Shown: in pieces, positions 1 to 64,000 of the stretch | How positions within the stretch are numbered: position 1 is the stretch's first letter | How the letters are laid out: the number at the start of each line of letters is the position of its first letter | From: a virus | Strand: one strand, 5' to 3' | Length of the DNA stretch: 64,000 nt | Virus record (IMG/VR): IMGVR_UViG_3300028840_004626 | Coordinates: 1-64,000 of that record | Translations under genes and position numbers: made by a program | Notes under the pieces: generated by a model | Databases searched by the model: none | Told to the model about the DNA's origin: nothing | Seen by the model: the letters and a program-made list of their open reading frames with translations, nothing else

Positions 1-285
1 TCTCTTCAGGATACTCCTGGGTCTATGAATCCAATCTCAGCATACGTTCTCGCTGCCCAGAGCGTCCTCCAGCTGCTTAAAATGGGTGAGGTGGTGCTCG
101 TACACTGTCAAGCTGGAATAAGCCGTTCTACGGCCATCTGCTGCCTCGTACTGGCTATCCTGCATGGACGTACTCTTCAAGAGGCTTTCAACCATATTTC
201 TTCCATTCGGCCGGGTGTTTATATCATGACACACCATTTACCCCTACTCAGACCATCACTTGACCTTCTTAGGGAACTGTTCTAA
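1..285 (+). CDS. Tyrosine / dual-specificity protein phosphatase, C-terminal part
   Basis: The reading frame is open from the first base of the window, so the N-terminus lies outside. The cysteine-phosphatase signature HCxAGxSRS is complete: the nucleophile Cys is encoded at 106-108 and the phosphate-binding Arg at 124-126. The helix that follows (LAILHGRTLQEAFNHI) and the Arg-Pro turn match the end of the dual-specificity phosphatase fold. Such enzymes remove phosphate from Tyr, Ser/Thr or other phosphorylated substrates through a cysteinyl-phosphate intermediate. An ATG at 25 exists but would leave a protein lacking the core sheet, so it is unlikely to be the start. The substrate cannot be told. 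It is separated from the virion genes by a 206-bp non-coding region and is probably an accessory or host-takeover gene. Confidence 0.85.
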   Translation, partial: SLQDTPGSMNPISAYVLAAQSVLQLLKMGEVVLVHCQAGISRSTAICCLVLAILHGRTLQEAFNHISSIRPGVYIMTHHLPLLRPSLDLLRELF

Positions 286-491
286 CACCGTTCTAACTCT
301 TTCTCTTTATTTATGAAAAAAAATTCACTTGACAAACCCCCGAACTGCTTGGTATATATATATTAGTTGGTTTATATAACTGCTTCTATATATACCTGGT
401 ATGTATATATTAAAGATATCTAGATAGTATTACTCCTTTTTACTTTTATTTACCCAAGATACCCACTAGACTAAAAAATGGAGATAAATTA
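286..491 (+). promoter_or_regulatory. AT-rich intergenic region with promoter and short repeats
   Basis: This is the longest non-coding stretch in the window. It is very AT-rich, with several runs of alternating TA. It holds a strong sigma70-like promoter (listed separately), a second TG-G-TATGTA element at 397-405, and an 8-bp direct repeat AACTGCTT at 343-350 and 379-386. Each copy of the repeat is followed by a TA-rich block. No rho-independent terminator is obvious behind the phosphatase gene. The repeat pair could be an operator, but that is a guess. Confidence 0.6.
329..358 (+). promoter_or_regulatory. Promoter with consensus -35 and extended -10
   Basis: TTGACA at 329-334 is a perfect -35 hexamer. 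TATATA at 353-358 follows after an 18-bp spacer and is preceded by TG at 350-351, giving an extended -10 (TGGTATATA). It faces the gene at 492 and would drive the small-gene cluster downstream. This is the best match to a bacterial housekeeping promoter in the window. Confidence 0.65.
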
Positions 492-1577
492 ATGGCAAAT
501 AATGATACTGAAGAGCTTCTTTCTCGCCTCGAACCTCGATCCGCCAAACCCTTATCCGGACCAGAAGAGACCATGGAGGCTATTCGAGCTAATTCTTCTC
601 TTCAAAGGGAGTTCGAGTCAATTTCTAGCCAACAATCTACTCCATCCTCTTCAAGCGCCGCAGATTTAGATATGCGAGATGTGCGCACACTTGATTTTTT
701 TTTCTTAAGGAATTCAGAGATAGACCGAGGTCACGTAGAGAGAAGCCTGGGTGATATCTTTTGTATAGATGGAGAATGGCACAGAAGATTTCCTTCTTCA
801 GGAGAATTAGAAGAACAGACAATAGAACCCTGGAATTCTGTACAGTTCTGGGGATTAGTCAGATGTCTAGACCAAGCACTCATTAATCTTCGTCGACCCA
901 TAGAGCCAATTACCCGATACACATCTATTTCTATGCAGGAACTCCAATGGCTCCTAGAGGACTACACTCGAGAAAGAGAACAGCGACAACAACCCCAAAG
1001 AGATCCAACGACGAATACAGATCACGAAATTACAGATCGTGGAATGCGGCAGACCGTACAGATTTTACAGAACAGGGTGCACAGGCTCGAGAATAGGTCA
1101 GAGTGGAGCCAACCAGAGATGATATATCCCGCGCACCACGCCTGCCCGGATTCATACCCAGAAGGGACAAGATTTGCCACAATTCTGCGTATACCGAATG
1201 AATTTTTTAACAGAATCAACCGGCCCGAGTTATTTCCGCGACATTTAGCAATGGGGTGGTTATACAATAGGAATCTAGGAATGGTTCGTGGCAATTCAAA
1301 AGAGTATTATTTAGATCAGATGGAATATCCACACATCAATGTTGCAGACCAAGAAGAATTTGACAGAGATTGCAAATTGATCAGAATAAAGGCAGATAGA
1401 TGGTGGAGTGGATTGCATGCACGCGCCGAAGGTGCGACATTTGTGTATCAGAATATGTTTGATTATTTAGATTTCGAAATGGCCGCGAATATGTATCCGG
1501 CCTACGAAGCAGATATGAGAAGAAGGGAGAATGAAAGAGAACGAGAGAGAGAACAAGGCCAAGAGGAGAGCAAGTAA
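492..1577 (+). CDS. Hypothetical protein, 361 aa
   Basis: I do not recognise a family. The ATG start is supported by GGAG at 480-483, 8 bases upstream. The N-terminal ~65 residues are low in hydrophobics and rich in Ser, Glu and Gln, so probably disordered. Residues ~70-310 look folded, with many aromatic and charged residues, including stretches around WHRRFPSSGE and RWWSGLHARAEGA. The last ~20 residues are an alternating Glu/Arg helix (RRRENEREREREQGQEES). There is no signal peptide or membrane segment. It is the first gene after the 329-358 promoter and is translationally coupled to the next gene by a TAATG overlap. The place in the operon suggests an early or accessory function, but nothing fixes one. 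Confidence 0.8.
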   Translation: MANNDTEELLSRLEPRSAKPLSGPEETMEAIRANSSLQREFESISSQQSTPSSSSAADLDMRDVRTLDFFFLRNSEIDRGHVERSLGDIFCIDGEWHRRFPSSGELEEQTIEPWNSVQFWGLVRCLDQALINLRRPIEPITRYTSISMQELQWLLEDYTREREQRQQPQRDPTTNTDHEITDRGMRQTVQILQNRVHRLENRSEWSQPEMIYPAHHACPDSYPEGTRFATILRIPNEFFNRINRPELFPRHLAMGWLYNRNLGMVRGNSKEYYLDQMEYPHINVADQEEFDRDCKLIRIKADRWWSGLHARAEGATFVYQNMFDYLDFEMAANMYPAYEADMRRRENEREREREQGQEESK

Positions 1578-1972
1578 TGGATCCACACGAGAAGGAAGCA
1601 AAAAGTAAAATCGCGGAAATTAAGGCGCGAGAAGAACAAGAAAAACGAGGATGGGGAAGAATTTATAGAATAAGTCCACAGATTTGGGCACAGTACAGGA
1701 AGAATATCGAGTACGTAGGTACGCGAGGAAATAATCTCGACCTGTTGGCGCACAAGATTGTAGTGACGCACGGGGCTAAGCCCTACATTATCCCACCCTC
1801 TCATCACTTTAGCTGTTATATTATCCAGGTTAATGCACCGTGTATCTATGTCCTCGCCAAATTTCCAGGAGAATGGGAAGGGTTTGAGCCGATTCCGTCA
1901 GATACGGGTGATGTAGAATTGATAGATCTCCTACCGATGAGCGAGATTAGGCCAGAGTTATACAATGAGTAA
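1577..1972 (+). CDS. Hypothetical protein, 131 aa
   Basis: No family is recognised. The ATG overlaps the stop codon of the preceding gene (TAATG), so translation is coupled. The N-terminal ~25 residues are a highly charged Lys/Glu helix. The rest contains short hydrophobic strands (CYIIQVNAPCIYVLAKF) and ends in an acidic tail, which suggests a small soluble alpha/beta protein. It has no membrane segment and no recognisable active-site motif. Neighbours on both sides are also small unknown genes in the same reading direction. Confidence 0.78.
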   Translation: MDPHEKEAKSKIAEIKAREEQEKRGWGRIYRISPQIWAQYRKNIEYVGTRGNNLDLLAHKIVVTHGAKPYIIPPSHHFSCYIIQVNAPCIYVLAKFPGEWEGFEPIPSDTGDVELIDLLPMSEIRPELYNE

Positions 1973-2255
1973 AAAAGAGAGATCGAAGCCCAATGAGCCC
2001 GTAGATTATGTTTTAGATGGCCTATGGGACTTGATCACGCGAATTAATACACACGACAAGAAACACCTCGGCAATAATATGCTAGAGAAGTATGATTACT
2101 TTGCCCGACATGGCAAACAGGGTCGAAATTGTACATATGGCCTGAAGGCCAAACAGATGTTTATGATTTACGATTGGCCCGATGTAAAAAAGCAATTGAA
2201 GAAGATTGTCGAATATATTAGGACAATCCCCGGAAGTGAGAATTTCGCCAAGTAG
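1965..2255 (+). CDS. Hypothetical protein, 96 aa
   Basis: No family is recognised. The ATG lies inside the end of the preceding gene (8-bp overlap). The protein is small, basic and rich in Lys, Asp and Tyr, with two likely helices (VDYVLDGLWDLITRI and WPDVKKQLKKIVEYIRTI) separated by a basic loop holding one Cys. Its size and charge would suit a nucleic-acid or protein-binding factor, but no helix-turn-helix or zinc motif is clear. Same operon as its neighbours. Confidence 0.72.
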   Translation: MSKKERSKPNEPVDYVLDGLWDLITRINTHDKKHLGNNMLEKYDYFARHGKQGRNCTYGLKAKQMFMIYDWPDVKKQLKKIVEYIRTIPGSENFAK

Positions 2256-2442
2256 TGAAGTGTCACAAGCAATCGAAGATGCACTAGTAGCTCTAAGACA
2301 GGTAATGGAAGAAAATGAGAAGAGCAGGTATAGCCAGATATTCTACGAGCACGAACAGCGCAGACTGGCTGCCATCAGACAGGTTGGCGAGCAGTGTATC
2401 TTTTTGTTCGCATATCAAGGAGTTATAGATGTTGGCGTATGA
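2236..2442 (+). CDS. Small hypothetical protein with shared C-terminal tail
   Basis: The frame is open from a TTG at 2206, but the GTG at 2236 is preferred: it overlaps the upstream gene by only 20 bp and has AGGA at 2220-2223. A GTG at 2260 is also possible. The chosen start gives 68 residues. The protein is mostly one helix rich in Glu, Arg and Gln. It ends in a Tyr/Glu/Gln/Arg helix, then GEQCIFLFAY, which resembles the C-terminal ends of the next three proteins (helix with QR, Gly, basic residue, Gln, then alternating aromatic residues). Function unknown. It overlaps the following gene by 14 bp. Confidence 0.6.
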   Translation: MRISPSSEVSQAIEDALVALRQVMEENEKSRYSQIFYEHEQRRLAAIRQVGEQCIFLFAYQGVIDVGV

Positions 2443-2872
2443 TGTGTCAGAACCAAGGACGAACCAACCAGAGGAAGAGGGTTGGGAACGGGGGTATGGG
2501 TTCGAGTATAGGCTGACGTATCCGGTTCAGCCAGCAGCGGGGAGCTATACGATTACCTACTCGAATGGGACGAGAGAATATACACAAGAAGAATGGGCAG
2601 AAATGTCTAGACAAAGACAGCCGGAACAGATTTACTATCTCTACCCACATCCCACAGATGGATATATCCGAGATGAGCACACTGGGCTTAATATGGTTGG
2701 TGATCAGTGGACAGAAGAACAACTCACCGAGATGGATCAGAGGTTCATAGAGAGATATGGGAGGAGTAATCCACATTTACATTTTCCAACCTATATCGAA
2801 GTACAGAGAGAGATGAATAAGAAAATGAAAAAGGGTAGACAGCTTGTCTTTGCCTTTATAAGAGAACTATAG
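2429..2872 (+). CDS. Hypothetical protein with MNKK/GRQL C-terminal tail, 147 aa
   Basis: Function unknown. ATG start with AAGGAG at 2417-2422, 6 bases upstream. The first ~110 residues are rich in Tyr, Trp, Pro and Glu and look like a small beta-rich domain. The last ~30 residues hold a distinctive tail: TYIEVQREMNKK, then KKGRQLVFAFIREL. Almost the same tail closes the next protein (YLELQRKMNKK, RKGRQLRLYL), and more distant versions close the proteins at 2236 and 3229. The N-terminal parts differ, so the tail looks like a shared module, perhaps a docking or degradation tag. The downstream gene follows after 7 bp. Confidence 0.75.
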   Translation: MLAYDVSEPRTNQPEEEGWERGYGFEYRLTYPVQPAAGSYTITYSNGTREYTQEEWAEMSRQRQPEQIYYLYPHPTDGYIRDEHTGLNMVGDQWTEEQLTEMDQRFIERYGRSNPHLHFPTYIEVQREMNKKMKKGRQLVFAFIREL

Positions 2873-2879
2873 GAGATTT

Positions 2880-3236
2880 ATGCCATTAGAGCCAGCCTAC
2901 AGAGATAACTATTTAGTGGTAGGTAGTGGATACATTCAGTCAGAGGTTCCGACGCTAGAGAGTATTGGCGAGCGTGATTTCATACTGGAGACTGTTGTCT
3001 CATCTGGTGTCATCTATTACGATGATATGAATGATTGGCTAAATCCGAATTTCCGAACGGTTAGCAGCGCTGAGATTTGGATACCAGCACACGGAGATAT
3101 TGTACACGGTAGTGGAACGTTCTATGGCGTGAATAGAAGGAAAGAGCCTAGCTATCTAGAATTACAGAGAAAGATGAATAAAAAGACTAGAAAAGGGAGG
3201 CAGCTAAGGTTATATTTGGGGGAAGAGAGTGCCTAA
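2880..3236 (+). CDS. Hypothetical protein with MNKK/GRQL C-terminal tail, 118 aa
   Basis: Function unknown. ATG start with TAGGAG just behind the upstream stop codon. The N-terminal ~85 residues are acidic, with Tyr, Trp and Asp and hints of beta strands (DFILETVVSSGVIYY). The tail YLELQRKMNKK plus RKGRQLRLYLGEES closely matches the end of the preceding protein. The two genes are therefore likely tandem relatives that diverged outside the tail. The next gene begins 8 bp before this one ends. Confidence 0.75.
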   Translation: MPLEPAYRDNYLVVGSGYIQSEVPTLESIGERDFILETVVSSGVIYYDDMNDWLNPNFRTVSSAEIWIPAHGDIVHGSGTFYGVNRRKEPSYLELQRKMNKKTRKGRQLRLYLGEESA

Positions 3237-3693
3237 TTACGAAGATACTCCACAACCTCAGCGACCCTGTGTGTTGCTCCGTAATGAAACTGGTGGACTA
3301 GAACGATTTTTCGCAGATGACGATGGGGTTATTCGTGTGCCTCCTGGCAACTGGGAGACAATGCAGGCAGAATATAGTATTCCAGAGGATGTTCGAGTGA
3401 TTTCGGGTAGCGGCATCAACGAAACAGTCATACAGGACTATAGAGAGGAAGTAGAGCTCGAAGAGGCGATCCGGGATGCATTCAATAGGATCGTTCAGGC
3501 ACCAGCGCGTCCGAATACACTATTTCTGCATCCAAGCGTAGCAAGAGAGTTGAATTTATTGAGTGATGAGCGGAGAGCATTGAAGTATGCAAGAAAACAG
3601 CGTAAGATAGGAAAGAGAATGGAAGTGGGAAAGCAGATCCCGTTTTTATTTATTACCCGACCCCAAAGTGCACGGGAGTTGGCGATCACTTAA
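3229..3693 (+). CDS. Hypothetical protein with related C-terminal tail, 154 aa
   Basis: Function unknown. The GTG start overlaps the previous stop by 8 bp. The ~70-residue N-terminal part has beta-strand character (PCVLLRNETGGLERFFADD). A middle segment, residues ~85-115, contains a Pro-rich linker and NTLFLHPSVARELNLL, which is reminiscent of a capsid-type element, but this is too short to call. The tail (KYARKQRKIGKRMEVGKQIPFLFI) is a diverged copy of the tail in the two upstream proteins: helix with QR and basic residues, Gly-Lys-Gln, then alternating aromatic residues. It is the last gene of the small cluster. Confidence 0.75.
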   Translation: MPNYEDTPQPQRPCVLLRNETGGLERFFADDDGVIRVPPGNWETMQAEYSIPEDVRVISGSGINETVIQDYREEVELEEAIRDAFNRIVQAPARPNTLFLHPSVARELNLLSDERRALKYARKQRKIGKRMEVGKQIPFLFITRPQSARELAIT

Positions 3694-3705
3694 GTGGGGA
3701 AGTAC

Positions 3706-4569
3706 ATGTCTGAAGAAAACACTACTGATAAATTAATGAAGCTCAACGGAAGCATAATTAAGTCTGATGGAAGCCACGTAAAGTCTGATTTTTTCAAGTT
3801 TCTTGAGATCAATCTAGATGATTACTCAGATATTGAGTACACCCCAGAAGAGGCCCAGAAGATTCGCTCTCATATGTCTCATCTCTCAACGGGGGCTACA
3901 GCCGTATTGCCCCTCAAGTGTGCGGGGCCTGTTCGCTGCCCATTTGCTGCAAGGTGTCCATTCGTAAAGATAGATAAAGAAAGAAAGAAAAAAGACCCTA
4001 ATGCGAAACAGATGACCCCGGTGACCAAGGATTGCTTAGTGGAGATTAATCTGTTGAACGAGTGGACTAGATTGTATGTAATGGAGTTTGATGTCCCCGA
4101 GAAGAGCTTTTTAGAGCTAATGATGTGTAGAGAGCTGGCAGAGATCGAAGTGATGCTTTGGCGGCTCAACAACAATTTGTCCAAAGAAGGAAATGCAAAT
4201 CTGGTAGACAATGTGGTGATGGGCGTAGATAAAGAGGGCAACCCATTGATGCGCCTAGAGAAGAGCGCTTTCCTAGCAGCAAAAGAGCAACTGACCAATA
4301 GGAAGTCAAAAATCATAAAGGCGATGGTTGGAGATCGACAGGAGAAGTACAAGAAGGAAGCAGCATTGAAGATCAGGGAAGAGAAAGATCCGAGTGTATC
4401 TTCTGCTAAGTTGCGCGGCGAAATCAATCGTCTGCTGAAACAGGCGGAAAGCAAGGTGTTGGCGCTGAAGGAGAGCGAAGGGGATGTCATCGATATCACG
4501 ATGGATCAAATGGACAAGGAGAAGACCGTAACGCCAGAGTCGATAATTGACGAAGTGTCTGAGGAGTAG
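3706..4569 (+). CDS. Conserved phage-type protein with a four-cysteine cluster
   Basis: ATG 3706 is chosen over an in-frame GTG at 3694 because GGGGA at 3696-3700 sits 5 bases upstream of the ATG. The protein has 287 residues. C72, C78 and C84 in the segment LKCAGPVRCPFAARCPF, plus C110, form a compact set suited to zinc or Fe-S binding. Proteins with a similar CPxxxxCPF segment occur in other large phages, to my memory without known function. Residues ~110-250 are helical and highly charged, and the C-terminus is acidic. Its place ahead of the head genes makes a packaging role, such as a small terminase subunit, possible but unproven. Confidence 0.75.
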   Translation: MSEENTTDKLMKLNGSIIKSDGSHVKSDFFKFLEINLDDYSDIEYTPEEAQKIRSHMSHLSTGATAVLPLKCAGPVRCPFAARCPFVKIDKERKKKDPNAKQMTPVTKDCLVEINLLNEWTRLYVMEFDVPEKSFLELMMCRELAEIEVMLWRLNNNLSKEGNANLVDNVVMGVDKEGNPLMRLEKSAFLAAKEQLTNRKSKIIKAMVGDRQEKYKKEAALKIREEKDPSVSSAKLRGEINRLLKQAESKVLALKESEGDVIDITMDQMDKEKTVTPESIIDEVSEE

Positions 4570-4577
4570 TGAGTTAG

Positions 4578-7500
4578 TTGCCAATTCGGGATTTCCTGAA
4601 TCTTTCTCAAATCCGACAAGCGACAAGCCCTGACGAATTGCTGAAACGTTTGCAGCTTGGGGCTCAGGCACTTTCTGTACAATTTAGCGAAGAATTCGAG
4701 CCGGAATGGCGCGAACGTGCTGGCAAGTGGGGTATTAGCTACAATCCTAATACTCGAGTACTTAGCGCACCAACCTGGGCCATCCGGTCTAATTTCGAAA
4801 GCCCAGAGGCCATAAAAGAATTATGGGGAGGGCAGAGGCCTGGCGCCGACCGGATTACTCGCTTAGCGCGCGCAGTACAAGCACACGAATTAGCTGAAGC
4901 TTTTTATCTAGAACAATACGGCGCTACTCATCCTCGATTTAGCTCGCATGTGGCGCGTGATGTTATTCGAGCTGAAATAGGCGTAGCCGCGCAGATGGGT
5001 AAGCAAACCCTGTTCGATATGTTGAAATTCAGACAGGTTGAGCTGGATTATATGCAGCAGTCAGGAAGATTCAATCCATCGTTTAGCCCGCCGCGATTTA
5101 CAACATACAAGACAGACATGTTAAGGATCATGCAGGATGTTAGAAATTGGGCAGGAAAGCAATCTGGAACCACGTTTTCTCAACAGCAATTAGCCGAGCT
5201 AAACAAAAATATCATTAGCAATTTTTCTGATTTGCCTATTCACAGATATTACACATCGATGAGCAAAAGACGTATTGGTAAAATCGGGCTGGGAATGGCA
5301 GCAATAGCCGCTGGCTACTATTCTCTTTTTTCTGGATCGGACGATCAATCCAATGTTGTTCAGGGTATGCAGGAGGGCGGCTTTGCATCCCAACTCCGCA
5401 AGCTTGAAACAGACTTTGGTAGCGGATATCAGGGACAAGAGGGCCCATCGTCTTCAACAGCCACCAATATGGCTTTTGGTGCAGTGTTGGGTGGAGCGGC
5501 AGGATTTGGAATGTCTCGTATGCAGGCTCAGGCCATTATCGAAGAAGACCTGAGTGCATATCCTAGATTGCAGGAATTAAGAAAGATGGGCGCCCGTGGG
5601 GGGTTCGCTCTATATGCGCCCGAGTTTACGGAAATTCAGCAAATTCGTAAGCGTATGCCATGGTGGTCTAGGCTCGATCCACAAATGTACAATCCTATTG
5701 AGGCAATGAAGATCCTAAAGACGCCCGAAGAGTTGTTGAGATTTAAGGGTGTTGCCTATCTACATGAACCCCCGAATTTTTCAGAAGAGATTTGGAAACA
5801 GGCGCTTCGATCTAAAAACATCCTGGGTATGTTTGAACCCGAAGTGGGCACAAACAAGTTAGCAACCTATGAGTGGCTGTCTGAACGCCTGGGTGGAGAC
5901 CAGCTCGCATCTCGAATTCATCCACATACGGTTGGATTTGATCGCTTACCTATTGTGCCATCGGCTCATAGGTCTACCCTATTGGCGGAAATTAAAAAAC
6001 TCAATCAGGAATGGCCCCTCATCATAAAACATGCCGAGGGATCTTTACAGAAAGATGTTTATCTAAATGTGGCAAATATTCCCGATGAGGCTCTCGATGA
6101 CATGCTGAAAAACCCCAAAGACTGGGTTGCACAAGCTAAGCTAGATCTTGCGGATGAATTTCGTGTTGTGACAGTAGGGGACAAGCCGGTTTTCACAGTA
6201 CATCGCTGGGGAACCGAAAGAATGAAGCCTTTTACGGAATTTGCCAAGAAGATTCCTGGCCTAGGTCGAGTTCTGGAAGCCAATCGTTTTCCAGAGAACC
6301 TTTTCGGCGTTAGAGACGAAGAACTACGTGGTCGTCTTGAAACTTTCGCAAGCAAGGTATCGAAGCAGCTACCATATGAGGTTGGCGCATTTGACATTGG
6401 ACTTACTACCGAGGGGCAGTTAAAAGTCATTGAGGCCCAGAGATACTTTGGAACAATTAGAAATCCACTAGTTATTGAGCGCATGACCCAGACTCTTACC
6501 GGAGGCCCTTCGTTTTATGGTCGATTAGCTCGGGGTATGGGTGCTGTAGGTGCAGGCATTCTCGTTGGGGCCGGGATGGCAGCACTATTGAGTAGTGATA
6601 CGAATACTGCTGAAATTACCTCAGATCCAAAATTTATTCTGGCCGAAAATAAGAATTTCGATGGGTTTTGGGAAGATGGTATTGCGGCGCAACTTCGCAA
6701 GGCAAATACCCCCTTTGGTTCTGGCGTTAATCAATTTAAAGTATTGCGCGGATTAGTGCGTGGAGCACTGCAGCAATCCAAGGGCGCTGGGCAGAAAATT
6801 AGACAAAAGATTATAGAGAGAGTTGTCACACCCTTTAAAGAAGGTATGCGCGAGAGCATGGGGGCCCCCGCAACTTTTGAAGAAGCGCTACGTCGCGGCA
6901 AGCAAGTGTCTGTTCTTGGCGAAGGTCTGTATGCGGAATCATCTCTTATGAGAACGGTGTTCCAAGGTCAAGAATATCAGTATGTTCGTAAAAGATTGTT
7001 GCCAGATGCTCGTAAACGAGTCGAGGAAATGATTCGTAATCCTAGGGGACGCTATGAGCCCGGGGCCACAGATCTGATGGGTCGTGCAGAGGTTCCGCTT
7101 GAAACATGGCGCAGGTATCTGCGGGGACTGAACCTGGAGACCGAGGCCAATGTAATGCGGCGCATTGAGGACCTCAATATCGCCCCTAAAGTCTATGCCT
7201 CGTCTCGTCGCGAAATATTTATGGAATATATTCCTCATAAAACCCTTGGTAAGGCGATTATGGATGGTGATGACGTTACCCAGGGAATTATGCAGATTCG
7301 CAAGGCTATGGGGCGTCTATCAGAAGAACATAAAATTTGGAACCTAGACCCAACAGAATTTAACATCATGTTTGACCCCAAAAATAAAAAAGCCTTCTGG
7401 TTGGATTGGGGTTTGGCTGAAAGATATGCAAGATATGGGTTTAAGGCACCTCAGGCAACTACGCGGATGCATCAGGTATTTGGCACGTATCTTAAAAGAG

Positions 7501-7859
7501 CTAGAGGGCGCGTTGTATCTAAATCGGCTGCCACAGTTGTTCCTTCTGGCGGGGCTACTGTGGGAGCTGTTCCGGCTGCCCGTACTCAAGCTACAGTTGA
7601 CCTGATGGGGCCAACACAACGTCTTGAGGGGGCAACTGTGCGCGCCATGCCAGTGGGCGAAAACACGGCAGCGCGAGAAGCAGCCGCATTAGCTAAAACT
7701 GTACGTCGCGCAGAAGCATTTCGTGGACACCAGGCAGCTCTATGGGATGCGGCACATAATGGCGGGCAAAAACATACTACTTCGTATGCCAGAAGATTGG
7801 CGCAAGCCCGCGATCCTTTAGGACAAATGCATGATCCGCTTGGGGTAACCAAGAGATAA
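4578..7859 (+). CDS. 1093-aa protein with ATP-grasp-like and kinase-like domains
   Basis: TTG start with GAGGAG at 4561-4566. Residues 1-230 contain HE at 103-104, H118, H124 and E133, a possible metal-binding set. Hydrophobic Gly/Ala segments lie at ~233-252, ~299-312 and ~652-672. Residues ~425-635 look like ATP-grasp: LIIKHAEGS (K484), DEFRVVTVGDKPVF (526-539) and VGAFDIG...KVIEAQ (602-621); the usual final Asn is Gln621. Residues ~778-950 look like a protein kinase fold: VLGEGLYAESS, K805, E855, hinge FMEYIP, a catalytic-loop-like segment with D924 and N929 at kinase spacing, and D943-W-G in place of DFG. A motif (QLRK...FGSG) occurs twice, at ~267-283 and ~700-716. It sits beside Gly/Ala-rich proteins and the terminase, so an internal or ejected virion protein is likely. 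Catalysis is inferred from motifs only. Confidence 0.7.
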   Translation: MPIRDFLNLSQIRQATSPDELLKRLQLGAQALSVQFSEEFEPEWRERAGKWGISYNPNTRVLSAPTWAIRSNFESPEAIKELWGGQRPGADRITRLARAVQAHELAEAFYLEQYGATHPRFSSHVARDVIRAEIGVAAQMGKQTLFDMLKFRQVELDYMQQSGRFNPSFSPPRFTTYKTDMLRIMQDVRNWAGKQSGTTFSQQQLAELNKNIISNFSDLPIHRYYTSMSKRRIGKIGLGMAAIAAGYYSLFSGSDDQSNVVQGMQEGGFASQLRKLETDFGSGYQGQEGPSSSTATNMAFGAVLGGAAGFGMSRMQAQAIIEEDLSAYPRLQELRKMGARGGFALYAPEFTEIQQIRKRMPWWSRLDPQMYNPIEAMKILKTPEELLRFKGVAYLHEPPNFSEEIWKQALRSKNILGMFEPEVGTNKLATYEWLSERLGGDQLASRIHPHTVGFDRLPIVPSAHRSTLLAEIKKLNQEWPLIIKHAEGSLQKDVYLNVANIPDEALDDMLKNPKDWVAQAKLDLADEFRVVTVGDKPVFTVHRWGTERMKPFTEFAKKIPGLGRVLEANRFPENLFGVRDEELRGRLETFASKVSKQLPYEVGAFDIGLTTEGQLKVIEAQRYFGTIRNPLVIERMTQTLTGGPSFYGRLARGMGAVGAGILVGAGMAALLSSDTNTAEITSDPKFILAENKNFDGFWEDGIAAQLRKANTPFGSGVNQFKVLRGLVRGALQQSKGAGQKIRQKIIERVVTPFKEGMRESMGAPATFEEALRRGKQVSVLGEGLYAESSLMRTVFQGQEYQYVRKRLLPDARKRVEEMIRNPRGRYEPGATDLMGRAEVPLETWRRYLRGLNLETEANVMRRIEDLNIAPKVYASSRREIFMEYIPHKTLGKAIMDGDDVTQGIMQIRKAMGRLSEEHKIWNLDPTEFNIMFDPKNKKAFWLDWGLAERYARYGFKAPQATTRMHQVFGTYLKRARGRVVSKSAATVVPSGGATVGAVPAARTQATVDLMGPTQRLEGATVRAMPVGENTAAREAAALAKTVRRAEAFRGHQAALWDAAHNGGQKHTTSYARRLAQARDPLGQMHDPLGVTKR

Positions 7860-7915
7860 TGCGACTAGATTTCACACTTTAATATGTTAGTATATGTGAT
7901 TAGGAGGAGTATACT
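7860..7915 (+). promoter_or_regulatory. Intergenic gap with extended -10 element and strong ribosome site
   Basis: The gap holds TGTTAGTAT at 7885-7893, which fits an extended -10 (TG at 7885-7886, TAGTAT at 7888-7893). No good -35 is seen. AGGAGG at 7902-7907 lies 8 bases before the TTG at 7916 and fixes that start. The promoter reading is weak on its own, but the same element recurs in all the other gaps. Confidence 0.4.
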
Positions 7916-8308
7916 TTGGTTGGATGGGCTTTAAAGCGCGCTTTTGGATTAGGCCTGAGTGCCGCTAAGGTTGGCGGTGAGGTTGCGTGGCAGGGTGGCA
8001 AAGCGGGAGTAAAAGCAGCCCCTTATGCTATCCGTGCTGGAATATGGAATGTGGGTCAGTATGCTTCTTTTGCGCTTAAGCATCCAAGAGCTACCATGGG
8101 TATTGGGGCGGCTGGTCTTGGGGCTTACGCCCTGAGTGAAACAATGCCTCAAGATTCCGAGTGGACTGGAGAACAACGCATGGCAGCCGCAGTGGGTCTT
8201 GGCACTCCTTCTACTGGATTTCCTGTAGGACAGGGTGCTACACGGGAAGCTTTTCAGCAAAGTACAGAGGGGTTGGTTTTAGCGCTACACAGAGGGAGAC
8301 GTAGCTAA
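7916..8308 (+). CDS. Small Gly/Ala-rich hydrophobic virion-type protein, 130 aa
   Basis: The TTG start is well supported by AGGAGG 8 bases upstream. The protein is rich in Ala, Gly and Val, with a basic N-terminus (WALKRAFGLGLSAAKVGGEV) and one likely membrane-spanning or membrane-associating stretch, residues ~58-78 (ATMGIGAAGLGAYALSE). The end, FQQSTEGLVLALHRGRRS, is compact and basic. It forms a set with the next two genes, which have similar composition, and is translationally coupled to the following gene (TAATG). Such proteins in large phages are usually virion or DNA-ejection components. That role is inferred from composition and place. Confidence 0.75.
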   Translation: MVGWALKRAFGLGLSAAKVGGEVAWQGGKAGVKAAPYAIRAGIWNVGQYASFALKHPRATMGIGAAGLGAYALSETMPQDSEWTGEQRMAAAVGLGTPSTGFPVGQGATREAFQQSTEGLVLALHRGRRS

Positions 8309-8910
8309 TGGCTAGTGCGTGGACATCCTGGGGCAAGGTGCCCGGATCTATTAAGGGCGCAGGTTCCACAATTAAGGGTGGTATCCAACAATATCTAGGC
8401 AGTGCTGCTCATGCCAAGGGAATGAGCTGGGCAGCTGGCGGATATGGGTTTGGCAAAGATATCGCATCTATCCAGAGTAAGGGATGGAGATATTTTGGGC
8501 GCGGAGTAGGCTTTGCCTTTTTAGGGTATGAGGCTTATGCAGGATACCAAAGAGGCGGAATTCTTGGTGCAGCTACGGGGGTTGCTACCCAAGCAGCCAT
8601 CAATTATGGGATTGGGGCAGCATGGGGAGCTATTGGCGGAACTGCTGCGCTAGGAGCTATCGGAACAGCTGCTGCAGTTGCAGCTCCTATCGCCGGAGCG
8701 TGGGCCTACAATAAATATGGGTCACAAGTCGGCAGGGAGACTTTTATGCGACATGCGAGAACTGAGCTTGGGGCTGGGGTTGCAGACCCATTTGGCACCG
8801 TTTCTACGATGAGGCGCAGAAGTGTATCTGCCCTCAATAGTTCAAGATTAAATGGACAAACAGCTCTTGGCAATGAAGCCGCTATGAGCTACAGTCCTTA
8901 TTTTCGCTAG
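8308..8910 (+). CDS. Gly/Ala-rich hydrophobic virion-type protein, 200 aa
   Basis: The ATG overlaps the previous stop (TAATG). Residues ~70-135 are an almost unbroken Gly/Ala/Ile/Tyr stretch (GIGAAWGAIGGTAALGAIG and neighbours), like glycine-zipper membrane segments. The C-terminal ~50 residues are soluble and basic (TMRRRSVSALNSSRLNGQ, then ALGNEAAMSYSP). That kind of tail is familiar to me from virion proteins of other large phages, but I cannot name the family. A pore-forming or ejected internal protein is plausible. It sits with two similar small genes between the ATP-grasp/kinase-like gene and the terminase. Confidence 0.75.
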   Translation: MASAWTSWGKVPGSIKGAGSTIKGGIQQYLGSAAHAKGMSWAAGGYGFGKDIASIQSKGWRYFGRGVGFAFLGYEAYAGYQRGGILGAATGVATQAAINYGIGAAWGAIGGTAALGAIGTAAAVAAPIAGAWAYNKYGSQVGRETFMRHARTELGAGVADPFGTVSTMRRRSVSALNSSRLNGQTALGNEAAMSYSPYFR

Positions 8911-8921
8911 GAGGATTTTAA

Positions 8922-9467
8922 ATGCTAACTAAAATGATTCAGGGAGCATTTAGTCGAGGTGCTGTTCAAGCAGCTATAGGTTCTACTGTGGTGGGACGAG
9001 GGACTACGTGGGGCGCAGCAATTGGTAGCGATGCTCTCCGCTATGCTTCTTCTGGGCTAAGTGGATTAGCGGGCATGGGCCCAACAGCTCTGTATTCCAC
9101 CCTTGGCGCAACAGCCGGTGGCGCATGGGGCATGGTATCTGACGATACTTCGGTTTTAGGTGGAGCATTGGCTGGTGCTGCGATTGGTGCTGGTGGATAT
9201 GGCTTGACAAGACTTGCAGCCGGTGGGCTGACCAAGGCTCTCAATCCTATCAAGAGCACGCTAAAGGGTGGCGCTAAGGCTGCTGCTGCTCCTACTGCCG
9301 GTGCTGCCGTAGCAGGTCCAGGTTTTGAGATGAGTGCTTCACGCAGTATGCAACAGAAACAAACGCTTTTAAATTATCTTCAGGGTGAAGCAGCTGCAGC
9401 ACAACAGATGACTTCTCCCAGATATGCAGTTCCCAAGCGGCGCGGATGGTTTAGTCGCAACCGCTAA
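8922..9467 (+). CDS. Gly/Ala-rich hydrophobic virion-type protein, 181 aa
   Basis: ATG with AGGAGG directly behind the upstream stop codon. Residues ~15-125 are rich in Gly, Ala, Thr and Leu, with glycine-zipper-like segments (LAGAAIGAGGYGLTRLAAGG). The C-terminus is helical and basic (MQQKQTLLNYLQGEAAAAQQ, then PKRRGWFSRNR). It is related in composition to the two preceding proteins, although no clear alignment is visible. Probably a membrane-active virion component. It is the last gene before the terminase, from which it is separated by 20 bp. Confidence 0.73.
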   Translation: MLTKMIQGAFSRGAVQAAIGSTVVGRGTTWGAAIGSDALRYASSGLSGLAGMGPTALYSTLGATAGGAWGMVSDDTSVLGGALAGAAIGAGGYGLTRLAAGGLTKALNPIKSTLKGGAKAAAAPTAGAAVAGPGFEMSASRSMQQKQTLLNYLQGEAAAAQQMTSPRYAVPKRRGWFSRNR

Positions 9468-9487
9468 GATAATAATGCTGGGTAATT

Positions 9488-11509
9488 ATGTCGATTAACC
9501 TCAATCAATGCACATCCGAGTGTAGTAGTTGTATTCGTAGATATATTTCCAAACATCGCCTCAAAAGAGGCGATTCCTTTGATATACCCTGTCACGGTAT
9601 TCCTCTCGAATATTTGCCAGCAGATGTCCGCTCTAGCGTGAGCGGAGATCCAGAACTGGCTATTTCTATGATTGATGCTGTTACGTGGGCTGGTAAATTT
9701 TTAGATTGGCATTGTTATGATCCGATAGGAGAACACTGGAAGCGCAAAAGCTTAGAAGGAAGTATGCCAACTGGCTTAGCACAATACGAAGAGGGGGTGG
9801 CACTAGCAGGGAAATCTGTTTTTAATCGGCCCTATCAGGGAGAGATGCTTAGATGTTCGGCAAAATATAAAGTTTTTCGTATTGGGCGGCAAGCGGGCAA
9901 AACAGAAGTGCTGTGTGTTTCGGTTTTACACAATGTTTTTACTCACAAAAATTTTCGTTGCGTAATTATTGCCCCTTATGATTCTCAGGTTGAGTTGATT
10001 TTTGAACGTTTGCGCACCTTTATTGATAACAATGCAATGTTAAGTAATTCAGTGCGGCGCAAGGTTAAAAAACCTACTCATCAAATTGAATTGCATAATG
10101 GTTCTATTATTATCGGTTTTACAGCCGGTACTAAGTCGAAGCAAGAAGCTGGAGCTTCTCGTGGACAACCTGCACACATGTTGGTATTTGACGAGGCAGA
10201 TTACTTATCTGCTGGCGACTTGAATGCTGCCTTAGCTACCATCACAAACTTTCCCGAAGCAACTGTATGGATGTCATCTACTCCAGCCGGTAAACGAGAA
10301 AAGTTCTTTGAATCATGTCGCGACCCGATGTATCGCGAATTTCATTTTCCATCTCAGATTAACCCGAATTGGACAGAAGAAAGAGAGAGATTCTTTAGAA
10401 GTCAATTGACAGAAGACGGATATAAACATGAAATTCTAGCTGAGTTTGGGGAACAAGAAGAAGGGGTTTATCAGAACAAGTATATTGAATTGGCTCAAGA
10501 TGATTATGACTACGGCGACTATAAGCCCAATCCAAACTGGATTTATATGATGGGGGTTGACTGGAACGACGTCAAGATCGGCACAACTTTAGCCGTAGTT
10601 GGATTTGAGCCTGCTTCTGGCTTATTTCGTTTAGTTGACAAAGTCGTTATGACTCGATCTGAGCGTACCCAATTGTCTGCATGCCAAAAGGTAGCCGAAT
10701 TAAACAGGTTTTGGAATCCAACAATGATTTATGTAGATAAGGGATTTGGCACGACACAGATTGAGGTATTGCAGAAGTTCGGTTACGACTCTCTTGCTGG
10801 CGAAGGAGCAAATTCTCCTAATGCTAGATTGCGTAATATCGTTAAGGGATATGACTTTGGTGGTTCTATTGAAATACGAGATCTGTTCACCAAGCAGCCG
10901 ATTTCTAAAAAGGCGAAGCCATTTCTGATTGAGAATTCGGTGCGTCGTTTTGAACAGCTTACATTTAAGTATCCATCGTCAGATGAGTTATTTACAAAAG
11001 CTCTCCAGGGCTATATAGTTAAAAGGATTACAACTACAGGAGTTCCTGTTTATGAGATGCAGGACGAATCTGTTGGAGATCACTTCCTGGATGCGGTAAA
11101 CTTAGCTCTTGTAGCTTTTACTTTAGAGAAGTCAGCATTTGGGGCTCCGAAGCACGAGGCGCGTATTTCATTTTCTGCTGAGATTGGAGCTATACTTAGG
11201 GGAGACAAAGATCCACGCAAAGCATTGCAAGAAAAAGAAGCTCATCGCCCTAAGATGGGGCGTGCCGCAGCCGTAGAGGGTGGATCGGATAGACTAGTGG
11301 TTCCGGAACATGGCGAATTGCCAATGAATACTGCATCTGTTGATGGGGCCAGGGGGCCAGTAAAGCTATGGTCTTGGCCGGGTTTTGGCAGGGATGCTCC
11401 TAGGCCTAGAGTTAGAAGCCTAAGGGAAGCAATGTCAGATGCATCACAGCGGCTTAATAGACAACCTTCTCGCAGGGGTTCATCCCGTCCGAGGAGAAAA
11501 AATATTTAA
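9488..11509 (+). CDS. terL: Terminase large subunit (packaging ATPase and nuclease)
   Basis: This is the DNA-packaging motor, which cuts concatemeric DNA and pumps it through the portal. The ATPase domain shows a Walker A GRQAGKT (residues 133-139) and a Walker B LVFDEAD (232-238, D235 and E236). The RNase H-like nuclease domain shows acidic residues at D358 (GVDW), D417 (YVDKGFG) and D531/D535 (GDHFLDA). The length of 673 residues is slightly above the family norm. Two additions stand out: an N-terminal cysteine set (C8, C12, C15, C35 followed by H36) that could hold zinc, and a ~100-residue basic, Arg/Ser/Pro-rich tail. No intein or frameshift was seen. The start lacks a strong ribosome site. 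Confidence 0.96.
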   Translation: MSINLNQCTSECSSCIRRYISKHRLKRGDSFDIPCHGIPLEYLPADVRSSVSGDPELAISMIDAVTWAGKFLDWHCYDPIGEHWKRKSLEGSMPTGLAQYEEGVALAGKSVFNRPYQGEMLRCSAKYKVFRIGRQAGKTEVLCVSVLHNVFTHKNFRCVIIAPYDSQVELIFERLRTFIDNNAMLSNSVRRKVKKPTHQIELHNGSIIIGFTAGTKSKQEAGASRGQPAHMLVFDEADYLSAGDLNAALATITNFPEATVWMSSTPAGKREKFFESCRDPMYREFHFPSQINPNWTEERERFFRSQLTEDGYKHEILAEFGEQEEGVYQNKYIELAQDDYDYGDYKPNPNWIYMMGVDWNDVKIGTTLAVVGFEPASGLFRLVDKVVMTRSERTQLSACQKVAELNRFWNPTMIYVDKGFGTTQIEVLQKFGYDSLAGEGANSPNARLRNIVKGYDFGGSIEIRDLFTKQPISKKAKPFLIENSVRRFEQLTFKYPSSDELFTKALQGYIVKRITTTGVPVYEMQDESVGDHFLDAVNLALVAFTLEKSAFGAPKHEARISFSAEIGAILRGDKDPRKALQEKEAHRPKMGRAAAVEGGSDRLVVPEHGELPMNTASVDGARGPVKLWSWPGFGRDAPRPRVRSLREAMSDASQRLNRQPSRRGSSRPRRKNI

Positions 11510-11521
11510 GGGGGAAGGCTA

Positions 11522-11959
11522 ATGGCCCTCAAGCTTTATAAAACTGCTGATAAAGACGATTATTTTGATTCTCTAGACCCATTCACTGTTACGGTAGATG
11601 GGCGCATAGGCGGTATCCAGGATCACAAGATTTATTTGCGTAATGACGATGCCAGTTACTGGTATGATAACGTTTCTGTGTCATTATCAGACACTTCTCC
11701 TTCAAGCCATGTAGATAGCACTCAAGAGGGCTGGTACTGGAAGCTGTCTCAGCGAGATATTGAACTGACCCATGAAGAATGGACAGCCATTACTCCTGGG
11801 ACTACACTTACGCTCACAGAGTCAATAGGAAATTCGCAATTGGGAGATGTTGTGACATTTATTCCAATCTGGGTTCGGGTTGCAATTCCTCGTGGGCAGG
11901 ATATCGAAACTCTGACAACTATCACATTCCAGATTACTGCTACGGAGTATTTGATTTAA
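11522..11959 (+). CDS. Beta-rich virion protein, paralogue of the 55590 gene product
   Basis: ATG with GGGGAAGG upstream. The 145 residues are predicted all-beta: alternating hydrophobic strands, few helices and no Cys. The segment HKIYLRNDDASYWYDNVSV matches KTIYLRHDGASEITNVGVY in the protein encoded at 55590-56135. The ends also correspond: RVAIPRGQDIETLTTITFQI against RVQVPTAEDTTGTRQFDQVI. The two are therefore likely paralogues with one Ig-like or jelly-roll fold. One sits next to the terminase and the other in the fibre region. A surface decoration or attachment role is a reasonable guess. Confidence 0.75.
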   Translation: MALKLYKTADKDDYFDSLDPFTVTVDGRIGGIQDHKIYLRNDDASYWYDNVSVSLSDTSPSSHVDSTQEGWYWKLSQRDIELTHEEWTAITPGTTLTLTESIGNSQLGDVVTFIPIWVRVAIPRGQDIETLTTITFQITATEYLI

Positions 11960-12684
11960 TGGCTAAAAAAGAAAAAACACATCTGCCCCTCTCTGACGAT
12001 ACCGGACGAGATTTTGCAGATGATGATTTTATTCTCAACTATCGACCCAAGATTGATTTTGTGGCCCCAGAACACGTGCCATCCGAAAAACAACTATCTT
12101 CAGAAGACGTAGATGATGTTCAGCAAAGCTTGCGGGAGAGAACTCGTAATTTGATCGCTGGATTTGAGGCGCTTGGGAAGCTAGCCGAATTGGCAGAAAC
12201 ACGGATTGATCAGAGAATGCAGGCACTTGGAGGCCTGGATATTCATCTTGACCCGTATAAGGACGCAGGGGTTATTATGGCCCTTAAGCGTCGTTTTCCG
12301 GATAAGGTTGATACCTCTGTTATAACTTATGAAGATTACAAAGAATGTGTTAAGGGGCAAAAGAATGCAACAGCGGCACAGCCCGGATTAACAGTGCAAG
12401 ATATGCGTAATGCTCAGGCCGATCCCCTGCGAACAGATTTTGGTGGTTTGGGGCTACGCCCAGGCGAAGCGCGTCCCGAGATTAATTCAACCGGGACAAC
12501 TGTTGAGCCCGTCAACCTGGTTGAGTTTCAGGCGAATGCACTTATCACATTATTTGGTATGCTTAAGGATATGATTACAGATTTGGTTCTCTCATTGATC
12601 CCTGGTGGCGGCGGTGGCGGCGGAGACGACGAGGGTAGCAATGAAGAGGGCGAAGGGGAAGGCGAAGGAGAAGGGTTGCCTTAA
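11959..12684 (+). CDS. Hypothetical head-module protein with acidic Gly/Glu tail, 241 aa
   Basis: The frame is open from further upstream, but the ATG at 11959 overlaps the preceding stop (TAATG) and begins the plausible protein. The N-terminal ~50 residues are acidic and look disordered. Residues ~50-130 are helical (LRERTRNLIAGFEALGKLAE). A hydrophobic stretch near ~190-215 (NALITLFGMLKDMITDLVLS) leads into a run of Gly and then a GEGEGEG tail. No family is recognised. It lies between the terminase and portal genes and is coupled to the next gene by another TAATG, so a head or internal virion role is likely. Confidence 0.75.
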   Translation: MAKKEKTHLPLSDDTGRDFADDDFILNYRPKIDFVAPEHVPSEKQLSSEDVDDVQQSLRERTRNLIAGFEALGKLAELAETRIDQRMQALGGLDIHLDPYKDAGVIMALKRRFPDKVDTSVITYEDYKECVKGQKNATAAQPGLTVQDMRNAQADPLRTDFGGLGLRPGEARPEINSTGTTVEPVNLVEFQANALITLFGMLKDMITDLVLSLIPGGGGGGGDDEGSNEEGEGEGEGEGLP

Positions 12685-14219
12685 TGGAAATTAAGCGCGT
12701 TGTTAAAACACAGAGTCAGTTGCGCAGAGAACTACATGTTCAAAGCCTTGATGACCTCAAGAATGTTGATATCAACGCTGTTCTTGCGGTTGACCCAGAG
12801 CGTACCGACCTAGGAACAAAATTTCCTGATTGCGCATTAATTGCACGCACTTATGAGCGTGGAGCCCACTTTACACCTACCGAAGCGGCTGTTTTTGCCC
12901 CGTTCAATAGACATATCGAAAATCACAAGATTATGAGTCAGTCTGTTGCTAAGATGCTGAGCACCTACATGTTTAATCCAGAAGATATTGTATCTTCGGA
13001 TGTGCAGAAGCTTGCTGCCAAGGCGGGAATCGAGGTGCCCGGAGGTGCTGATTCGGGAACTGGCGGCAAGACAGACGAAGATCTTCAGTCTCTTAATATC
13101 GGCAAGGAGCAGCACTCGACCAAAAATACCGACAAAGGCGGCGGTGGCAGCAATGCCTTTATGGATTGGCTAAGTGAGTGTATTCCTTGCGATTTACGTC
13201 TTGGGGCATGGATAGAATTTAATCCAAATCTTGATTTGCTTGGTATGCTAGAAAACTTTTTAATGGAGGCTCTCAAGTTTTTGACGGGCATCGGTAATAT
13301 TTTGAGTAACCTAGATCTGTTTGGTGATTTCTGTAAACTCTTAGATCTATTGTCTTTTATGTGTATTCCTGACTTACAGCGTATTATTATGTTGTTTATT
13401 TCTCTTCTTACCCTCGAGGCTCCGAATCTAGATTTCTTAATTGGATTCTTGATGTCCCTAGTGGGCCCGTTATTTAGTGCTATTTTTAGTGGCATCATTG
13501 GGCTCTTTGATCAATTCGTACTGCTTGTTGTTAATCCACTAGATTGCATTGTGGATGCTATCAATCAGCAGTTGGCTAAGTTGCCACATGATCCCACTCA
13601 GCCACCACCACAAATTGGCAAAGATAGCATTTTAGCAGAGACTGCTGCAGGATTAGATAACGCATTACGTACACTTAAGCGCACTCTTGAGGGCGGAATT
13701 GCCACAATCAAAGAAAAACTCGATATGTATCTGGGTGAATTTAAGGCCCTTCTGGGCGAAGTTGGCGGTGGAGATTTTAACTATTTGGTGAAAACTTTCG
13801 AAAAATTAACCATGGTGCGCTTGATTGGTTTTATTATTGCCTTGATTTTGGCTTTAACGAAAGGAGATGTGCAGTGTTCCGGAGGTAAAGCCGAAAAACG
13901 GGAAATTGATGCTTTCTTTGAGAACTATCTAAGTCCTAATGGAGCTTTTGATATTTCTATGGATGATGAGGGGAATATCAACATTTCTGAAAGAGTTCCA
14001 GAACAGGCTGATACGCTAGCATCGATTCCTCAGGCCTTGTCAAATATCGAAAATGTGTTTGAATTTGAGGGGGAGGATGTTATCGTTACCGATGCCATCC
14101 GAGACACTGTATCCGCTCTAATTGAACCAGTTAGAGTGAAGACACCATGCAGGTTAGAGGTTTCTGCTGATGAGGCAGACAAGGTCAATCAATATATTTC
14201 GGAACTGAATATGACATGA
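12684..14219 (+). CDS. Hypothetical membrane-like head-module protein, 511 aa
   Basis: No family is recognised. The ATG overlaps the previous stop, and the end overlaps the portal start (ATGA). Residues ~185-300 hold several long hydrophobic stretches (for example IIMLFISLLTLEAPNLDFLI and LVGPLFSAIFSGIIGLFDQF), and another lies at ~375-392 (LIGFIIALILAL). These would suit membrane insertion, which is unusual for a gene squeezed between terminase and portal. The N-terminal ~160 residues and C-terminal ~110 residues are soluble and acidic. Cys residues border the hydrophobic core (near 167, 170, 224, 232, 292). It could be an ejected channel-forming virion protein; this is inference. Confidence 0.75.
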   Translation: MEIKRVVKTQSQLRRELHVQSLDDLKNVDINAVLAVDPERTDLGTKFPDCALIARTYERGAHFTPTEAAVFAPFNRHIENHKIMSQSVAKMLSTYMFNPEDIVSSDVQKLAAKAGIEVPGGADSGTGGKTDEDLQSLNIGKEQHSTKNTDKGGGGSNAFMDWLSECIPCDLRLGAWIEFNPNLDLLGMLENFLMEALKFLTGIGNILSNLDLFGDFCKLLDLLSFMCIPDLQRIIMLFISLLTLEAPNLDFLIGFLMSLVGPLFSAIFSGIIGLFDQFVLLVVNPLDCIVDAINQQLAKLPHDPTQPPPQIGKDSILAETAAGLDNALRTLKRTLEGGIATIKEKLDMYLGEFKALLGEVGGGDFNYLVKTFEKLTMVRLIGFIIALILALTKGDVQCSGGKAEKREIDAFFENYLSPNGAFDISMDDEGNINISERVPEQADTLASIPQALSNIENVFEFEGEDVIVTDAIRDTVSALIEPVRVKTPCRLEVSADEADKVNQYISELNMT

Positions 14220-16750
14220 AATTTTTAGGCCTAAATATTTCTCTTGACCGGGCAGTTGGGGACCGGGTCACAGTATCTTCAGTCAAGCCAGAATCTGGTA
14301 CGATTCCTGTATCTCAGATTCCTTCTGTCAGGCCACGTGTTTTAAAATACGGACAAAGTTATTCGTCTGGCAGAGGGTCGTTTTCTGCGGGCGAATATGA
14401 TTTGGCCGAAATTGGCAAGATTGAGGACACCGATGGTTATGTGCGGCAGGCTTTTAAGAAGAAAGTCGGCCTCATGTTTAAGGAGGGGGTAGGCTATTCT
14501 GGGCCCGATAAGCGTACAGCGCGCTATGTAAAAACTCGTTTTGCTCAGATCAGTCGCGCCACAGGTATTCCCCACGTTCAGCTCTTAAAACGTGTTGCTC
14601 AAAGTCTCATTCGGGTATCTAACGCTTTTATAATCAAAGTTCGTGACGAAAAGGCATCTGGTGGACGTAAGCGTGTGACTGCAGACGGCAAAGAGCTTAA
14701 GCCGATTGCCGGTCTCTTTCCTGCAGCGCCAGAAACAATGCGTTTTGAGATGAATGAGAATACTGGCAAAATCCTTCGCTGGAAGCAGATGCTTCCGGAC
14801 GGCAAGTTTCGGTTTTTCTCAGTTGATGACGTTGTTCATTTTTGCATTGATAGACGCGAAGGCTTTATTTTTGGCGTGCCTACGCTGATTCCGGTTATTG
14901 ATGACATTCGAGCACTTCGTCAAATCGAAGAAAATGTCGAACTGCTGTTATATCAGTATCTCTTTCCCCTGTTTCATTACAAGGTTGGAACAGAAACAGC
15001 CCCAGCAGGTTTTACAGAAGATGGTCTGCGTGAGATTGAGGTTGTTGAGGAACAGATTCAGTATATGCCAGCTGAGGGAGCTATTGTTACACCGGAACGT
15101 CATGAGATTACCGCCATTGGTGCAGAGGGTAGAGCACTAAGAGCAGAAGGATATCTAGAACATTTCAAAAAGCGTATTTTTGCTGGCCTTGGTGTTTCGC
15201 AGGTGGATATGGGCGATGGGGATACCACTAATCGGGCTACAGCACAAACCATGTCTCGTGCTCTGATTGATACAGTTAAAGATGTTCAGGATGAGCTAGA
15301 AGCGCAATGGGATCACGAGGTTATTTCTGAACTTCTTCTTGAATCTACTTTTGGCGACAGGGTTCTCGATGAAGAGTTTATGGTGCATCTGCAGTTTAAG
15401 GAAATCGATCTCCAGAATAAAATGGAATCGGAAAAACATTCTGTAGAGCTGTTTGAGGGGAATGCGATTACGTGGGATGAGCTTAGGGCTGAGATGGGTC
15501 GCGAACCAATTGAGGTTCCAGAAGACCCGGAAGACCAAGATCCGTCCAAATATCCAGATTGGTTCAATACCCACTGGAAGCTCTTTAAGGAACCAGAAAC
15601 TATTATCAAGGCTGTTGACGAGCCCTATTCTGTAGCCGCAAAAATGGCTGCTGAGGCACGTACACTTGGTGTTGTAACTGGTCAGATTGTGAAATCTAAA
15701 GAAGAAACCGAGGCCTCGCAGCGCGCTCAGGCCGAAGCCGATAGGCAGACCAAGATGGCTGTGGCACAATCACGTCCACGTACACGACAAGACAATTTTG
15801 TAGCTGCTTCTTTTAAACAGCTTGAAGAGGATACGGTTCGTCGCGTTCGGGCAAACTTGATTACGCGTGGCCATATGGGGCCAGAACATATCTTGTCGAT
15901 GGCACGTATTTGGGCTGCCGACACCACAGAGCGTCTGTATTCGGTTGCGGTTACTGAATTAATTCGAGGGTTTAATCTGCAGACCGGTAATCGTTCTTCC
16001 GAGAGCCCAAATCTGATTAGTCAGGGCCGCTATGAATTGCGCGAGCGTATTGAGTTTTTTGTCAATAAGTTGATTCACAATATGGTTGCTTTAGCGGAAC
16101 GTAGAATTGACGCTATCAATGGAAATGTTAAACTACCAGAAGTACAGAAAAAAGCGATGGAAGAAGTACACCTTGCTTTTGATTCTGTACGATGGCGCAC
16201 GAAGCTTATTTGGGATATCGAGCTTCGCAAGGCATATAACTACGGTCGAGTTCTGGGCATGAGATTTCTGGGGCTTGATTATTTGCGACTGGATGCTGCT
16301 AATGGTGCCTGTGAGCAGTGTCAGGCTGTTAATGGCCGTTTGATTGAGGTGGCGGCAGCCAACATTAATGATGTTCCGCCGTTACACCCACATAGTCGAA
16401 TGTCAATGACGGCACTGGTTGCAGAGGATGGTTCGAAATTTGTTCCGCCCCGCAACAAGGGCAAGCCGGCCGTTGAGCAAAACGATCCGTCTCTCAGTAA
16501 GAAAACAGGCGTATGTCCCCAGTGTGGCAATACTGTTACTTTGCAGCCACGATCTGGGGCATATTATTGCATGAAGTGCGTTAAAGCATTTCCCCCAGAA
16601 GACGTTGAGGGGGATGTCGATGATGCGACAAAACTTGAACGTTGTGTATTGTCAGTCAAAGCCCAATTGAGAAAAAAGAATCCAGGCATGAGTGAAAAAG
16701 AGATTAAGACTAGGGCCTTTAAGATTTGCAATGCCCAATTGAAAGGATAG
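14216..16750 (+). CDS. Portal protein fused to MuF-like domain and zinc ribbon
   Basis: The portal forms the dodecameric ring through which DNA enters the head. Residues ~30-400 fit phage portal proteins: a wing region with FFSVDDVVHFCIDRREGFIFG, a stem-like helix with IDDIRALRQIEENVELLLYQ, and the clip/crown region with ATAQTMSRALIDTVKDVQDE. Residues ~540-740 look like the Mu F / head morphogenesis domain, with CEQCQAVNGRLIE (~697-709) and PPLHPHSRM (~720-728); the family normally ends in HPxCRC, so a Cys pair is missing here. A zinc ribbon (CPQC ... CMKC, ~766-788) follows. The C-terminus (~808-844) holds ERCVLSVKAQLRKKNPGM, a tail I associate with phage head proteins. 844 residues is long for a portal because of these additions. 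The ATG overlaps the upstream stop. Confidence 0.9.
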   Translation: MKFLGLNISLDRAVGDRVTVSSVKPESGTIPVSQIPSVRPRVLKYGQSYSSGRGSFSAGEYDLAEIGKIEDTDGYVRQAFKKKVGLMFKEGVGYSGPDKRTARYVKTRFAQISRATGIPHVQLLKRVAQSLIRVSNAFIIKVRDEKASGGRKRVTADGKELKPIAGLFPAAPETMRFEMNENTGKILRWKQMLPDGKFRFFSVDDVVHFCIDRREGFIFGVPTLIPVIDDIRALRQIEENVELLLYQYLFPLFHYKVGTETAPAGFTEDGLREIEVVEEQIQYMPAEGAIVTPERHEITAIGAEGRALRAEGYLEHFKKRIFAGLGVSQVDMGDGDTTNRATAQTMSRALIDTVKDVQDELEAQWDHEVISELLLESTFGDRVLDEEFMVHLQFKEIDLQNKMESEKHSVELFEGNAITWDELRAEMGREPIEVPEDPEDQDPSKYPDWFNTHWKLFKEPETIIKAVDEPYSVAAKMAAEARTLGVVTGQIVKSKEETEASQRAQAEADRQTKMAVAQSRPRTRQDNFVAASFKQLEEDTVRRVRANLITRGHMGPEHILSMARIWAADTTERLYSVAVTELIRGFNLQTGNRSSESPNLISQGRYELRERIEFFVNKLIHNMVALAERRIDAINGNVKLPEVQKKAMEEVHLAFDSVRWRTKLIWDIELRKAYNYGRVLGMRFLGLDYLRLDAANGACEQCQAVNGRLIEVAAANINDVPPLHPHSRMSMTALVAEDGSKFVPPRNKGKPAVEQNDPSLSKKTGVCPQCGNTVTLQPRSGAYYCMKCVKAFPPEDVEGDVDDATKLERCVLSVKAQLRKKNPGMSEKEIKTRAFKICNAQLKG

Positions 16751-16753
16751 CTC

Positions 16754-19039
16754 ATGGCAAAGTCGTTTAAAAATTTCATTAAGTTCGTGGATTCGGTAAG
16801 TTTTAACCCAGAGATTAAATCTGAGGTTAAAGACTATTTTGCCAATCCACAGAACAGCGCTCAGACGTTGCGTATCAGAATTGCTGCAACGCATGCGGGC
16901 AAGATTACCCGTAACAATGGGTTTTACCTACCCCATAAGATGAGATCTGGCGCAGCCTCTTTTACGGATCAGTATCCCAAGCCAATTCAGGTTCACCACG
17001 AATCTCATGAAGATCCAGTTGGTCGAGTGATTCAGGCCAGATACGTTGATCTGAGTGGTGGCTTCCGGGACTCGGTAAAGGATTCGTTCTCAGTATCTAA
17101 AGATAAGCAACTTCAGGATTTTGTTGCTGGCAATATGTCCAACGAAAAACTTATTGATTTTGCGCGAAAAACTTTTATTAACGACGAATCTATCGTTGAT
17201 GATCCCGATTATGAGGGTTTGGGTTATATTGAATTGGTTGCTGATATTTCCGATCCTGCTGCCATTCAAAAGGTATTAGACAAGCGTTATCTGACTGGTT
17301 CAGTTGGGGCTACGACTGACAGCGCTGTATGTTCTGTTTGTAAAACGGATTGGGCTGGGGATGATGGTCGTTGTGAGCATATTCCGGGAAAAGTTTACGA
17401 TAAGAAGAAGTGCGTTCTTATTGCGGGTGATCTCAGGTATGACGAGTGGTCTTTTGTGAACAAGCCCGCAGACACACATTCTTCTGTCATCGAAGTCCAT
17501 AATGGTGGCATGCAGGACTTTGTTAAAGTCGAAAAGGGTTCTCAGGGCGAAGTACCTGAAGTGAACCTCGTAATTGATACTAAGGAGGAAAAAGGTATGT
17601 TGTTTAAAGATGCATTTGCTTTGGTCTCCAAAGACGAGAGATTTCAAGGTCTCGAGAACTTGGAAGACTGCGTGAAGCAACTTCTGGACAGCCAAGAGGA
17701 CCTCAACGAAGAAAGGCTGCTTGAACTGATGTCCGAGCAGCTCACGCAGGAAGAACCTGCCAAGGACGAGGTTCAGGACGAGGCTACCGAGGATGCTTCC
17801 GAAGAATCGGCAGCTCAAGAGGGCACAGACGACACCCAGTCGGTTGAAGATGAAGATCAATCGAATGAGGACGCTTCCGATGAGGAATCAGAAGAAGATG
17901 TGCAAGATGAGGCTGGCGACCAGACTGAAGAGTCTGATGAAGAGGTTGAGGATGATGTTGAAGAGGAGGTTCAAGACGAAGAGGAAGAGGAGTCTGAAGA
18001 AGAGGATACTGATCCTGTAGCAGATTTCTTTGGCGATTCCTATCAAGAACTCATTGAGGACGATGCTTCCGGGCGCGAATATGCTGAAATGCTGTTTGGG
18101 CTTTTGGATGGCGTTGAAGATGAGGGTCGCGACGAAGTCGTTAAAATGATTAACGATGCCAAGCTCTCGTCTAAGCAGCGCAAGGCGTTGCCGAGCTCCT
18201 CGTTTAGTGGACCAGAACGCTCGTTCCCGGTTCCTGATTGTGCCCATTATACTGCTGCTTTGCGTTTGCTGGGGCGCTACAAGGGACCCGGCGACAAGTC
18301 TCGTATTCGTGCATGTATTGAGCGCAAGGGCAAGCGGCTTGGTTGTTCGGGGGCCAAGGATGAAGCGCAAGATGCCGAGCAGATTTTAGACCAATTTTCA
18401 GTTGAATACTTTGATGGGTATTCTGACGATGAATTGATTAAGATGCTAGAAGGCCTTATGGCTTGTCTAGATGAACGAAAATTAGATTGTAAGTGTCACG
18501 ATGAAGATGAAGAAAAGTCTAGATTGCAAGATCGTGTAAGCTCTCTTCAGAAGGAGATTAAGTATCTGCATGAAGACATCGACAATTTGAGCAACGTGTT
18601 GGCTGATTCCGAGAAGACTCTTAGGGGGCTTAAGGTCGAAAAGATTATTGATCTTAAGAAGTTAACCGGTGTTGAGGTAGACCCAGTTAATATCTCCGAC
18701 GAGCTACAGGATAAGTCGTCCTCTGACGTGGACGAAATCCTTAAGGATCTCACGGGTCAAGTTGACATAGATAAAATCGCTGATAAACTAAACTCTGGTT
18801 TGTCAAATAATCCTCAGGGTACCGTGGAAGATCCCACGGCCCAAGTAGACAACACGACAGAAAAAAACAGTGAAGGTAGTAAGCCAAAGTACGATCCGAA
18901 GGTAGCGGAACAAGCTTTGGCGAATTATGTGGAGCTAAGATTTAAGAAAGGTCAGCAAGTAGCAGATGCCTATCTCGCGGATTTGCAGACGCGAGGAGTC
19001 CTGCCGGTGGGCGGGAAAAAAGTTGAGGATAAATCCTAA
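16754..19039 (+). CDS. Prohead protease / scaffold protein, 761 aa
   Basis: Likely organises capsid assembly and is then cut or expelled. The N-terminal ~260 residues look like a serine prohead protease-type domain: H81, H82 and H85 in QVHHESHEDPVGRV, and S183 in LTGSVGATTDS; this Ser-His pairing is inferred. Directly after it comes a Cys/His set (C193, C196, C207, H209, Cys near 220) suited to zinc. Residues ~330-425 are a very acidic Glu/Asp tract. Then SFSGPERSFPVPDCAHYTAA (~476-495), a segment known from phage scaffold proteins, followed by a coiled coil (~580-640) and a helical C-terminus. It lies immediately before the capsid genes, the usual scaffold place. Confidence 0.72.
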   Translation: MAKSFKNFIKFVDSVSFNPEIKSEVKDYFANPQNSAQTLRIRIAATHAGKITRNNGFYLPHKMRSGAASFTDQYPKPIQVHHESHEDPVGRVIQARYVDLSGGFRDSVKDSFSVSKDKQLQDFVAGNMSNEKLIDFARKTFINDESIVDDPDYEGLGYIELVADISDPAAIQKVLDKRYLTGSVGATTDSAVCSVCKTDWAGDDGRCEHIPGKVYDKKKCVLIAGDLRYDEWSFVNKPADTHSSVIEVHNGGMQDFVKVEKGSQGEVPEVNLVIDTKEEKGMLFKDAFALVSKDERFQGLENLEDCVKQLLDSQEDLNEERLLELMSEQLTQEEPAKDEVQDEATEDASEESAAQEGTDDTQSVEDEDQSNEDASDEESEEDVQDEAGDQTEESDEEVEDDVEEEVQDEEEEESEEEDTDPVADFFGDSYQELIEDDASGREYAEMLFGLLDGVEDEGRDEVVKMINDAKLSSKQRKALPSSSFSGPERSFPVPDCAHYTAALRLLGRYKGPGDKSRIRACIERKGKRLGCSGAKDEAQDAEQILDQFSVEYFDGYSDDELIKMLEGLMACLDERKLDCKCHDEDEEKSRLQDRVSSLQKEIKYLHEDIDNLSNVLADSEKTLRGLKVEKIIDLKKLTGVEVDPVNISDELQDKSSSDVDEILKDLTGQVDIDKIADKLNSGLSNNPQGTVEDPTAQVDNTTEKNSEGSKPKYDPKVAEQALANYVELRFKKGQQVADAYLADLQTRGVLPVGGKKVEDKS

Positions 19040-19053
19040 GGAGGAAATTTTAC

Positions 19054-20457
19054 ATGTCTTTCAACGCTGAGAATCAATATTCTGCAAGCCACAAGGTGTG
19101 GGATCACGTAGGTAATATTATCCCTGACATTGAACATTCAGAGGGCGAACGTCCAGCTTATGAGTTTAAGCCTGCTGAATGGCTTCCGGTGCAGTTTTAC
19201 GACAAGCACTATGAAGTATGGCAGTCGGTAATGCCTGGTAAGGTTGTTGCCTTAGATCCTGATGGTCGTGTAATGCCCGCTCAGTACGGTCTTACTGGCC
19301 AAAGTGTTGTGTATGTGCAGAATGATATTGACGCTGGTGTGACCGATATTGCAACCGGTCTTGCAGTTACCACTGCGAAAACTGTTGTGCTCACGCAGCT
19401 CAACGGTACTCGTGGTAGTGCTTGGACGCGTGCAGTAGCCGGTACGGCTGGTGTAAATAATACCTCGGGCTTTATGGGTAAGCATGGTATCGCCTTTAAC
19501 GATGCCAATGAGAAATTCCCTATTGGTATAGCCCCTTATGCCTACAATCAGTGGGCTGGCGGAGATGGCAGCAATCCTGCTAATCTGCGACATCACAATC
19601 ACATCCTGCAGCATCAGGTTGCAGTTCTTTGTGACTATGTAATTAAGCTTCCGTGGGTACCTGGTCAAGCAGCTACCGAGAGTGTCTCTGGCACGTTCTC
19701 GGGTGGGTTGCCGACTTTCGGAACCTCTGGAACCTATCGGCGTAATGCGATTCAGAACAACAGTACGGGTCGTTATAACGCTAGCACGGGTAGCAATCCG
19801 GTTCTCGGAACCTATCCTGTGATCGCTTTCTGTCTGGATGAGTTTCCTGTTGCCAAGAATACGGCGCGGACAACTGTTACCATGCAGAGCTCGAATGCCA
19901 ATGATGATGTCTCTGGCATTCTGGTGAACGAGCGCACTTCTTTGTCTGCGGTAACGCAATCAGGCGATTACTATGTGGACTATGAAGTTGGCATGCTGTT
20001 CATCTTTAGTTCGAACCAGACTGTACCGACCGCCATTTCTGGCGCTGCCGGCACCGTTTCGGTTACTTACTATCACTACGCTGGTGTGCCAGGCACAGTA
20101 AGTCGTTTTGCTTCTGTTGTCAGCACGAGCGTAGACCCTGGTGACTTTTTGGTATGCACCACGAATAGTAACCTGGTTGTCGACAATACTGCCGACTTCA
20201 AAAACATTGTTGGCCAGGTTCTTGCCGTGGATGACAATTTCCCTAAAGATGCCTTGGATCAGGTTCGTACTGCGTATGATCCGGCGATTAGTTCTAATTC
20301 GGCTGGTTCGATGGCTAATGCGACCCTGGGCTCAGCGAGTGCTAATCTTGGTCAATTAGATCAAATGCCGGGTTCGGCCACTGGTGGTTATCCAGATATT
20401 CTGCATTACTCCGGTGCAGCCGATAAATTAGTATTGGTGAACCTGGTAAGTCGATAG
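19054..20457 (+). CDS. Capsid-associated protein, probable decoration or stabiliser, 467 aa
   Basis: ATG with AAGGAGG upstream, so strong expression is expected. The protein is beta-rich and low in Lys, with an N-terminal region FKPAEWLPVQFYDKHYEVWQ and later Gly/Thr/Ser-rich segments (residues ~210-260). Residues ~305-345 contain GDYYVDYEVGMLFIFSS followed by VSVTYYHYAG, a short beta unit that recurs in several other virion proteins of this window. It has no HK97-fold landmarks. Its position between scaffold and major capsid protein fits a head stabiliser or decoration protein. The exact family is not recognised. Confidence 0.7.
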   Translation: MSFNAENQYSASHKVWDHVGNIIPDIEHSEGERPAYEFKPAEWLPVQFYDKHYEVWQSVMPGKVVALDPDGRVMPAQYGLTGQSVVYVQNDIDAGVTDIATGLAVTTAKTVVLTQLNGTRGSAWTRAVAGTAGVNNTSGFMGKHGIAFNDANEKFPIGIAPYAYNQWAGGDGSNPANLRHHNHILQHQVAVLCDYVIKLPWVPGQAATESVSGTFSGGLPTFGTSGTYRRNAIQNNSTGRYNASTGSNPVLGTYPVIAFCLDEFPVAKNTARTTVTMQSSNANDDVSGILVNERTSLSAVTQSGDYYVDYEVGMLFIFSSNQTVPTAISGAAGTVSVTYYHYAGVPGTVSRFASVVSTSVDPGDFLVCTTNSNLVVDNTADFKNIVGQVLAVDDNFPKDALDQVRTAYDPAISSNSAGSMANATLGSASANLGQLDQMPGSATGGYPDILHYSGAADKLVLVNLVSR

Positions 20458-20484
20458 TCGATTTGCATAGGAGGAATACAACTA

Positions 20485-21738
20485 ATGTCTAATCAAGTCG
20501 AAATTAAAGACGCAAGCGAGTTTCGTTGCCTTTGGGAAAACAATGGCCAGACTGGCGCAGGGGAAGTTAAGCTTCAGGACGCTCTTAGCGTGCCGAACGC
20601 TCATATGCTGTTCCCCAAAGTCATCTCGAACATTGTAAAAGAAGCCCAAGAGCCACTGCTCGTAGCAACGTCTCTGCTTCAACGGATCAATTTCAGCTTT
20701 GGCCAGACCATTACCTTCCCGGCGGTTGGTGCTCTGGTAGCGGCTGATATTGCCGAAGGTCAAGAGTATCCGGAACGCAGCCTCCAAATGGGTGGAGCGA
20801 CTGTGACGGCTACCATCGGTAAGAGCGGTATTGCCGTTCGCGTTACCGACGAAATGGTACGCTATTCGCAGTTTGACGTAATCGGTATGCATCTCCGTGC
20901 AGCCGGTCGCGCTCTTGCTCGCCACAAAGAGGTTAAGTGTTTCAACTATATCCGCTCAATGGGCGTAACGGCGTTTGATAACCTCAATCCGACTAGCTCT
21001 TTGTTCGGTGTTTGCACCGGTCGCGATCTTAATGGTGCGGCTAACGGTGCCGTAACCATGGACGACATTTTTGATGCTTTTGCACAAATTGTTACCCAGG
21101 GTTATATGCCTAATACTTTGCTTATGCACCCCCTCACCTGGACCATGTTCATTAAGGACGCTCAACTGCGTGCTTTTGTACAGGCCAATGGTGGCGGCGT
21201 GTTCTTCGCAAGTTGGACTGGCAATCCTGCTGGCAAGGCTCCTTGGAGCAATAGCTCGCAGGGTGGTCTTGGTGTGGCTTCTGGTCAGACCATTACCCCG
21301 GGACAGACTTCTGCTGGAGAGACAGCTCCCAGTGGCTTGGCTGCTTCCCAATCTGGTGACTATTCTCAGGTACAAACGGGCGCTCCGGTTCTCCCGAGCT
21401 ACATGAATGTTCCTTTCCGGATCATCGTGAGCCCGTTCGTAACCTTTGACGCTCGTCGCAAGCTTACGGACATTTATATGTTCGATAGCAGCGAACTTGG
21501 CGTTCTCGTCGTAGACGAGGAAGTCATGGTTGAAGAGTTCGACGATCCCAAGGTCGACATTCGGAAAATTAAGCTAAGAGAACGTTATGGTATCGGCATT
21601 CTGAACGAAGGCCAGGCTATTGCAGTTCTGCGGAACGTACACTGCGTGCCCAACGAAATTGCACTGCCTGCTCAAGCTAGTGTTGATGTCTCTGGTTCTA
21701 TTGCTAAGATTCCGCCTGGCAATGCCTTGAGTCTGTAG
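20485..21738 (+). CDS. Major capsid protein (HK97 fold)
   Basis: Builds the icosahedral shell. 417 residues, ATG with AGGAGG upstream. The N-arm is followed by QEPLLVATSLLQRINF and the E-loop-like strand pair FPAVGALVAADIAEGQEYPE. After these come RVTDEMVRYSQFDVIGMHLR (spine helix region) and the P/A-domain segment MDDIFDAFAQIVTQGYMPNT, then LLMHPLTWTMFIKDAQLR. That order is typical of capsid proteins of large myoviruses. A Gly/Ser/Thr-rich insertion at ~235-295 may be a surface loop. The C-terminal beta segment (LGVLVVDEEVMVEEFDD ... IAVLRNV) completes the fold. A rho-independent terminator follows at 21773, which suits a very highly expressed gene. Confidence 0.93.
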   Translation: MSNQVEIKDASEFRCLWENNGQTGAGEVKLQDALSVPNAHMLFPKVISNIVKEAQEPLLVATSLLQRINFSFGQTITFPAVGALVAADIAEGQEYPERSLQMGGATVTATIGKSGIAVRVTDEMVRYSQFDVIGMHLRAAGRALARHKEVKCFNYIRSMGVTAFDNLNPTSSLFGVCTGRDLNGAANGAVTMDDIFDAFAQIVTQGYMPNTLLMHPLTWTMFIKDAQLRAFVQANGGGVFFASWTGNPAGKAPWSNSSQGGLGVASGQTITPGQTSAGETAPSGLAASQSGDYSQVQTGAPVLPSYMNVPFRIIVSPFVTFDARRKLTDIYMFDSSELGVLVVDEEVMVEEFDDPKVDIRKIKLRERYGIGILNEGQAIAVLRNVHCVPNEIALPAQASVDVSGSIAKIPPGNALSL

Positions 21739-21772
21739 TGACTGAGAGTAATCTCTAACTTAGCTTAAAGGG
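21739..21772 (+). other. Short hairpin downstream of the capsid gene
   Basis: Between the capsid stop and the terminator lies GAGA-GTAA-TCTC at 21744-21755, a 4-bp stem with a GNRA-type loop. It may shield or mark the 3' end of the capsid transcript, but a stem this short can occur by chance. Confidence 0.25.
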
Positions 21773-21806
21773 TGCCCCCGGGGACTTTCCTCGGGGGCAT
21801 TTTTTT
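21773..21806 (+). terminator. Rho-independent terminator after the major capsid gene
   Basis: A GC-rich inverted repeat, TGCCCCCGGGGA and TCCTCGGGGGCA with a CTT loop, is followed at once by a run of seven T (21800-21806). This is a textbook intrinsic terminator. It separates the head unit from the neck/tail unit; partial read-through is likely. Confidence 0.9.
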
Positions 21807-21814
21807 GCTACACT
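21806..21814 (+). promoter_or_regulatory. Extended -10 promoter element before the neck genes
   Basis: TG-C-TACACT starts at the last base of the terminator T-run. It lies 20 bp before the ATG at 21834, with GCAGGAG between them as ribosome site. No -35 hexamer is visible because the terminator occupies that position. Support comes from recurrence of TGCTA in the same place in four other gaps. Confidence 0.45.
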
Positions 21815-21833
21815 ATCACAAGCAGGAGAAATC

Positions 21834-22511
21834 ATGATTGTTTCCATTAGCCTCGCGGAAGATTCCGTTCCTTTCTGGTTTTTAGGAGAGCCACGCAACA
21901 TCAAGAAAACACTTAACTTTTCAGAGCCGGGTCCTGTCCAGGTGGACTTTACTCAGTTAACTAAGCTGGAACAGAAGAAAATCCTTACTGATTTAGCGGG
22001 CGAGGTCATTGAATGTGATAGAAGTTTCAATGATCTTCGACAGGTGCATCTTCATATGTTCCCAGAAGAGTCCCCGGATAATCAAAAGGCTCCGGATATT
22101 CCTGTTGCAGAGGCGCCTGAACCAAAAAAGGAAGTCGACCAAAGAGCCAAGCTTGAAGAAAGATGTGCTCTTATCTCAAAACAAGGCGTAAGGGCCATCA
22201 AGGCCGTCCTGAAGGACGAGAAGGATACTACTCTCCTAAGGCTTATCCGGCGTGCAGAAGGGCTTAGAAAGAAGCCTAGAGCGTCTGTGATATCTTTTTT
22301 GGACTCATTATTGGTTAAGCTGTCCCTTGAAAAGGCTGAGCAGATTGAGGCATCTATTGAGAATGATGATACTCCATTGCCTCGTATGCCCAGCACTAGC
22401 AGGGGGGAGACAATCAACTATGATGTGGTAGAATCAGAAAGAGAAACTGTTGCTCTTACAGCTGAGCAATTAAATCAATTCGCACTTGGCGAGCCCTTGG
22501 GTGGTGATTAA
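21834..22511 (+). CDS. Hypothetical neck-region protein, 225 aa
   Basis: No family is recognised. ATG with CAGGAG upstream. The N-terminal ~75 residues look like a small alpha/beta domain (MIVSISLAEDSVPFWFLGEP). A Pro/Glu linker follows at ~80-105. Residues ~108-175 form a charged helical domain (RAIKAVLKDEKDTTLLRLIR) that could be a dimerising or chaperone-type bundle. The C-terminus is acidic and extended. It is the first gene of the transcription unit behind the capsid terminator and precedes the head-tail adaptor, so a head-completion function is likely. Confidence 0.75.
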   Translation: MIVSISLAEDSVPFWFLGEPRNIKKTLNFSEPGPVQVDFTQLTKLEQKKILTDLAGEVIECDRSFNDLRQVHLHMFPEESPDNQKAPDIPVAEAPEPKKEVDQRAKLEERCALISKQGVRAIKAVLKDEKDTTLLRLIRRAEGLRKKPRASVISFLDSLLVKLSLEKAEQIEASIENDDTPLPRMPSTSRGETINYDVVESERETVALTAEQLNQFALGEPLGGD

Positions 22512-22514
22512 TAG

Positions 22515-24341
22515 GTGCCAGGCTTAAATAGTATTGTCGATCTGGTACACCCAACTGTATCTGGAATTAATGTTATAACGTCCGATACAATCTGGGTGTT
22601 ATTTGATCGCGAAATTGACGAGTCAACCGTTAGTAACGGAAACTTTTTTATTACCGGTCCAGATTATGATACCTGGACTGCTACAGATACGACCCTTTTT
22701 CAAGACTCTCCCAGTACAACCGGAAGTGGCAGTGAAGATATATTAGAATCTCCAGGCTATGAAGGATTGCTGCAGGGAACAGTCACATTTACGCGCGTCG
22801 ATAACGATGATGCTTCGACGACAGTAACTGGCGTTTATGACACTACCGGTTCTGGTTTTGTATTCAGAACGAAGGCGATCTTTACTCCAGAAAATCGTCT
22901 GCAAGCCAGCACTACTTATACGGTCCATTTGTCTGGTGACGAAGATGACTCGGATGATCTTGTAACCGGCATTTCGGAACGGACAGTTTTTGACCCTATT
23001 TCTAGCGGCAATAATACAAGTGTGGGTACGGTTGAATTTGAGGGTGGGTACGTAGCTTCTTACAATGATATTTATCACCTAACCATCACAACTGCTGGTG
23101 ATGTTGGTGATTCTAGGTTTACCTTTTTCCGCGAAAGCGACCCCACTTCTGTTTTTGGTCCATTTAGAACCAAGAGGAGTGGAGTCTTACTTTCCGACGG
23201 TGTTACTGCCGTATTTGACGACGGCAACTATGCGCTCAATGATAAATGGTCAGTTGTTACCAAGGCACCTAGTATTTTTACCGGCAACATTTTTTGGCCA
23301 TTTAAAACTGGTAGCGGAAGTATTTCAACGTTACCTACAACTACATCTACAACTGTCTTGGGAGATATTCCAACTTCAGAAACAGTTGTATCACAATCGT
23401 CTAGCACTGCTTTTTCAGTAAGTTCTACTTCGCCGACTGATGGCGCGACTAATCAAAGCATTAGTGCACTCACAGATTATACGATTACAGCTACTTTTAA
23501 CGCGGCCATTGATGCAGCTACAGTTGTGAGTGGCGTTGATCTAACAGTGCGTGCAGATTATGCTACTGGCGAAGCAGAAGATGGCAACGGTGCGCTTGGC
23601 GAGCTTAATGCCTATCCATCAGTTGCAGGAAGCACACTATCAATTATTGTTGGCTCTGGTCAGATTCGGGACAACAATATTATTACGGTTACGCTTGATA
23701 GCACGATAGCGAATCAATCTGGAACAGCACTAGGAACGGATTACGAATGGTCTTTTTCAACTACTTACGATCCGTTGTACTGCACGGTGCGTCGACTTAG
23801 GCTGGCAATTGGGGCTTTTATTTCTGATGTTCCCGATGACACGTTGAACCTAGCGATCCACGTAGCCTCATTGGCTGCAGATGAATTAACCTGGAACAGC
23901 GAGAACAACGATGATAGCTATTATCAATTTGCTCGCGAGATGTGGACCTGTTGCAGGGCACAAGAGATTCTACTCACTAATACGTTGGGTGGATCTGGTT
24001 CACTCAAGTCCAAAAAGTTGGGCGATTTGCAAGTTGAATACAATACCTCAAGTGATACCAATTTCCCCCTCCAGAGAGCCCTAGATTGTCAGGCAAAGTG
24101 GGAGGGAGTCCTACTGGCCGGAGGCCAGCAGGTTCAGAAGGCCGTGGGCGTTACCAAGGGCCTTTTGGATACAGATCGACCTCCTGTTGGCAGAGGATGG
24201 TATCATTCGGCAGACAATGTTACCCACCAAGTTCCTGTTGGTAATGCTAGGGTACTATTTAACAATCACAGTAGATATCGCAAGCATTATAGGGAATCTC
24301 TGCGGACCAGTCGTGGTCGACGCGGATGGTGGGAGCGTTAA
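22515..24341 (+). CDS. Neck protein: Ig-like domains plus head-tail adaptor-like C-terminus
   Basis: GTG start, 3 bp after the previous stop. 608 residues. Residues ~5-150 and ~300-415 look like two bacterial Ig-like domains of the SbsA/Big_5 type: the second has TSPTDGATNQSI, FNAAIDAATV and ends in YEWSFSTTYDP. The C-terminal ~190 residues are helical and soluble (VRRLRLAIGAFISDVPDDTL, FAREMWTCCRAQEILLTN) with a basic end (SLRTSRGRRGWWER). They resemble connector/adaptor proteins that dock on the portal. A combined adaptor with surface Ig domains fits its place between capsid and tail genes. The adaptor assignment is from helical pattern and synteny. Confidence 0.7.
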   Translation: MPGLNSIVDLVHPTVSGINVITSDTIWVLFDREIDESTVSNGNFFITGPDYDTWTATDTTLFQDSPSTTGSGSEDILESPGYEGLLQGTVTFTRVDNDDASTTVTGVYDTTGSGFVFRTKAIFTPENRLQASTTYTVHLSGDEDDSDDLVTGISERTVFDPISSGNNTSVGTVEFEGGYVASYNDIYHLTITTAGDVGDSRFTFFRESDPTSVFGPFRTKRSGVLLSDGVTAVFDDGNYALNDKWSVVTKAPSIFTGNIFWPFKTGSGSISTLPTTTSTTVLGDIPTSETVVSQSSSTAFSVSSTSPTDGATNQSISALTDYTITATFNAAIDAATVVSGVDLTVRADYATGEAEDGNGALGELNAYPSVAGSTLSIIVGSGQIRDNNIITVTLDSTIANQSGTALGTDYEWSFSTTYDPLYCTVRRLRLAIGAFISDVPDDTLNLAIHVASLAADELTWNSENNDDSYYQFAREMWTCCRAQEILLTNTLGGSGSLKSKKLGDLQVEYNTSSDTNFPLQRALDCQAKWEGVLLAGGQQVQKAVGVTKGLLDTDRPPVGRGWYHSADNVTHQVPVGNARVLFNNHSRYRKHYRESLRTSRGRRGWWER

Positions 24342-24343
24342 TC

Positions 24344-24946
24344 ATGCCCGAAGACCTATACGAAAAAACAACCGGAAACCTCAATTATTATGGTACTTCA
24401 ACTACCGGTTCTGAGCCCAATATGCGCAATGAGCTCATCAATACGCTCGATGGCTCGTTTCCAGAGGTCGCCAAGAAGCAGACTGGGTTACTGCGCCAGA
24501 TGCGCTTGGATAGCGATGGAGAGTTAATTCCCTGTGAATGTGTTGATGAAATTACCCATGAGCCCGACAAAGACCGGTTTTGTCCTGTCTGTTTTGGAGA
24601 GGGTTATATGTGGGATGAGGCTCAAATTACCTTTTACAGAACCTTGGAAGATTCTGATATTGATAACATTTTGCGCGACAAGCTCTATAAGCCGGGCTTG
24701 ATAAATCACCCACTTGTAGTATTCTATGTTAGATACAGCGATACTATTCGCAAACATGACAAGATAGTTGAGTTAGAGCTGGATGATGATGGGTCTGTTT
24801 CAGATCCAATGACACGCAGGGCCATCCACAAGATATCTGTTGTTTGGGATTATCGTTCAGATAATGGGAAACTTGAGTATTATAAAGTATTTGCGCACGA
24901 TCAGGATGTGAAGTACTTAAATGCTCCGTCATATGAGGATGTATAA
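24344..24946 (+). CDS. Neck protein with CxC/CxxC zinc-binding motif, 200 aa
   Basis: An ATG at 24326 is also in frame, but ATG 24344 has GGGAG about 8 bases upstream and follows the previous stop by 2 bp. C64 and C66 (PCEC) and C80 and C83 (CPVCFGEGYMWDE) form a likely zinc site; the second half looks like a DnaJ-type CxxCxGxG knuckle. The remaining ~110 residues are beta-rich with many charged residues. Proteins with such a cysteine arrangement sit in the neck region of other large phages. The role is therefore given as head-tail joining, by context only. It is coupled to the next gene by TAATG. Confidence 0.72.
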   Translation: MPEDLYEKTTGNLNYYGTSTTGSEPNMRNELINTLDGSFPEVAKKQTGLLRQMRLDSDGELIPCECVDEITHEPDKDRFCPVCFGEGYMWDEAQITFYRTLEDSDIDNILRDKLYKPGLINHPLVVFYVRYSDTIRKHDKIVELELDDDGSVSDPMTRRAIHKISVVWDYRSDNGKLEYYKVFAHDQDVKYLNAPSYEDV

Positions 24947-25674
24947 TGCCTTTCGAATCGGTGCTCAGAACAGACATCCTGTCGGAGGATCTTACAACTG
25001 ATCAGCGTAGGGTTTCAGTAGTTGCGGAACATCAATTTAAGAATATCGTTTCGCATGCAGAACGTTTTACAAGAACTACCTCGCCAGAGCCTGCCAAAAC
25101 GATTGTGGAGACTATGGCGTTAATTAAACAAGCAATTGAGGATTATGACAACCAACATCATACAACAGAAGATGCTAAAGTTGTTCTGCTGTATGAAGAG
25201 CCAGCAAAGTTAAAGCAATTAGAAGCCATTACTATCAAACTGATCAAGAGAGAGCCAGGAATGTATGGGCAAGGAAGCCCATTCGAAAACTCAACCAGAC
25301 AGTTGAAGCCTATTTTGCGTGAAGTAAAAGACGACACCGAGGAACCGGGCTATAAAAGGGCGGTCTTGGGTCAATTTTACGATAACATGCTTCGACTAAC
25401 TTGTTGGGCTCGAACAAACAAGACAGCGAACGATAGGGCGTTGTGGTTGGAGACTGTAATGGAGGACTATGCATGGTTCTTTGTGTACAGTGGGGTAAAT
25501 AGGATCTTGTACCAAGGTCGAGGTCCTGAAGAAACAATCAAGGTGGAAGACAATTATGTATATGGTCGAGCAATCGATTATTACGTTAGGACGGAGAAAT
25601 TGCGCAGTATTAGCCAAAAAGAACTTGAGGAAATCGTGGTAAGACTAGCATTGTCTGCAGGGATTTCCACTTAA
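24946..25674 (+). CDS. Probable tail terminator / neck protein, 242 aa
   Basis: ATG overlaps the upstream stop. The N-terminal half is helical. The second half has GQFYDNMLRLTCWARTNK followed by ALWLETVMEDYAWFFVYSG, a strand-helix pattern that recalls tail-terminator proteins (a strand with an aromatic-Asp pair, a central Trp-Ala, then a long amphipathic helix). Its place directly before the sheath and tube genes agrees. It would cap the tail and join it to the neck. This is recognition by pattern and synteny, not a firm family match. Confidence 0.62.
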   Translation: MPFESVLRTDILSEDLTTDQRRVSVVAEHQFKNIVSHAERFTRTTSPEPAKTIVETMALIKQAIEDYDNQHHTTEDAKVVLLYEEPAKLKQLEAITIKLIKREPGMYGQGSPFENSTRQLKPILREVKDDTEEPGYKRAVLGQFYDNMLRLTCWARTNKTANDRALWLETVMEDYAWFFVYSGVNRILYQGRGPEETIKVEDNYVYGRAIDYYVRTEKLRSISQKELEEIVVRLALSAGIST

Positions 25675-25692
25675 ACAAGGAGGCAACCTTAC

Positions 25693-27579
25693 ATGTCGTT
25701 TGAAAATTTGCCTGGCATTTTTCCAAATTGGATTGATGGCAATCTGCAAATTGCATCCGTCAACGAGAATCCCGTAGTGTTGGTTCTCGGTACGTCTCCT
25801 CGGGGAGACACGGAAACGCTTTATAAGGTCAACAGTGTATCTGATGCAGCCCGTGTATTCGGGCGTAGCGATGGTACCCTGGTTCGTGGTCTTTATGAAG
25901 TTGTTGCCGGTGGAGCCGAGAATCTACGTTTATTGCGTGTGGGTGCAACGGCTGCTTCTTTGAGCAATGTTGGTGGCGGTATTACCATCACCACCGTATC
26001 GAAAGATTATGATTCTGGTACTGACTATAATGTATTCTGGGATGATGCAGCAGGTCGGTTGCGTGTATGGCGTGCGTCTGACGACGAACTCGTATACGAC
26101 AACAACCCGACGTATCCTTCTGCAGCAATAGATCTATATGAGGTATCTGTAACTGGATCAGCATCTGGAAATCCGGGGGATATTGGTACCCTGTCATCGC
26201 CGTTGACTCTCAAGGCGGCCCATGGTGTTAGTGGCGCTTCTTATAGTGCCGGCACCGATGGCATTACCTTGAGTCGCATGGAGCTTTTTGAAGCCCTGTA
26301 TCGTGCATATGTAGTATTACAGAATGAAGATCTAGATGTTGTTGTTCCTCGGAACGTATATTTAGATGATTCAAATGTAAAAGATATGACTACGGCACAG
26401 GTTGTGACGCTGAATACGAGTGCTCCATGGGCCCTCACGTCTGCTTATCCAGAACCCGGTTCGTCCTACGATGCTCTTGGCAAAGTATTTGCTCAAGAGT
26501 ATGAGGGCGAATGGTACTTCTGGTGGGATATGGATAATGACGGCGTAGCCGAAATTTTTCCTTCGGCCGGTTCGGCATCCGCATCAACGGATGCTAACGG
26601 TACGGCTCTTGAGGCTGCAGATTTTCACGAAGCTAACTTCGGCTATCAATTAGCGGATTTTTGCTACACTCAATCAGAAGATAACGCTGAGATGATCGGT
26701 GTTATCGGTATGTTGCCGCCAGCTAGCTGGGCTTTGAAGGATGTAAGTAATTGGATCGGTGAACTTCCAACTTATACGGAAGACTCTTCGGGCAACTCTG
26801 TAATCTCTGCTGCTGCCGATAATGGTTCGGGTCTACTTGGTAACAAGTGGATGGCGGGTCGTAAAGGCAATAGTAGCACTGGATTACCTGGCCATATCGT
26901 CAGCGGTATCGATGGACTTGCTTATGGTGGGTTTATCGCAACTGATAATGGTTGGCCAGATGGTTCTCAGCAAGAGGATCGCAATGAGCATCTGATCGAC
27001 ATTGGTAAGTATATCTCTGTCGTAGGTGCACAGGCGGTACTTGCCAATCCAACGAATCCAACTTCATATGCTGCTAGTGGCGCGTCTGTTTATGCCGGAT
27101 TGATCGCATCACTGCCGGCTAACAGTGCTCCAACCAACAAGCTCCAGCCCGGAGTCAGGCTTCCCTTTAGGATTAGCGTGGCCAAGCTGGATAGTCTTGC
27201 TGGATTGGGCTATGTAATGTTTCAACGTAAGACCAAGGGTATCGTCGTTGCTGACGCTCCGACGGCATCCCGCCCAGATAGCGATTATCAACGGTTGACC
27301 ACCGTACGTATTGTTAAGGCGACTATCGACGCAATACGTAATGTTGGCGACAAGTTTATTGGAGAACCGATTACTGGTGCGAGGCTTGCGGCTCTGGAGA
27401 CCGCAATTAATCAGTCCCTGGTGAAATTGCAGAAACTTGAGTTCCTGCAAAGATTCCAGGTTGCTGTAACCTCGACACCTACGCAGCAAGTACAGGGTAA
27501 AGCGGACGTCGAGATGATCCTCGTCCCGGCCTTTGAGCTGCGTCAAATCACCGTGTACGTGTCGCTCGCGGCACAATAG
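25693..27579 (+). CDS. Contractile tail sheath protein
   Basis: Forms the contractile outer tube that drives the tail through the envelope. 628 residues, ATG with AAGGAGG upstream. The N-terminal ~90 residues match sheath proteins: PGIFPNWIDGN, VVLVLGTSPRGDTETLYKV and the DAARVFG/LVRGLYEVVAGGA segment. The variable middle (~90-480) is probably the surface-exposed domains. The conserved C-terminal third contains LPFRISVAKLDSLAGLGYVM, TTVRIVKATIDAIRNVGDKF and the final strand LRQITVYVSLAAQ, which takes part in subunit-to-subunit handshakes. The tube gene follows after 13 bp, the usual order. Confidence 0.92.
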   Translation: MSFENLPGIFPNWIDGNLQIASVNENPVVLVLGTSPRGDTETLYKVNSVSDAARVFGRSDGTLVRGLYEVVAGGAENLRLLRVGATAASLSNVGGGITITTVSKDYDSGTDYNVFWDDAAGRLRVWRASDDELVYDNNPTYPSAAIDLYEVSVTGSASGNPGDIGTLSSPLTLKAAHGVSGASYSAGTDGITLSRMELFEALYRAYVVLQNEDLDVVVPRNVYLDDSNVKDMTTAQVVTLNTSAPWALTSAYPEPGSSYDALGKVFAQEYEGEWYFWWDMDNDGVAEIFPSAGSASASTDANGTALEAADFHEANFGYQLADFCYTQSEDNAEMIGVIGMLPPASWALKDVSNWIGELPTYTEDSSGNSVISAAADNGSGLLGNKWMAGRKGNSSTGLPGHIVSGIDGLAYGGFIATDNGWPDGSQQEDRNEHLIDIGKYISVVGAQAVLANPTNPTSYAASGASVYAGLIASLPANSAPTNKLQPGVRLPFRISVAKLDSLAGLGYVMFQRKTKGIVVADAPTASRPDSDYQRLTTVRIVKATIDAIRNVGDKFIGEPITGARLAALETAINQSLVKLQKLEFLQRFQVAVTSTPTQQVQGKADVEMILVPAFELRQITVYVSLAAQ

Positions 27580-27592
27580 GGAGGATAACTAG

Positions 27593-28303
27593 ATGCCTAC
27601 TCAGGGAAGTCCTTATGCAAGAAGTTATAACAGTTTCTCTGGCGTGGATATTAAGGCTGTCTTCGCTAACAAGGTGATTGGTGAACTCCAGGCCATCAGT
27701 TACTCCATTACTCGCGAAAAAGCACCGGTTTATACGATGGGCTCTTCAGATCCACGTTCTTTCTCTCGTGGAAAGCGCGGAATCGCTGGCACGCTCGTAT
27801 TTATCGTGTTTGTTTGCCATGTACTACTGTCAACGCTTGGTGGATACAGCACTGACGGTGGATTGAAGTTTCAGTCCGATATCGATGATATTAGACCGGA
27901 ATTTCGCGACCAGACAGAGGTCGGCGGAACCGTGGGTTCTGCAGGCGGGCTTTCGTCCGTATTGCAGGGAACCAGCGGAACCTCGGCTGCTGATACGATT
28001 GATAACCAAGAGAGTCCTCTCACTAGCGTGGGTTCGGACCAAGAAATTGCTACCGCATGGTATGCTGACCAAATCCCGCCCTTCGACGTGACTTTGGCAG
28101 CTGCTAACGAATACGGTGCTCTCGCTGTAATGCGTATCTTTGGCGTCGAGCTACTCAACGAAGGCTATGGCGTTTCGATTGATGATATCGTTTCGGAACA
28201 GCAACATACATATGTTGCCCGGACAATTATCGGTTGGACCCCAGTGCCGAGTGCTAACGCTGAGACCATTGCATCGCAGGGCGGAGTGAACACTAGTTCC
28301 TAG
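27593..28303 (+). CDS. Tail tube protein
   Basis: Polymerises into the inner tube. 236 residues, ATG with GGGAGG upstream. Conserved tube features: SGVDIKAVFANKVIGELQ, then SITREKAPVYTMGSSDPR, GIAGTLVFIVF, and near the end PPFDVTLAAANEYG and FGVELLNEGYGVSIDDIVSE. Residues ~83-160 are a Gly/Ser/Thr-rich loop insertion. Two further proteins downstream (28422 and 29390) share the same framework. The terminator at 28329 directly after this gene suits its high copy number. Confidence 0.88.
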   Translation: MPTQGSPYARSYNSFSGVDIKAVFANKVIGELQAISYSITREKAPVYTMGSSDPRSFSRGKRGIAGTLVFIVFVCHVLLSTLGGYSTDGGLKFQSDIDDIRPEFRDQTEVGGTVGSAGGLSSVLQGTSGTSAADTIDNQESPLTSVGSDQEIATAWYADQIPPFDVTLAAANEYGALAVMRIFGVELLNEGYGVSIDDIVSEQQHTYVARTIIGWTPVPSANAETIASQGGVNTSS

Positions 28304-28328
28304 TGCTAACTCAGCAACAGTCTAGAAT

Positions 28329-28364
28329 AGCCCCCTGGGGATTGACCTGGGGGGCTTTTCTTTT
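28329..28364 (+). terminator. Rho-independent terminator after the tail tube gene
   Basis: AGCCCCCTGG pairs with CCTGGGGGGCT (with G.T wobbles) around a short loop, followed by TTTTCTTTT. It closes the neck-sheath-tube unit 25 bp after the tube stop codon. Confidence 0.88.
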
Positions 28365-28396
28365 AATATAGAAGAGGTAGCTTTTCCACATTTTAT

Positions 28397-28405
28397 TGCT
28401 ATCCT
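28397..28405 (+). promoter_or_regulatory. Extended -10 promoter element downstream of the tube terminator
   Basis: TG-C-TATCCT lies 16 bp before the ATG at 28422, just behind the terminator. The -35 region is unremarkable. The rest of the gap (28365-28421) is AT-rich and shows nothing else. The ribosome site is weak (GGTGG). Confidence 0.45.
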
Positions 28406-28421
28406 AAACTTGGTGGTGTAA

Positions 28422-29378
28422 ATGGGCTTTAGCTTTGGTAAAATCAGCAAAAGTAACTATGATTACTTAATTGGCGACGAATATAAGTTTACGGGCACTG
28501 TAGTTGCAAACGGAATCAGCTACAGCGGCGCTGATATTAAAGTCGTAGTTAATGTATATCAGGAAGCACTACAGCGACTCAGAAAAGAAAGCGATGAGCT
28601 ACTAGCTGAACGTCAAGAATATCAAGACTTTGCAGATCAAGAGTGGCAGAACCGCAAGAGAGCTATCAGGGAGCTTCAGGCTCTTAAGCCGGGAACCCAG
28701 GAGCGAAACCGTAAAGCGGGAGAAGTAGCTGCCCATGATTCAAACTATGAAAATGCCAAAAAGGCTGCAGATGCCCTAGATTCTCAACATAAAAGTAAAT
28801 ATCAAGACTTAGATAAGCCTCCCACTAAGGTTTTGGCTGAAGCGCAAACGTTGTCTATTTCAACTTATCGCGAAAAGGTTGGCGTAAGGTCATTGGGATC
28901 AACATACCCTAAAGCGTTTACCCGTGGGCCGCGTCAAATCGCAGGCAGTCTTATTTTTACAGTATTTGATCGAGATGTGCTTTATGATTTTCTAGAAGCG
29001 CATCCGTCAGATTTTGATTCAAATACAGCGTCCTCAGCCATCATGGACCAGCTACCACCTGTTGATATTATTGTATCGTTTGCTAACGAGATTGGGTCTG
29101 TCTCGCGCATGGCCCTTTATGGAGTAGAGTTTATGAGCAGCGGACAGGTGATGTCGATTGAAGATATGCTAACTGAAAACACTGTTAATTATGTGGCGCG
29201 CGATTTTGATCCAATGAGTCATGTTGGCGTGGTTGATCTTACCAAGAGCAACGAAGATCAATTTATTTGGCATAGCAAAAAGGCCAGTGACCTTTTGTAC
29301 GAGGATGACTATGAGGAGATTCGATCTGCCGTAGATCCTTTTGAGCGTTTTCGTCGACGGCGCAACCCATTCTTATAG
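28422..29378 (+). CDS. Tail tube-like protein with coiled-coil insertion
   Basis: 318 residues. The framework matches the main tube protein: TLSISTYREKVGVRSLG, PKAFTRGPRQIAGSLIFTVF, then DQLPPVDIIVSFANEIGSVS and YGVEFMSSGQVMSIEDMLTE. Between the first strand (~residue 44) and the next (~140) lies a ~85-residue Glu/Gln/Lys-rich region (QRLRKESDELLAERQEYQDF and on), which should fold as a coiled-coil hairpin. The main tube protein lacks it. The C-terminus is basic (FERFRRRRNPF). It is likely a tube-end protein: a distal tube initiator that contacts the hub, or a tube terminator. Which of the two cannot be told. Confidence 0.78.
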   Translation: MGFSFGKISKSNYDYLIGDEYKFTGTVVANGISYSGADIKVVVNVYQEALQRLRKESDELLAERQEYQDFADQEWQNRKRAIRELQALKPGTQERNRKAGEVAAHDSNYENAKKAADALDSQHKSKYQDLDKPPTKVLAEAQTLSISTYREKVGVRSLGSTYPKAFTRGPRQIAGSLIFTVFDRDVLYDFLEAHPSDFDSNTASSAIMDQLPPVDIIVSFANEIGSVSRMALYGVEFMSSGQVMSIEDMLTENTVNYVARDFDPMSHVGVVDLTKSNEDQFIWHSKKASDLLYEDDYEEIRSAVDPFERFRRRRNPFL

Positions 29379-29389
29379 GAGTGTCTTAA

Positions 29390-30226
29390 ATGCCTAGACC
29401 GCCATTTACAGCCATACATGATATGGACTACTTTTCTGGTAGCCAAACATTTCTATATATTGGTGACGTTTTGGTTGATGAGGTCACCTCTATTCAATAT
29501 AGCTTAAGTCAGACTAAGGCTCCTATCTATGGTTATGCTTCTCAGATGTTTGACACTGTTGCTGTTGGACAGGTTGGCGTGTCGGGAAACTTTACAGTGA
29601 ACTTCAAAGAGGCTGGATATCTCTGGGCAGTATTGCGGCGCTATTTTCAAATTGCAGATTCAGGTATTACATTTGGGGGACCCAAATCTGGATCTGGAAA
29701 AGCTGAGGATCGCCTATTAAAGAATTATGAAAATGCACGGGTTGAGGCAGGGGGCTCACGGTCCCAGTTAGACGAAACACGTCGTGGTGTTTTGGGTTTA
29801 AATAAGCCCCTAGTTGGATCCAGGGGTAGTCGTATATCTCTGGCATCTATTGAGCGCCTATTATCTGGCGACGCCAATCGCGATGAGCGTTATGATTTTT
29901 ATCAAAGCATTGCTGGCTATGCAACGTTTGACCAGGATAGTCCCCGAGATAAGGCCTTCGAAGATCTAATGGAGGTTTTTGAAGACCAGGTATGGGGTTC
30001 CAGTACGAGCAATGAGGACCTGATCAATCAATTGCGCAGGGCAGACGATAACAGGTTTGATGGCTTTGATATCTATATTGTGTACGGCAACTACCAAAAC
30101 GAGATGGCCAACCATACTGTGCGTAAGATCGTAGGGGCCCATATTACCGGACAAGCACAAATGGTACAGATTGATGGACAGCCACTACAGGAACAATATA
30201 CATTTTTGGCCCAAACTATTGTATAG
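29390..30226 (+). CDS. Third tail tube-like protein
   Basis: 278 residues, ATG with TAGGAG upstream. The first ~95 residues follow the tube pattern: FLYIGDVLVDEVTSIQYSLS, QTKAPIYGYASQMFD, GVSGNFTVNF. Its second half ends with FDIYIVYGNYQNE, then KIVGAHITGQAQMVQIDGQP and YTFLAQTIV, matching the same strands in the other two tube proteins. Residues ~95-215 are a charged helical insertion at the site where the main tube protein has its Gly/Ser loop. It probably forms a one-ring adaptor at one end of the tube, between tube and baseplate hub. Confidence 0.75.
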   Translation: MPRPPFTAIHDMDYFSGSQTFLYIGDVLVDEVTSIQYSLSQTKAPIYGYASQMFDTVAVGQVGVSGNFTVNFKEAGYLWAVLRRYFQIADSGITFGGPKSGSGKAEDRLLKNYENARVEAGGSRSQLDETRRGVLGLNKPLVGSRGSRISLASIERLLSGDANRDERYDFYQSIAGYATFDQDSPRDKAFEDLMEVFEDQVWGSSTSNEDLINQLRRADDNRFDGFDIYIVYGNYQNEMANHTVRKIVGAHITGQAQMVQIDGQPLQEQYTFLAQTIV

Positions 30227-30235
30227 TTATTTTAT

Positions 30236-30264
30236 TTGCATAAGTTAGCGAAAAATGCTACTTT
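30236..30264 (+). promoter_or_regulatory. Promoter: TTGCAT - 17 bp - TACTTT with TGC extension
   Basis: TTGCAT at 30236-30241 and TACTTT at 30259-30264 are separated by exactly 17 bp, and the -10 is preceded by TG at 30256-30257. It would start transcription just ahead of the ATG at 30299. This is the most complete of the late-type promoter candidates. Confidence 0.6.
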
Positions 30265-30298
30265 GTTAGAACCAAACTACGGAATACAGGAGAATATA

Positions 30299-30715
30299 AT
30301 GAGCGAAGAAGCAACCGTGCAAGAGCAAGAAGCACCACAAGAACAGGCACCTAACCTTATGGCATTACTCAAAGAATTCAAGGGTGCCCCAGACCAGGCG
30401 CAGATTGATGCTTGGAAACAGCAGTACGGCGAAGTATTTATTTCTGGCTTTTCAGAGGATGAGGTTTTTATTTGGCGTCCCATCTGTAGACCAGAGTATA
30501 TTGAGGTACAGACAAAGCTGCAGGATCCAAAGAACGATCTCAATCAGTGGGATCTAGAGGAGCTGATTTGTGACACGGCTGTGCTCTGGAAGTCCAAAGA
30601 TGTTGATTGGAAAACCGGAAAAGCTGGCACCCCACAGAGCCTTTCAGAACAGATTATGTCTAACTCGAACTTTATGTCGCCTCAAGCTGCCAGCATGTTG
30701 GTTGCAAAACTGTAA
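30299..30715 (+). CDS. Probable tail assembly chaperone, 138 aa
   Basis: The frame is open from 30236, but that would overlap the promoter; ATG 30299 has CAGGAGA upstream and gives an acidic N-terminus (SEEATVQEQEAPQEQ). The core VFISGFSEDEVFIWRPICRP followed by EYIEVQTKL is a pattern I associate with small tail proteins encoded between tube and tape-measure genes. Those act as chaperones for the tape measure and are absent from the mature virion. The next gene follows after 6 bp in another frame. No slippery site was found at the junction, so a frameshift fusion is not supported. Confidence 0.65.
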   Translation: MSEEATVQEQEAPQEQAPNLMALLKEFKGAPDQAQIDAWKQQYGEVFISGFSEDEVFIWRPICRPEYIEVQTKLQDPKNDLNQWDLEELICDTAVLWKSKDVDWKTGKAGTPQSLSEQIMSNSNFMSPQAASMLVAKL

Positions 30716-30721
30716 TGATTG

Positions 30722-31609
30722 ATGTCATATCGTCAACTAGTCGATACGCGCCGTCACTACGGCGGTGTTTATACTACATCTTTTGAGGATGGGTTAATAG
30801 TTCCTTGGAAACCCCTATCCCTAGGGGATTATATTCAATATGATGTAGATATTCAGCGCAAGTTTATCCCTCCATCTGTAATTGAGGATGAGATCTTTCG
30901 CAAATGTGTCCTCGACCCGAGGATCGTAGAAGACATTCATACCTATCGAGCTGGACTAGTATCCACAGTCGTTCAGACTATCTGGCAGTTTTCTGGTCCT
31001 ACTAGTGGGCCTAGTTTTCAAGAAGATATTGAACAAACGCGTCTCCTTATGGCTGGTGGCAATTCAGCTATCTTGCATCAGTGTAGCGAAATTATAGCTA
31101 CAGCTTTTCCGTATAAGCCAGAAGAGATCTATGCCATGGACTATCGTACATTTTTGACCAGACTCGTACAGGCTGAATCCAAAATGTTAAAAGTTGGTCT
31201 ACTTAAAGAGCCCGTATCTATCACACAGCTTGACCAGGAGCCCCAAACAAAACAGGCTCCGAAATTTGCCAATCTTAATAAGCCAGACATTGATGCCAAG
31301 AGACTATGGGAGCAGCAGCAGCCAAAGCCTGTAGTCCAGAAACCCAAGAGTGAGCCTAAAGCTGCAGGCGGCAAATGGTGGAAGGTATCCCCTATCTTAG
31401 AAGCTAAAAAGAAACACAATGTGAATTTTGGGGCAGAAACCAAGATGACAGAACAATTCTTGTTAGATAGCCACGAAGCCCGTGAGCCTGAAGAAATGCG
31501 TCGTTACCTCATAGACTCCAAAATTGGCAAAGTTCGTGATAAGATGATAAAACAGGCTCAGGATATGTATTCTGATGTCATCAAGCAGCTGGAATCTAAA
31601 AAGAAGTAG
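30722..31609 (+). CDS. Second tail assembly chaperone candidate, 295 aa
   Basis: ATG 30722 is chosen; a TTG directly before it (30719) is the only alternative nearby. Residues ~1-180 are helical with conserved-looking aromatic residues (SFEDGLIVPWKPLSLGDYIQ and FRKCVLDPRIVEDIHTYRAG). Residues ~180-240 are a Gln/Pro/Lys linker. The end is a charged helix. Its place, immediately before the giant tape-measure candidate and after a smaller acidic gene, matches the two-chaperone arrangement of many tailed phages. It could instead be a structural tail protein; there is no diagnostic motif. Confidence 0.6.
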   Translation: MSYRQLVDTRRHYGGVYTTSFEDGLIVPWKPLSLGDYIQYDVDIQRKFIPPSVIEDEIFRKCVLDPRIVEDIHTYRAGLVSTVVQTIWQFSGPTSGPSFQEDIEQTRLLMAGGNSAILHQCSEIIATAFPYKPEEIYAMDYRTFLTRLVQAESKMLKVGLLKEPVSITQLDQEPQTKQAPKFANLNKPDIDAKRLWEQQQPKPVVQKPKSEPKAAGGKWWKVSPILEAKKKHNVNFGAETKMTEQFLLDSHEAREPEEMRRYLIDSKIGKVRDKMIKQAQDMYSDVIKQLESKKK

Positions 31610-31618
31610 GTGTCGTGA

Positions 31619-34600
31619 TTGCCTCCATTTCAGCCCTATACATATGGACTCAGTTCCAACCAGCCGGTAGCGCTGGCTGAGGACAGTTTAACTAGGGCTG
31701 AGGCAAGTACGCGTACGTATTGGGATGCCGGCCCGCAGCCACTATCTAACCCTCTAGAAGACCAACTATCTGGCTTAGCTTCTTTTGGTCTGGGCGTTGG
31801 GGCATTAGCTGCCGCTGGTCGTATGCAGTTCGGCCAGCAGCGTGGATGGGACTTTTATGCCCGTTTTATTCGGACAGTTGAAGAGTTTTCTCCTGGTCGC
31901 GTTTTACGAACCTTTCAGCTAAGCCACCTAATTTCTCCCCTTGAGACGGCCTCAAGGCAACAAAGGTATATTTCTGGCGCAGTTTTACAAGACCTGGCTC
32001 AGCGCAAGGGAGGGAAAGACTTCCTGCGTTATATTGCCAGGTTGACAGGCAGAGATCCGCAATTCCTTGATGATATTCTAAGCTACGGTATCCGATTTGA
32101 GGGCGGCAAGCTTTTTCTAGGCAAAACGAATAAGGTCATTCTGAAACATGCTGCTGTTATCAGATCTCCTGCATTTGCAGCTCCTGCGTTCCAGATGGGT
32201 TATGTGAGATCTGCATTAGGTGGCCCTGCCGCTGACGATATTTTCAAGAGCATGATTAAGTTTCGGGGGGTCACGGGCCGACCCGAGCACGAGTCATTTC
32301 TCTTTATTGGAGGCAAAACAAGAGCACAGGCATGGCGTCGTTATCTTTTTGGATATGGCACAACTCTAGTTGAGAGAATGAACCAGTTGGCACGAGCACC
32401 CTTCGAGCTCGAGCCCTTTGCTACCATCATGCACAAGGTGCCTATTTTGCGTAGTTTGCGCCTGGGTGTGGTTCCGTCGAGTGGCCTCAAGACACTTGGT
32501 AAACTAACTGGAAAACTGGGCATCCTTGGTTTTGCCGCAATGCTGGCCTATAAGGAACTCGATTATCAGGCTAGAAAGTCTGAATTTCTTGACAAGACTC
32601 TTCTTGGGGAAGGTATCACAGCTGGCATTGGTAAGCTAGTAACGCAATCTAATCTTGCTGCTTCGCGCATCGCAGAATACACGGGACTACAAGATTATCG
32701 GGAATGGCAAGAAAAGATTGCTCCTGGCAGTACCAGCCTAACTAAATTGGCCGCTTTTCCGATTATGGGTGCATTGGGTGCCTCCTGGATGGGGTATGGA
32801 AGGCGCATACATGAACAATTGAAGTTTCAGCGCATGGGCCTGTCCATGAATGAAGCCGCTATGGCCACAGCAGCCCAAAGCGATGCCTTTATGGCTGCTA
32901 TTTATGGAAGGAAAAAGAAGCGTCCATCATATCTACCCTCTCAGGCACAGCAGATCATACATCAACAAACAGAGAAGCGAGTAGCTGGCTGGGAAGGCAA
33001 GATGGCCAAGTTGGTTGCAAGTATGCAGGATGGGCGACGAAAGGGCCTGACCGGTACTTTAGCCCGTATGATGGGACAAATGACCCCTAGCAAAGTTCAT
33101 GCGATCTTGGGCATAGGTGTGGGTTTTGGACTTATACTTCCATTTTTGCCTGGAGCATTGTTGCCATCAGAAAGACCAGAAGAACTAGAGGCCCTTTACG
33201 CTGGCCGCAAGAGGGTTCCGGTTCGCAAGGGTCGATGGTGGGAATTTGGACGTTCCCCGTATGAAGGTAAACGGGTCCAATACTATAGGCAGCACTGGTA
33301 TCCGCGCATGCTTACCCGGGCTAGAGAAAAAGCTATTTATGGCGAAGATATGTCGCCGTTTGAGAGATTTTTTCACGAGAATTTCACCTATGAGCTTGAA
33401 AAGAAACATTATTATGAAAGGCCCTATCCGGTAACGGGAACAGCATTTGAGGATATTCCATTCATAGGGCCGGTATTGGCAGCCACCATTGGGCGTTTCT
33501 TTAAGCCCCCTAAGTTAATGCATACAGAGGACTGGATGCGCGTAGGGGCAGAAGGTGAAGAATTAACCGTTAGAATGCCTGAAAAATATGGTTATGAGCC
33601 TGTTGCTGAAGAGGTCGGCGGAGAGCTACCCCAGGGATCTCCTATCTCTCCCTACGGGGCCAAGGGGGTTGTCGGCGAGCAGATTTACCGTATGACAGAA
33701 ATGATTGGTTTGCCTGGTTTTACCATGACAGCCATAAAAGAGGCCATCACAGGAGAATCTGATACTTTTGCCCAGGAGATGCAATTAGAGTCTGCTCGTA
33801 GACTGTACGGCGCAGAGAGGGCTTATTGGGATCTTGAATTAGGTGGCGGGATAGGCACCACAGAGCTTGTGCGACGCCTGTATCCACATAGGCGACGTCA
33901 GATACCCATGTATAATCCGATCCGGAACCGTATGCCAGAATGGCTCCCAGGGGCCGGAGAACGCGCTCCAGACTTCTTAAAGGGTGATCCGTATGCGAAG
34001 GTCCAAGAAGGGGAATTAAGGCTTCCTGGGCCGGGCTACGCAGCCCTATACCCAGAGTTGGAAGGGGTTGCATATGAGGATTATCCTCTGATCCATAGAT
34101 TTGCTATTTTGGCAGACGTGGCCCCATATACAGAACGATTCAAACAGATTGAGCGTCAAGTAAGGGCAAGCATCAAAAGGAATGAGCTTTCTGAGCAAGA
34201 AATTGCTATATATCGCGAGCGGATGGAAGAAGTTAAGGCTCGCAAAGTAAGAAAACAATTTTCCCCCTACAAGTACAGGGAGAGAAAACTGAGTGTTCCC
34301 GAGATGATACTGGCTGAAGCCAATGAATTAGAGAAGGAGAAGGCTGAGGAGGTTTCACTAATGGAAGAGGTCTTTGGTAGTTATTGGGAGACCTTGGCTC
34401 ATGAATCTGAAACCCCACTTGAATACCTGACTCCAATTAGTCCAGGAGCAAAGCTAATTCATATGAGGACTGCGGTCGAAGATTATGAAAGAACAGTAGC
34501 ATACGGAACAGAAAATGCATTCTGGGGACATCCCATCAGAGACTTCTTTAAGCCGTTTGCTGACACCATGAAGCATGCTCTTGGCTGGGAGGGCGAGCCC

Positions 34601-35497
34601 AGTCAAGTATCGCAAATGCGTGAATTAGAAGAGTATTTTGACATTTTAGAATATGTGAAGTACACCGCCCTCAAGCGACAGGCTGCGCGCCAACAGGATG
34701 AGGAAACTGTTGCCGACATGGAGCAAAAACGTCGCGAAACTCTATTTGGGATTAATCCATATACGTATAAGTTTTCCCAAATTTTTCGAGCACTTCCAAG
34801 ACGCGAGCGAGACTATTTCAATGCTTTTGTAGAAGCAGATATGGAGGAGCGTGCCCAGATTATTGGCATGGTCCCGGAAAATGAACAGGCACTTTATATA
34901 GCGCGGTGGCAATTGCGTGATGCAGATAACCTACGCAAGGCTATTAAAAAGGGCCTTTTGACTGAAGATCAGGTTGAACAGGCCAGGCAGACACTCAACG
35001 AATTATATCGCAGTCGCGATGTTGAGGGAATGCCAACCAGCAAAGAACTATGGGTGGAGTATCTGGCGACGCGCTTAGACGGAGAGAGTTATGCTGACTG
35101 GTATAGGCGCCGATATTTGTTGGCTGAAAAGTTGGATGGACGCATGCTTCCAGGGCCCGATTGGAAAGGATGGCATCCATCAGTTGACCTTGAGGATATC
35201 AAGTTAAAGATTGTTCAAGATGAAGGACGCAATATGTTTGAATACGATTTATGGCCAGATCGTGCCAGGATGGTTGCAAGGCGCCCAGCAGTAGAAGAGG
35301 CCGCAGAAGAATTACGTGGTACACTGAGTGAATCTGATGTGCGCTCTCGTATGCAGAATATCTTAGAAGCACACGGACTTGGCACGTCGCATGTGTCAGT
35401 ATTACCGACACTTGGAGAATCTGTGGTAGATTTAGATATTACAGAGAACAGAGATGCGGAGCTTATTAGTATTGCAAGAAAGCAATTACTAAATTAG
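31619..35497 (+). CDS. Tape-measure candidate, giant tail protein, 1292 aa
   Basis: TTG start (AGGTG upstream, weak). Placed where the tape measure belongs: after chaperones and before the baseplate hub. Hydrophobic segments at ~58-75 (ASFGLGVGALAAAGRM), ~290-312 and ~495-515 (ILGIGVGFGLILPFLPGALL) suit a membrane-crossing tape measure. Residues ~530-575 are strikingly rich in Trp, Arg and Tyr (VPVRKGRWWEFGRSPYEGKR, then YYRQHWYPRM), and ~605-640 hold TAFEDIPFIGPVLAATIGRF. A later segment has NRMPEWLPGAGERAPDFLKG and ELRLPGPGYAALYPELEG (~765-805). I recall such segments from large-phage virion proteins of unknown function. The last third is charged and helical. It lacks the long uniform helix of classical tape measures, so the call stays tentative. 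Confidence 0.62.
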   Translation: MPPFQPYTYGLSSNQPVALAEDSLTRAEASTRTYWDAGPQPLSNPLEDQLSGLASFGLGVGALAAAGRMQFGQQRGWDFYARFIRTVEEFSPGRVLRTFQLSHLISPLETASRQQRYISGAVLQDLAQRKGGKDFLRYIARLTGRDPQFLDDILSYGIRFEGGKLFLGKTNKVILKHAAVIRSPAFAAPAFQMGYVRSALGGPAADDIFKSMIKFRGVTGRPEHESFLFIGGKTRAQAWRRYLFGYGTTLVERMNQLARAPFELEPFATIMHKVPILRSLRLGVVPSSGLKTLGKLTGKLGILGFAAMLAYKELDYQARKSEFLDKTLLGEGITAGIGKLVTQSNLAASRIAEYTGLQDYREWQEKIAPGSTSLTKLAAFPIMGALGASWMGYGRRIHEQLKFQRMGLSMNEAAMATAAQSDAFMAAIYGRKKKRPSYLPSQAQQIIHQQTEKRVAGWEGKMAKLVASMQDGRRKGLTGTLARMMGQMTPSKVHAILGIGVGFGLILPFLPGALLPSERPEELEALYAGRKRVPVRKGRWWEFGRSPYEGKRVQYYRQHWYPRMLTRAREKAIYGEDMSPFERFFHENFTYELEKKHYYERPYPVTGTAFEDIPFIGPVLAATIGRFFKPPKLMHTEDWMRVGAEGEELTVRMPEKYGYEPVAEEVGGELPQGSPISPYGAKGVVGEQIYRMTEMIGLPGFTMTAIKEAITGESDTFAQEMQLESARRLYGAERAYWDLELGGGIGTTELVRRLYPHRRRQIPMYNPIRNRMPEWLPGAGERAPDFLKGDPYAKVQEGELRLPGPGYAALYPELEGVAYEDYPLIHRFAILADVAPYTERFKQIERQVRASIKRNELSEQEIAIYRERMEEVKARKVRKQFSPYKYRERKLSVPEMILAEANELEKEKAEEVSLMEEVFGSYWETLAHESETPLEYLTPISPGAKLIHMRTAVEDYERTVAYGTENAFWGHPIRDFFKPFADTMKHALGWEGEPSQVSQMRELEEYFDILEYVKYTALKRQAARQQDEETVADMEQKRRETLFGINPYTYKFSQIFRALPRRERDYFNAFVEADMEERAQIIGMVPENEQALYIARWQLRDADNLRKAIKKGLLTEDQVEQARQTLNELYRSRDVEGMPTSKELWVEYLATRLDGESYADWYRRRYLLAEKLDGRMLPGPDWKGWHPSVDLEDIKLKIVQDEGRNMFEYDLWPDRARMVARRPAVEEAAEELRGTLSESDVRSRMQNILEAHGLGTSHVSVLPTLGESVVDLDITENRDAELISIARKQLLN

Positions 35498-35507
35498 GGG
35501 GATCATT

Positions 35508-36089
35508 ATGAATGTTATGGACCATGTATTTGGAAAACATGCTTCAGATATCTCCAGATACTTTTCAGAGTCGCGTAATTGGTTCTCTGAGGTTACAGAC
35601 AAGACTTTAACTGCAGCGAATAAGGCAGTCCAGATGGGCAAGTCTCCCATTTTGGGAGTAAAACCAGTAGCATTAGGCGGCGCAGCAGCTGTAGCGCTAG
35701 CTGTCGCTTTGAGCGATCCTCCAGTAACGGCTGGTTCTGCTCCACGCGTGCAACCAGACCTTAAGAGTGGCACTGGTGGTTCTAGCCTAAAGCTGAATAT
35801 GGGTGTTCATCCAGGTTCAGCCAACTCGCCCAGGGCACCAATTCCTCCAAATCCAGCTCGCATGGGCAATACGGCTCGTATAGCTGGTCCGGATACTGCT
35901 GGTCGAATGCGCGATGAACGGTACCGGGTTAATGTGCGTGGAACTTCAGAGGGCAGCGTAAACTATAATGTCTTGGCAAACGATATTAACAACTCTTTGG
36001 GCGGCAATGTCACCGTTAATACTAGGATTTCTGATTCAAGAAGGTCTTTGACCGCACAGAACATCAGTGATATTCTAGCAAGAGGATAA
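35508..36089 (+). CDS. Hypothetical tail protein, 193 aa
   Basis: ATG with GGGGGA upstream. No family is recognised. The N-terminal ~60 residues are amphipathic (MNVMDHVFGKHASDISRYFS). Residues ~62-75 are a short Ala/Val hydrophobic stretch (GGAAAVALAVALS). A long Pro/Gly/Ser-rich and probably flexible middle follows. The end (NVTVNTRISDSRRSLTAQNI) looks folded and basic. It is placed between the tape-measure candidate and the hub and probably belongs to the tail tip or is an internal tail protein. Confidence 0.72.
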   Translation: MNVMDHVFGKHASDISRYFSESRNWFSEVTDKTLTAANKAVQMGKSPILGVKPVALGGAAAVALAVALSDPPVTAGSAPRVQPDLKSGTGGSSLKLNMGVHPGSANSPRAPIPPNPARMGNTARIAGPDTAGRMRDERYRVNVRGTSEGSVNYNVLANDINNSLGGNVTVNTRISDSRRSLTAQNISDILARG

Positions 36090-36102
36090 TCGAGGGGTCT
36101 AG

Positions 36103-39100
36103 TTGGCTAATCCTAAAGAAGTATCACAAGTTACTGACTTAATGGTTCCGGCATCACGACCTGGTGTGGTTGCGGGAGAACAAGATACCTGCATCATTAA
36201 CGACGTTATGCTACAGATTCCCCCTCAGAGAATCAGGGTTAGCAAACAATCGTTGAACTATGAATGGCATACCCTTCGGACCACATTTGCCCAGAAAGCC
36301 AAATCGGGTCACGGCAAGGTATTGATTACGCTAGATCTAATTTTTGAGGGCAATGCTGCAATTAACGGGCAAATGCGTCCGTTAATCGCCGGCCTGAGGG
36401 CCACGCCCTTTTGTGTCTGTTATAACAAATATCTACAAGATTCTCTTATGGGTATGGAGAATGCGAAATACCTTTCAGAAAGCAAAACTCAATATAAGCA
36501 CCTGAGACCGTTAGCATTGGCTGTCACCGGGATGCATGTCCAGACTATTGAAGGGCATCCCGAAAGTGTCCGCGTAGTATTAGAGTTTATATGGTTTAAT
36601 TACTCTCCTTATATGCCAGTGTGGGCGTATAAAGTAGGAGAGCTGCATGATAGGCCAGGTACTGCGAATAAGTCTAGTCTCTGGAAGAAATTTTATGAGC
36701 CTTTTATGTACTCACGCCATAAAATTGACTGGCCTCATCAGCCCGGATCTCGGAATAGCAAGACATCTATTTTCTTTCGCGAATTCGCTACATTTCCACG
36801 AGTTAATGCATCAGGCTATCGTGCCGTAAGACAGCTTCTTGAATTACTCAAGAACAATCCGACTGTAGTTATTCAAACACTTAACAAGGTATTGGCTGAT
36901 GAAGAGATTGAGTGGACTGATCAGAATATTTTTGATGTTGTATATCGAGAACTAGCTAACAACAAAAATGTCAACGAGGAAATTCGCAAACGAATGAAAC
37001 AAAGTTCGCTGCGCAACGGGATGATCACTCGTGCTGCAGAGGGCAAGGCCAAAGATGCCCTGAGCGCTATCGCAAGAGACACATACAACGATTCTGTTAC
37101 CGGACAACACTCTTGGTCTCAGATGAGAGAAAAAGAAGTTGAGGATGCTATTCGCGAGCTCACAAAGAGACAGGAGGATGCTGCTCAGCAGGAAAAGATG
37201 TTGCAGTATCTTGGAGTTAGCAGCGAGAACTCGAGCGAATATAAAAAACTAGATACCTTTAGTTTATCTGGAGAGGTGCCCCATCGTGGAAGCCAGCTAT
37301 TCATTGGAGGGTTTGATGTATATGGGCGCAAGAACAAGCTAGACATTGTCCCTGAAACCGGCTTTATTATTGAATCTATTGCTGTGACATTTTCTAATGC
37401 TTTGGCTGTAATTCCGATGATGGCCTATAGATATCCTACAGCCCAACATATTGGCAGTAATGACGTAGAAGTATCGATGGTACTTAATTGCACTAATGAT
37501 GCTGCGCGTAGGCTGCAGGCATTATATGATGTCATAGAGGCTACGTCACTCAAGTATAAGATGATCCCGCAGGGATTTTTAAATCCGTGGATTTATAACG
37601 ACCTTATTAATTTCTTTGGCCTAAAAGAGTTCTTGACCAAAAATTTAGTTATCGAAACTTACCCAGGTCAGCCCGGGCGCAGTCGTGCTATCTTAACCCT
37701 TTCTCATGCCGGAGTACTCAGTTCCTCTGGCCTTAGGGACCCAGAAGCTTTAGTGCAGGAATACATTTCTACCTCTAGTACAGTTCAGGGGCGCATGAAT
37801 AAAGTATTCAGTTCCCTGATTCGAGAAAAGGGCCAGACCGATAGTTTGCTGACACCTGCTTCTTTAAAATACTACTTTATTGAACCCAAGATCAATAAGT
37901 TCAATCCTCGTTATGCTGCAATAGGCAATTTATTGCAAGACTATTGTGATGAGTATAACGGGTTTCTAAAGAGGGTTCACGGCGTGATGTGGGAAATGCC
38001 AGAAGAGGGCACTGGTGCTGGATCTTATGCTCCAGTGGAAGCTGAAGCTGAGGGCCTGGATCAAGCTAATTATAATGCACTCATGGATCTGGTTGAGTTT
38101 TCTTCAGAGCATGGTTTTATTGCCAATATCAATAGAATTCAAAATTCAGTTACTGATCGAGATTCAGCTATGAACGCTGAGGCTCAGTCTAGGGCTCGTA
38201 CACGAAGGGCTCAAAGCGTAGACCAGATTACGAAACAGAGACGTCGATATCGGTCACTTAAAAGAGTATTCGGTATTGATGACAAGGGTCGGAAGGATTG
38301 GATTGAGCTTAATAAGCAGGCATATAATGTTGCTGATCCGAATTTTGATTTTCTCAAGAAGGTCTATCTCAACAAGTATCAGGAAGGCATCCAGCGTGCA
38401 TTTGATACCATTATGAAGCAATATCCGGATCATCCAGATTTTGCTTCTGTGTTTCAGGTTATTGAAGATTCTCCTTTACGCAAGGGAACGATGACATATA
38501 TGGATTTTCGTCCACAGATCAAATCTGTATATGGATATGTTAATCCATCAGAAGGGATTACCCCCTCAAAAAATAGGCGTGGCGGCACTGTCAAAGAAGA
38601 GGAACTGATCCAGTTTAATCCAGATCTATATTTGTACTACCCCGTATTTGATGGGGGGATTGTTAATCTATCTGAAGGCAAGATTATTGATTCTGATGTC
38701 ATCAACAAAGCTAGAAAACTTAGTTTAAAGACATTTGACGAGGCGCAGCAATCTACCAATGATTGGTTTAAGGGTAACTACTTATCTAGCTTACGTAATG
38801 CATCGATTTCTCAGCCATACGATAATCTCGAAAAGCGACTAAAGAATGGAGAGTTGCAGGCTCCTTTTTATGAGGGGGAGTCTTGGAAGAACTCAACAAG
38901 AACCACAGATATCCAGAAGACTGTTGTTGTAGATGATCTTAAGCAGGGGCATATCAACTATCCTCGACCCGGTATCATGCGTGGTCAAAACGAGATCAGC
39001 GTAGCCAATACGATGTCAGCATTGTGGCAAGGCGCGGATGCTGGAGCTAAACCCTATAAGCCAAGCGATAGACAACGTTCATCGCCACCAGTCTCCGGAA

Positions 39101-42051
39101 CAACTAAAGAGAGAGCGAAACGCATCTTTCCTTATGTAAAGCAAGCAGCACAGAAATGGGATTTAGATCCTGGGCTTATTTATGCTGTTATCGAAAAAGA
39201 AAGTGGCGTTGGTCGCAATATGGGACCTAACCAGGTAACCGCTACTGGGTATATGCAGTTATTGCAATATGAGATCAATCCGCGAACCAGGAAACGAGAT
39301 GTTCCAAGTGAAGCACAGCAATTTGCTACGCAAAGAGGACAGACCCTATTGGATCCTGGAACCAATATAGATCGAGGCTGTTTTCTCTTGAATCGCTATT
39401 CTAAGAGGGCCTCCAAGAAGGGATTGCGCAGAGGTAGTAACGAGCATACAGAGCTGTTATTGGCATATTATAATATGGGTCCCGGTATCGTTGACCAATG
39501 GCAAAGCGCAAAAAAGAAAACAGCTCGTGGACAATCTTTGTCTAGCAAAGAAGAGCGTCGCATTGGCGAACCCCCCGAGACTGGTGGACAATCAGGTGGT
39601 TTCGGATCTGTAGCATCCCCTACGGGGCTTATTCCGCTGCGCACATACAAGCGCTACACAAACAAGATTATGTCTAATGTGCCTAAGTGGCGCAAGTTTG
39701 TAGCTGAGCAGAATGCGAAGTCTGGGACCCCGTCTGCGTCACAACAAGCACGCATAGATCGTGGTAGGGAACAGGCGCTTAATACAGATGTCACCTCTAG
39801 TACCCTGTCTCCTATTACTGAGGCCATTAAATCATTCGAAGAAGACCTCTATCATGGTCAGGCTCAGAGCCTGATACGTGCCTATCCAGCATTTAAGTTA
39901 TATTTTATCGAAGATGATAGCCAGGAAAAGCGTTTAGCCTTCGATGATTTTTTCAGCTATAACGCTGTGCAGTCTATTCGTGTAGTGAGAAGTCGCAATA
40001 TCCCCGCCGACATGTGCGAGATCGTATTAACTAATATATCTGGCACCCTTACCAATCGTAAATTTCGCCAGGGCCGCGATGGTGGCTCCGCCCCAAGGGA
40101 TTCTTCTGGTCGTATCGTACAAGAAAGTATTAACCCTAGTCTTTCTGGAACCTCCATGGAGAATCCGATTGCATCCCTATTGCTTCGCGAGGGAACACAT
40201 ATTTCTTTAAGGTTGGGTTATTCTAATGATCCAGATAGGCTTGAACTAGTCTTTACTGGCGTTATTACAGAAATCGAATTCTTGGGCTCAGAAGATTTGA
40301 TTCGCATTTTAGCTCAAAGTTACGCCATTGAGCTCGTACAAGATATCAAGGGCTTTGAAAAGCCGAAAAAGGTAGGCTCTTGGGAAATACTCGGCTGGGG
40401 ACCTGCTGGACTTCAGGATGCATCGACATCTAAAGTTCTAGAAGAGATGATTACACAGCCAGAGGTTGTCCACTTTGGGCGATGGAAAGCATTGGCACAA
40501 AATGCGACGCCTCTACGCGAGTTGCTTACGAACAAATATCACTATGTGCCCACACCACAGGACGATAATATTTTCGCACCACCTCCAGAAATGGAGTCTG
40601 AGGTGCTTTTGAATGAGGGCTGGTTTATTGATTCAACTAGTTATGTAATCTACCGAACAACCATTTGGGATATCTTTCAGGAAATGACGCTCCGTCATCC
40701 CAATTTTGTTGCTTTGCCTGTTCCTTACAAGGGTAGGGATACAGAGCGAATGACTATGTTTTATGGTTTACCTAATCAGTTGTATTTTGCACGTGATGCC
40801 GACTATAAAGAAGAGAGCGCATCTAATGTCCTTAGGGACCGCATCTCATATCTTGAGCGTAAACAGAAAGAGGCAAAGGCTGTTTCTAGTGGACTCTATA
40901 GGATGGAGGGATCTAACTGGGGCCCTGGCAAGCGCAAGGCTACCGATGATGAAGAGGCACGCGAATTAGCGGCGAAGTTTACAGCTGAATCTATCGGGCG
41001 TACCATAGATCGTATTAAAAATCAGAGATTGAGACTTGCCAAGAGGTCTGGGTATATTAAGCCATTTAGAAACTACCATTTATTAACCAGCGACTATCAT
41101 ATTATCTCTAACAATATTCAGGCTAATGCTCGTGATGTGGCCAATACGATTGTTGTTCAATATGGTGCAGACGCCGATCCTTCTGAGATAACCAGCAGTA
41201 TTGGTGGAGGGGAAGTTGCTGTGGCGGGTGCAGACGAAAACGTAACTGTTAAACTGGATTCTGCTCTGCCAACAGAGGAGATTCGGACGCAAATCGCCCA
41301 CTTTCTTAACGTGACAACGGAGGATATGGCCAAGCGCTATGGGCTTGGAATGCTGCTCAGGAATGTGCGCGATATCTATAAGGGCGAAATTGCGCTAATT
41401 GGCAATCCCAAGATTAAGCCTTGTGATATCTGCTATCTTTTTGATCAATACAACGACATGATTGGTCCAGTGGAAGTTGAGCAGGTTACACACGTGTTTG
41501 ATTTTCAACACGGATTTCGCACAGAGGTCAAGCCAGATATGTTTGCCCAAGTAGGAGAATGGGCCCTATTAAGTACAGCTGATGCAATGGGTGTAGTTAT
41601 GGAAGGGGCCCTCAAGCATGTCTTTGGAAGTAGTGTGCTAGGAAGTGGGGCTGGTCGCGCTGTTTTATCTGGGCTCAAATATGGCTCTCGGGCGGCAGCA
41701 TTCTTTGGTCCAGCGGGCCTTATTGCTGCTGGTGCGGTACACTATATAGGCGGGTTTATGAGCCAGGCCATTGTAAACTTTACACAAATGGGTTATCCGC
41801 TGGTACTCAGTCCACTACAACATCGCGGACGCGTATTTGCGGGTGGCGTGCCTACTAGTAAGTTGCCAAAATCTATGTGGAATCGTATGTTTGGCGAATG
41901 GACGCCAATGGCAGAACAGGGTTTTGCGATGTGGGCAGAAGATAAAGTTGATGAAGTCATGGTTGGACTCAAAAAGCTGGGTGGTCTTTGGGGTGGTGGC
42001 TATTCTGAGGGCGATTTCTGGAATGATGGGAATACTTTAAAAGTTAAGTAG
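36103..42051 (+). CDS. Giant baseplate hub with embedded lytic transglycosylase, 1982 aa
   Basis: TTG start with GAGGGG upstream. Two N-terminal regions (~20-170 and ~405-560) have tube-like or LysM-neighbour-like strands (AVTFSNALAVIPMMAYRYPT, VEVSMVLNCT). Residues ~1005-1195 form an SLT-type lytic transglycosylase: AVIEKESG with probable catalytic E1033, GYMQLL, NIDRGCFLLNRY and LLAYYNMGPG; it would cut peptidoglycan glycan strands during entry. Residues ~1255-1820 follow the phage late-control gpD/gp27 hub pattern (FKLYFIED, TGVITEIEF, TTIWDIFQEMTLRHPNFVAL). A hydrophobic Gly/Ala segment lies near ~1855-1890. The single chain therefore combines hub, cell-wall enzyme and possibly membrane anchor. 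This is far longer than usual hub proteins, which keep the lysozyme on a separate spike. Confidence 0.85.
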   Translation: MANPKEVSQVTDLMVPASRPGVVAGEQDTCIINDVMLQIPPQRIRVSKQSLNYEWHTLRTTFAQKAKSGHGKVLITLDLIFEGNAAINGQMRPLIAGLRATPFCVCYNKYLQDSLMGMENAKYLSESKTQYKHLRPLALAVTGMHVQTIEGHPESVRVVLEFIWFNYSPYMPVWAYKVGELHDRPGTANKSSLWKKFYEPFMYSRHKIDWPHQPGSRNSKTSIFFREFATFPRVNASGYRAVRQLLELLKNNPTVVIQTLNKVLADEEIEWTDQNIFDVVYRELANNKNVNEEIRKRMKQSSLRNGMITRAAEGKAKDALSAIARDTYNDSVTGQHSWSQMREKEVEDAIRELTKRQEDAAQQEKMLQYLGVSSENSSEYKKLDTFSLSGEVPHRGSQLFIGGFDVYGRKNKLDIVPETGFIIESIAVTFSNALAVIPMMAYRYPTAQHIGSNDVEVSMVLNCTNDAARRLQALYDVIEATSLKYKMIPQGFLNPWIYNDLINFFGLKEFLTKNLVIETYPGQPGRSRAILTLSHAGVLSSSGLRDPEALVQEYISTSSTVQGRMNKVFSSLIREKGQTDSLLTPASLKYYFIEPKINKFNPRYAAIGNLLQDYCDEYNGFLKRVHGVMWEMPEEGTGAGSYAPVEAEAEGLDQANYNALMDLVEFSSEHGFIANINRIQNSVTDRDSAMNAEAQSRARTRRAQSVDQITKQRRRYRSLKRVFGIDDKGRKDWIELNKQAYNVADPNFDFLKKVYLNKYQEGIQRAFDTIMKQYPDHPDFASVFQVIEDSPLRKGTMTYMDFRPQIKSVYGYVNPSEGITPSKNRRGGTVKEEELIQFNPDLYLYYPVFDGGIVNLSEGKIIDSDVINKARKLSLKTFDEAQQSTNDWFKGNYLSSLRNASISQPYDNLEKRLKNGELQAPFYEGESWKNSTRTTDIQKTVVVDDLKQGHINYPRPGIMRGQNEISVANTMSALWQGADAGAKPYKPSDRQRSSPPVSGTTKERAKRIFPYVKQAAQKWDLDPGLIYAVIEKESGVGRNMGPNQVTATGYMQLLQYEINPRTRKRDVPSEAQQFATQRGQTLLDPGTNIDRGCFLLNRYSKRASKKGLRRGSNEHTELLLAYYNMGPGIVDQWQSAKKKTARGQSLSSKEERRIGEPPETGGQSGGFGSVASPTGLIPLRTYKRYTNKIMSNVPKWRKFVAEQNAKSGTPSASQQARIDRGREQALNTDVTSSTLSPITEAIKSFEEDLYHGQAQSLIRAYPAFKLYFIEDDSQEKRLAFDDFFSYNAVQSIRVVRSRNIPADMCEIVLTNISGTLTNRKFRQGRDGGSAPRDSSGRIVQESINPSLSGTSMENPIASLLLREGTHISLRLGYSNDPDRLELVFTGVITEIEFLGSEDLIRILAQSYAIELVQDIKGFEKPKKVGSWEILGWGPAGLQDASTSKVLEEMITQPEVVHFGRWKALAQNATPLRELLTNKYHYVPTPQDDNIFAPPPEMESEVLLNEGWFIDSTSYVIYRTTIWDIFQEMTLRHPNFVALPVPYKGRDTERMTMFYGLPNQLYFARDADYKEESASNVLRDRISYLERKQKEAKAVSSGLYRMEGSNWGPGKRKATDDEEARELAAKFTAESIGRTIDRIKNQRLRLAKRSGYIKPFRNYHLLTSDYHIISNNIQANARDVANTIVVQYGADADPSEITSSIGGGEVAVAGADENVTVKLDSALPTEEIRTQIAHFLNVTTEDMAKRYGLGMLLRNVRDIYKGEIALIGNPKIKPCDICYLFDQYNDMIGPVEVEQVTHVFDFQHGFRTEVKPDMFAQVGEWALLSTADAMGVVMEGALKHVFGSSVLGSGAGRAVLSGLKYGSRAAAFFGPAGLIAAGAVHYIGGFMSQAIVNFTQMGYPLVLSPLQHRGRVFAGGVPTSKLPKSMWNRMFGEWTPMAEQGFAMWAEDKVDEVMVGLKKLGGLWGGGYSEGDFWNDGNTLKVK

Positions 42052-42059
42052 GTGACAAA

Positions 42060-42491
42060 ATGTCTAGTACTGGTACAGTAAATAGAAGGGTAATTGCCGG
42101 CACAACGCTGATGAGTGAGCGTCAGCGCAGCGTGGACGGAGAGATGGTTTCTAATCCAGCGATGCTGGAGGGGCTACACGCTCAATTTGGAAATATCTCA
42201 GAAGTGCATCCGGCAATGTCGTGGGTGAAAGCGAAAGATAATAAAGGCATTCCAATTGGGGATCCTCGCAAATGGATTCCCCTTAATCATTCGGCCAAAG
42301 AATTGGCGGAGAGATTTGGCAAAGTAACTATTGGGATGAGGGTGCTAGTTATCTACAAGGGACCCAATGTAAAAGACGCGAGCGCATTTATTGTTGCCGA
42401 AACTGCTATCAAGAAACCGGTGGCCAATTTTGTGCCCAACGTCGCAAGTATTGGAATTCAAAAGATTTTTCCACCAGGAAGTGGAATATAG
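42060..42491 (+). CDS. Baseplate protein, OB-fold-like spike or adaptor, 143 aa
   Basis: ATG with TAGGTGA upstream. The core FGKVTIGMRVLVIYKGPNVK followed by ASAFIVAE fits the strand-turn-strand pattern of the OB-fold domain that joins central spikes to the hub. The protein is small and has no Cys or membrane segment. It follows the hub gene and precedes the other baseplate genes. An OB-fold adaptor or spike base is the best guess; no beta-helix tip is present in this chain. Confidence 0.6.
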   Translation: MSSTGTVNRRVIAGTTLMSERQRSVDGEMVSNPAMLEGLHAQFGNISEVHPAMSWVKAKDNKGIPIGDPRKWIPLNHSAKELAERFGKVTIGMRVLVIYKGPNVKDASAFIVAETAIKKPVANFVPNVASIGIQKIFPPGSGI

Positions 42492-42500
42492 GAGGCTGTT

Positions 42501-42839
42501 ATGGCTTTAGTCCCGTCGCCAACTACTCGATTATTTAGAGCGTCTGAGCTATCTCCTGCGTCAATTGAGATTCAAGAGACCCAGGTAACTATTTCAAGCG
42601 ATCCGAGCAAATTCATTGCTATCGATGAAAAGGGCATTTATGTCAGGGGGCCAACAAGTGAGATTAATCTGGGTCCCCAAAGACGCAGAGCGGGACTATT
42701 TATTGAGGAATTTGACCTATTAAGGATTATTCCCAAGACCATTGTGACTCCATTTCCCTTAAATTATTTATCGCCACCCTTACATGTGGCGCCTAATTTC
42801 CAAATGGACATGGCTCTGTTTGCAGCCAATCTAAGGTAG
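42501..42839 (+). CDS. Small baseplate protein, 112 aa
   Basis: ATG with TAGGAGG upstream. It is beta-rich in the middle (IQETQVTISSDPSKFIAIDE, KGIYVRGPTSEINLG) and Pro/Leu-rich at the end (TPFPLNYLSPPLHVAP). Not a recognised family. Being between the OB-fold-like gene and the gp25-like gene, it is likely a hub- or wedge-attached subunit. Confidence 0.7.
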   Translation: MALVPSPTTRLFRASELSPASIEIQETQVTISSDPSKFIAIDEKGIYVRGPTSEINLGPQRRRAGLFIEEFDLLRIIPKTIVTPFPLNYLSPPLHVAPNFQMDMALFAANLR

Positions 42840-42854
42840 TGTGGGTGATTTAGA

Positions 42855-43328
42855 ATGGCAGGACTTTATGATGACATCGATATTAGGTTCTACTGGAATG
42901 GTGATTTTGGTCTGGGACATGATGGCGATTTCGCTGATACCCTAGAAGATGGACTACTATCGTTGCGTCAGGAATTACATGATATATGTGCTAGTGCTTT
43001 AGGCGACTGGGAACTATATCCGAATCGGGGAGCCGGATTAGAGGACTATATCGGAGAGCCCAATACACGCAGCGTTTCTGAGTCGATCCACGATAGGGTA
43101 CGTATGGCCATTATTGCTGCTGCTTTGGTAGCTGAAGATGACCTAGAGGTTCGGGTTGTTCCGGTACATCGTCACAAGGTGCTAATTTTACTCAGTGTCC
43201 ATGTTATGCCGAGTGCTTTTAATAAAATGAATGCAGAATCAAGTTATCTGAAAACTGCATTATTATTTGATTTTGTCGAGCAAGGAATGCTATTTTTTGA
43301 TAAAATTCCAGAGTTGACTAATATTTAA
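42855..43328 (+). CDS. gp25-like baseplate wedge protein
   Basis: 157 residues. It fits the T4 gp25 / P2 gpW family: a strand DIDIRFYWNGDFGLGHDGDF, a helix SLRQELHDICASALGDWELY and the Pro-Asn-Arg-Gly-Ala loop, then RVRMAIIAAALVAEDDLEVR and a final strand pair (KVLILLSVHVMP). The family forms the wedge core that contacts the first sheath ring and triggers contraction. The canonical EPR motif seen in many members is not found; the equivalent place reads GDW ... YPNRGAGL. Position before the J protein is the standard order. Confidence 0.85.
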   Translation: MAGLYDDIDIRFYWNGDFGLGHDGDFADTLEDGLLSLRQELHDICASALGDWELYPNRGAGLEDYIGEPNTRSVSESIHDRVRMAIIAAALVAEDDLEVRVVPVHRHKVLILLSVHVMPSAFNKMNAESSYLKTALLFDFVEQGMLFFDKIPELTNI

Positions 43329-43342
43329 CTGGAGGTAGCTTA

Positions 43343-44572
43343 ATGCCCCTTTTCTCTCGCAACCTTACGGACCTGACAGCAGACACCCTTGAAGAGCTGT
43401 CAACCACCACCAATATTACCAGGCTATCTGCCGGATCTAAGGCCAGAGCTCTTCTGGACGCTGTTAATAAGCGTCTTGAGGAAGCCTATGAGAGTTTTGA
43501 TCTCAATATGGCGCGCGCGTTTGTGTCGGCAGCGCCTGGCCAATACTTAGATCTCATTGGAGATCTGTTGGGTGTAACCAGAACTTCTTCAGTAGCTGCA
43601 ACTATTGATGGCGACCTGGAAATCGTAAAGTTTTATGTAGATACGGGTACTTTTGGAGATATCAACGGGGGCAATGCAATTGTAGTCAATGAAGGCAGCG
43701 TTATTTCAACTCAGCCTAATCAGAATGGAATCACTTATCGTGTTACTTCTACAGAAACCCTGCTTGCTAGCGCCAGTGCGGGGTTTGTGTCAGCTGAGGC
43801 AATTCAGCCTGGCACGGCAGGCAACGTGGGTGCGGATTCTTTAGTTTATCATAATGTTATTGATTATAGCGACGTAGATAATGGCACCTTAAAGGTTACG
43901 AATGTTCACCCAATTGCCAACGGGGCGAACCTAGAATCCGATGCCAACTTTAGGTATAGGATTTCCAATAGGGTTCTTGAGGCACAGGCTGCGAATGAAA
44001 CTTCTATACGCCTATCGGTATTGTCGACTCCAGGAGTATCAGATGTTTTAATTGTTCCACGTTATCGTGGCATTGGTACTTTTGGGCTGATTATTGAATC
44101 AGTGACTCCGACTGTAACCCAAAATCTACTAGACGATGTAACGGCTCGAGTTGAGCTAATGCAGGGTCTCGGTACTATTGCCTATATTCGTGGCCCCAAA
44201 GAAGCTGGATTGACTATTCGCACCACTGTCGAATACGGGCAACAATATGATCAGGATGCGCTTGATGATATTGAAGATGAGCTGGATAATACCATTCGTA
44301 GCTTTGTATCAGATCTCGGTATTGGTGACGAGTGGTCAGTTAATAGGATGGTATCGGAAATGTTCAGAGTATCCTCCAAAATCAAGAATTTTGGAATTGC
44401 AGGCACTCCGCTTGAAGAGGTGTATGTCTATACCGAATCCAAGGTTCAGGATAACCGTGTCAAAGAACGCTTGTTAGGAGACTATTCTCCCGATAGTGAC
44501 GAGAGGGTTATTATTGAGCCGTCAGTAACCAATGCAATTACATTTGATCGAAAATTCTCTAGGCGGTTATAA
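43343..44572 (+). CDS. Baseplate J-like wedge protein
   Basis: 409 residues, ATG with CTGGAGG upstream. It matches the T4 gp6 / P2 gpJ family: an N-terminal helical part (SKARALLDAVNKRLEEAYES, AAPGQYLDLIGDLLGV), a middle beta domain with GTAGNVGADSLVYHNVI, then ESDANFRYRISNRVLEAQAA and the ATPGV-like segment LSVLSTPGVSDVLIVPRYRG. It forms the wedge ring of the baseplate together with the gp25-like protein encoded just upstream. Confidence 0.9.
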   Translation: MPLFSRNLTDLTADTLEELSTTTNITRLSAGSKARALLDAVNKRLEEAYESFDLNMARAFVSAAPGQYLDLIGDLLGVTRTSSVAATIDGDLEIVKFYVDTGTFGDINGGNAIVVNEGSVISTQPNQNGITYRVTSTETLLASASAGFVSAEAIQPGTAGNVGADSLVYHNVIDYSDVDNGTLKVTNVHPIANGANLESDANFRYRISNRVLEAQAANETSIRLSVLSTPGVSDVLIVPRYRGIGTFGLIIESVTPTVTQNLLDDVTARVELMQGLGTIAYIRGPKEAGLTIRTTVEYGQQYDQDALDDIEDELDNTIRSFVSDLGIGDEWSVNRMVSEMFRVSSKIKNFGIAGTPLEEVYVYTESKVQDNRVKERLLGDYSPDSDERVIIEPSVTNAITFDRKFSRRL

Positions 44573-44574
44573 TC

Positions 44575-46203
44575 GTGGCAACCAAGGCTCTTAGCGCACA
44601 GCGTATCGTCAATGCTTTTCCTATGTGGTCTGAAACCCGTATGAACGAGCAAAGTCTTGGTTATCAGTTTGCCAACGTCATTGGCAATCGCATGGACGAT
44701 ATGCTGAAGCAAATTCAGAAGATTCGAGATAGCTATTATATAGCGTTAGCTAATGTGGCCGATATCGATCTGTATTACTATATGAGGTTGCCAGATACCT
44801 ATGAGTTTACCAAGGATGATGATGATACCACTGAGTGGATATATACTCCACCAACAGCAAGCGGACTCGTTGATGGCACTTATTTTTCAGTTTCGGCGCC
44901 AACAGAAAATACAGTTGAGAACTTTTGGTATTTGACTCCACCGAGTCGCATTTCTCTTGGCACTACAGCGTCTGGCGCTTATCTTATGGCTAGCGGATAC
45001 GCATGGCAATCACCACTTTCTCCGGTCGTGGTATCTGGGACTATTGATGTTCCCAATCGTCTCTATGTAACTGTTTCGGGCGGTTCACAATACCTATATG
45101 TTGATGATTACAATATTACGTCTCGCACTATTGTGCAGCTTGATGGGGAGGATCGACCTGGGGGCGAGCTTATTGAAGAGATGTATTATGTCTATGATGA
45201 GATTCAGCGCAGTATCCATGAGTTTAGCCAGCTTGATAAAGTTAATATATATACTCCCAACAATAATAGTGACATTTTTGTGACTGTTCAATCGGCCAGC
45301 TACAATCTTCCCGAGCTGCCTCACGCATGGAGAGACATGACCCAGACATCTTATCGAGATGACATGGAACTGTTTTGGGGCATTGGGCAGGGTGATGTCG
45401 ATGGCCAGTGTACGTTAGAATTGCGAAAATATAATGCTGACGATCCAACAATTCGCTTAGGAGGATTTACGGCGACCAGTGCTTTTCAGAGTTATGAATT
45501 GTTAAATACCAGCAGTCAGCGCATCCAGGCTAGAGACTTTGCAGTTGAGCCGCATTCTGACAATATATGGGTGGTTGATTCTGGGGTGCTTTACCTCTAT
45601 GACGGAAATCTATATTACCCGAATATGCAAGGTATGACTGGGAGAAATTATGATGCACCGTCAGTTATTGAACCCAGCAGCTATTGGGTAGTCCAAAACG
45701 AAGAAGTCAAACTGTATTACACCTGGAAAAGGCCAACAAGCGAAATCACCCAATATCGTATTTGGGTAGAGAAGCCTGATGGCAACAAATATAGTATTGT
45801 TGGTGGTGTTGAGGGCGCATATCAAACAGGGGCCGGTTCCTGGAATGCTGCGTCGTTTATGACTAATAGAAGAATTCAGCAACCTGACACCTTTACGATG
45901 GATCAGCGGGGCGACTATGTATATGCGCTCGAGGTCCAGTATGCTGACGAGACGTCGTCGATAGACAAGAGGGTTATTTCGGTGCTGTCGAAAACGCCTG
46001 AGGCCCAATTTGGTTTAGCTTCAGCCATAGGTAGCCATAATGAGATTATAGGAATTGATATTGACAGCGAACAGAAACTATGGGTCCTAGATACTTTGGG
46101 CTATAAGTATCAAGTCAATCTGCATTACGATGTGATGATTGTTGATTTTGATCAAAAGATTGTCTATTTCCGGGAGCCATACGAACAGGTCAGGGTATAT
46201 TAA
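44575..46203 (+). CDS. Baseplate or tail-tip protein, 542 aa
   Basis: GTG start 2 bp after the J gene. The N-terminal ~75 residues (LSAQRIVNAFPMWSETRMNE ... NVIGNRMDDMLKQIQKIRDS) are helical and resemble an attachment domain of wedge-bound proteins. The rest is beta-rich. A segment at ~320-350 (FAVEPHSDNIWVVDSGVLYL) and one at ~480-515 (IGIDIDSEQKLWVLDTLGYK) repeat a propeller-blade-like theme. Between them ~370-400 (KLYYTWKRPTSEITQYRIWV) looks Ig/FN3-like. It probably decorates the baseplate. No enzyme motif was seen. Confidence 0.7.
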   Translation: MATKALSAQRIVNAFPMWSETRMNEQSLGYQFANVIGNRMDDMLKQIQKIRDSYYIALANVADIDLYYYMRLPDTYEFTKDDDDTTEWIYTPPTASGLVDGTYFSVSAPTENTVENFWYLTPPSRISLGTTASGAYLMASGYAWQSPLSPVVVSGTIDVPNRLYVTVSGGSQYLYVDDYNITSRTIVQLDGEDRPGGELIEEMYYVYDEIQRSIHEFSQLDKVNIYTPNNNSDIFVTVQSASYNLPELPHAWRDMTQTSYRDDMELFWGIGQGDVDGQCTLELRKYNADDPTIRLGGFTATSAFQSYELLNTSSQRIQARDFAVEPHSDNIWVVDSGVLYLYDGNLYYPNMQGMTGRNYDAPSVIEPSSYWVVQNEEVKLYYTWKRPTSEITQYRIWVEKPDGNKYSIVGGVEGAYQTGAGSWNAASFMTNRRIQQPDTFTMDQRGDYVYALEVQYADETSSIDKRVISVLSKTPEAQFGLASAIGSHNEIIGIDIDSEQKLWVLDTLGYKYQVNLHYDVMIVDFDQKIVYFREPYEQVRVY

Positions 46204-46224
46204 CGCACATGAGGGGTTTCTTGG

Positions 46225-47169
46225 ATGGCAGCAACGATATCTGGATTCGGACATAAGTTCAACGTCCACGAGATAGCTACGGTTGCTGTTCCTTCTGCAC
46301 GTACTACTTGGAACCAATTTGACGAACACGGCCTAGTCTTATCTCTAGAACGCCTAAGAGGGGAAACCAACTGGGAATACAAGCGTCGTCTCCAGGATGT
46401 TTTTGTCAATATGGCAAATTCATCCTATCGCGGAATGGTGAATGGCATAACCCGCGAGTTGGGCCTGGCTCTTTTTGAGCCCCTGGTCATTAATCCTAAG
46501 GTTGACCATGCAGGCAACTTCCTAGCCCCAGATCCATATATCAGATTTGATGGAGCATATCTGTACCTTTACTCAGATTATGGCAACGATATGCTTGATT
46601 GGGCTATCGACCGATACGAACCAGGTGGCAATTATGAGCATCTTTATCGGCTTGCTGAATTCGTCAATACAACTGCATTTTTCGAAGCCCATATTATTGA
46701 GGGCATTGATCCATATACGCGTTCCATGACGATAGTAAATCAGTCTAATCGAACAATGGTAATCAGCGAAGATGCCCAGGAAAGCACACGATTTAATCTA
46801 GAAAATGATAAGATCGTTCCGGGATCCATATCATTTTCGGATACAAAAACGTTTCGTCGAGAGATGTCTTCGGCATCTAGTGTTGCGGCAGCTGGACAGT
46901 ACCATATTAACTATAAATCTGGCATGGTTACCGTTGGCAGCGTTCCGCCCCCAGGAGTCACTATTAGATATCAACATAGCGAATATCCGTTTTTGCCCAA
47001 GGCAAGCCCTGTAATTGTTCACGATATTACGAGCGAGGGGTTTAGGTCTAAGATGTTTGCTCAAGAATTACAGGAAGATGGAACGTATGAATTAGCGCTA
47101 CCAACTGAGGTTGGCGTTGATATAATGAATGAATTATTGTCAGTAATTCCAATGTATTGGGGAGTCTAG
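46225..47169 (+). CDS. Baseplate-attached protein, first of a tandem pair, 314 aa
   Basis: ATG 46225. It is a clear paralogue of the next gene product along its whole length. Shared segments include SLERLRGETNWEYKRRLQDV, YRGMVNGITRELGL, LDWAIDRYEPGGNYEH and the end MNELLSVIPMYWG. N-terminal GHKFNVHEI resembles the starts of the proteins at 47171 and 53307. The C-terminal half carries the recurrent beta unit (GQYHINYKSGMVTVGSVPPP). Helical first half, beta second half. A wedge-periphery or fibre-connector role fits its place. Confidence 0.75.
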   Translation: MAATISGFGHKFNVHEIATVAVPSARTTWNQFDEHGLVLSLERLRGETNWEYKRRLQDVFVNMANSSYRGMVNGITRELGLALFEPLVINPKVDHAGNFLAPDPYIRFDGAYLYLYSDYGNDMLDWAIDRYEPGGNYEHLYRLAEFVNTTAFFEAHIIEGIDPYTRSMTIVNQSNRTMVISEDAQESTRFNLENDKIVPGSISFSDTKTFRREMSSASSVAAAGQYHINYKSGMVTVGSVPPPGVTIRYQHSEYPFLPKASPVIVHDITSEGFRSKMFAQELQEDGTYELALPTEVGVDIMNELLSVIPMYWGV

Positions 47170-47170
47170 T

Positions 47171-48139
47171 GTGGCAAGTAGCCTAGTACAGACAGGACAT
47201 CAGTTTCATGTTCATTCTGTTGAGATAGTTGCTGGTCCTATTGGCAGCACAGATGGCTTGCGTCGAGTCAAATTTCCCAATCAATTCGACGAGTTCGGAT
47301 CCCTGGTATCACTGGAGCGTTTGCAAGATGAGACTAATTGGGAGTATCGCAGACGAATCCAGGACGTCATGGTTAATCTGGCTAATGCGAGCTATCGTGG
47401 AATGGTTAACGGCATTACTCGTGAGCTTGGCTTAAGCCTATATGATTCTCTAATTATCAATCCCAAAATCAATATGAATACGGGGCGATTTCTGGCCCCA
47501 GACCCCTATATTAAGTTTGATGGGGTGTATTTGTATCTGTATTCTGATTATGCTAATGGCGTTCTAGACTGGGCTATTGATCGCTATGAACCGGGAGGAA
47601 ACTATGAACACGTTGGCAGACTGGCTTCAATGGTGAATACCACCTCATTTTTTGAGGCACATGTAGTAGAAGGTATTGATTTATATGACAAATCTATGAC
47701 AATATTAAATCAATCTAATCGCAATATTGTTAGATTTGAAAGAATCCCCAGTAGCACGAAGTTCGCACTCAAGAATACGAGGATTGTTCCCGGAACTCTA
47801 TTTTTTGCTAATCGCACCACATTTAAAACAGAGGTAGAATCTGCAGACTTAGTTTTACAAAAGGGACAGTACTATGTAGACTATCATAAGGGGATTGTTG
47901 TTGTATTCAGTGTGCCTACGTCGGGCGAAATTGCCCGCTATCAATATGTAAAATATCCTTTTTCTGCAACGGCAAGTCCTGTTATACTACACGATATCAA
48001 TAAAGACAGTTTCAAAGTTAAGATGTTTTCACAGGTATTACAAGACGATGGAGGATATGAGCACGGGAAGGTTACAGAATTAGGGGTAGATATAATTAAT
48101 GAGCTAATGTCGGTTATCCCTATGTATTGGGGAACATAG
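47171..48139 (+). CDS. Baseplate-attached protein, second of a tandem pair, 322 aa
   Basis: GTG start one base after the preceding stop. It aligns with the 46225 product throughout: SLERLQDETNWEYRRRIQDV, YRGMVNGITRELGL, LDWAIDRYEPGGNYEH, GQYYVDYHKGIVVVFSVPTS and a nearly identical end. The pair clearly arose by gene duplication. The middle (~185-215) is the most diverged part. The two may alternate around the baseplate or carry different fibres. Confidence 0.75.
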   Translation: MASSLVQTGHQFHVHSVEIVAGPIGSTDGLRRVKFPNQFDEFGSLVSLERLQDETNWEYRRRIQDVMVNLANASYRGMVNGITRELGLSLYDSLIINPKINMNTGRFLAPDPYIKFDGVYLYLYSDYANGVLDWAIDRYEPGGNYEHVGRLASMVNTTSFFEAHVVEGIDLYDKSMTILNQSNRNIVRFERIPSSTKFALKNTRIVPGTLFFANRTTFKTEVESADLVLQKGQYYVDYHKGIVVVFSVPTSGEIARYQYVKYPFSATASPVILHDINKDSFKVKMFSQVLQDDGGYEHGKVTELGVDIINELMSVIPMYWGT

Positions 48140-48155
48140 TAGAAACAAAAAATAG

Positions 48156-48164
48156 TGCTACTAT
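48156..48164 (+). promoter_or_regulatory. Extended -10 promoter element
   Basis: TG-C-TACTAT sits in the 47-bp gap before the gene at 48187. No -35 hexamer is seen at the right distance. The position and sequence match the elements in the other gaps. Confidence 0.45.
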
Positions 48165-48175
48165 AAGACATTAGC

Positions 48176-48180
48176 GGAGG
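48176..48180 (+). promoter_or_regulatory. Ribosome binding site that decides the 48187 TTG start
   Basis: GGAGG ends directly next to an in-frame TTG at 48181, which is too close to be used. The next in-frame TTG at 48187 has a 6-base spacer and is the likely start. Confidence 0.6.
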
Positions 48181-48186
48181 TTGTCT

Positions 48187-50643
48187 TTGGCTTTATTAGC
48201 GTCCACAGCATCTGGTGTTTTAAGTTTGAATATACCCGTTACCTCAGCTCGTACTGAGGCTTATGGGCCTGCTGCGCCTGCCGCTATTGGCACCCTATCT
48301 CACTATGTGTCCACCGAGCATCCCAATACGGGCAACTTTATCAAGGGTTTCCAGTGGGATGCCAGGGTATGGTATAGCGAAGAACAGGAAAACATCGATC
48401 AGGTTGTTCCCGTCCTTTGGGACCCAACAATCTCTGGCATCACCAGTACTCGTTTTCAGTCTGGCATCGGCTCTAATCGGGATCTCGAATACCAGAGATC
48501 GGTATTTATTCCATCGTCCGGTCTTGCGTCCGCAGGAATGTACCGTGTCTGGGCTCCTGAAATTCGTCATGGATATTATTATGACTATGCTACAGAGGGG
48601 TATCTCTACAGCGATGACTCAGAGGTAGTATATCCAACCTATAGCGGCGTTGTGCCGGGAATGGCCCTAACATCAGCAGCCGATGGGTTTAATCAGGTTG
48701 AATTATTGTCTGTTCCTAAGGTTGGTGTTCCAGTTACAGCTCAACGTTATCGGTGGAACAGTGCGCAGGGTAAGTATGAAGTCGATTTAGATATTCAAAA
48801 GAAGGTTAATTTCACAGGATTGCGTGATGCTGATAATGTGCGCCAAAATACCTGGAGCACGCAGAAAAATACTGTTTTATGGGATTTGGTTGATCCCGAG
48901 GAGCCAGAATTTATTGTCGTGGACAGTGGGATTTATCCGACTATCCCTACTGCGCTATTTAATAAGCAGTTCGTAGATCAATATCCCTCCACTAGTGCCC
49001 TGGAAGAATTGGGCACTATGACTGGCGGGTCTGCCGAACAGTTTCATCTTAGCTATGCTCCCATTGATAATAGTATGCCCGTGGACGTTTATGCTTATCT
49101 GGTCGCATCAGGCACCCAGACCAAGTATGAGGCTATTCCTTTCAGTCAGACTATCGCCACAGGAGTTAATCAAGCTAAGATTGATTATGACATGGGCATT
49201 GTCGAATTTGGGGATCCGACTACTTCAGGCGTTGTGGTGCCGGCAGCTGGGTATACTGTAGCTGCACGCTACTGGAGAACAGTGCGCGTTGAATATGAAC
49301 CAGAAGAGTCTACAGATTTGGTCCTAGCAACAGAGGCTAATACGAACCCCATATATAGAACTTCTGGTCGCGGATTTGTATATCTCTCGACAACGGCTGA
49401 TGATCCTGCTTCCATTACCCTATCAGCAGAGGCACCGTCGTTACAGCTTAATGTTTTTGGCCCAGTATATGTTGGCAACGCTTATGTTCCGGTGGTAGCT
49501 ACGGTCAAAGATGCGTTGGGTCGTCCGCTAGAGGGACAAACTGTTCAGATTTTTACAACTAGTGAGCCTGTGATAGGGAGCTTTGGTGCATTTGGTGATA
49601 CGGCCACGACTATTACAGACCATCTTGGCGAGGGCCGCACCTATTATACTCCGCCCCGTAGCGTTGCAGATCTCGGGGAATACATTACAGCTTCTGGTTA
49701 TCGTATTGACGATTCGCCTACATATACGGGGGTAAACCGCACAACGATCTTAAGCTCAGAGGATTTACTTCTTGAGGGCAATCTCGATGATATCTTTTTA
49801 TACGAAGTGCATACCGATGATCCGTCTCAAGGATACAAGCGCAATGAGTTAGCTGATAGTTCTGAGGTTCAACTCAATGAATACTACAGGGATTATTTTG
49901 ATAGCGAAGATATCCAAGGGCCAACAGGATTAACCAGTGGTGTTTTATCTACTGTGCTCGATAATCTAACTTCTAGAGACTGGGAATATAACTATCGTGA
50001 AACATGGGGCATGTTACAACCTACGTTATTTAATGCATCGACTAGCAATGGTCGAAAAGTGTTAGTAACAACTTATGATTCGGACATTTATAATCCCCAT
50101 ACTTTCAATCAGGGGGCTGTCGCGCCATTTCAGCCCATTGATGTTCTGTCAACGGATGCAGGTTATGATGTTGTATTTGATACAACCCAGTACAATCTGA
50201 CATATCCAAGCGGAACAGCTGGAATTGCTCCTAGTGGAACCCTTCATTCATATTTCCTCGTAGCTCCCACGGCCGTTACGATGCAAGCGTCAGTGTACAA
50301 TCAGAGACTCAATCAAAGCATTTTGAGCAACACAATTCAGATAAAACTGGATATTCCGCCATATCTTAGCGGCATGTGGACAGTAGATTCAATCAATCAA
50401 ACACACATTGATGAAATTAATAGTGTGCTAGCTACAGGCATTGCGTCTGGTGCGCGCGTGGCACTGGGCTATAGGCTTAGGTCATCGAATGTGACTTTGG
50501 CTGGCGCGCTTAATGGAGTGACTTTCCTGGATGTGAATCCAGAATATAATGCGCCTATATGGACAGCAGTGGAGCCAGAGGTGCCTGGATCTGGAGTATT
50601 GGCATCTGGCACTTATGCGCAACATAGTTTTACTATTACCTAA
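48187..50643 (+). CDS. Fibre / surface protein with Ig-like domain, 818 aa
   Basis: TTG 48187 is chosen because GGAGG lies 6 bases upstream. The protein is beta-rich with few Cys or Lys. Residues ~325-380 hold the recurrent beta unit (INQAKIDYDMG-like, then YTVAARYWRTVRVEYEP). Residues ~418-501 look like an invasin/Big_1 type Ig domain: VPVVATVKDALGRPLEGQTV and IGSFGAFGDTATTITDHLGE. The ~600-720 region is Tyr/Asn-rich. Such proteins usually form tail fibres or contact the cell surface. It has its own promoter-like element. Receptor unknown. Confidence 0.72.
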   Translation: MALLASTASGVLSLNIPVTSARTEAYGPAAPAAIGTLSHYVSTEHPNTGNFIKGFQWDARVWYSEEQENIDQVVPVLWDPTISGITSTRFQSGIGSNRDLEYQRSVFIPSSGLASAGMYRVWAPEIRHGYYYDYATEGYLYSDDSEVVYPTYSGVVPGMALTSAADGFNQVELLSVPKVGVPVTAQRYRWNSAQGKYEVDLDIQKKVNFTGLRDADNVRQNTWSTQKNTVLWDLVDPEEPEFIVVDSGIYPTIPTALFNKQFVDQYPSTSALEELGTMTGGSAEQFHLSYAPIDNSMPVDVYAYLVASGTQTKYEAIPFSQTIATGVNQAKIDYDMGIVEFGDPTTSGVVVPAAGYTVAARYWRTVRVEYEPEESTDLVLATEANTNPIYRTSGRGFVYLSTTADDPASITLSAEAPSLQLNVFGPVYVGNAYVPVVATVKDALGRPLEGQTVQIFTTSEPVIGSFGAFGDTATTITDHLGEGRTYYTPPRSVADLGEYITASGYRIDDSPTYTGVNRTTILSSEDLLLEGNLDDIFLYEVHTDDPSQGYKRNELADSSEVQLNEYYRDYFDSEDIQGPTGLTSGVLSTVLDNLTSRDWEYNYRETWGMLQPTLFNASTSNGRKVLVTTYDSDIYNPHTFNQGAVAPFQPIDVLSTDAGYDVVFDTTQYNLTYPSGTAGIAPSGTLHSYFLVAPTAVTMQASVYNQRLNQSILSNTIQIKLDIPPYLSGMWTVDSINQTHIDEINSVLATGIASGARVALGYRLRSSNVTLAGALNGVTFLDVNPEYNAPIWTAVEPEVPGSGVLASGTYAQHSFTIT

Positions 50644-50658
50644 TTAGGAGGAACCCTT

Positions 50659-53289
50659 ATGGCTGACAAGTTTAGGCAAACCTTTCCAATTTCCATTTCG
50701 TTTTCGGAGGGTGAGCTACCAACAGCTAGCAAGATGAATGGTCTTGCAACCCAGGCTCGCAATGGGCAGGGCGTCATTCAATACGCGCTAGGAGATTTAT
50801 GGAATCAGGGCGGAGATAGTCTGTTGTCTTCTACCTCTACCTCTGAAAATGCGTTAATGATTCCGAGTTTGGCCAGGTATATTGGCGGAGCTCGTTACAC
50901 AAGTCCGCGCATACCATACCTTGCCAATATTCAGGAGTATACCTATGCATTTACTTCTGATGCTGGCGCCTATGAGGCCACGCTTACTTTTCCTCCTGAT
51001 AGCGGTGCGCCTGCTTATACATGGTCTGCCGTAGGTGGAGAACCCAATAATTCAGTTGCTAGTCGCGGATTGGTAGTGGCAGCCGGAGACTATTATGTAG
51101 ATACCGATACTGGGCAAATTTATACCTATGATGCTATTAATGCCAACTGGACCTTAACATATAAGCCTGTGGTAGCTGGCGATATAAGTGCAACAGCCAC
51201 CTATAATATTATTCCTGACTTAGACACCAATAGCTCATATGCATTTCAGGGAGTCAAAATTAGATATGCGAATGGCGTTGATAATAGTCAGGGCTATGAA
51301 ATTTGGCTTCCTCCTCGTGGCCCACTCAACACTCGTCGAACAGACAGGGCCCCACATGATATTTCAGGCAACTATCAAACTAATCCTTCGGGTGGCTCAA
51401 GAACATTTTGGCAATCTGGTGCTGTTGCGGCTCCGTCAACCGACGCAACAAATGCGGCACATTATAGGTATGTGCTTCCGGATGCTATCACGGGTGCTGC
51501 CGGATGGGGTTCTGGAACACAGTTACCTCGCGGCTTTGCATATCTATGGGATTCAAATAATACGGGAACCGTTATTGAGGGCGTAACTCTAGCTGCAGAA
51601 TCAGCGGCTAGTCCGCGAACCTATCTTTTAATCGCATCTGGAACTAGTTTGGATACCTGGTTAACTTCGAGCTATGGCTCTTTGCATTATCCAGATGCAA
51701 ACTTGAAGAGCTCGTCTCATGCATCCGGATACTATCCTGCAGCTGGATTGAAGCTAGTTATTGTAGGGTCTGATATCTCGCAATTCGTATCAGAGCTGAT
51801 GGCGCAGTTTATTAATCACGATCACAGTGATTCGCACTCAATGCCTGCTGCGCCTATCAAGCATGGTAAGCTTGAAGACCTATTTGAGCCAAGTGGAAAC
51901 ACTCCAGAGCTGGTGGCCTCTAAGCTTGATAATGATGGACACCCACAATACCTGCATCGTGGCGGGTTTGGCGCCGGGACTCTTCGTGACACATATCGCA
52001 ATGGCATGATGCGCGATATGTTGATGATGAGCTCCAACAGTACGAGCAACTACTACAATGTTGACGACGATAGTCGCACTCTATTTTTTGGTCAGGAAAG
52101 TCGAACTGCTGGTGGTGTAGTATATTTTAGTCCATACGATGCAGCGACTAATGCCGATGGTCTTGACCGCCTAGTAGTTTATGGAAATAATAGCGGCAAT
52201 ACTGCTGGCGGAATTCGTGTTGGTGATGCGGGCTACACCAATAATACATATCTAGATATTGGTTACGATACTTCGACTAAGTATATTACGGTCAAAACTG
52301 AGCAAAACAATTCAAATCTATATTTTCAGACTGATGGTGGTAGCGCTCCGTTATATGTAAAAACTACCGGTTCATCAAGCGATATTTTTGTTACTACCGA
52401 AGGTGAAGATTCAGATATTTATATTAGCACCGAAGGTGTCAATGAGACGATCTTTATTACGGCCGGCAGTAGTGCTGTTGCGCCTCCCACCACTGGTGGA
52501 GGATATGATTCTGTGGTTATTCGTGCTGGAGAAGACATCTATGGAAGAGCTTTTGACGATATCGTTTTTCAGTGCGCCTATGACATTCCAGGAGGTGCAG
52601 GAACTGCAGGTACTGCTTTGTCACTAGGTGGCGGGGCACAGATTGCTTGTGCGGGTGAAATCGACCTAACAACAACGGGTAGCGATATTGATATCAATGC
52701 GGACGACGATATCTACATAAACGCCTATGATAAATTTCATCTCGACAGCGATACGGAAGATATTGTTATGTATATCGGTGCGGTCGACCGCGAATATATG
52801 ATGCCCCTCATTCCGTTGCCACATGGTACCTATAGGGGCGGAAATTCAAGGGAGTTCTTGGAATCCGGATGGTATGCATGGGATCCATCAGAATATAATT
52901 TCTATGGTGCCACACGCGTACTGAAGACAGGCCCAGGTATGTTTTATGCCGCAGGTCAACTTCCATGGAACTGTGAAATTGATGGAGCATATCTAGGAAT
53001 CAGACAATTCGACTCAGGCACCAATCAGCGAATTGAATTTGGTATACGCTATATTGATTACTATAATGCAGAGTTGACAGCCGAAACTTCTCGCGATAGT
53101 GGTCTATTTAATTATGGTGATGTAGTTTGGCATTGGCACTATTTCAACCTTAATGGTGGAAATATGTATAACCCGGCATGCCTTTGCAGAATTGCACTGA
53201 CGGCAGGCGAAATTGAATTTCGTCACGCCATACGGCTCGAAGTAGAAGATTGTCGTAATTTTGGAGAATGGTATAGTGCATATATTTAA
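50659..53289 (+). CDS. Tail fibre protein with HDHSD motif and beta-repeats, 876 aa
   Basis: ATG with TAGGAGG upstream. The N-terminal ~230 residues carry the recurrent unit GDYYVDTDTGQIYTYDAINA. At ~386-395 is INHDHSDSHSMPAAP and at ~424-434 NDGHPQYLHRGG; His-rich HDHS plus HPQYL is a well-known connector of phage tail fibres. Residues ~552-606 contain about five short repeats of the type [LI][YF][VIF]xTxG (NLYFQTDG, PLYVKTTG, DIFVTTEG, DIYISTEG, TIFITAG), and ~666-705 another run (EIDLTTTGSDIDINADDDIY). These suit a trimeric beta-helix or beta-ladder shaft. The C-terminal ~110 residues are an aromatic-rich tip (VWHWHYFNLNGGNMYNPAC), a receptor-binding candidate. Confidence 0.78.
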   Translation: MADKFRQTFPISISFSEGELPTASKMNGLATQARNGQGVIQYALGDLWNQGGDSLLSSTSTSENALMIPSLARYIGGARYTSPRIPYLANIQEYTYAFTSDAGAYEATLTFPPDSGAPAYTWSAVGGEPNNSVASRGLVVAAGDYYVDTDTGQIYTYDAINANWTLTYKPVVAGDISATATYNIIPDLDTNSSYAFQGVKIRYANGVDNSQGYEIWLPPRGPLNTRRTDRAPHDISGNYQTNPSGGSRTFWQSGAVAAPSTDATNAAHYRYVLPDAITGAAGWGSGTQLPRGFAYLWDSNNTGTVIEGVTLAAESAASPRTYLLIASGTSLDTWLTSSYGSLHYPDANLKSSSHASGYYPAAGLKLVIVGSDISQFVSELMAQFINHDHSDSHSMPAAPIKHGKLEDLFEPSGNTPELVASKLDNDGHPQYLHRGGFGAGTLRDTYRNGMMRDMLMMSSNSTSNYYNVDDDSRTLFFGQESRTAGGVVYFSPYDAATNADGLDRLVVYGNNSGNTAGGIRVGDAGYTNNTYLDIGYDTSTKYITVKTEQNNSNLYFQTDGGSAPLYVKTTGSSSDIFVTTEGEDSDIYISTEGVNETIFITAGSSAVAPPTTGGGYDSVVIRAGEDIYGRAFDDIVFQCAYDIPGGAGTAGTALSLGGGAQIACAGEIDLTTTGSDIDINADDDIYINAYDKFHLDSDTEDIVMYIGAVDREYMMPLIPLPHGTYRGGNSREFLESGWYAWDPSEYNFYGATRVLKTGPGMFYAAGQLPWNCEIDGAYLGIRQFDSGTNQRIEFGIRYIDYYNAELTAETSRDSGLFNYGDVVWHWHYFNLNGGNMYNPACLCRIALTAGEIEFRHAIRLEVEDCRNFGEWYSAYI

Positions 53290-53306
53290 TTGATTGAGGA
53301 ATTAAC

Positions 53307-55586
53307 GTGTCATTATCTGTAGGTGGACATAAATTTAAAGTTAGCCAAGTTCCCTTCTCGGCCGAGGTTCCTTGTCGTGTTAATGTCAAGAAACGTCGAG
53401 AGAAGGTAGTATATCGCGCACTGAGTGACAACGACAATATAAATATTGAATATCTGATTGGAAATACAATTTCGCCAGATGATAATGTATATATTTCTGA
53501 TCGCAGCACCTCTCTTGTTCAAAATCGTGTTCCTTCAGCTGATGATATTACTACAGAGACGACATCTTCATTTACTCTGAACGTTGACCAATTTTTAGTT
53601 ACAGATATCTTTACTTCACCAACACCGACACAGCCATCCCAGCCATTGTTCTACGTACATACACTAGAAAACTTTAACAGCACAGTAGATAACTTTGCGT
53701 ATAAAGAGTTGATCTCTATTGAGTTTGCTAACTACGATCTGCAATCCACTGAGCTGTCAGCGTACGTCTTAGATTCAACCACCGGAGAGTTCTTTAATAA
53801 CTTAGAAAATTCGTATAATGAAGATACCGGCGAAGCCAATGTAACGTTTATTAAATATGCTGTTCGCACCACTCTAACAAATTCATCTACTATTGAGGTA
53901 TTCCATGAGTTGTTGGATAATGAGCCCATATATCAAGAGGCATCTTTTGACGACATTGATGAGTTTGGTATTTTGCTTCCAAGCGTTAAGCGCTACCTGA
54001 TTGATGAGCTTTTGGGGGGCACACAGTTTCTTATTACCATGCCGTCTAAACAGGTATACGCCTACAAGGAATTGCCAGAATCTCGTATTCGTCTGTTGCC
54101 GCCGACTGCCACAAGTGTGTCTGATCTATGGAATGTTCGAGTTACAAATGGCAAGTTTATTACTTCGCTCAATTATACCTCTACTGTATTTCGCAATTAT
54201 AAGTATCAGATTGCTGAGTTCGATTCACAAACATTTACCCCATATCCGCCTTATAAATCACAGGTAGAAGAAACAGCAACATGGATTACCCCTGGGCTAT
54301 GTCAAGTAGCCAAGAATGTTGTTGATGACGTAAACTTGAATTTCTATGTTGACGTTATTGTGCTGAGTCGTACCGGAACAGTCAAATATGCCTACAGCAC
54401 TGATCCACAAAAAATAGGAACCCTATACGGGATTAGTTCGGTATCCTATACTGCCGGCATACTAAGTGTTGATCAGCCTAATGGATTTATTGAATTATCT
54501 GGAACTACGCGCGACGATGACGAGATTTTAGTCAGTTACGTGACGAAAGAAGAGGAGTATGAGTTCACCTCTTTAGACTTTAATCCTGTTAGTAACCTCG
54601 ATATCCTTAATCAGCGTATTGTTCTTTATATTTCTCCCGAGAGTGTGGGAACTGGTAGCTTAGATAGGAGTTTGTATTATCTGGTTGTTGATCCCCTAGG
54701 CAAGATTATCTATTCAAGTCAGGCGGACGAGAATGCTGCTGGGCTCGATCCAGCGACCCAGAAGCTTCTAGCAGAGGACTTTGATACCACTGGCACCCCA
54801 ACCCACACATTTTATTATGATAAGACATCTACTACTGCGGGGTTAGCTAGTAGGGCCAGTGGTGTTAATCCAAGCAGTGTTGAGGATTTTTCGTTTATCG
54901 ATAAATATACTGTTGAAAGTCAACTGTTTAGTTCTCTTACAACGGTCTCTGGTACTACCCTTGAGAACCTGACCGAGAACGGTCGTTTCCTGGTTCTCGG
55001 AGATGTATATGTCGGAGAAAGTCAACGACCAACTGCTTTTACTGAATTTGATGTTCGCATAGAAGGCGGCGGGATTAAAGATGACCAGGTCACAGATGCC
55101 TTGGCAGAGCAGCCAGAGGCTGCGTGGTATTGGGATTTCATTGCCAGGAGGCCCTATCCTGCTACAACGGCATTTTATGTTGAGGTTCCACAAACTCTTT
55201 TATCAACTCATGGTGGAAGATTTACACGTAGCGAAATCAAAACTCTAATTGATAAACATATGCAGCTAGGTGGATATGCTGCGTTAAATACCTATGGGGT
55301 AGATCCAACAGTTACTGGTGTATCAACCTCGTCTGGCTCAGCACTGATTGCATGGCCGAGCTATGGATCATCAACTACGTACGCTATTTTCCAGTCAAAA
55401 AATATTGATGGCCCATTTAGCCAGTACAATAATGTTACCTATAATGATAGGTCTGCGGGCAATTGCGTGCTGATGACTGGTTTCATTCCGAATACCAAGT
55501 ACTATTTAGAAGTAAGGGCAACAAAGGATAGCGATGTATCGGCTGGTCCTCTAGTAGCCATTACTACGACAGCCTTAGGGGGATAA
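53307..55586 (+). CDS. Tail surface protein with FN3-like C-terminus, 759 aa
   Basis: GTG start with TGAGG upstream. N-terminal GGHKFKVSQVPFSAEVP resembles the starts of the 46225 and 47171 products, which suggests a common docking motif. The long middle is beta-rich, with the recurrent unit at ~385-415 (GILSVDQPNGFIELSGTTRD). Residues ~600-660 include a Tyr/Pro-rich segment (YWDFIARRPYPATTAFYVEV). Residues ~664-759 look like a fibronectin type III domain: STSSGSALIAWPSYGSSTTY and FIPNTKYYLEVRATKDSDVS. FN3 domains in tail proteins often bind surface carbohydrate, so host attachment is likely. Confidence 0.72.
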   Translation: MSLSVGGHKFKVSQVPFSAEVPCRVNVKKRREKVVYRALSDNDNINIEYLIGNTISPDDNVYISDRSTSLVQNRVPSADDITTETTSSFTLNVDQFLVTDIFTSPTPTQPSQPLFYVHTLENFNSTVDNFAYKELISIEFANYDLQSTELSAYVLDSTTGEFFNNLENSYNEDTGEANVTFIKYAVRTTLTNSSTIEVFHELLDNEPIYQEASFDDIDEFGILLPSVKRYLIDELLGGTQFLITMPSKQVYAYKELPESRIRLLPPTATSVSDLWNVRVTNGKFITSLNYTSTVFRNYKYQIAEFDSQTFTPYPPYKSQVEETATWITPGLCQVAKNVVDDVNLNFYVDVIVLSRTGTVKYAYSTDPQKIGTLYGISSVSYTAGILSVDQPNGFIELSGTTRDDDEILVSYVTKEEEYEFTSLDFNPVSNLDILNQRIVLYISPESVGTGSLDRSLYYLVVDPLGKIIYSSQADENAAGLDPATQKLLAEDFDTTGTPTHTFYYDKTSTTAGLASRASGVNPSSVEDFSFIDKYTVESQLFSSLTTVSGTTLENLTENGRFLVLGDVYVGESQRPTAFTEFDVRIEGGGIKDDQVTDALAEQPEAAWYWDFIARRPYPATTAFYVEVPQTLLSTHGGRFTRSEIKTLIDKHMQLGGYAALNTYGVDPTVTGVSTSSGSALIAWPSYGSSTTYAIFQSKNIDGPFSQYNNVTYNDRSAGNCVLMTGFIPNTKYYLEVRATKDSDVSAGPLVAITTTALGG

Positions 55587-55589
55587 GCA

Positions 55590-56135
55590 ATGTCAGTTAA
55601 TGTAATTTGGTCTTATACAAATGGAGGTACCGCAATTAGCGACTTGATTAATCATGGGAATATCGCTAATGGGAATACGTCGACTGCTAAAACGATTTAT
55701 TTACGTCATGATGGCGCAAGTGAGATTACTAATGTTGGCGTATATATTAGGCAATATTCTGGTACATATAATGGGGATGCTACTGCAGCTTCCGATTTTG
55801 CTGAAATAATTGCCTGGGGAGATAATAGTGCCTCAAATACATTTGGGGGTATACATATTAATTGGGATGCAGTAGGAGCATTTCCTGCGGCATCATGGCC
55901 CCTATATAATGACAAAGATCCCTCGAATGGTTTTACTCATCGGACGGGCGTGGGTGATAGCGAAGGCAATGCGGTTACTATACCTACAGCTACTGGAGCT
56001 ACGACGGCTGGTGAAATTGAGGCTGGCGCTTCCCCTAACGTACGGTTTCAACTACGGGTTCAGGTTCCAACAGCCGAAGATACGACCGGAACACGGCAAT
56101 TTGACCAGGTGATACGATATAGCTTTACAAGCTAA
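55590..56135 (+). CDS. Beta-rich virion protein, paralogue of the 11522 gene product
   Basis: ATG 4 bp after the previous stop. 181 residues, all-beta and rich in Thr, Asn and Gly. The stretch KTIYLRHDGASEITNVGVYI and the closing strands (FQLRVQVPTAEDTTGTRQFD) correspond to the 145-residue protein next to the terminase. This copy has a ~35-residue longer middle. It is likely a surface decoration domain in the tail/fibre region. Confidence 0.72.
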   Translation: MSVNVIWSYTNGGTAISDLINHGNIANGNTSTAKTIYLRHDGASEITNVGVYIRQYSGTYNGDATAASDFAEIIAWGDNSASNTFGGIHINWDAVGAFPAASWPLYNDKDPSNGFTHRTGVGDSEGNAVTIPTATGATTAGEIEAGASPNVRFQLRVQVPTAEDTTGTRQFDQVIRYSFTS

Positions 56136-56145
56136 AGGAGAACTT

Positions 56146-56574
56146 ATGAACGGCTGGACCAAATATTATGCAGATGGCAGAACATATATTGGAACTGACC
56201 AGGATGTTCAGGCTGGGACCGCAAGTTGGCGCAAAAGTCCACAGAGGGGCATGATTGCAGCCTCTATGCAGCATGGCAACTGTTGTGTCCGTATCAATGG
56301 CATGGGCACATTCTGGCAGTCAGATGGTTATGAGTCGTCTTATCCTGGGACAACTAAGCTTATTAAGCGAAGCATCATGAAGCAGATTGCTCCTGGGGAT
56401 AAATTCTATAGAATGGCTCGTAGTGATTACAGGTTAGAAATCACTTTCAATGGCGAGCTAGCTAACGGAAAGTTTATTAAGGTGCCACAGTCATATCAGG
56501 GTAAATGGCTTGTAGCAGAAATAGACCTGTTGATCAATAAAGTGAAAATTTTTATATCGGATATCAGAGTATAA
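56146..56574 (+). CDS. Small conserved virion protein, 142 aa
   Basis: ATG with AAAGGAG upstream. Compact alpha/beta protein rich in Trp, Tyr and Gly: GWTKYYADGRTYIGTDQDVQ, AASMQHGNCCVRINGMGTFW, then QSDGYESSYPG and a basic end. I recall similar FWQSDxYE proteins in the tail regions of other large phages, with no known function. It overlaps the next start (TAATG), so the two are translated together. Confidence 0.72.
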   Translation: MNGWTKYYADGRTYIGTDQDVQAGTASWRKSPQRGMIAASMQHGNCCVRINGMGTFWQSDGYESSYPGTTKLIKRSIMKQIAPGDKFYRMARSDYRLEITFNGELANGKFIKVPQSYQGKWLVAEIDLLINKVKIFISDIRV

Positions 56575-58631
56575 TGGCAAGTAATTATCTGGATAAATTT
56601 CGCAGCACACTGCCCGTTACACAGGGCAACCAATTGCTCAAGCGCCTTCTGGCCAAGAGAGACTCGGGCGAGATACGTACTGTCGACGAGTTTAAGGCTC
56701 GCTTGCGAGAATTGACTGCTGAGCTTCTCGAAAAGAGAATTAAGCCTACTTTTAAGTTATTCGAGGCAGTAGCAGGAGAAGACATTAGCTCCGAGCAATA
56801 CAACGAGATGCTTGAGCGCATTCACGATGATCTTGAGGCCGCATTTTCTGAAGCTGACAATATTGATGAAATTGTCTCAGCACATCGCAACCTTATTGAT
56901 GATGTGGCATTGAAAGCAATTGAATTTGGGGTCAACGAACTAGAATCTAGAATTAATCTTTACGAATTTCTCAATCGCAGCGGAGATGGATTTGACAGCG
57001 CCCTTTTCAACACCTTTAGGGAATCTGAAACATTTGCTTTATCCCGGTCTTCTGATGATGCCACTCTAGTCTATATTGATCCTCGTGCTACCGAAAGCAT
57101 TGGTCCAACCGAAGAGGCGTTAATTGATCTGGTGGGAGAACGATTGACCATGGGAACCTCTTCAGCTGCTTATGTATCTGTGCGAGAAGCCGAGTGGCTT
57201 TTCAATCGCAACAGTGTTCAGAGTGAGCTGGATGTGAGGTTTGATGGGTCCGACGTTAATAATATTATTGATGGTACAAGCAACACATACTGGGTTGTAC
57301 CAGTATTAAGTAGCACCATTCGTACGGGGGGTATGCCCATGGAGGTTGCCCTCAAGACTAATGCGTCTCAGGATATCAACTTTATTGATATTGAGCCTGC
57401 CACTGAATTTCCTATGTATCTGGCACAGATTGATTATTTAGATAGCAATTATACGAGACAAACAGTTAGTAGTGACCTGATAACCTTGTCTGGGCCCACG
57501 CGAGTTAACTTTGAGCGCATTACCACTAAAACACTTATCTTGCGTTTTCGACAAGATAACTATAAAGAGGTACAGTTTAAACCAAAGCTTGGCACTTCTA
57601 ATTTCCATCGGGCAGTTTTGAGCAAAAACAATTTCACGGTGGATATGGAATCGGTAAGTGACGATTTGTACGAGATGTTATCGTCTGATTTCATGCTGAG
57701 CGACATCATGAATGTGCCCACCAACACCAATACGGTACAGAAGTATTTTGAATACGTATTGGGATTTGATAACATTCGACCAGGATTTAATAGGTATAAC
57801 AATAGGGCGATCTTCGTGAGCGTCAAAAAAGAAGTAGATTATCCTGGACAGTTTGGACTGCGTGTAGACGAGCAGAGGCCCGTACAAGTCGGAGGGTCAA
57901 CCTCCGTTACTATCGCAGATCATTCTTATCCATCCCGTTCGACAGACGAAGACAATCGTTTTTACCATAGCGTGCCAGAGTATTGGTTGACTCTTAAATT
58001 TTATAGTGATGATGATTATCTTATTGCCACTGATACTGTCCCTATCCTCCCCATTGGGGCTAAACGGATATATCACGAGCAACTAATCTTTACACATAAA
58101 AGCGCACCAACCGAACTCAATCCAAATCAGGGTTCGTTACGTTTTTATTGTGACGAAGATTCATCGGATGTAAGGGTTTATCGAAATAACACACTTCTAA
58201 CTTATGGCGACACTGAGCAGTGGAGATTTGTTCCTGCTACAGGAGCAGATGCTAACAGTGATCTGACACTGGAAGTTGCTGCAGGTGGTAGCAGAATGAA
58301 GAGAGGCATTTGGATTGTGGGCGGTGTACGCCCACTGGATATTTATACTGTGAGCTATACCCCTAAAACATCTAATACGCGGATATTGCCCGCCGACAGT
58401 ACATTATTTGATCTTGTAGATCTTGTTGGGGATCAGTCTATTCGGATGATTAGAGACAACTTAATCACGGTTGACGGTGTTCGCAAATCGCAGGCAGTGG
58501 CTAGGGCAGATGTTTATTTAAGTATTCTAATGAGACTTAACTCGGCCAATGATAACTTTTCTACTATCATTGAGGAATATATGTTATTGACTGGATCGCG
58601 AAATCTAGAAAAGTTTGTGAGTGATGTCTAA
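56574..58631 (+). CDS. Virion protein with helical N-terminus and discoidin-like domain, 685 aa
   Basis: First of three consecutive, similarly built proteins. Residues ~1-140 are helical (LEKRIKPTFKLFEAVAGEDI ... LISAHRNLIDDVALKAIEFG-like), a likely attachment stalk. Residues ~205-345 look like a galactose-binding/discoidin fold: DVNNIIDGTSNTYWVVPVLS, MEVALKTNASQDINFIDIEP and RITTKTLILRFRQDNYKEVQ. A later beta region (~440-600) has RFYCDEDSSDVRVYRNNTLL. Residues ~640-685 are helical again. Such domains commonly bind glycans. The start overlaps the previous stop. Confidence 0.68.
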   Translation: MASNYLDKFRSTLPVTQGNQLLKRLLAKRDSGEIRTVDEFKARLRELTAELLEKRIKPTFKLFEAVAGEDISSEQYNEMLERIHDDLEAAFSEADNIDEIVSAHRNLIDDVALKAIEFGVNELESRINLYEFLNRSGDGFDSALFNTFRESETFALSRSSDDATLVYIDPRATESIGPTEEALIDLVGERLTMGTSSAAYVSVREAEWLFNRNSVQSELDVRFDGSDVNNIIDGTSNTYWVVPVLSSTIRTGGMPMEVALKTNASQDINFIDIEPATEFPMYLAQIDYLDSNYTRQTVSSDLITLSGPTRVNFERITTKTLILRFRQDNYKEVQFKPKLGTSNFHRAVLSKNNFTVDMESVSDDLYEMLSSDFMLSDIMNVPTNTNTVQKYFEYVLGFDNIRPGFNRYNNRAIFVSVKKEVDYPGQFGLRVDEQRPVQVGGSTSVTIADHSYPSRSTDEDNRFYHSVPEYWLTLKFYSDDDYLIATDTVPILPIGAKRIYHEQLIFTHKSAPTELNPNQGSLRFYCDEDSSDVRVYRNNTLLTYGDTEQWRFVPATGADANSDLTLEVAAGGSRMKRGIWIVGGVRPLDIYTVSYTPKTSNTRILPADSTLFDLVDLVGDQSIRMIRDNLITVDGVRKSQAVARADVYLSILMRLNSANDNFSTIIEEYMLLTGSRNLEKFVSDV

Positions 58632-61600
58632 TGAATAAGGAACGCACTGAAGTTAAAAGCCGTATGTTGCGCAATAAGTTGGGCACTTTAGCGACTCGAC
58701 TGCAACAGGCTGCTGATCCTAAGGGCGCAAATCCAGACTATCAAACGCTTGAAAAAATTATTGCTCAATCCGTAAAGATTTTGAGTGATTTTTATAAGAG
58801 ACTGTCTGAGCCAATTCATAAGCCTAACGAGATTAAGGCTGATACTTTACCTGATCCAGATGACTATAATGACAATTTTCAGGCTATCGCCGATGACCTT
58901 GAAGTCGTTTTCGCAGAGTTTGAGAACCTAGAGAGTCTTGTATTGGGCAACTTTAATTATATTGTATCGCGGCTCAATCGATTGAATCGCAAGCTGAAAT
59001 CTACTTACTCTTCGCTTGGTGACTTTATTCTATATGCCGATTTGCCGCTCAAAGACGCATTCTATTTTCAGGACTCATTTACCAATCTGGCGCGAGTGGA
59101 AACCAACTCTCCACTGCTCAATGGAGAGCAATGCGAGATTAACCAGGTTGAAGGTATCGCAACGCTACCAGTTGATAGGGAGTCACAAGAAGTTATTTCT
59201 GTAACAGAACTGCCTGTTATCAATTCTAACAGCAATGGCGTGAATGGTAACAACCAAGAGGCGGGTGCAGCTACAAACTCGGATATTTCAACCATTACCG
59301 ATAATAATGCGGATACCTGGTTTGAATACGAACGGGTTGTCGCTGTAGATGATGGAGTAACTCTTGTACTGGATTTCACCATCAATCTGGGTGATATAAA
59401 GGTGATTAATTTTGTCCGCATTAATCCCAATAATTTTGGTACAAAAACCCAGGTTAAAATTGTCAATATTGATACGTCGTCAAATGGTAATGACTTCATA
59501 AGCATTAAAGACGACATTCCCATTGCTGACTTTGTAGTGGAAGACGAAGAGAATGTTTTTACGTTGGCCCCTAGCACATCTAAGTACGCAGGACAGGGAC
59601 TATATACTTTTACTGCGCGCGAAGCTAAATATATTCGTTTTACCTTAGAACAGCAGACCCCTTATACCATCGTTACTTCGGCTGGTTTAACGAAGTCTAG
59701 GTACGCTATTGGTATTCGAGATGTCGAGGTTGCTGCTTTGCCATACAAAACCAAGGCTGAATTGATTTCTACAGAATATCTCGCATATGATGATATCCGG
59801 AAAGTAGCGCTGCTAAGCAATCAGAATCCTGATGCGGCCACCACATCTGCACTAGTATCTATTGACCATTATGTGTCTCCAGACAATGGTATTACTTGGC
59901 ATCAGATCCGACCACTTGTGTCTGGGGGACTAATAGCGGTAGATCAGACTGTGCCCGAGGTGTTAGATTTTAATGGGGTGGGAGAGAATTCTATCGAGAC
60001 TACTAATCCGGTTTATACCTTGCGCTACAAAGCTGTCATGGAGAGGTATACTGAAGCCTTTGTAGATGATGCCTCTGAATTGGCCCAGCGGATTCAGGAC
60101 GGCACAGAACTTCACTCGGTGCCTGGCTCCACTCCATTTGAACTTACACTACAGCAACGTCCCATTACTGGCACAATTAAATTGATTGATCCTAATATGG
60201 GAAGTCGTGGCAAGGATGATATTCGCTATAAGATTGCAAAAGGAACAGGTTCGCAGCTTCGCATTGTGCTATCTGCATTTAAGCCGTTAGTCAAAGATAA
60301 GTCTAAGGTGTTATCTGGCGGCAAGTATTATATTCAAGAGAGTGACCCTCAAACCATTTATATCAATGGTATTGCGTGGAGTCGCGGAGCTTTATCGGGT
60401 GCTAGCACCAAAAACTACAAACTTAATTTTGAAGAGGGAACCCTTGAGTTTGGCGATGGAACTAATGGCAAGGCGGTACCCAATGATTCATTGATCGAAA
60501 TGTCTTTATCAGAGGAGAGGGTTTTTCCTGGACGTGGCGAGGGGCATTATGCGACCCTGCAATATCCTACGGCAAGAGACCAGAAGCGCGTTGCCTTGCG
60601 TGTACGCCATCCAGAAAAAACAGTTACCAAAGTTCTCAATAAGGGTGCAACCCGCAACCTGCTTGATGCAGACATTGTTTCTGGTAGCGCCCTACGTTTT
60701 AGCTCTAGTGCTGCTGCCACTAGTTTTGTGACCGAGATTGATTTTGATAATTGGGATGAAGATAGCCAGTCAGATGGGGACTGGTCTGTAGATAGGACCA
60801 ATGGGGTGCTTTACAATAAGTTGCGCACAAGCGAACAGGAGGATATGACTGTCACATATACCTATTATCCCTCTACCGTGCTAACAGAGAACCAGTGGTC
60901 GTTTGCAGAGGGGACCGAGGGAAGCAATGTCATTTCGATATCTGCGGATGCTTTCCAGACCTTTACAGCATCCACTATGGATGTTCCAAAAAATGCGAAG
61001 TACTTTAATCTTGCGCATATGGCTATTGTTAAAGGAACGATTGAGTTTAAGAATTCTATTACAGGCAATGTTCCAGCGACCCTGTCTCAGGAGGTCGAGT
61101 TTGTTGATGGTCGAACAGAATTGCTAGGGGCCATCTCGACAACCGAAGAACTGTCCCCCATTACATCAGTGGGGTTTCATAGCATTCCTTTTCGCATGAA
61201 GGTAATCGATAATACTAGTTATGCGGTCACTTTTTCCAATACGACTATTTTCTCACAAGAGGTTGTGGGAGAACCTTCATCTCCTGGCGAATATCGTGTG
61301 CGCCGTGATTATGGGCTCAAGGGTTCTGTGGAAGTATATGTGGGACAAACCTATGAGGATCCGGGAGAAATTAACTATTACTATCGAGACTACCAAATCA
61401 ATCGGGCTGGGCGATATTCAGTCAACTACGAAACTGGAGAGGTTTATTGCGTTGAACGTCCTGGCATTAATGTTACAGTGGATTATGAGTACACCGACTA
61501 TCGCGTCAAGTATGATATAGCGCGCCTGGTGAATGCTGATGACTGGGATCATGACAATGATACCAACAAGATTACGATTAAAGATCGGGAAATCATGAAG

Positions 61601-61771
61601 AATTTAGCTGTGCGGCAGACTGGTGCCGAGGGGGCAGCTAAGAGATATTATCAGGTTTCTTACCAGTATATCGAGGAGCCGAGAGATAATGTAACTAATC
61701 TGGAGCCATATTTTACTCCGGTTCTCAAGGACTATGCACTCAAGGTTGTGACTAAGAGCAGGTTAATTTAA
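58631..61771 (+). CDS. Virion protein with discoidin-like domain and beta modules, 1046 aa
   Basis: Second of the trio and the longest. N-terminal ~140 residues are a helical hairpin (LEKIIAQSVKILSDFYKRLS ... LVLGNFNYIVSRLNRLNRKL). Residues ~205-370 fit a discoidin-like fold: DISTITDNNADTWFEYERVV, VLDFTINLGDIKVINFVRIN and REAKYIRFTLEQQTPYTIVT. The later part carries at least three copies of the recurrent beta unit: KNYKLNFEEGTLEFGDGTNG (~595), DGDWSVDRTNGVLYNK (~715) and GRYSVNYETGEVYCVERPGI (~930). It is probably a large peripheral tail or baseplate structure. Start and stop overlap those of the neighbours. Confidence 0.7.
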   Translation: MNKERTEVKSRMLRNKLGTLATRLQQAADPKGANPDYQTLEKIIAQSVKILSDFYKRLSEPIHKPNEIKADTLPDPDDYNDNFQAIADDLEVVFAEFENLESLVLGNFNYIVSRLNRLNRKLKSTYSSLGDFILYADLPLKDAFYFQDSFTNLARVETNSPLLNGEQCEINQVEGIATLPVDRESQEVISVTELPVINSNSNGVNGNNQEAGAATNSDISTITDNNADTWFEYERVVAVDDGVTLVLDFTINLGDIKVINFVRINPNNFGTKTQVKIVNIDTSSNGNDFISIKDDIPIADFVVEDEENVFTLAPSTSKYAGQGLYTFTAREAKYIRFTLEQQTPYTIVTSAGLTKSRYAIGIRDVEVAALPYKTKAELISTEYLAYDDIRKVALLSNQNPDAATTSALVSIDHYVSPDNGITWHQIRPLVSGGLIAVDQTVPEVLDFNGVGENSIETTNPVYTLRYKAVMERYTEAFVDDASELAQRIQDGTELHSVPGSTPFELTLQQRPITGTIKLIDPNMGSRGKDDIRYKIAKGTGSQLRIVLSAFKPLVKDKSKVLSGGKYYIQESDPQTIYINGIAWSRGALSGASTKNYKLNFEEGTLEFGDGTNGKAVPNDSLIEMSLSEERVFPGRGEGHYATLQYPTARDQKRVALRVRHPEKTVTKVLNKGATRNLLDADIVSGSALRFSSSAAATSFVTEIDFDNWDEDSQSDGDWSVDRTNGVLYNKLRTSEQEDMTVTYTYYPSTVLTENQWSFAEGTEGSNVISISADAFQTFTASTMDVPKNAKYFNLAHMAIVKGTIEFKNSITGNVPATLSQEVEFVDGRTELLGAISTTEELSPITSVGFHSIPFRMKVIDNTSYAVTFSNTTIFSQEVVGEPSSPGEYRVRRDYGLKGSVEVYVGQTYEDPGEINYYYRDYQINRAGRYSVNYETGEVYCVERPGINVTVDYEYTDYRVKYDIARLVNADDWDHDNDTNKITIKDREIMKNLAVRQTGAEGAAKRYYQVSYQYIEEPRDNVTNLEPYFTPVLKDYALKVVTKSRLI

Positions 61772-63963
61772 TGTCGATTTATAATACCTACGCAGAAATT
61801 ATTACTGAAGATATTATCCGGCAGCTACTGGAAGACGGCACTGCGCCCTCTGTAGGCGAAATAGCCGACCAGCTCGACACCTTTCTGGAAGATAATGATA
61901 TTTCTCAGCCCCTATTTAACAATAATAGCTACAATGTGGCCTGGAATGAAAATGCTAGTGCTCTAAAGTGGAACAATTGCAATGAAGCTATCAATAAAGA
62001 TATAAGAGTGTTGTATAAACATCTCATTAGCACCACTGATCAAAGCATCCAGGACTTTGATAGATGGCGTATTGGTGCCCGGCTATTAGAGGGTCGCCTC
62101 GATGATCTCCAGGAACGCCTGACGTCATTGCTATTGATTGCCCAGGACACTGCTGGGTACTTTAACTTTATGCAGGACAACTTTGTTAATACAAGCAAGG
62201 TGGACCTATCGGCCACTACGGCATATGTCAATATCGATAAGGGCATTGTAACCCTGGGTACTTCTAGTACTGGAGCTACACGTATTGACACCTCTGATAT
62301 TCCAGCAGAAGATATTGAATTTACAGTTTTGAGTCGCAATGAGCGGATCACGGAGGTTCCAGCCAAACAATCCAATATCGAGAATGTTCTAAGCGATGTT
62401 ACCAATTTCTGGCAGACCACCGTGTTTGCCCGCAGACCCCAGGCCGTTACTGCTGAGCTTAAAATCAATCTTCCTAGTGCACAAAGTCTATCGCGCATTG
62501 ACATAGATTTGCATCAATCAAATCAAAATAGCTCAATGCAGATTACGCCAATGTTGTCTACCGATAATTACAATTTTTCGCAGCTGGCCACCAATACCTT
62601 TACCCGGTCAGTTATGGATAAAACTACATTTTATTTCACTCCAACCTCAGCACAGTATGTCAAGCTGATCTTGACTAAGACGGGCTACGATACCTTCGAG
62701 GATAGCCAGTATGGATATGAGTTTGGTTTCGATGAAATTGCGTTATATAATGAGGGGTTTGCTGCCAATACTGACTCTCAGGTTGTATCTGAAGCACTGT
62801 CTGTTACGGGCAATGATGGACAGCCAGAGGAATTTAGTAAGCTTGTTTTAGAGGTGTGCGAGGATGTGCCCGAGGACACCACTATTGATTACTCTGTGGC
62901 TGTTTTCAACAGCGCTACAACCGCAGTGAGCGATCTAACTTTTGTGCCAATCGATCCGCTAGACCGTTCGCAGACCAGCAAGCCAACCGTGTTGGACTTT
63001 GGCGACATTTCATCTGTAACCGTGTCTGGTATTCAGCTATCGTACAATACGACAGCGACCAGTGGTGTATTTTCCAATCCGGCACAAGATTATATCTATG
63101 TTCCATCTGTACAAGGAACCACTATTGCGACATCTAGCGGAACTGCTTCTGCGGTAAGATATACTTTCTCTGCCAGTAATGAACGTATTCTAGATCACAC
63201 ATTATCTTCGGGGATTAATATTGCCCAGGGCACCCTCGAGGTCTGGAGAAATGTAAATCGCAAGGGATATGACGATACCAAGGTGAGGGGTTATCAGAAC
63301 GGCTGGGGCTTTGAGGATCCTTATTACAAAACAACGATTTACGCAGAAAACAAGTCTGGCGTGGACATTGATTTCGGGAGCAACCCTGTTATTATTGATG
63401 GAGCTGCTGTTACTGGAAAAGTTAATATTGCAGCTGGTCGCCATACAGTTATGGTGCATAAAGACAACTGGAGGGCCATCAACAGGAGTGCCGTGGTTGG
63501 TAATGGATTATCAGGACTAAAAGACAACGATCCTCTATATCCTTACAACCATCGTTATCTTATTGAAGGATTTGCTTATCCCGGAAACTGGCCCACCGCC
63601 GAAGAAAAAGTTTATCAAGGGTTTGATATTGTTGCAGAATTCTTCATGAGCGAGGTTAGTCCATTTGATATGGCCAATAATGTAGCTTCAGATAACTATA
63701 GTGTTTATGCCATAGATCAGGACGCAGAAGATGCGACAGCCACATTAGTTGGGGTTGTAACCCAGACGGGAAAAGAGCCGTCTAGGGTTTTTGTTATGAA
63801 AGTTAATGAGAATAATTCCGATTTTATTAATGAGGAATTCTTGATAAAATTTAAAGCAGCCAATTCGCTTTCCAAATATGTAAGACTGAAAGCGGTTTTG
63901 AGCACAGAAGATACAGCAGTGGCACCATCATTAGACAGTTATAGAATCAAAATAAGTAGCTAG
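61771..63963 (+). CDS. Virion protein with discoidin-like domain, 730 aa
   Basis: Third of the trio. Helical N-terminus (~1-140, including WRIGARLLEGRLDDLQERLT) followed by YFNFMQDNFVNTSKVDLSAT, a short segment comparable to the YFQDSFTNLARVET of the preceding protein. Residues ~205-335 resemble a discoidin domain: SNIENVLSDVTNFWQTTVFA, LSRIDIDLHQSNQNSSMQIT and AQYVKLILTKTGYDTF. The remainder is beta-rich (RGYQNGWGFEDPYYKTTIYA) with no enzyme motif. A glycan-binding surface role is inferred. Confidence 0.68.
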   Translation: MSIYNTYAEIITEDIIRQLLEDGTAPSVGEIADQLDTFLEDNDISQPLFNNNSYNVAWNENASALKWNNCNEAINKDIRVLYKHLISTTDQSIQDFDRWRIGARLLEGRLDDLQERLTSLLLIAQDTAGYFNFMQDNFVNTSKVDLSATTAYVNIDKGIVTLGTSSTGATRIDTSDIPAEDIEFTVLSRNERITEVPAKQSNIENVLSDVTNFWQTTVFARRPQAVTAELKINLPSAQSLSRIDIDLHQSNQNSSMQITPMLSTDNYNFSQLATNTFTRSVMDKTTFYFTPTSAQYVKLILTKTGYDTFEDSQYGYEFGFDEIALYNEGFAANTDSQVVSEALSVTGNDGQPEEFSKLVLEVCEDVPEDTTIDYSVAVFNSATTAVSDLTFVPIDPLDRSQTSKPTVLDFGDISSVTVSGIQLSYNTTATSGVFSNPAQDYIYVPSVQGTTIATSSGTASAVRYTFSASNERILDHTLSSGINIAQGTLEVWRNVNRKGYDDTKVRGYQNGWGFEDPYYKTTIYAENKSGVDIDFGSNPVIIDGAAVTGKVNIAAGRHTVMVHKDNWRAINRSAVVGNGLSGLKDNDPLYPYNHRYLIEGFAYPGNWPTAEEKVYQGFDIVAEFFMSEVSPFDMANNVASDNYSVYAIDQDAEDATATLVGVVTQTGKEPSRVFVMKVNENNSDFINEEFLIKFKAANSLSKYVRLKAVLSTEDTAVAPSLDSYRIKISS

Positions 63964-63977
63964 CGAGGAGGAGCACC

Positions 63978-64000
63978 TTGGCTAATGACAGGCTAAATAA
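63978..64000 (+). CDS. Start of the next gene, cut by the window edge
   Basis: GAGGAGGAG at 63965-63973 contains AGGAGG with a 6-base spacer to TTG at 63978. The frame stays open for the seven codons visible (MANDRLN). The TTG-GCT-AAT opening matches that of the hub gene at 36103. A nearby ATG at 63984 leads to a stop after three codons and is not a gene. Nothing can be said about function. Confidence 0.6.

Follow-up and report, generated by a model that had tools for sequence, protein, structure and literature searches.

We find that the protein encoded by nucleotides 4578-7859 of the window, the whole 64,000-nucleotide stretch of viral DNA analysed here (positions 1 to 64,000 of IMG/VR virus record IMGVR_UViG_3300028840_004626), belongs to a family of multi-enzyme phage polyproteins in which a short recurring motif stands between predicted enzyme modules that are swapped between viruses. 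What had looked like one odd kinase-like stretch turns out to belong to a group of multi-enzyme phage proteins, at least 46 after removal of redundancy, that have the boundary motif in common, and the kinase is one of several interchangeable enzymes that these giant proteins combine. The sequence-only reading of this DNA had seen the kinase but neither the two modules before it, ATP-grasp and peptidase-like, nor the recurrent linker motif, nor the wider polyprotein family with its swappable modules.

The reading frame opens with a TTG start codon, which is preceded by a plausible GAGGAG-like ribosome site at 4560-4565, and its product is arranged as peptidase-like module, motif, R2K ATP-grasp domain, motif, kinase and tail:

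4578-7859, + strand: multi-enzyme polyprotein gene, 1093 aa
4671-5177, + strand: peptidase-like module PEP1, aa 32-200; HELAE...SSH...VIRAE, a predicted metal-binding pattern
5271-5327, + strand: Gly/Ala-rich hydrophobic segment before motif copy 1, read from the sequence and under the hydropathy cut-off
5325-5435, + strand: linker motif copy 1, LFSGSDDQSNVVQGMQEGGFASQLRKLETDFGSGYQG; 64 bits
5538-6542, + strand: R2K-type ATP-grasp domain, aa ~321-655; K484, E527xR529, D606, E619xQ621
6525-6602, + strand: hydrophobic, membrane-like segment, aa 650-675; hydropathy 1.83
6624-6734, + strand: linker motif copy 2, degenerate, GFWEDGIAAQLRKANTPFGSG; 27 bits
6882-7547, + strand: protein-kinase-like domain, aa ~769-990
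6915-6938, + strand: glycine-rich loop LGEGLYAE (LGEGLYAES = aa 780-788)
6990-6992, + strand: K805, beta-3 Lys, conserved in 22/23 aligned copies
7143-7145, + strand: E856, alpha-C Glu, 23/23
7347-7364, + strand: catalytic loop D924-P-T-E-F-N929; D 23/23, N 20/23 (Gln in the remainder)
7404-7412, + strand: D943-W-G945; D 23/23, G 23/23
7650-7859, + strand: C-terminal tail with the ...AAxxGGxxHT... signature found family-wide

The GGxxH tail is common to the polyproteins and is possibly a sorting signal. PEP1 is common to the window protein and six others (L060, L054, L037, L013, L067 and L115), and modules of this type follow the pattern HExxE...SH...VIxxE; PEP1 had no match in Pfam, and peptidase activity is a guess. 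The ATP-grasp domain of the window matches Pfam R2K_2 at E 1.4e-4 to 2e-4, under the cut-off, and the same domain is present in the viral relatives L054, L046 and L039 (E 1e-34 to 1e-43), with R2K_2 matched by all four members at E<=1. The window copy keeps K484, E527xR529 and D606, and the ExN of R2K is ExQ in all four. Because the AlphaFold2 model of this part is poor (pLDDT 48.9), the fold search made with it, in which the PDB matches were ATP-grasp enzymes such as RimK, LysX and Ddl, is only corroborative. The kinase had earlier been drawn across 6050-7430; it is indeed there, but it occupies only about 6882-7547, and 6050 to about 6540 belongs to the R2K ATP-grasp ligase domain.

The predicted kinase landmarks in this protein are not chance, since the same domain occurs in other viral contigs and is conserved in a 23-row alignment of divergent relatives with 15-27% overall identity. 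With the window kinase domain as sole query, phmmer returned matches in L060 (8e-17), L045 (9e-14), L072 (2e-12), L020 (3e-11), L070 (3e-11) and L053 (2e-10). The landmarks run in the order first proposed, with K805, D924, N929 and D943-W-G945 at the residue numbers originally given and a hinge, FMEYIP, that begins at F881, whereas the alpha-C Glu is E856 and not residue 855, which is Thr. At the His position of HxD the window copy has Asn, which occupies that position in 10 rows of the 23-row alignment.

Structure prediction and profile search both bear out the kinase fold, which for aa ~769-990 we regard as settled at the level of sequence and model. AlphaFold2 (23 family members) produced a two-lobed kinase with pLDDT 84.5 and pTM 0.78, and Foldseek against the PDB placed A. 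fulgidus RIO1 at the top (E 5.7e-9, probability 1.0), followed by COQ8A and then by JAK and CK2, with TM 0.48-0.54 for the top RIO1/COQ8A matches. The window copy matches Pfam RIO1 at E 9e-4 and 19.4 bits, slightly under the curated cut-off of 22 bits, and its homologue L054 lies above the curated cut-offs of both Pkinase (42.0 vs 31.7) and RIO1 (24.2 vs 22). Searched against PDB sequences, the window domain reached CK2 at E 0.01, and the kinase family profile reached 2,097 distinct chain sequences at E<=1e-3 (best 3e-14). In the model, DWG is followed by a single long helix (aa ~957-986) and then by disorder, and the predicted C-lobe is therefore minimal.

We believe that the kinase is probably active, because its catalytic residues are conserved. 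The earlier suggestion of an inactive structural relic can draw on the Asn that replaces the His of HxD and on the weak Pfam score of the window copy; however, K805, E856, D924, N929, D943 and G945 are near-completely conserved across the 23 divergent relatives, with K, E, D and DxG kept in essentially all members and N in 20 of them despite the low identity, which makes a relic highly improbable. A kinase that acts on a small molecule (an antibiotic, nucleotide or lipid) and not on a protein has more in its favour, given that Pfam APH is matched by 11/23 and ABC1 by 16/23 family members, that a His stands two residues after the catalytic Asp in 13/23 aligned copies, as in the HxDxHxGN small-molecule kinases, and that COQ8A stands second to RIO1 among the PDB fold matches. 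We nevertheless find such a substrate rather doubtful, since the window copy reads DPTEFN and has RIO1 as its match both in Pfam and at the top of the fold search, and since the family profile finds its best PDB scores among protein kinases.

The wider family was assembled by a DNA-pattern scan followed by motif alignment over viral contigs; an initial three-row motif scan retrieved known loci only. After deduplication it comprises 46 nonredundant proteins with 114 motifs. Kinase modules stand beside varied partners in 24 of the 46 proteins, and DEDDh-type exonuclease modules were counted in 18, SNase in 16 and PD-(D/E)XK in 8, with peptidase-like modules (6 and 5), GNAT (4) and R2K (4) recognised by module profiles. 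The motif, FSGkDDxYNTIEGLxHGGxAxxLRkxxTDFGSGWxG, is 36 residues long and occurs twice in the window protein, between its three modules. Its invariant positions are G, R and TxFGSG, and the Glu of TIEG is replaced by Gln or Lys in some copies, the window having VVQG. Among neighbouring module pairs, a motif intervened in 45 of 48 (in shuffles, mean 24.4 and maximum 34). Moreover, none of the 114 motifs fell inside a recognised module (shuffle mean 27.7, minimum 13), a count that is partly circular because some module profile seeds were cut at motif edges, and which is cleaner for the kinase and for the SNase domain as defined by Pfam. A kinase-only scan, whose query lacked the motif, added three new loci (L115, L116 and L121), and in all three the kinase lay within a motif protein with the terminase gene downstream; the 291-aa upstream neighbour described below was present in L115 and L116, the only two in which it was scored since L121 begins within the polyprotein gene, and L115 and L116 apparently carry the same protein. 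These sequence comparisons show that the motif marks the boundaries of the predicted modules in this phage family and that the modules are swapped between viruses.

At the sensitivity used, a search of 84,980 host genomes for the motif gave zero matches, as did a search of 50,697 phage records at E<=1, and isolated phages offered no usable match to the full-length protein or to the kinase domain alone. A rule that a transmembrane segment precedes every motif was considered and rejected, as such stretches precede only 24% of motifs, compared with 4% of positions drawn at random. Pfam Intein_splicing and LAGLIDADG were both matched by one of the polyproteins.

The polyprotein gene is part of a conserved packaging cluster and lies shortly upstream of the gene for the terminase large subunit (TerL), the gene order being 291-aa protein, polyprotein, Gly/Ala-rich membrane-like proteins, TerL, portal, protease-like protein and major head protein. 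Its neighbours in the window are:

3694-4569, + strand: upstream neighbour, 291 aa, with a Cys motif; adjoins the polyprotein gene in 32/37 nonredundant loci with room
7916-9467, + strand: three Gly/Ala-rich membrane-like proteins, order conserved
9488-11509, + strand: TerL; downstream of the polyprotein in 29/30 nonredundant loci with room

The position of the gene looks like an accessory-enzyme slot that the window lineage has expanded into motif-spaced polyproteins, because more distant TerL relatives and the Acinetobacter phage ME3 hold simpler enzymes there or none. For example, the same slot holds an exonuclease plus PD-(D/E)XK protein in L102, an SNase in L113 and a lone peptidase-like protein in L107, and L088, assigned to Alicyclobacillus shizuokensis, is without such an enzyme. 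In L088, L089, L102 and L107, the enzyme slot that lies between the homologue of the 291-aa protein and TerL is either unoccupied or less elaborate. Among isolates with a related TerL, the same position is taken by ME3_11, an exonuclease-like protein (weak match) with a hydrophobic end, and by the membrane-like KLEB27-3 gp006. Membership of ME3_11 in the same exonuclease family was rejected as not significant (E 0.37; Pfam RNase_T E 0.04). A TerL search of host genomes gave five weak links, including Candidatus Fermentibacteria, Epsilonproteobacteria, Alicyclobacillus and a gammaproteobacterium, which are insufficient to name a host.

Several further features of these loci were noted. A gene for a dual-specificity phosphatase with a hydrophobic N-terminus (Pfam DSPc E 1.8e-14) is found about 4 kb before the kinase gene: the window start cuts it, leaving 1-285, and the near-identical contig L011 has it whole at 1428-1961; a partnership between phosphatase and kinase is speculation. 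The membrane-like proteins downstream (window 7916-8308; L004, L089, L102 and L107) share an LxLHxxR-like C-terminal tail, possibly a sorting signal. The protein directly upstream of TerL in L102 (8829-9875) and L107 (8667-9692) carries, by eye, a GDxxD...GNHE metallophosphoesterase-like pattern. TerL reading frames are unusually long in several relatives, and reading of the sequences suggested insertions resembling inteins in the ME3 counterpart of the 291-aa protein (L007:4069-5370) and in the KLEB27-3 TerL (L006:5290-8247). Elsewhere in the window, 36103-42051 encodes a tail-region protein of 1982 aa that matches a transglycosylase SLT domain (Pfam E 2.3e-11) and an endolysin PHROG (E 1.8e-61), and the reading frame at 11779-12684 overlaps that at 11522-11959, its true start probably lying later.

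We lean, with modest confidence, towards reading the polyprotein as enzyme cargo akin to the polyvalent proteins, with an active-looking kinase of minimal C-lobe, that is packaged and delivered together with the DNA. On this view it would be expressed late, at the time of the packaging genes, and would enter the cell along with the DNA after transport in the head, whereupon the kinase and the peptide ligase may act on host molecules as infection begins, in the way proposed for polyvalent proteins and established for T4 Alt. Presence of the polyprotein in the particle is plausible because of the position of its gene in the packaging and head cluster; packaging itself, ejection and host targets are steps that we infer, as is any role of the motif in packaging or loading, tethering or processing. 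The enzyme classes of the family overlap those of polyvalent proteins (Iyer et al. 2017, PMC5512222), which supports the cargo reading. Against it count that no matched Pfam family is a polyvalent-protein domain by name, that the 50,697 phage records gave no motif match at E<=1, and that the nearest isolates with a related TerL, ME3 and KLEB27-3, hold just an exonuclease-like or a membrane-like protein in this place. Going one step further, we tentatively entertain the possibility that the motif acts as a portable signal for head loading (or tethering), by which arbitrary enzymes can be strung into one injected cargo protein, a natural protein-delivery cassette system in which kinase and peptide ligase would be one payload combination.

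The same gene position could also mean that the polyprotein acts in the producing cell and is not delivered, being tethered to membrane or prohead and clearing host DNA, modifying host proteins late or aiding packaging and head assembly. The gene adjoins TerL and membrane-like proteins, nuclease modules are common in the family and hydrophobic stretches are enriched before the motif, all of which would suit such a role; we judge it unlikely, however, as variable, swapped enzymes fit conflict cargo better than a conserved assembly function and as the slot holds no enzyme in some related loci, such as the Alicyclobacillus locus L088. Similarly, the motif might be a processing site, at or near which a prohead protease or the peptidase-like module of the polyprotein itself cuts and thereby frees single enzymes. 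The motif contains TIE|G, which resembles head-protease sites, and the protein encoded at 16754-19039 in this lineage is related to the KLEB27-3 'prohead protease'. In addition, phage P1 DdrB is processed before packaging (PMC5512222). Yet the Glu of this site varies and the invariant positions of the motif lie elsewhere, and most of the proteins lack a recognised peptidase-like module, so that cleavage at the motif, too, appears improbable to us.

Multi-enzyme conflict proteins, phage R2K ligases and RIO-like kinases are already known. Our literature search found no description of the 36-residue motif, of the motif-spaced cassette form, of a kinase-R2K fusion or of the spread of the family across a TerL-linked lineage, and for the domain mix the 2017 polyvalent-protein paper (PMC5512222) was the sole match. 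If it is true that the cargo is injected, the family would amount to a catalogue of phage enzymes directed against hosts at entry, including a probable peptide ligase beside a kinase, and would offer a short motif with a directly testable role in cargo loading or release.

Among known systems, the atypical RIO, ABC1 and APH kinases share with the window kinase the two-lobed fold, a small C-lobe without recognisable activation segment, D-(x4)-N and DxG, whereas the window domain sits in a phage polyprotein and scores under the Pfam RIO1 cut-off. Its DPTEFN resembles the RIO catalytic loop, and its metal loop, DWGLAE, appears to differ from that of RIO. The Shigella OspG-type minimal kinases likewise have a reduced C-lobe, and Pfam OspG is matched by 5/23 members, but this is a weak profile match only and the biological setting is another one. 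The ATP-grasp module shares its predicted core, the ExR and the catalytic Asp with the R2K clade of ligases, of which the R2K.2 family has already been reported in tailed phages (Burroughs et al. 2015, PMC4431377); it differs in being a polyprotein module and in its ExQ. T4 Alt, a head-packaged ADP-ribosyltransferase cited in PMC5512222, is the model for host-modifying enzymes on entry, although Alt is a single enzyme of other chemistry whose packaging, unlike the predicted packaging of the polyprotein, has been shown.

Finally, there is a close parallel with the polyvalent proteins encoded by phages and conjugative elements, for which packaging has been predicted (Iyer et al. 2017, PMC5512222). 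Like the window family, these proteins unite a range of enzymes (peptidase, kinase and GNAT among them) in a single chain, have them swapped between elements and are encoded beside the portal-terminase packaging system, and their kinase, like ours as modelled, has lost the C-terminal kinase subdomain and kept the active site. We do not file the window kinase as a polyvalent-protein kinase because it lacks two of the described marks: there is no His-Asp insert, the H/N-x-D spacing being standard in the 23-row alignment, and there is no N-lobe Gln, the invariant hinge-strand residue being Glu E883 (alignment column E124). What further sets the window family apart from the polyvalent proteins is the use of the 36-aa motif and hydrophobic stretches as module spacers, which the consulted passages of that paper do not describe, together with the fusion of R2K ligase and kinase.
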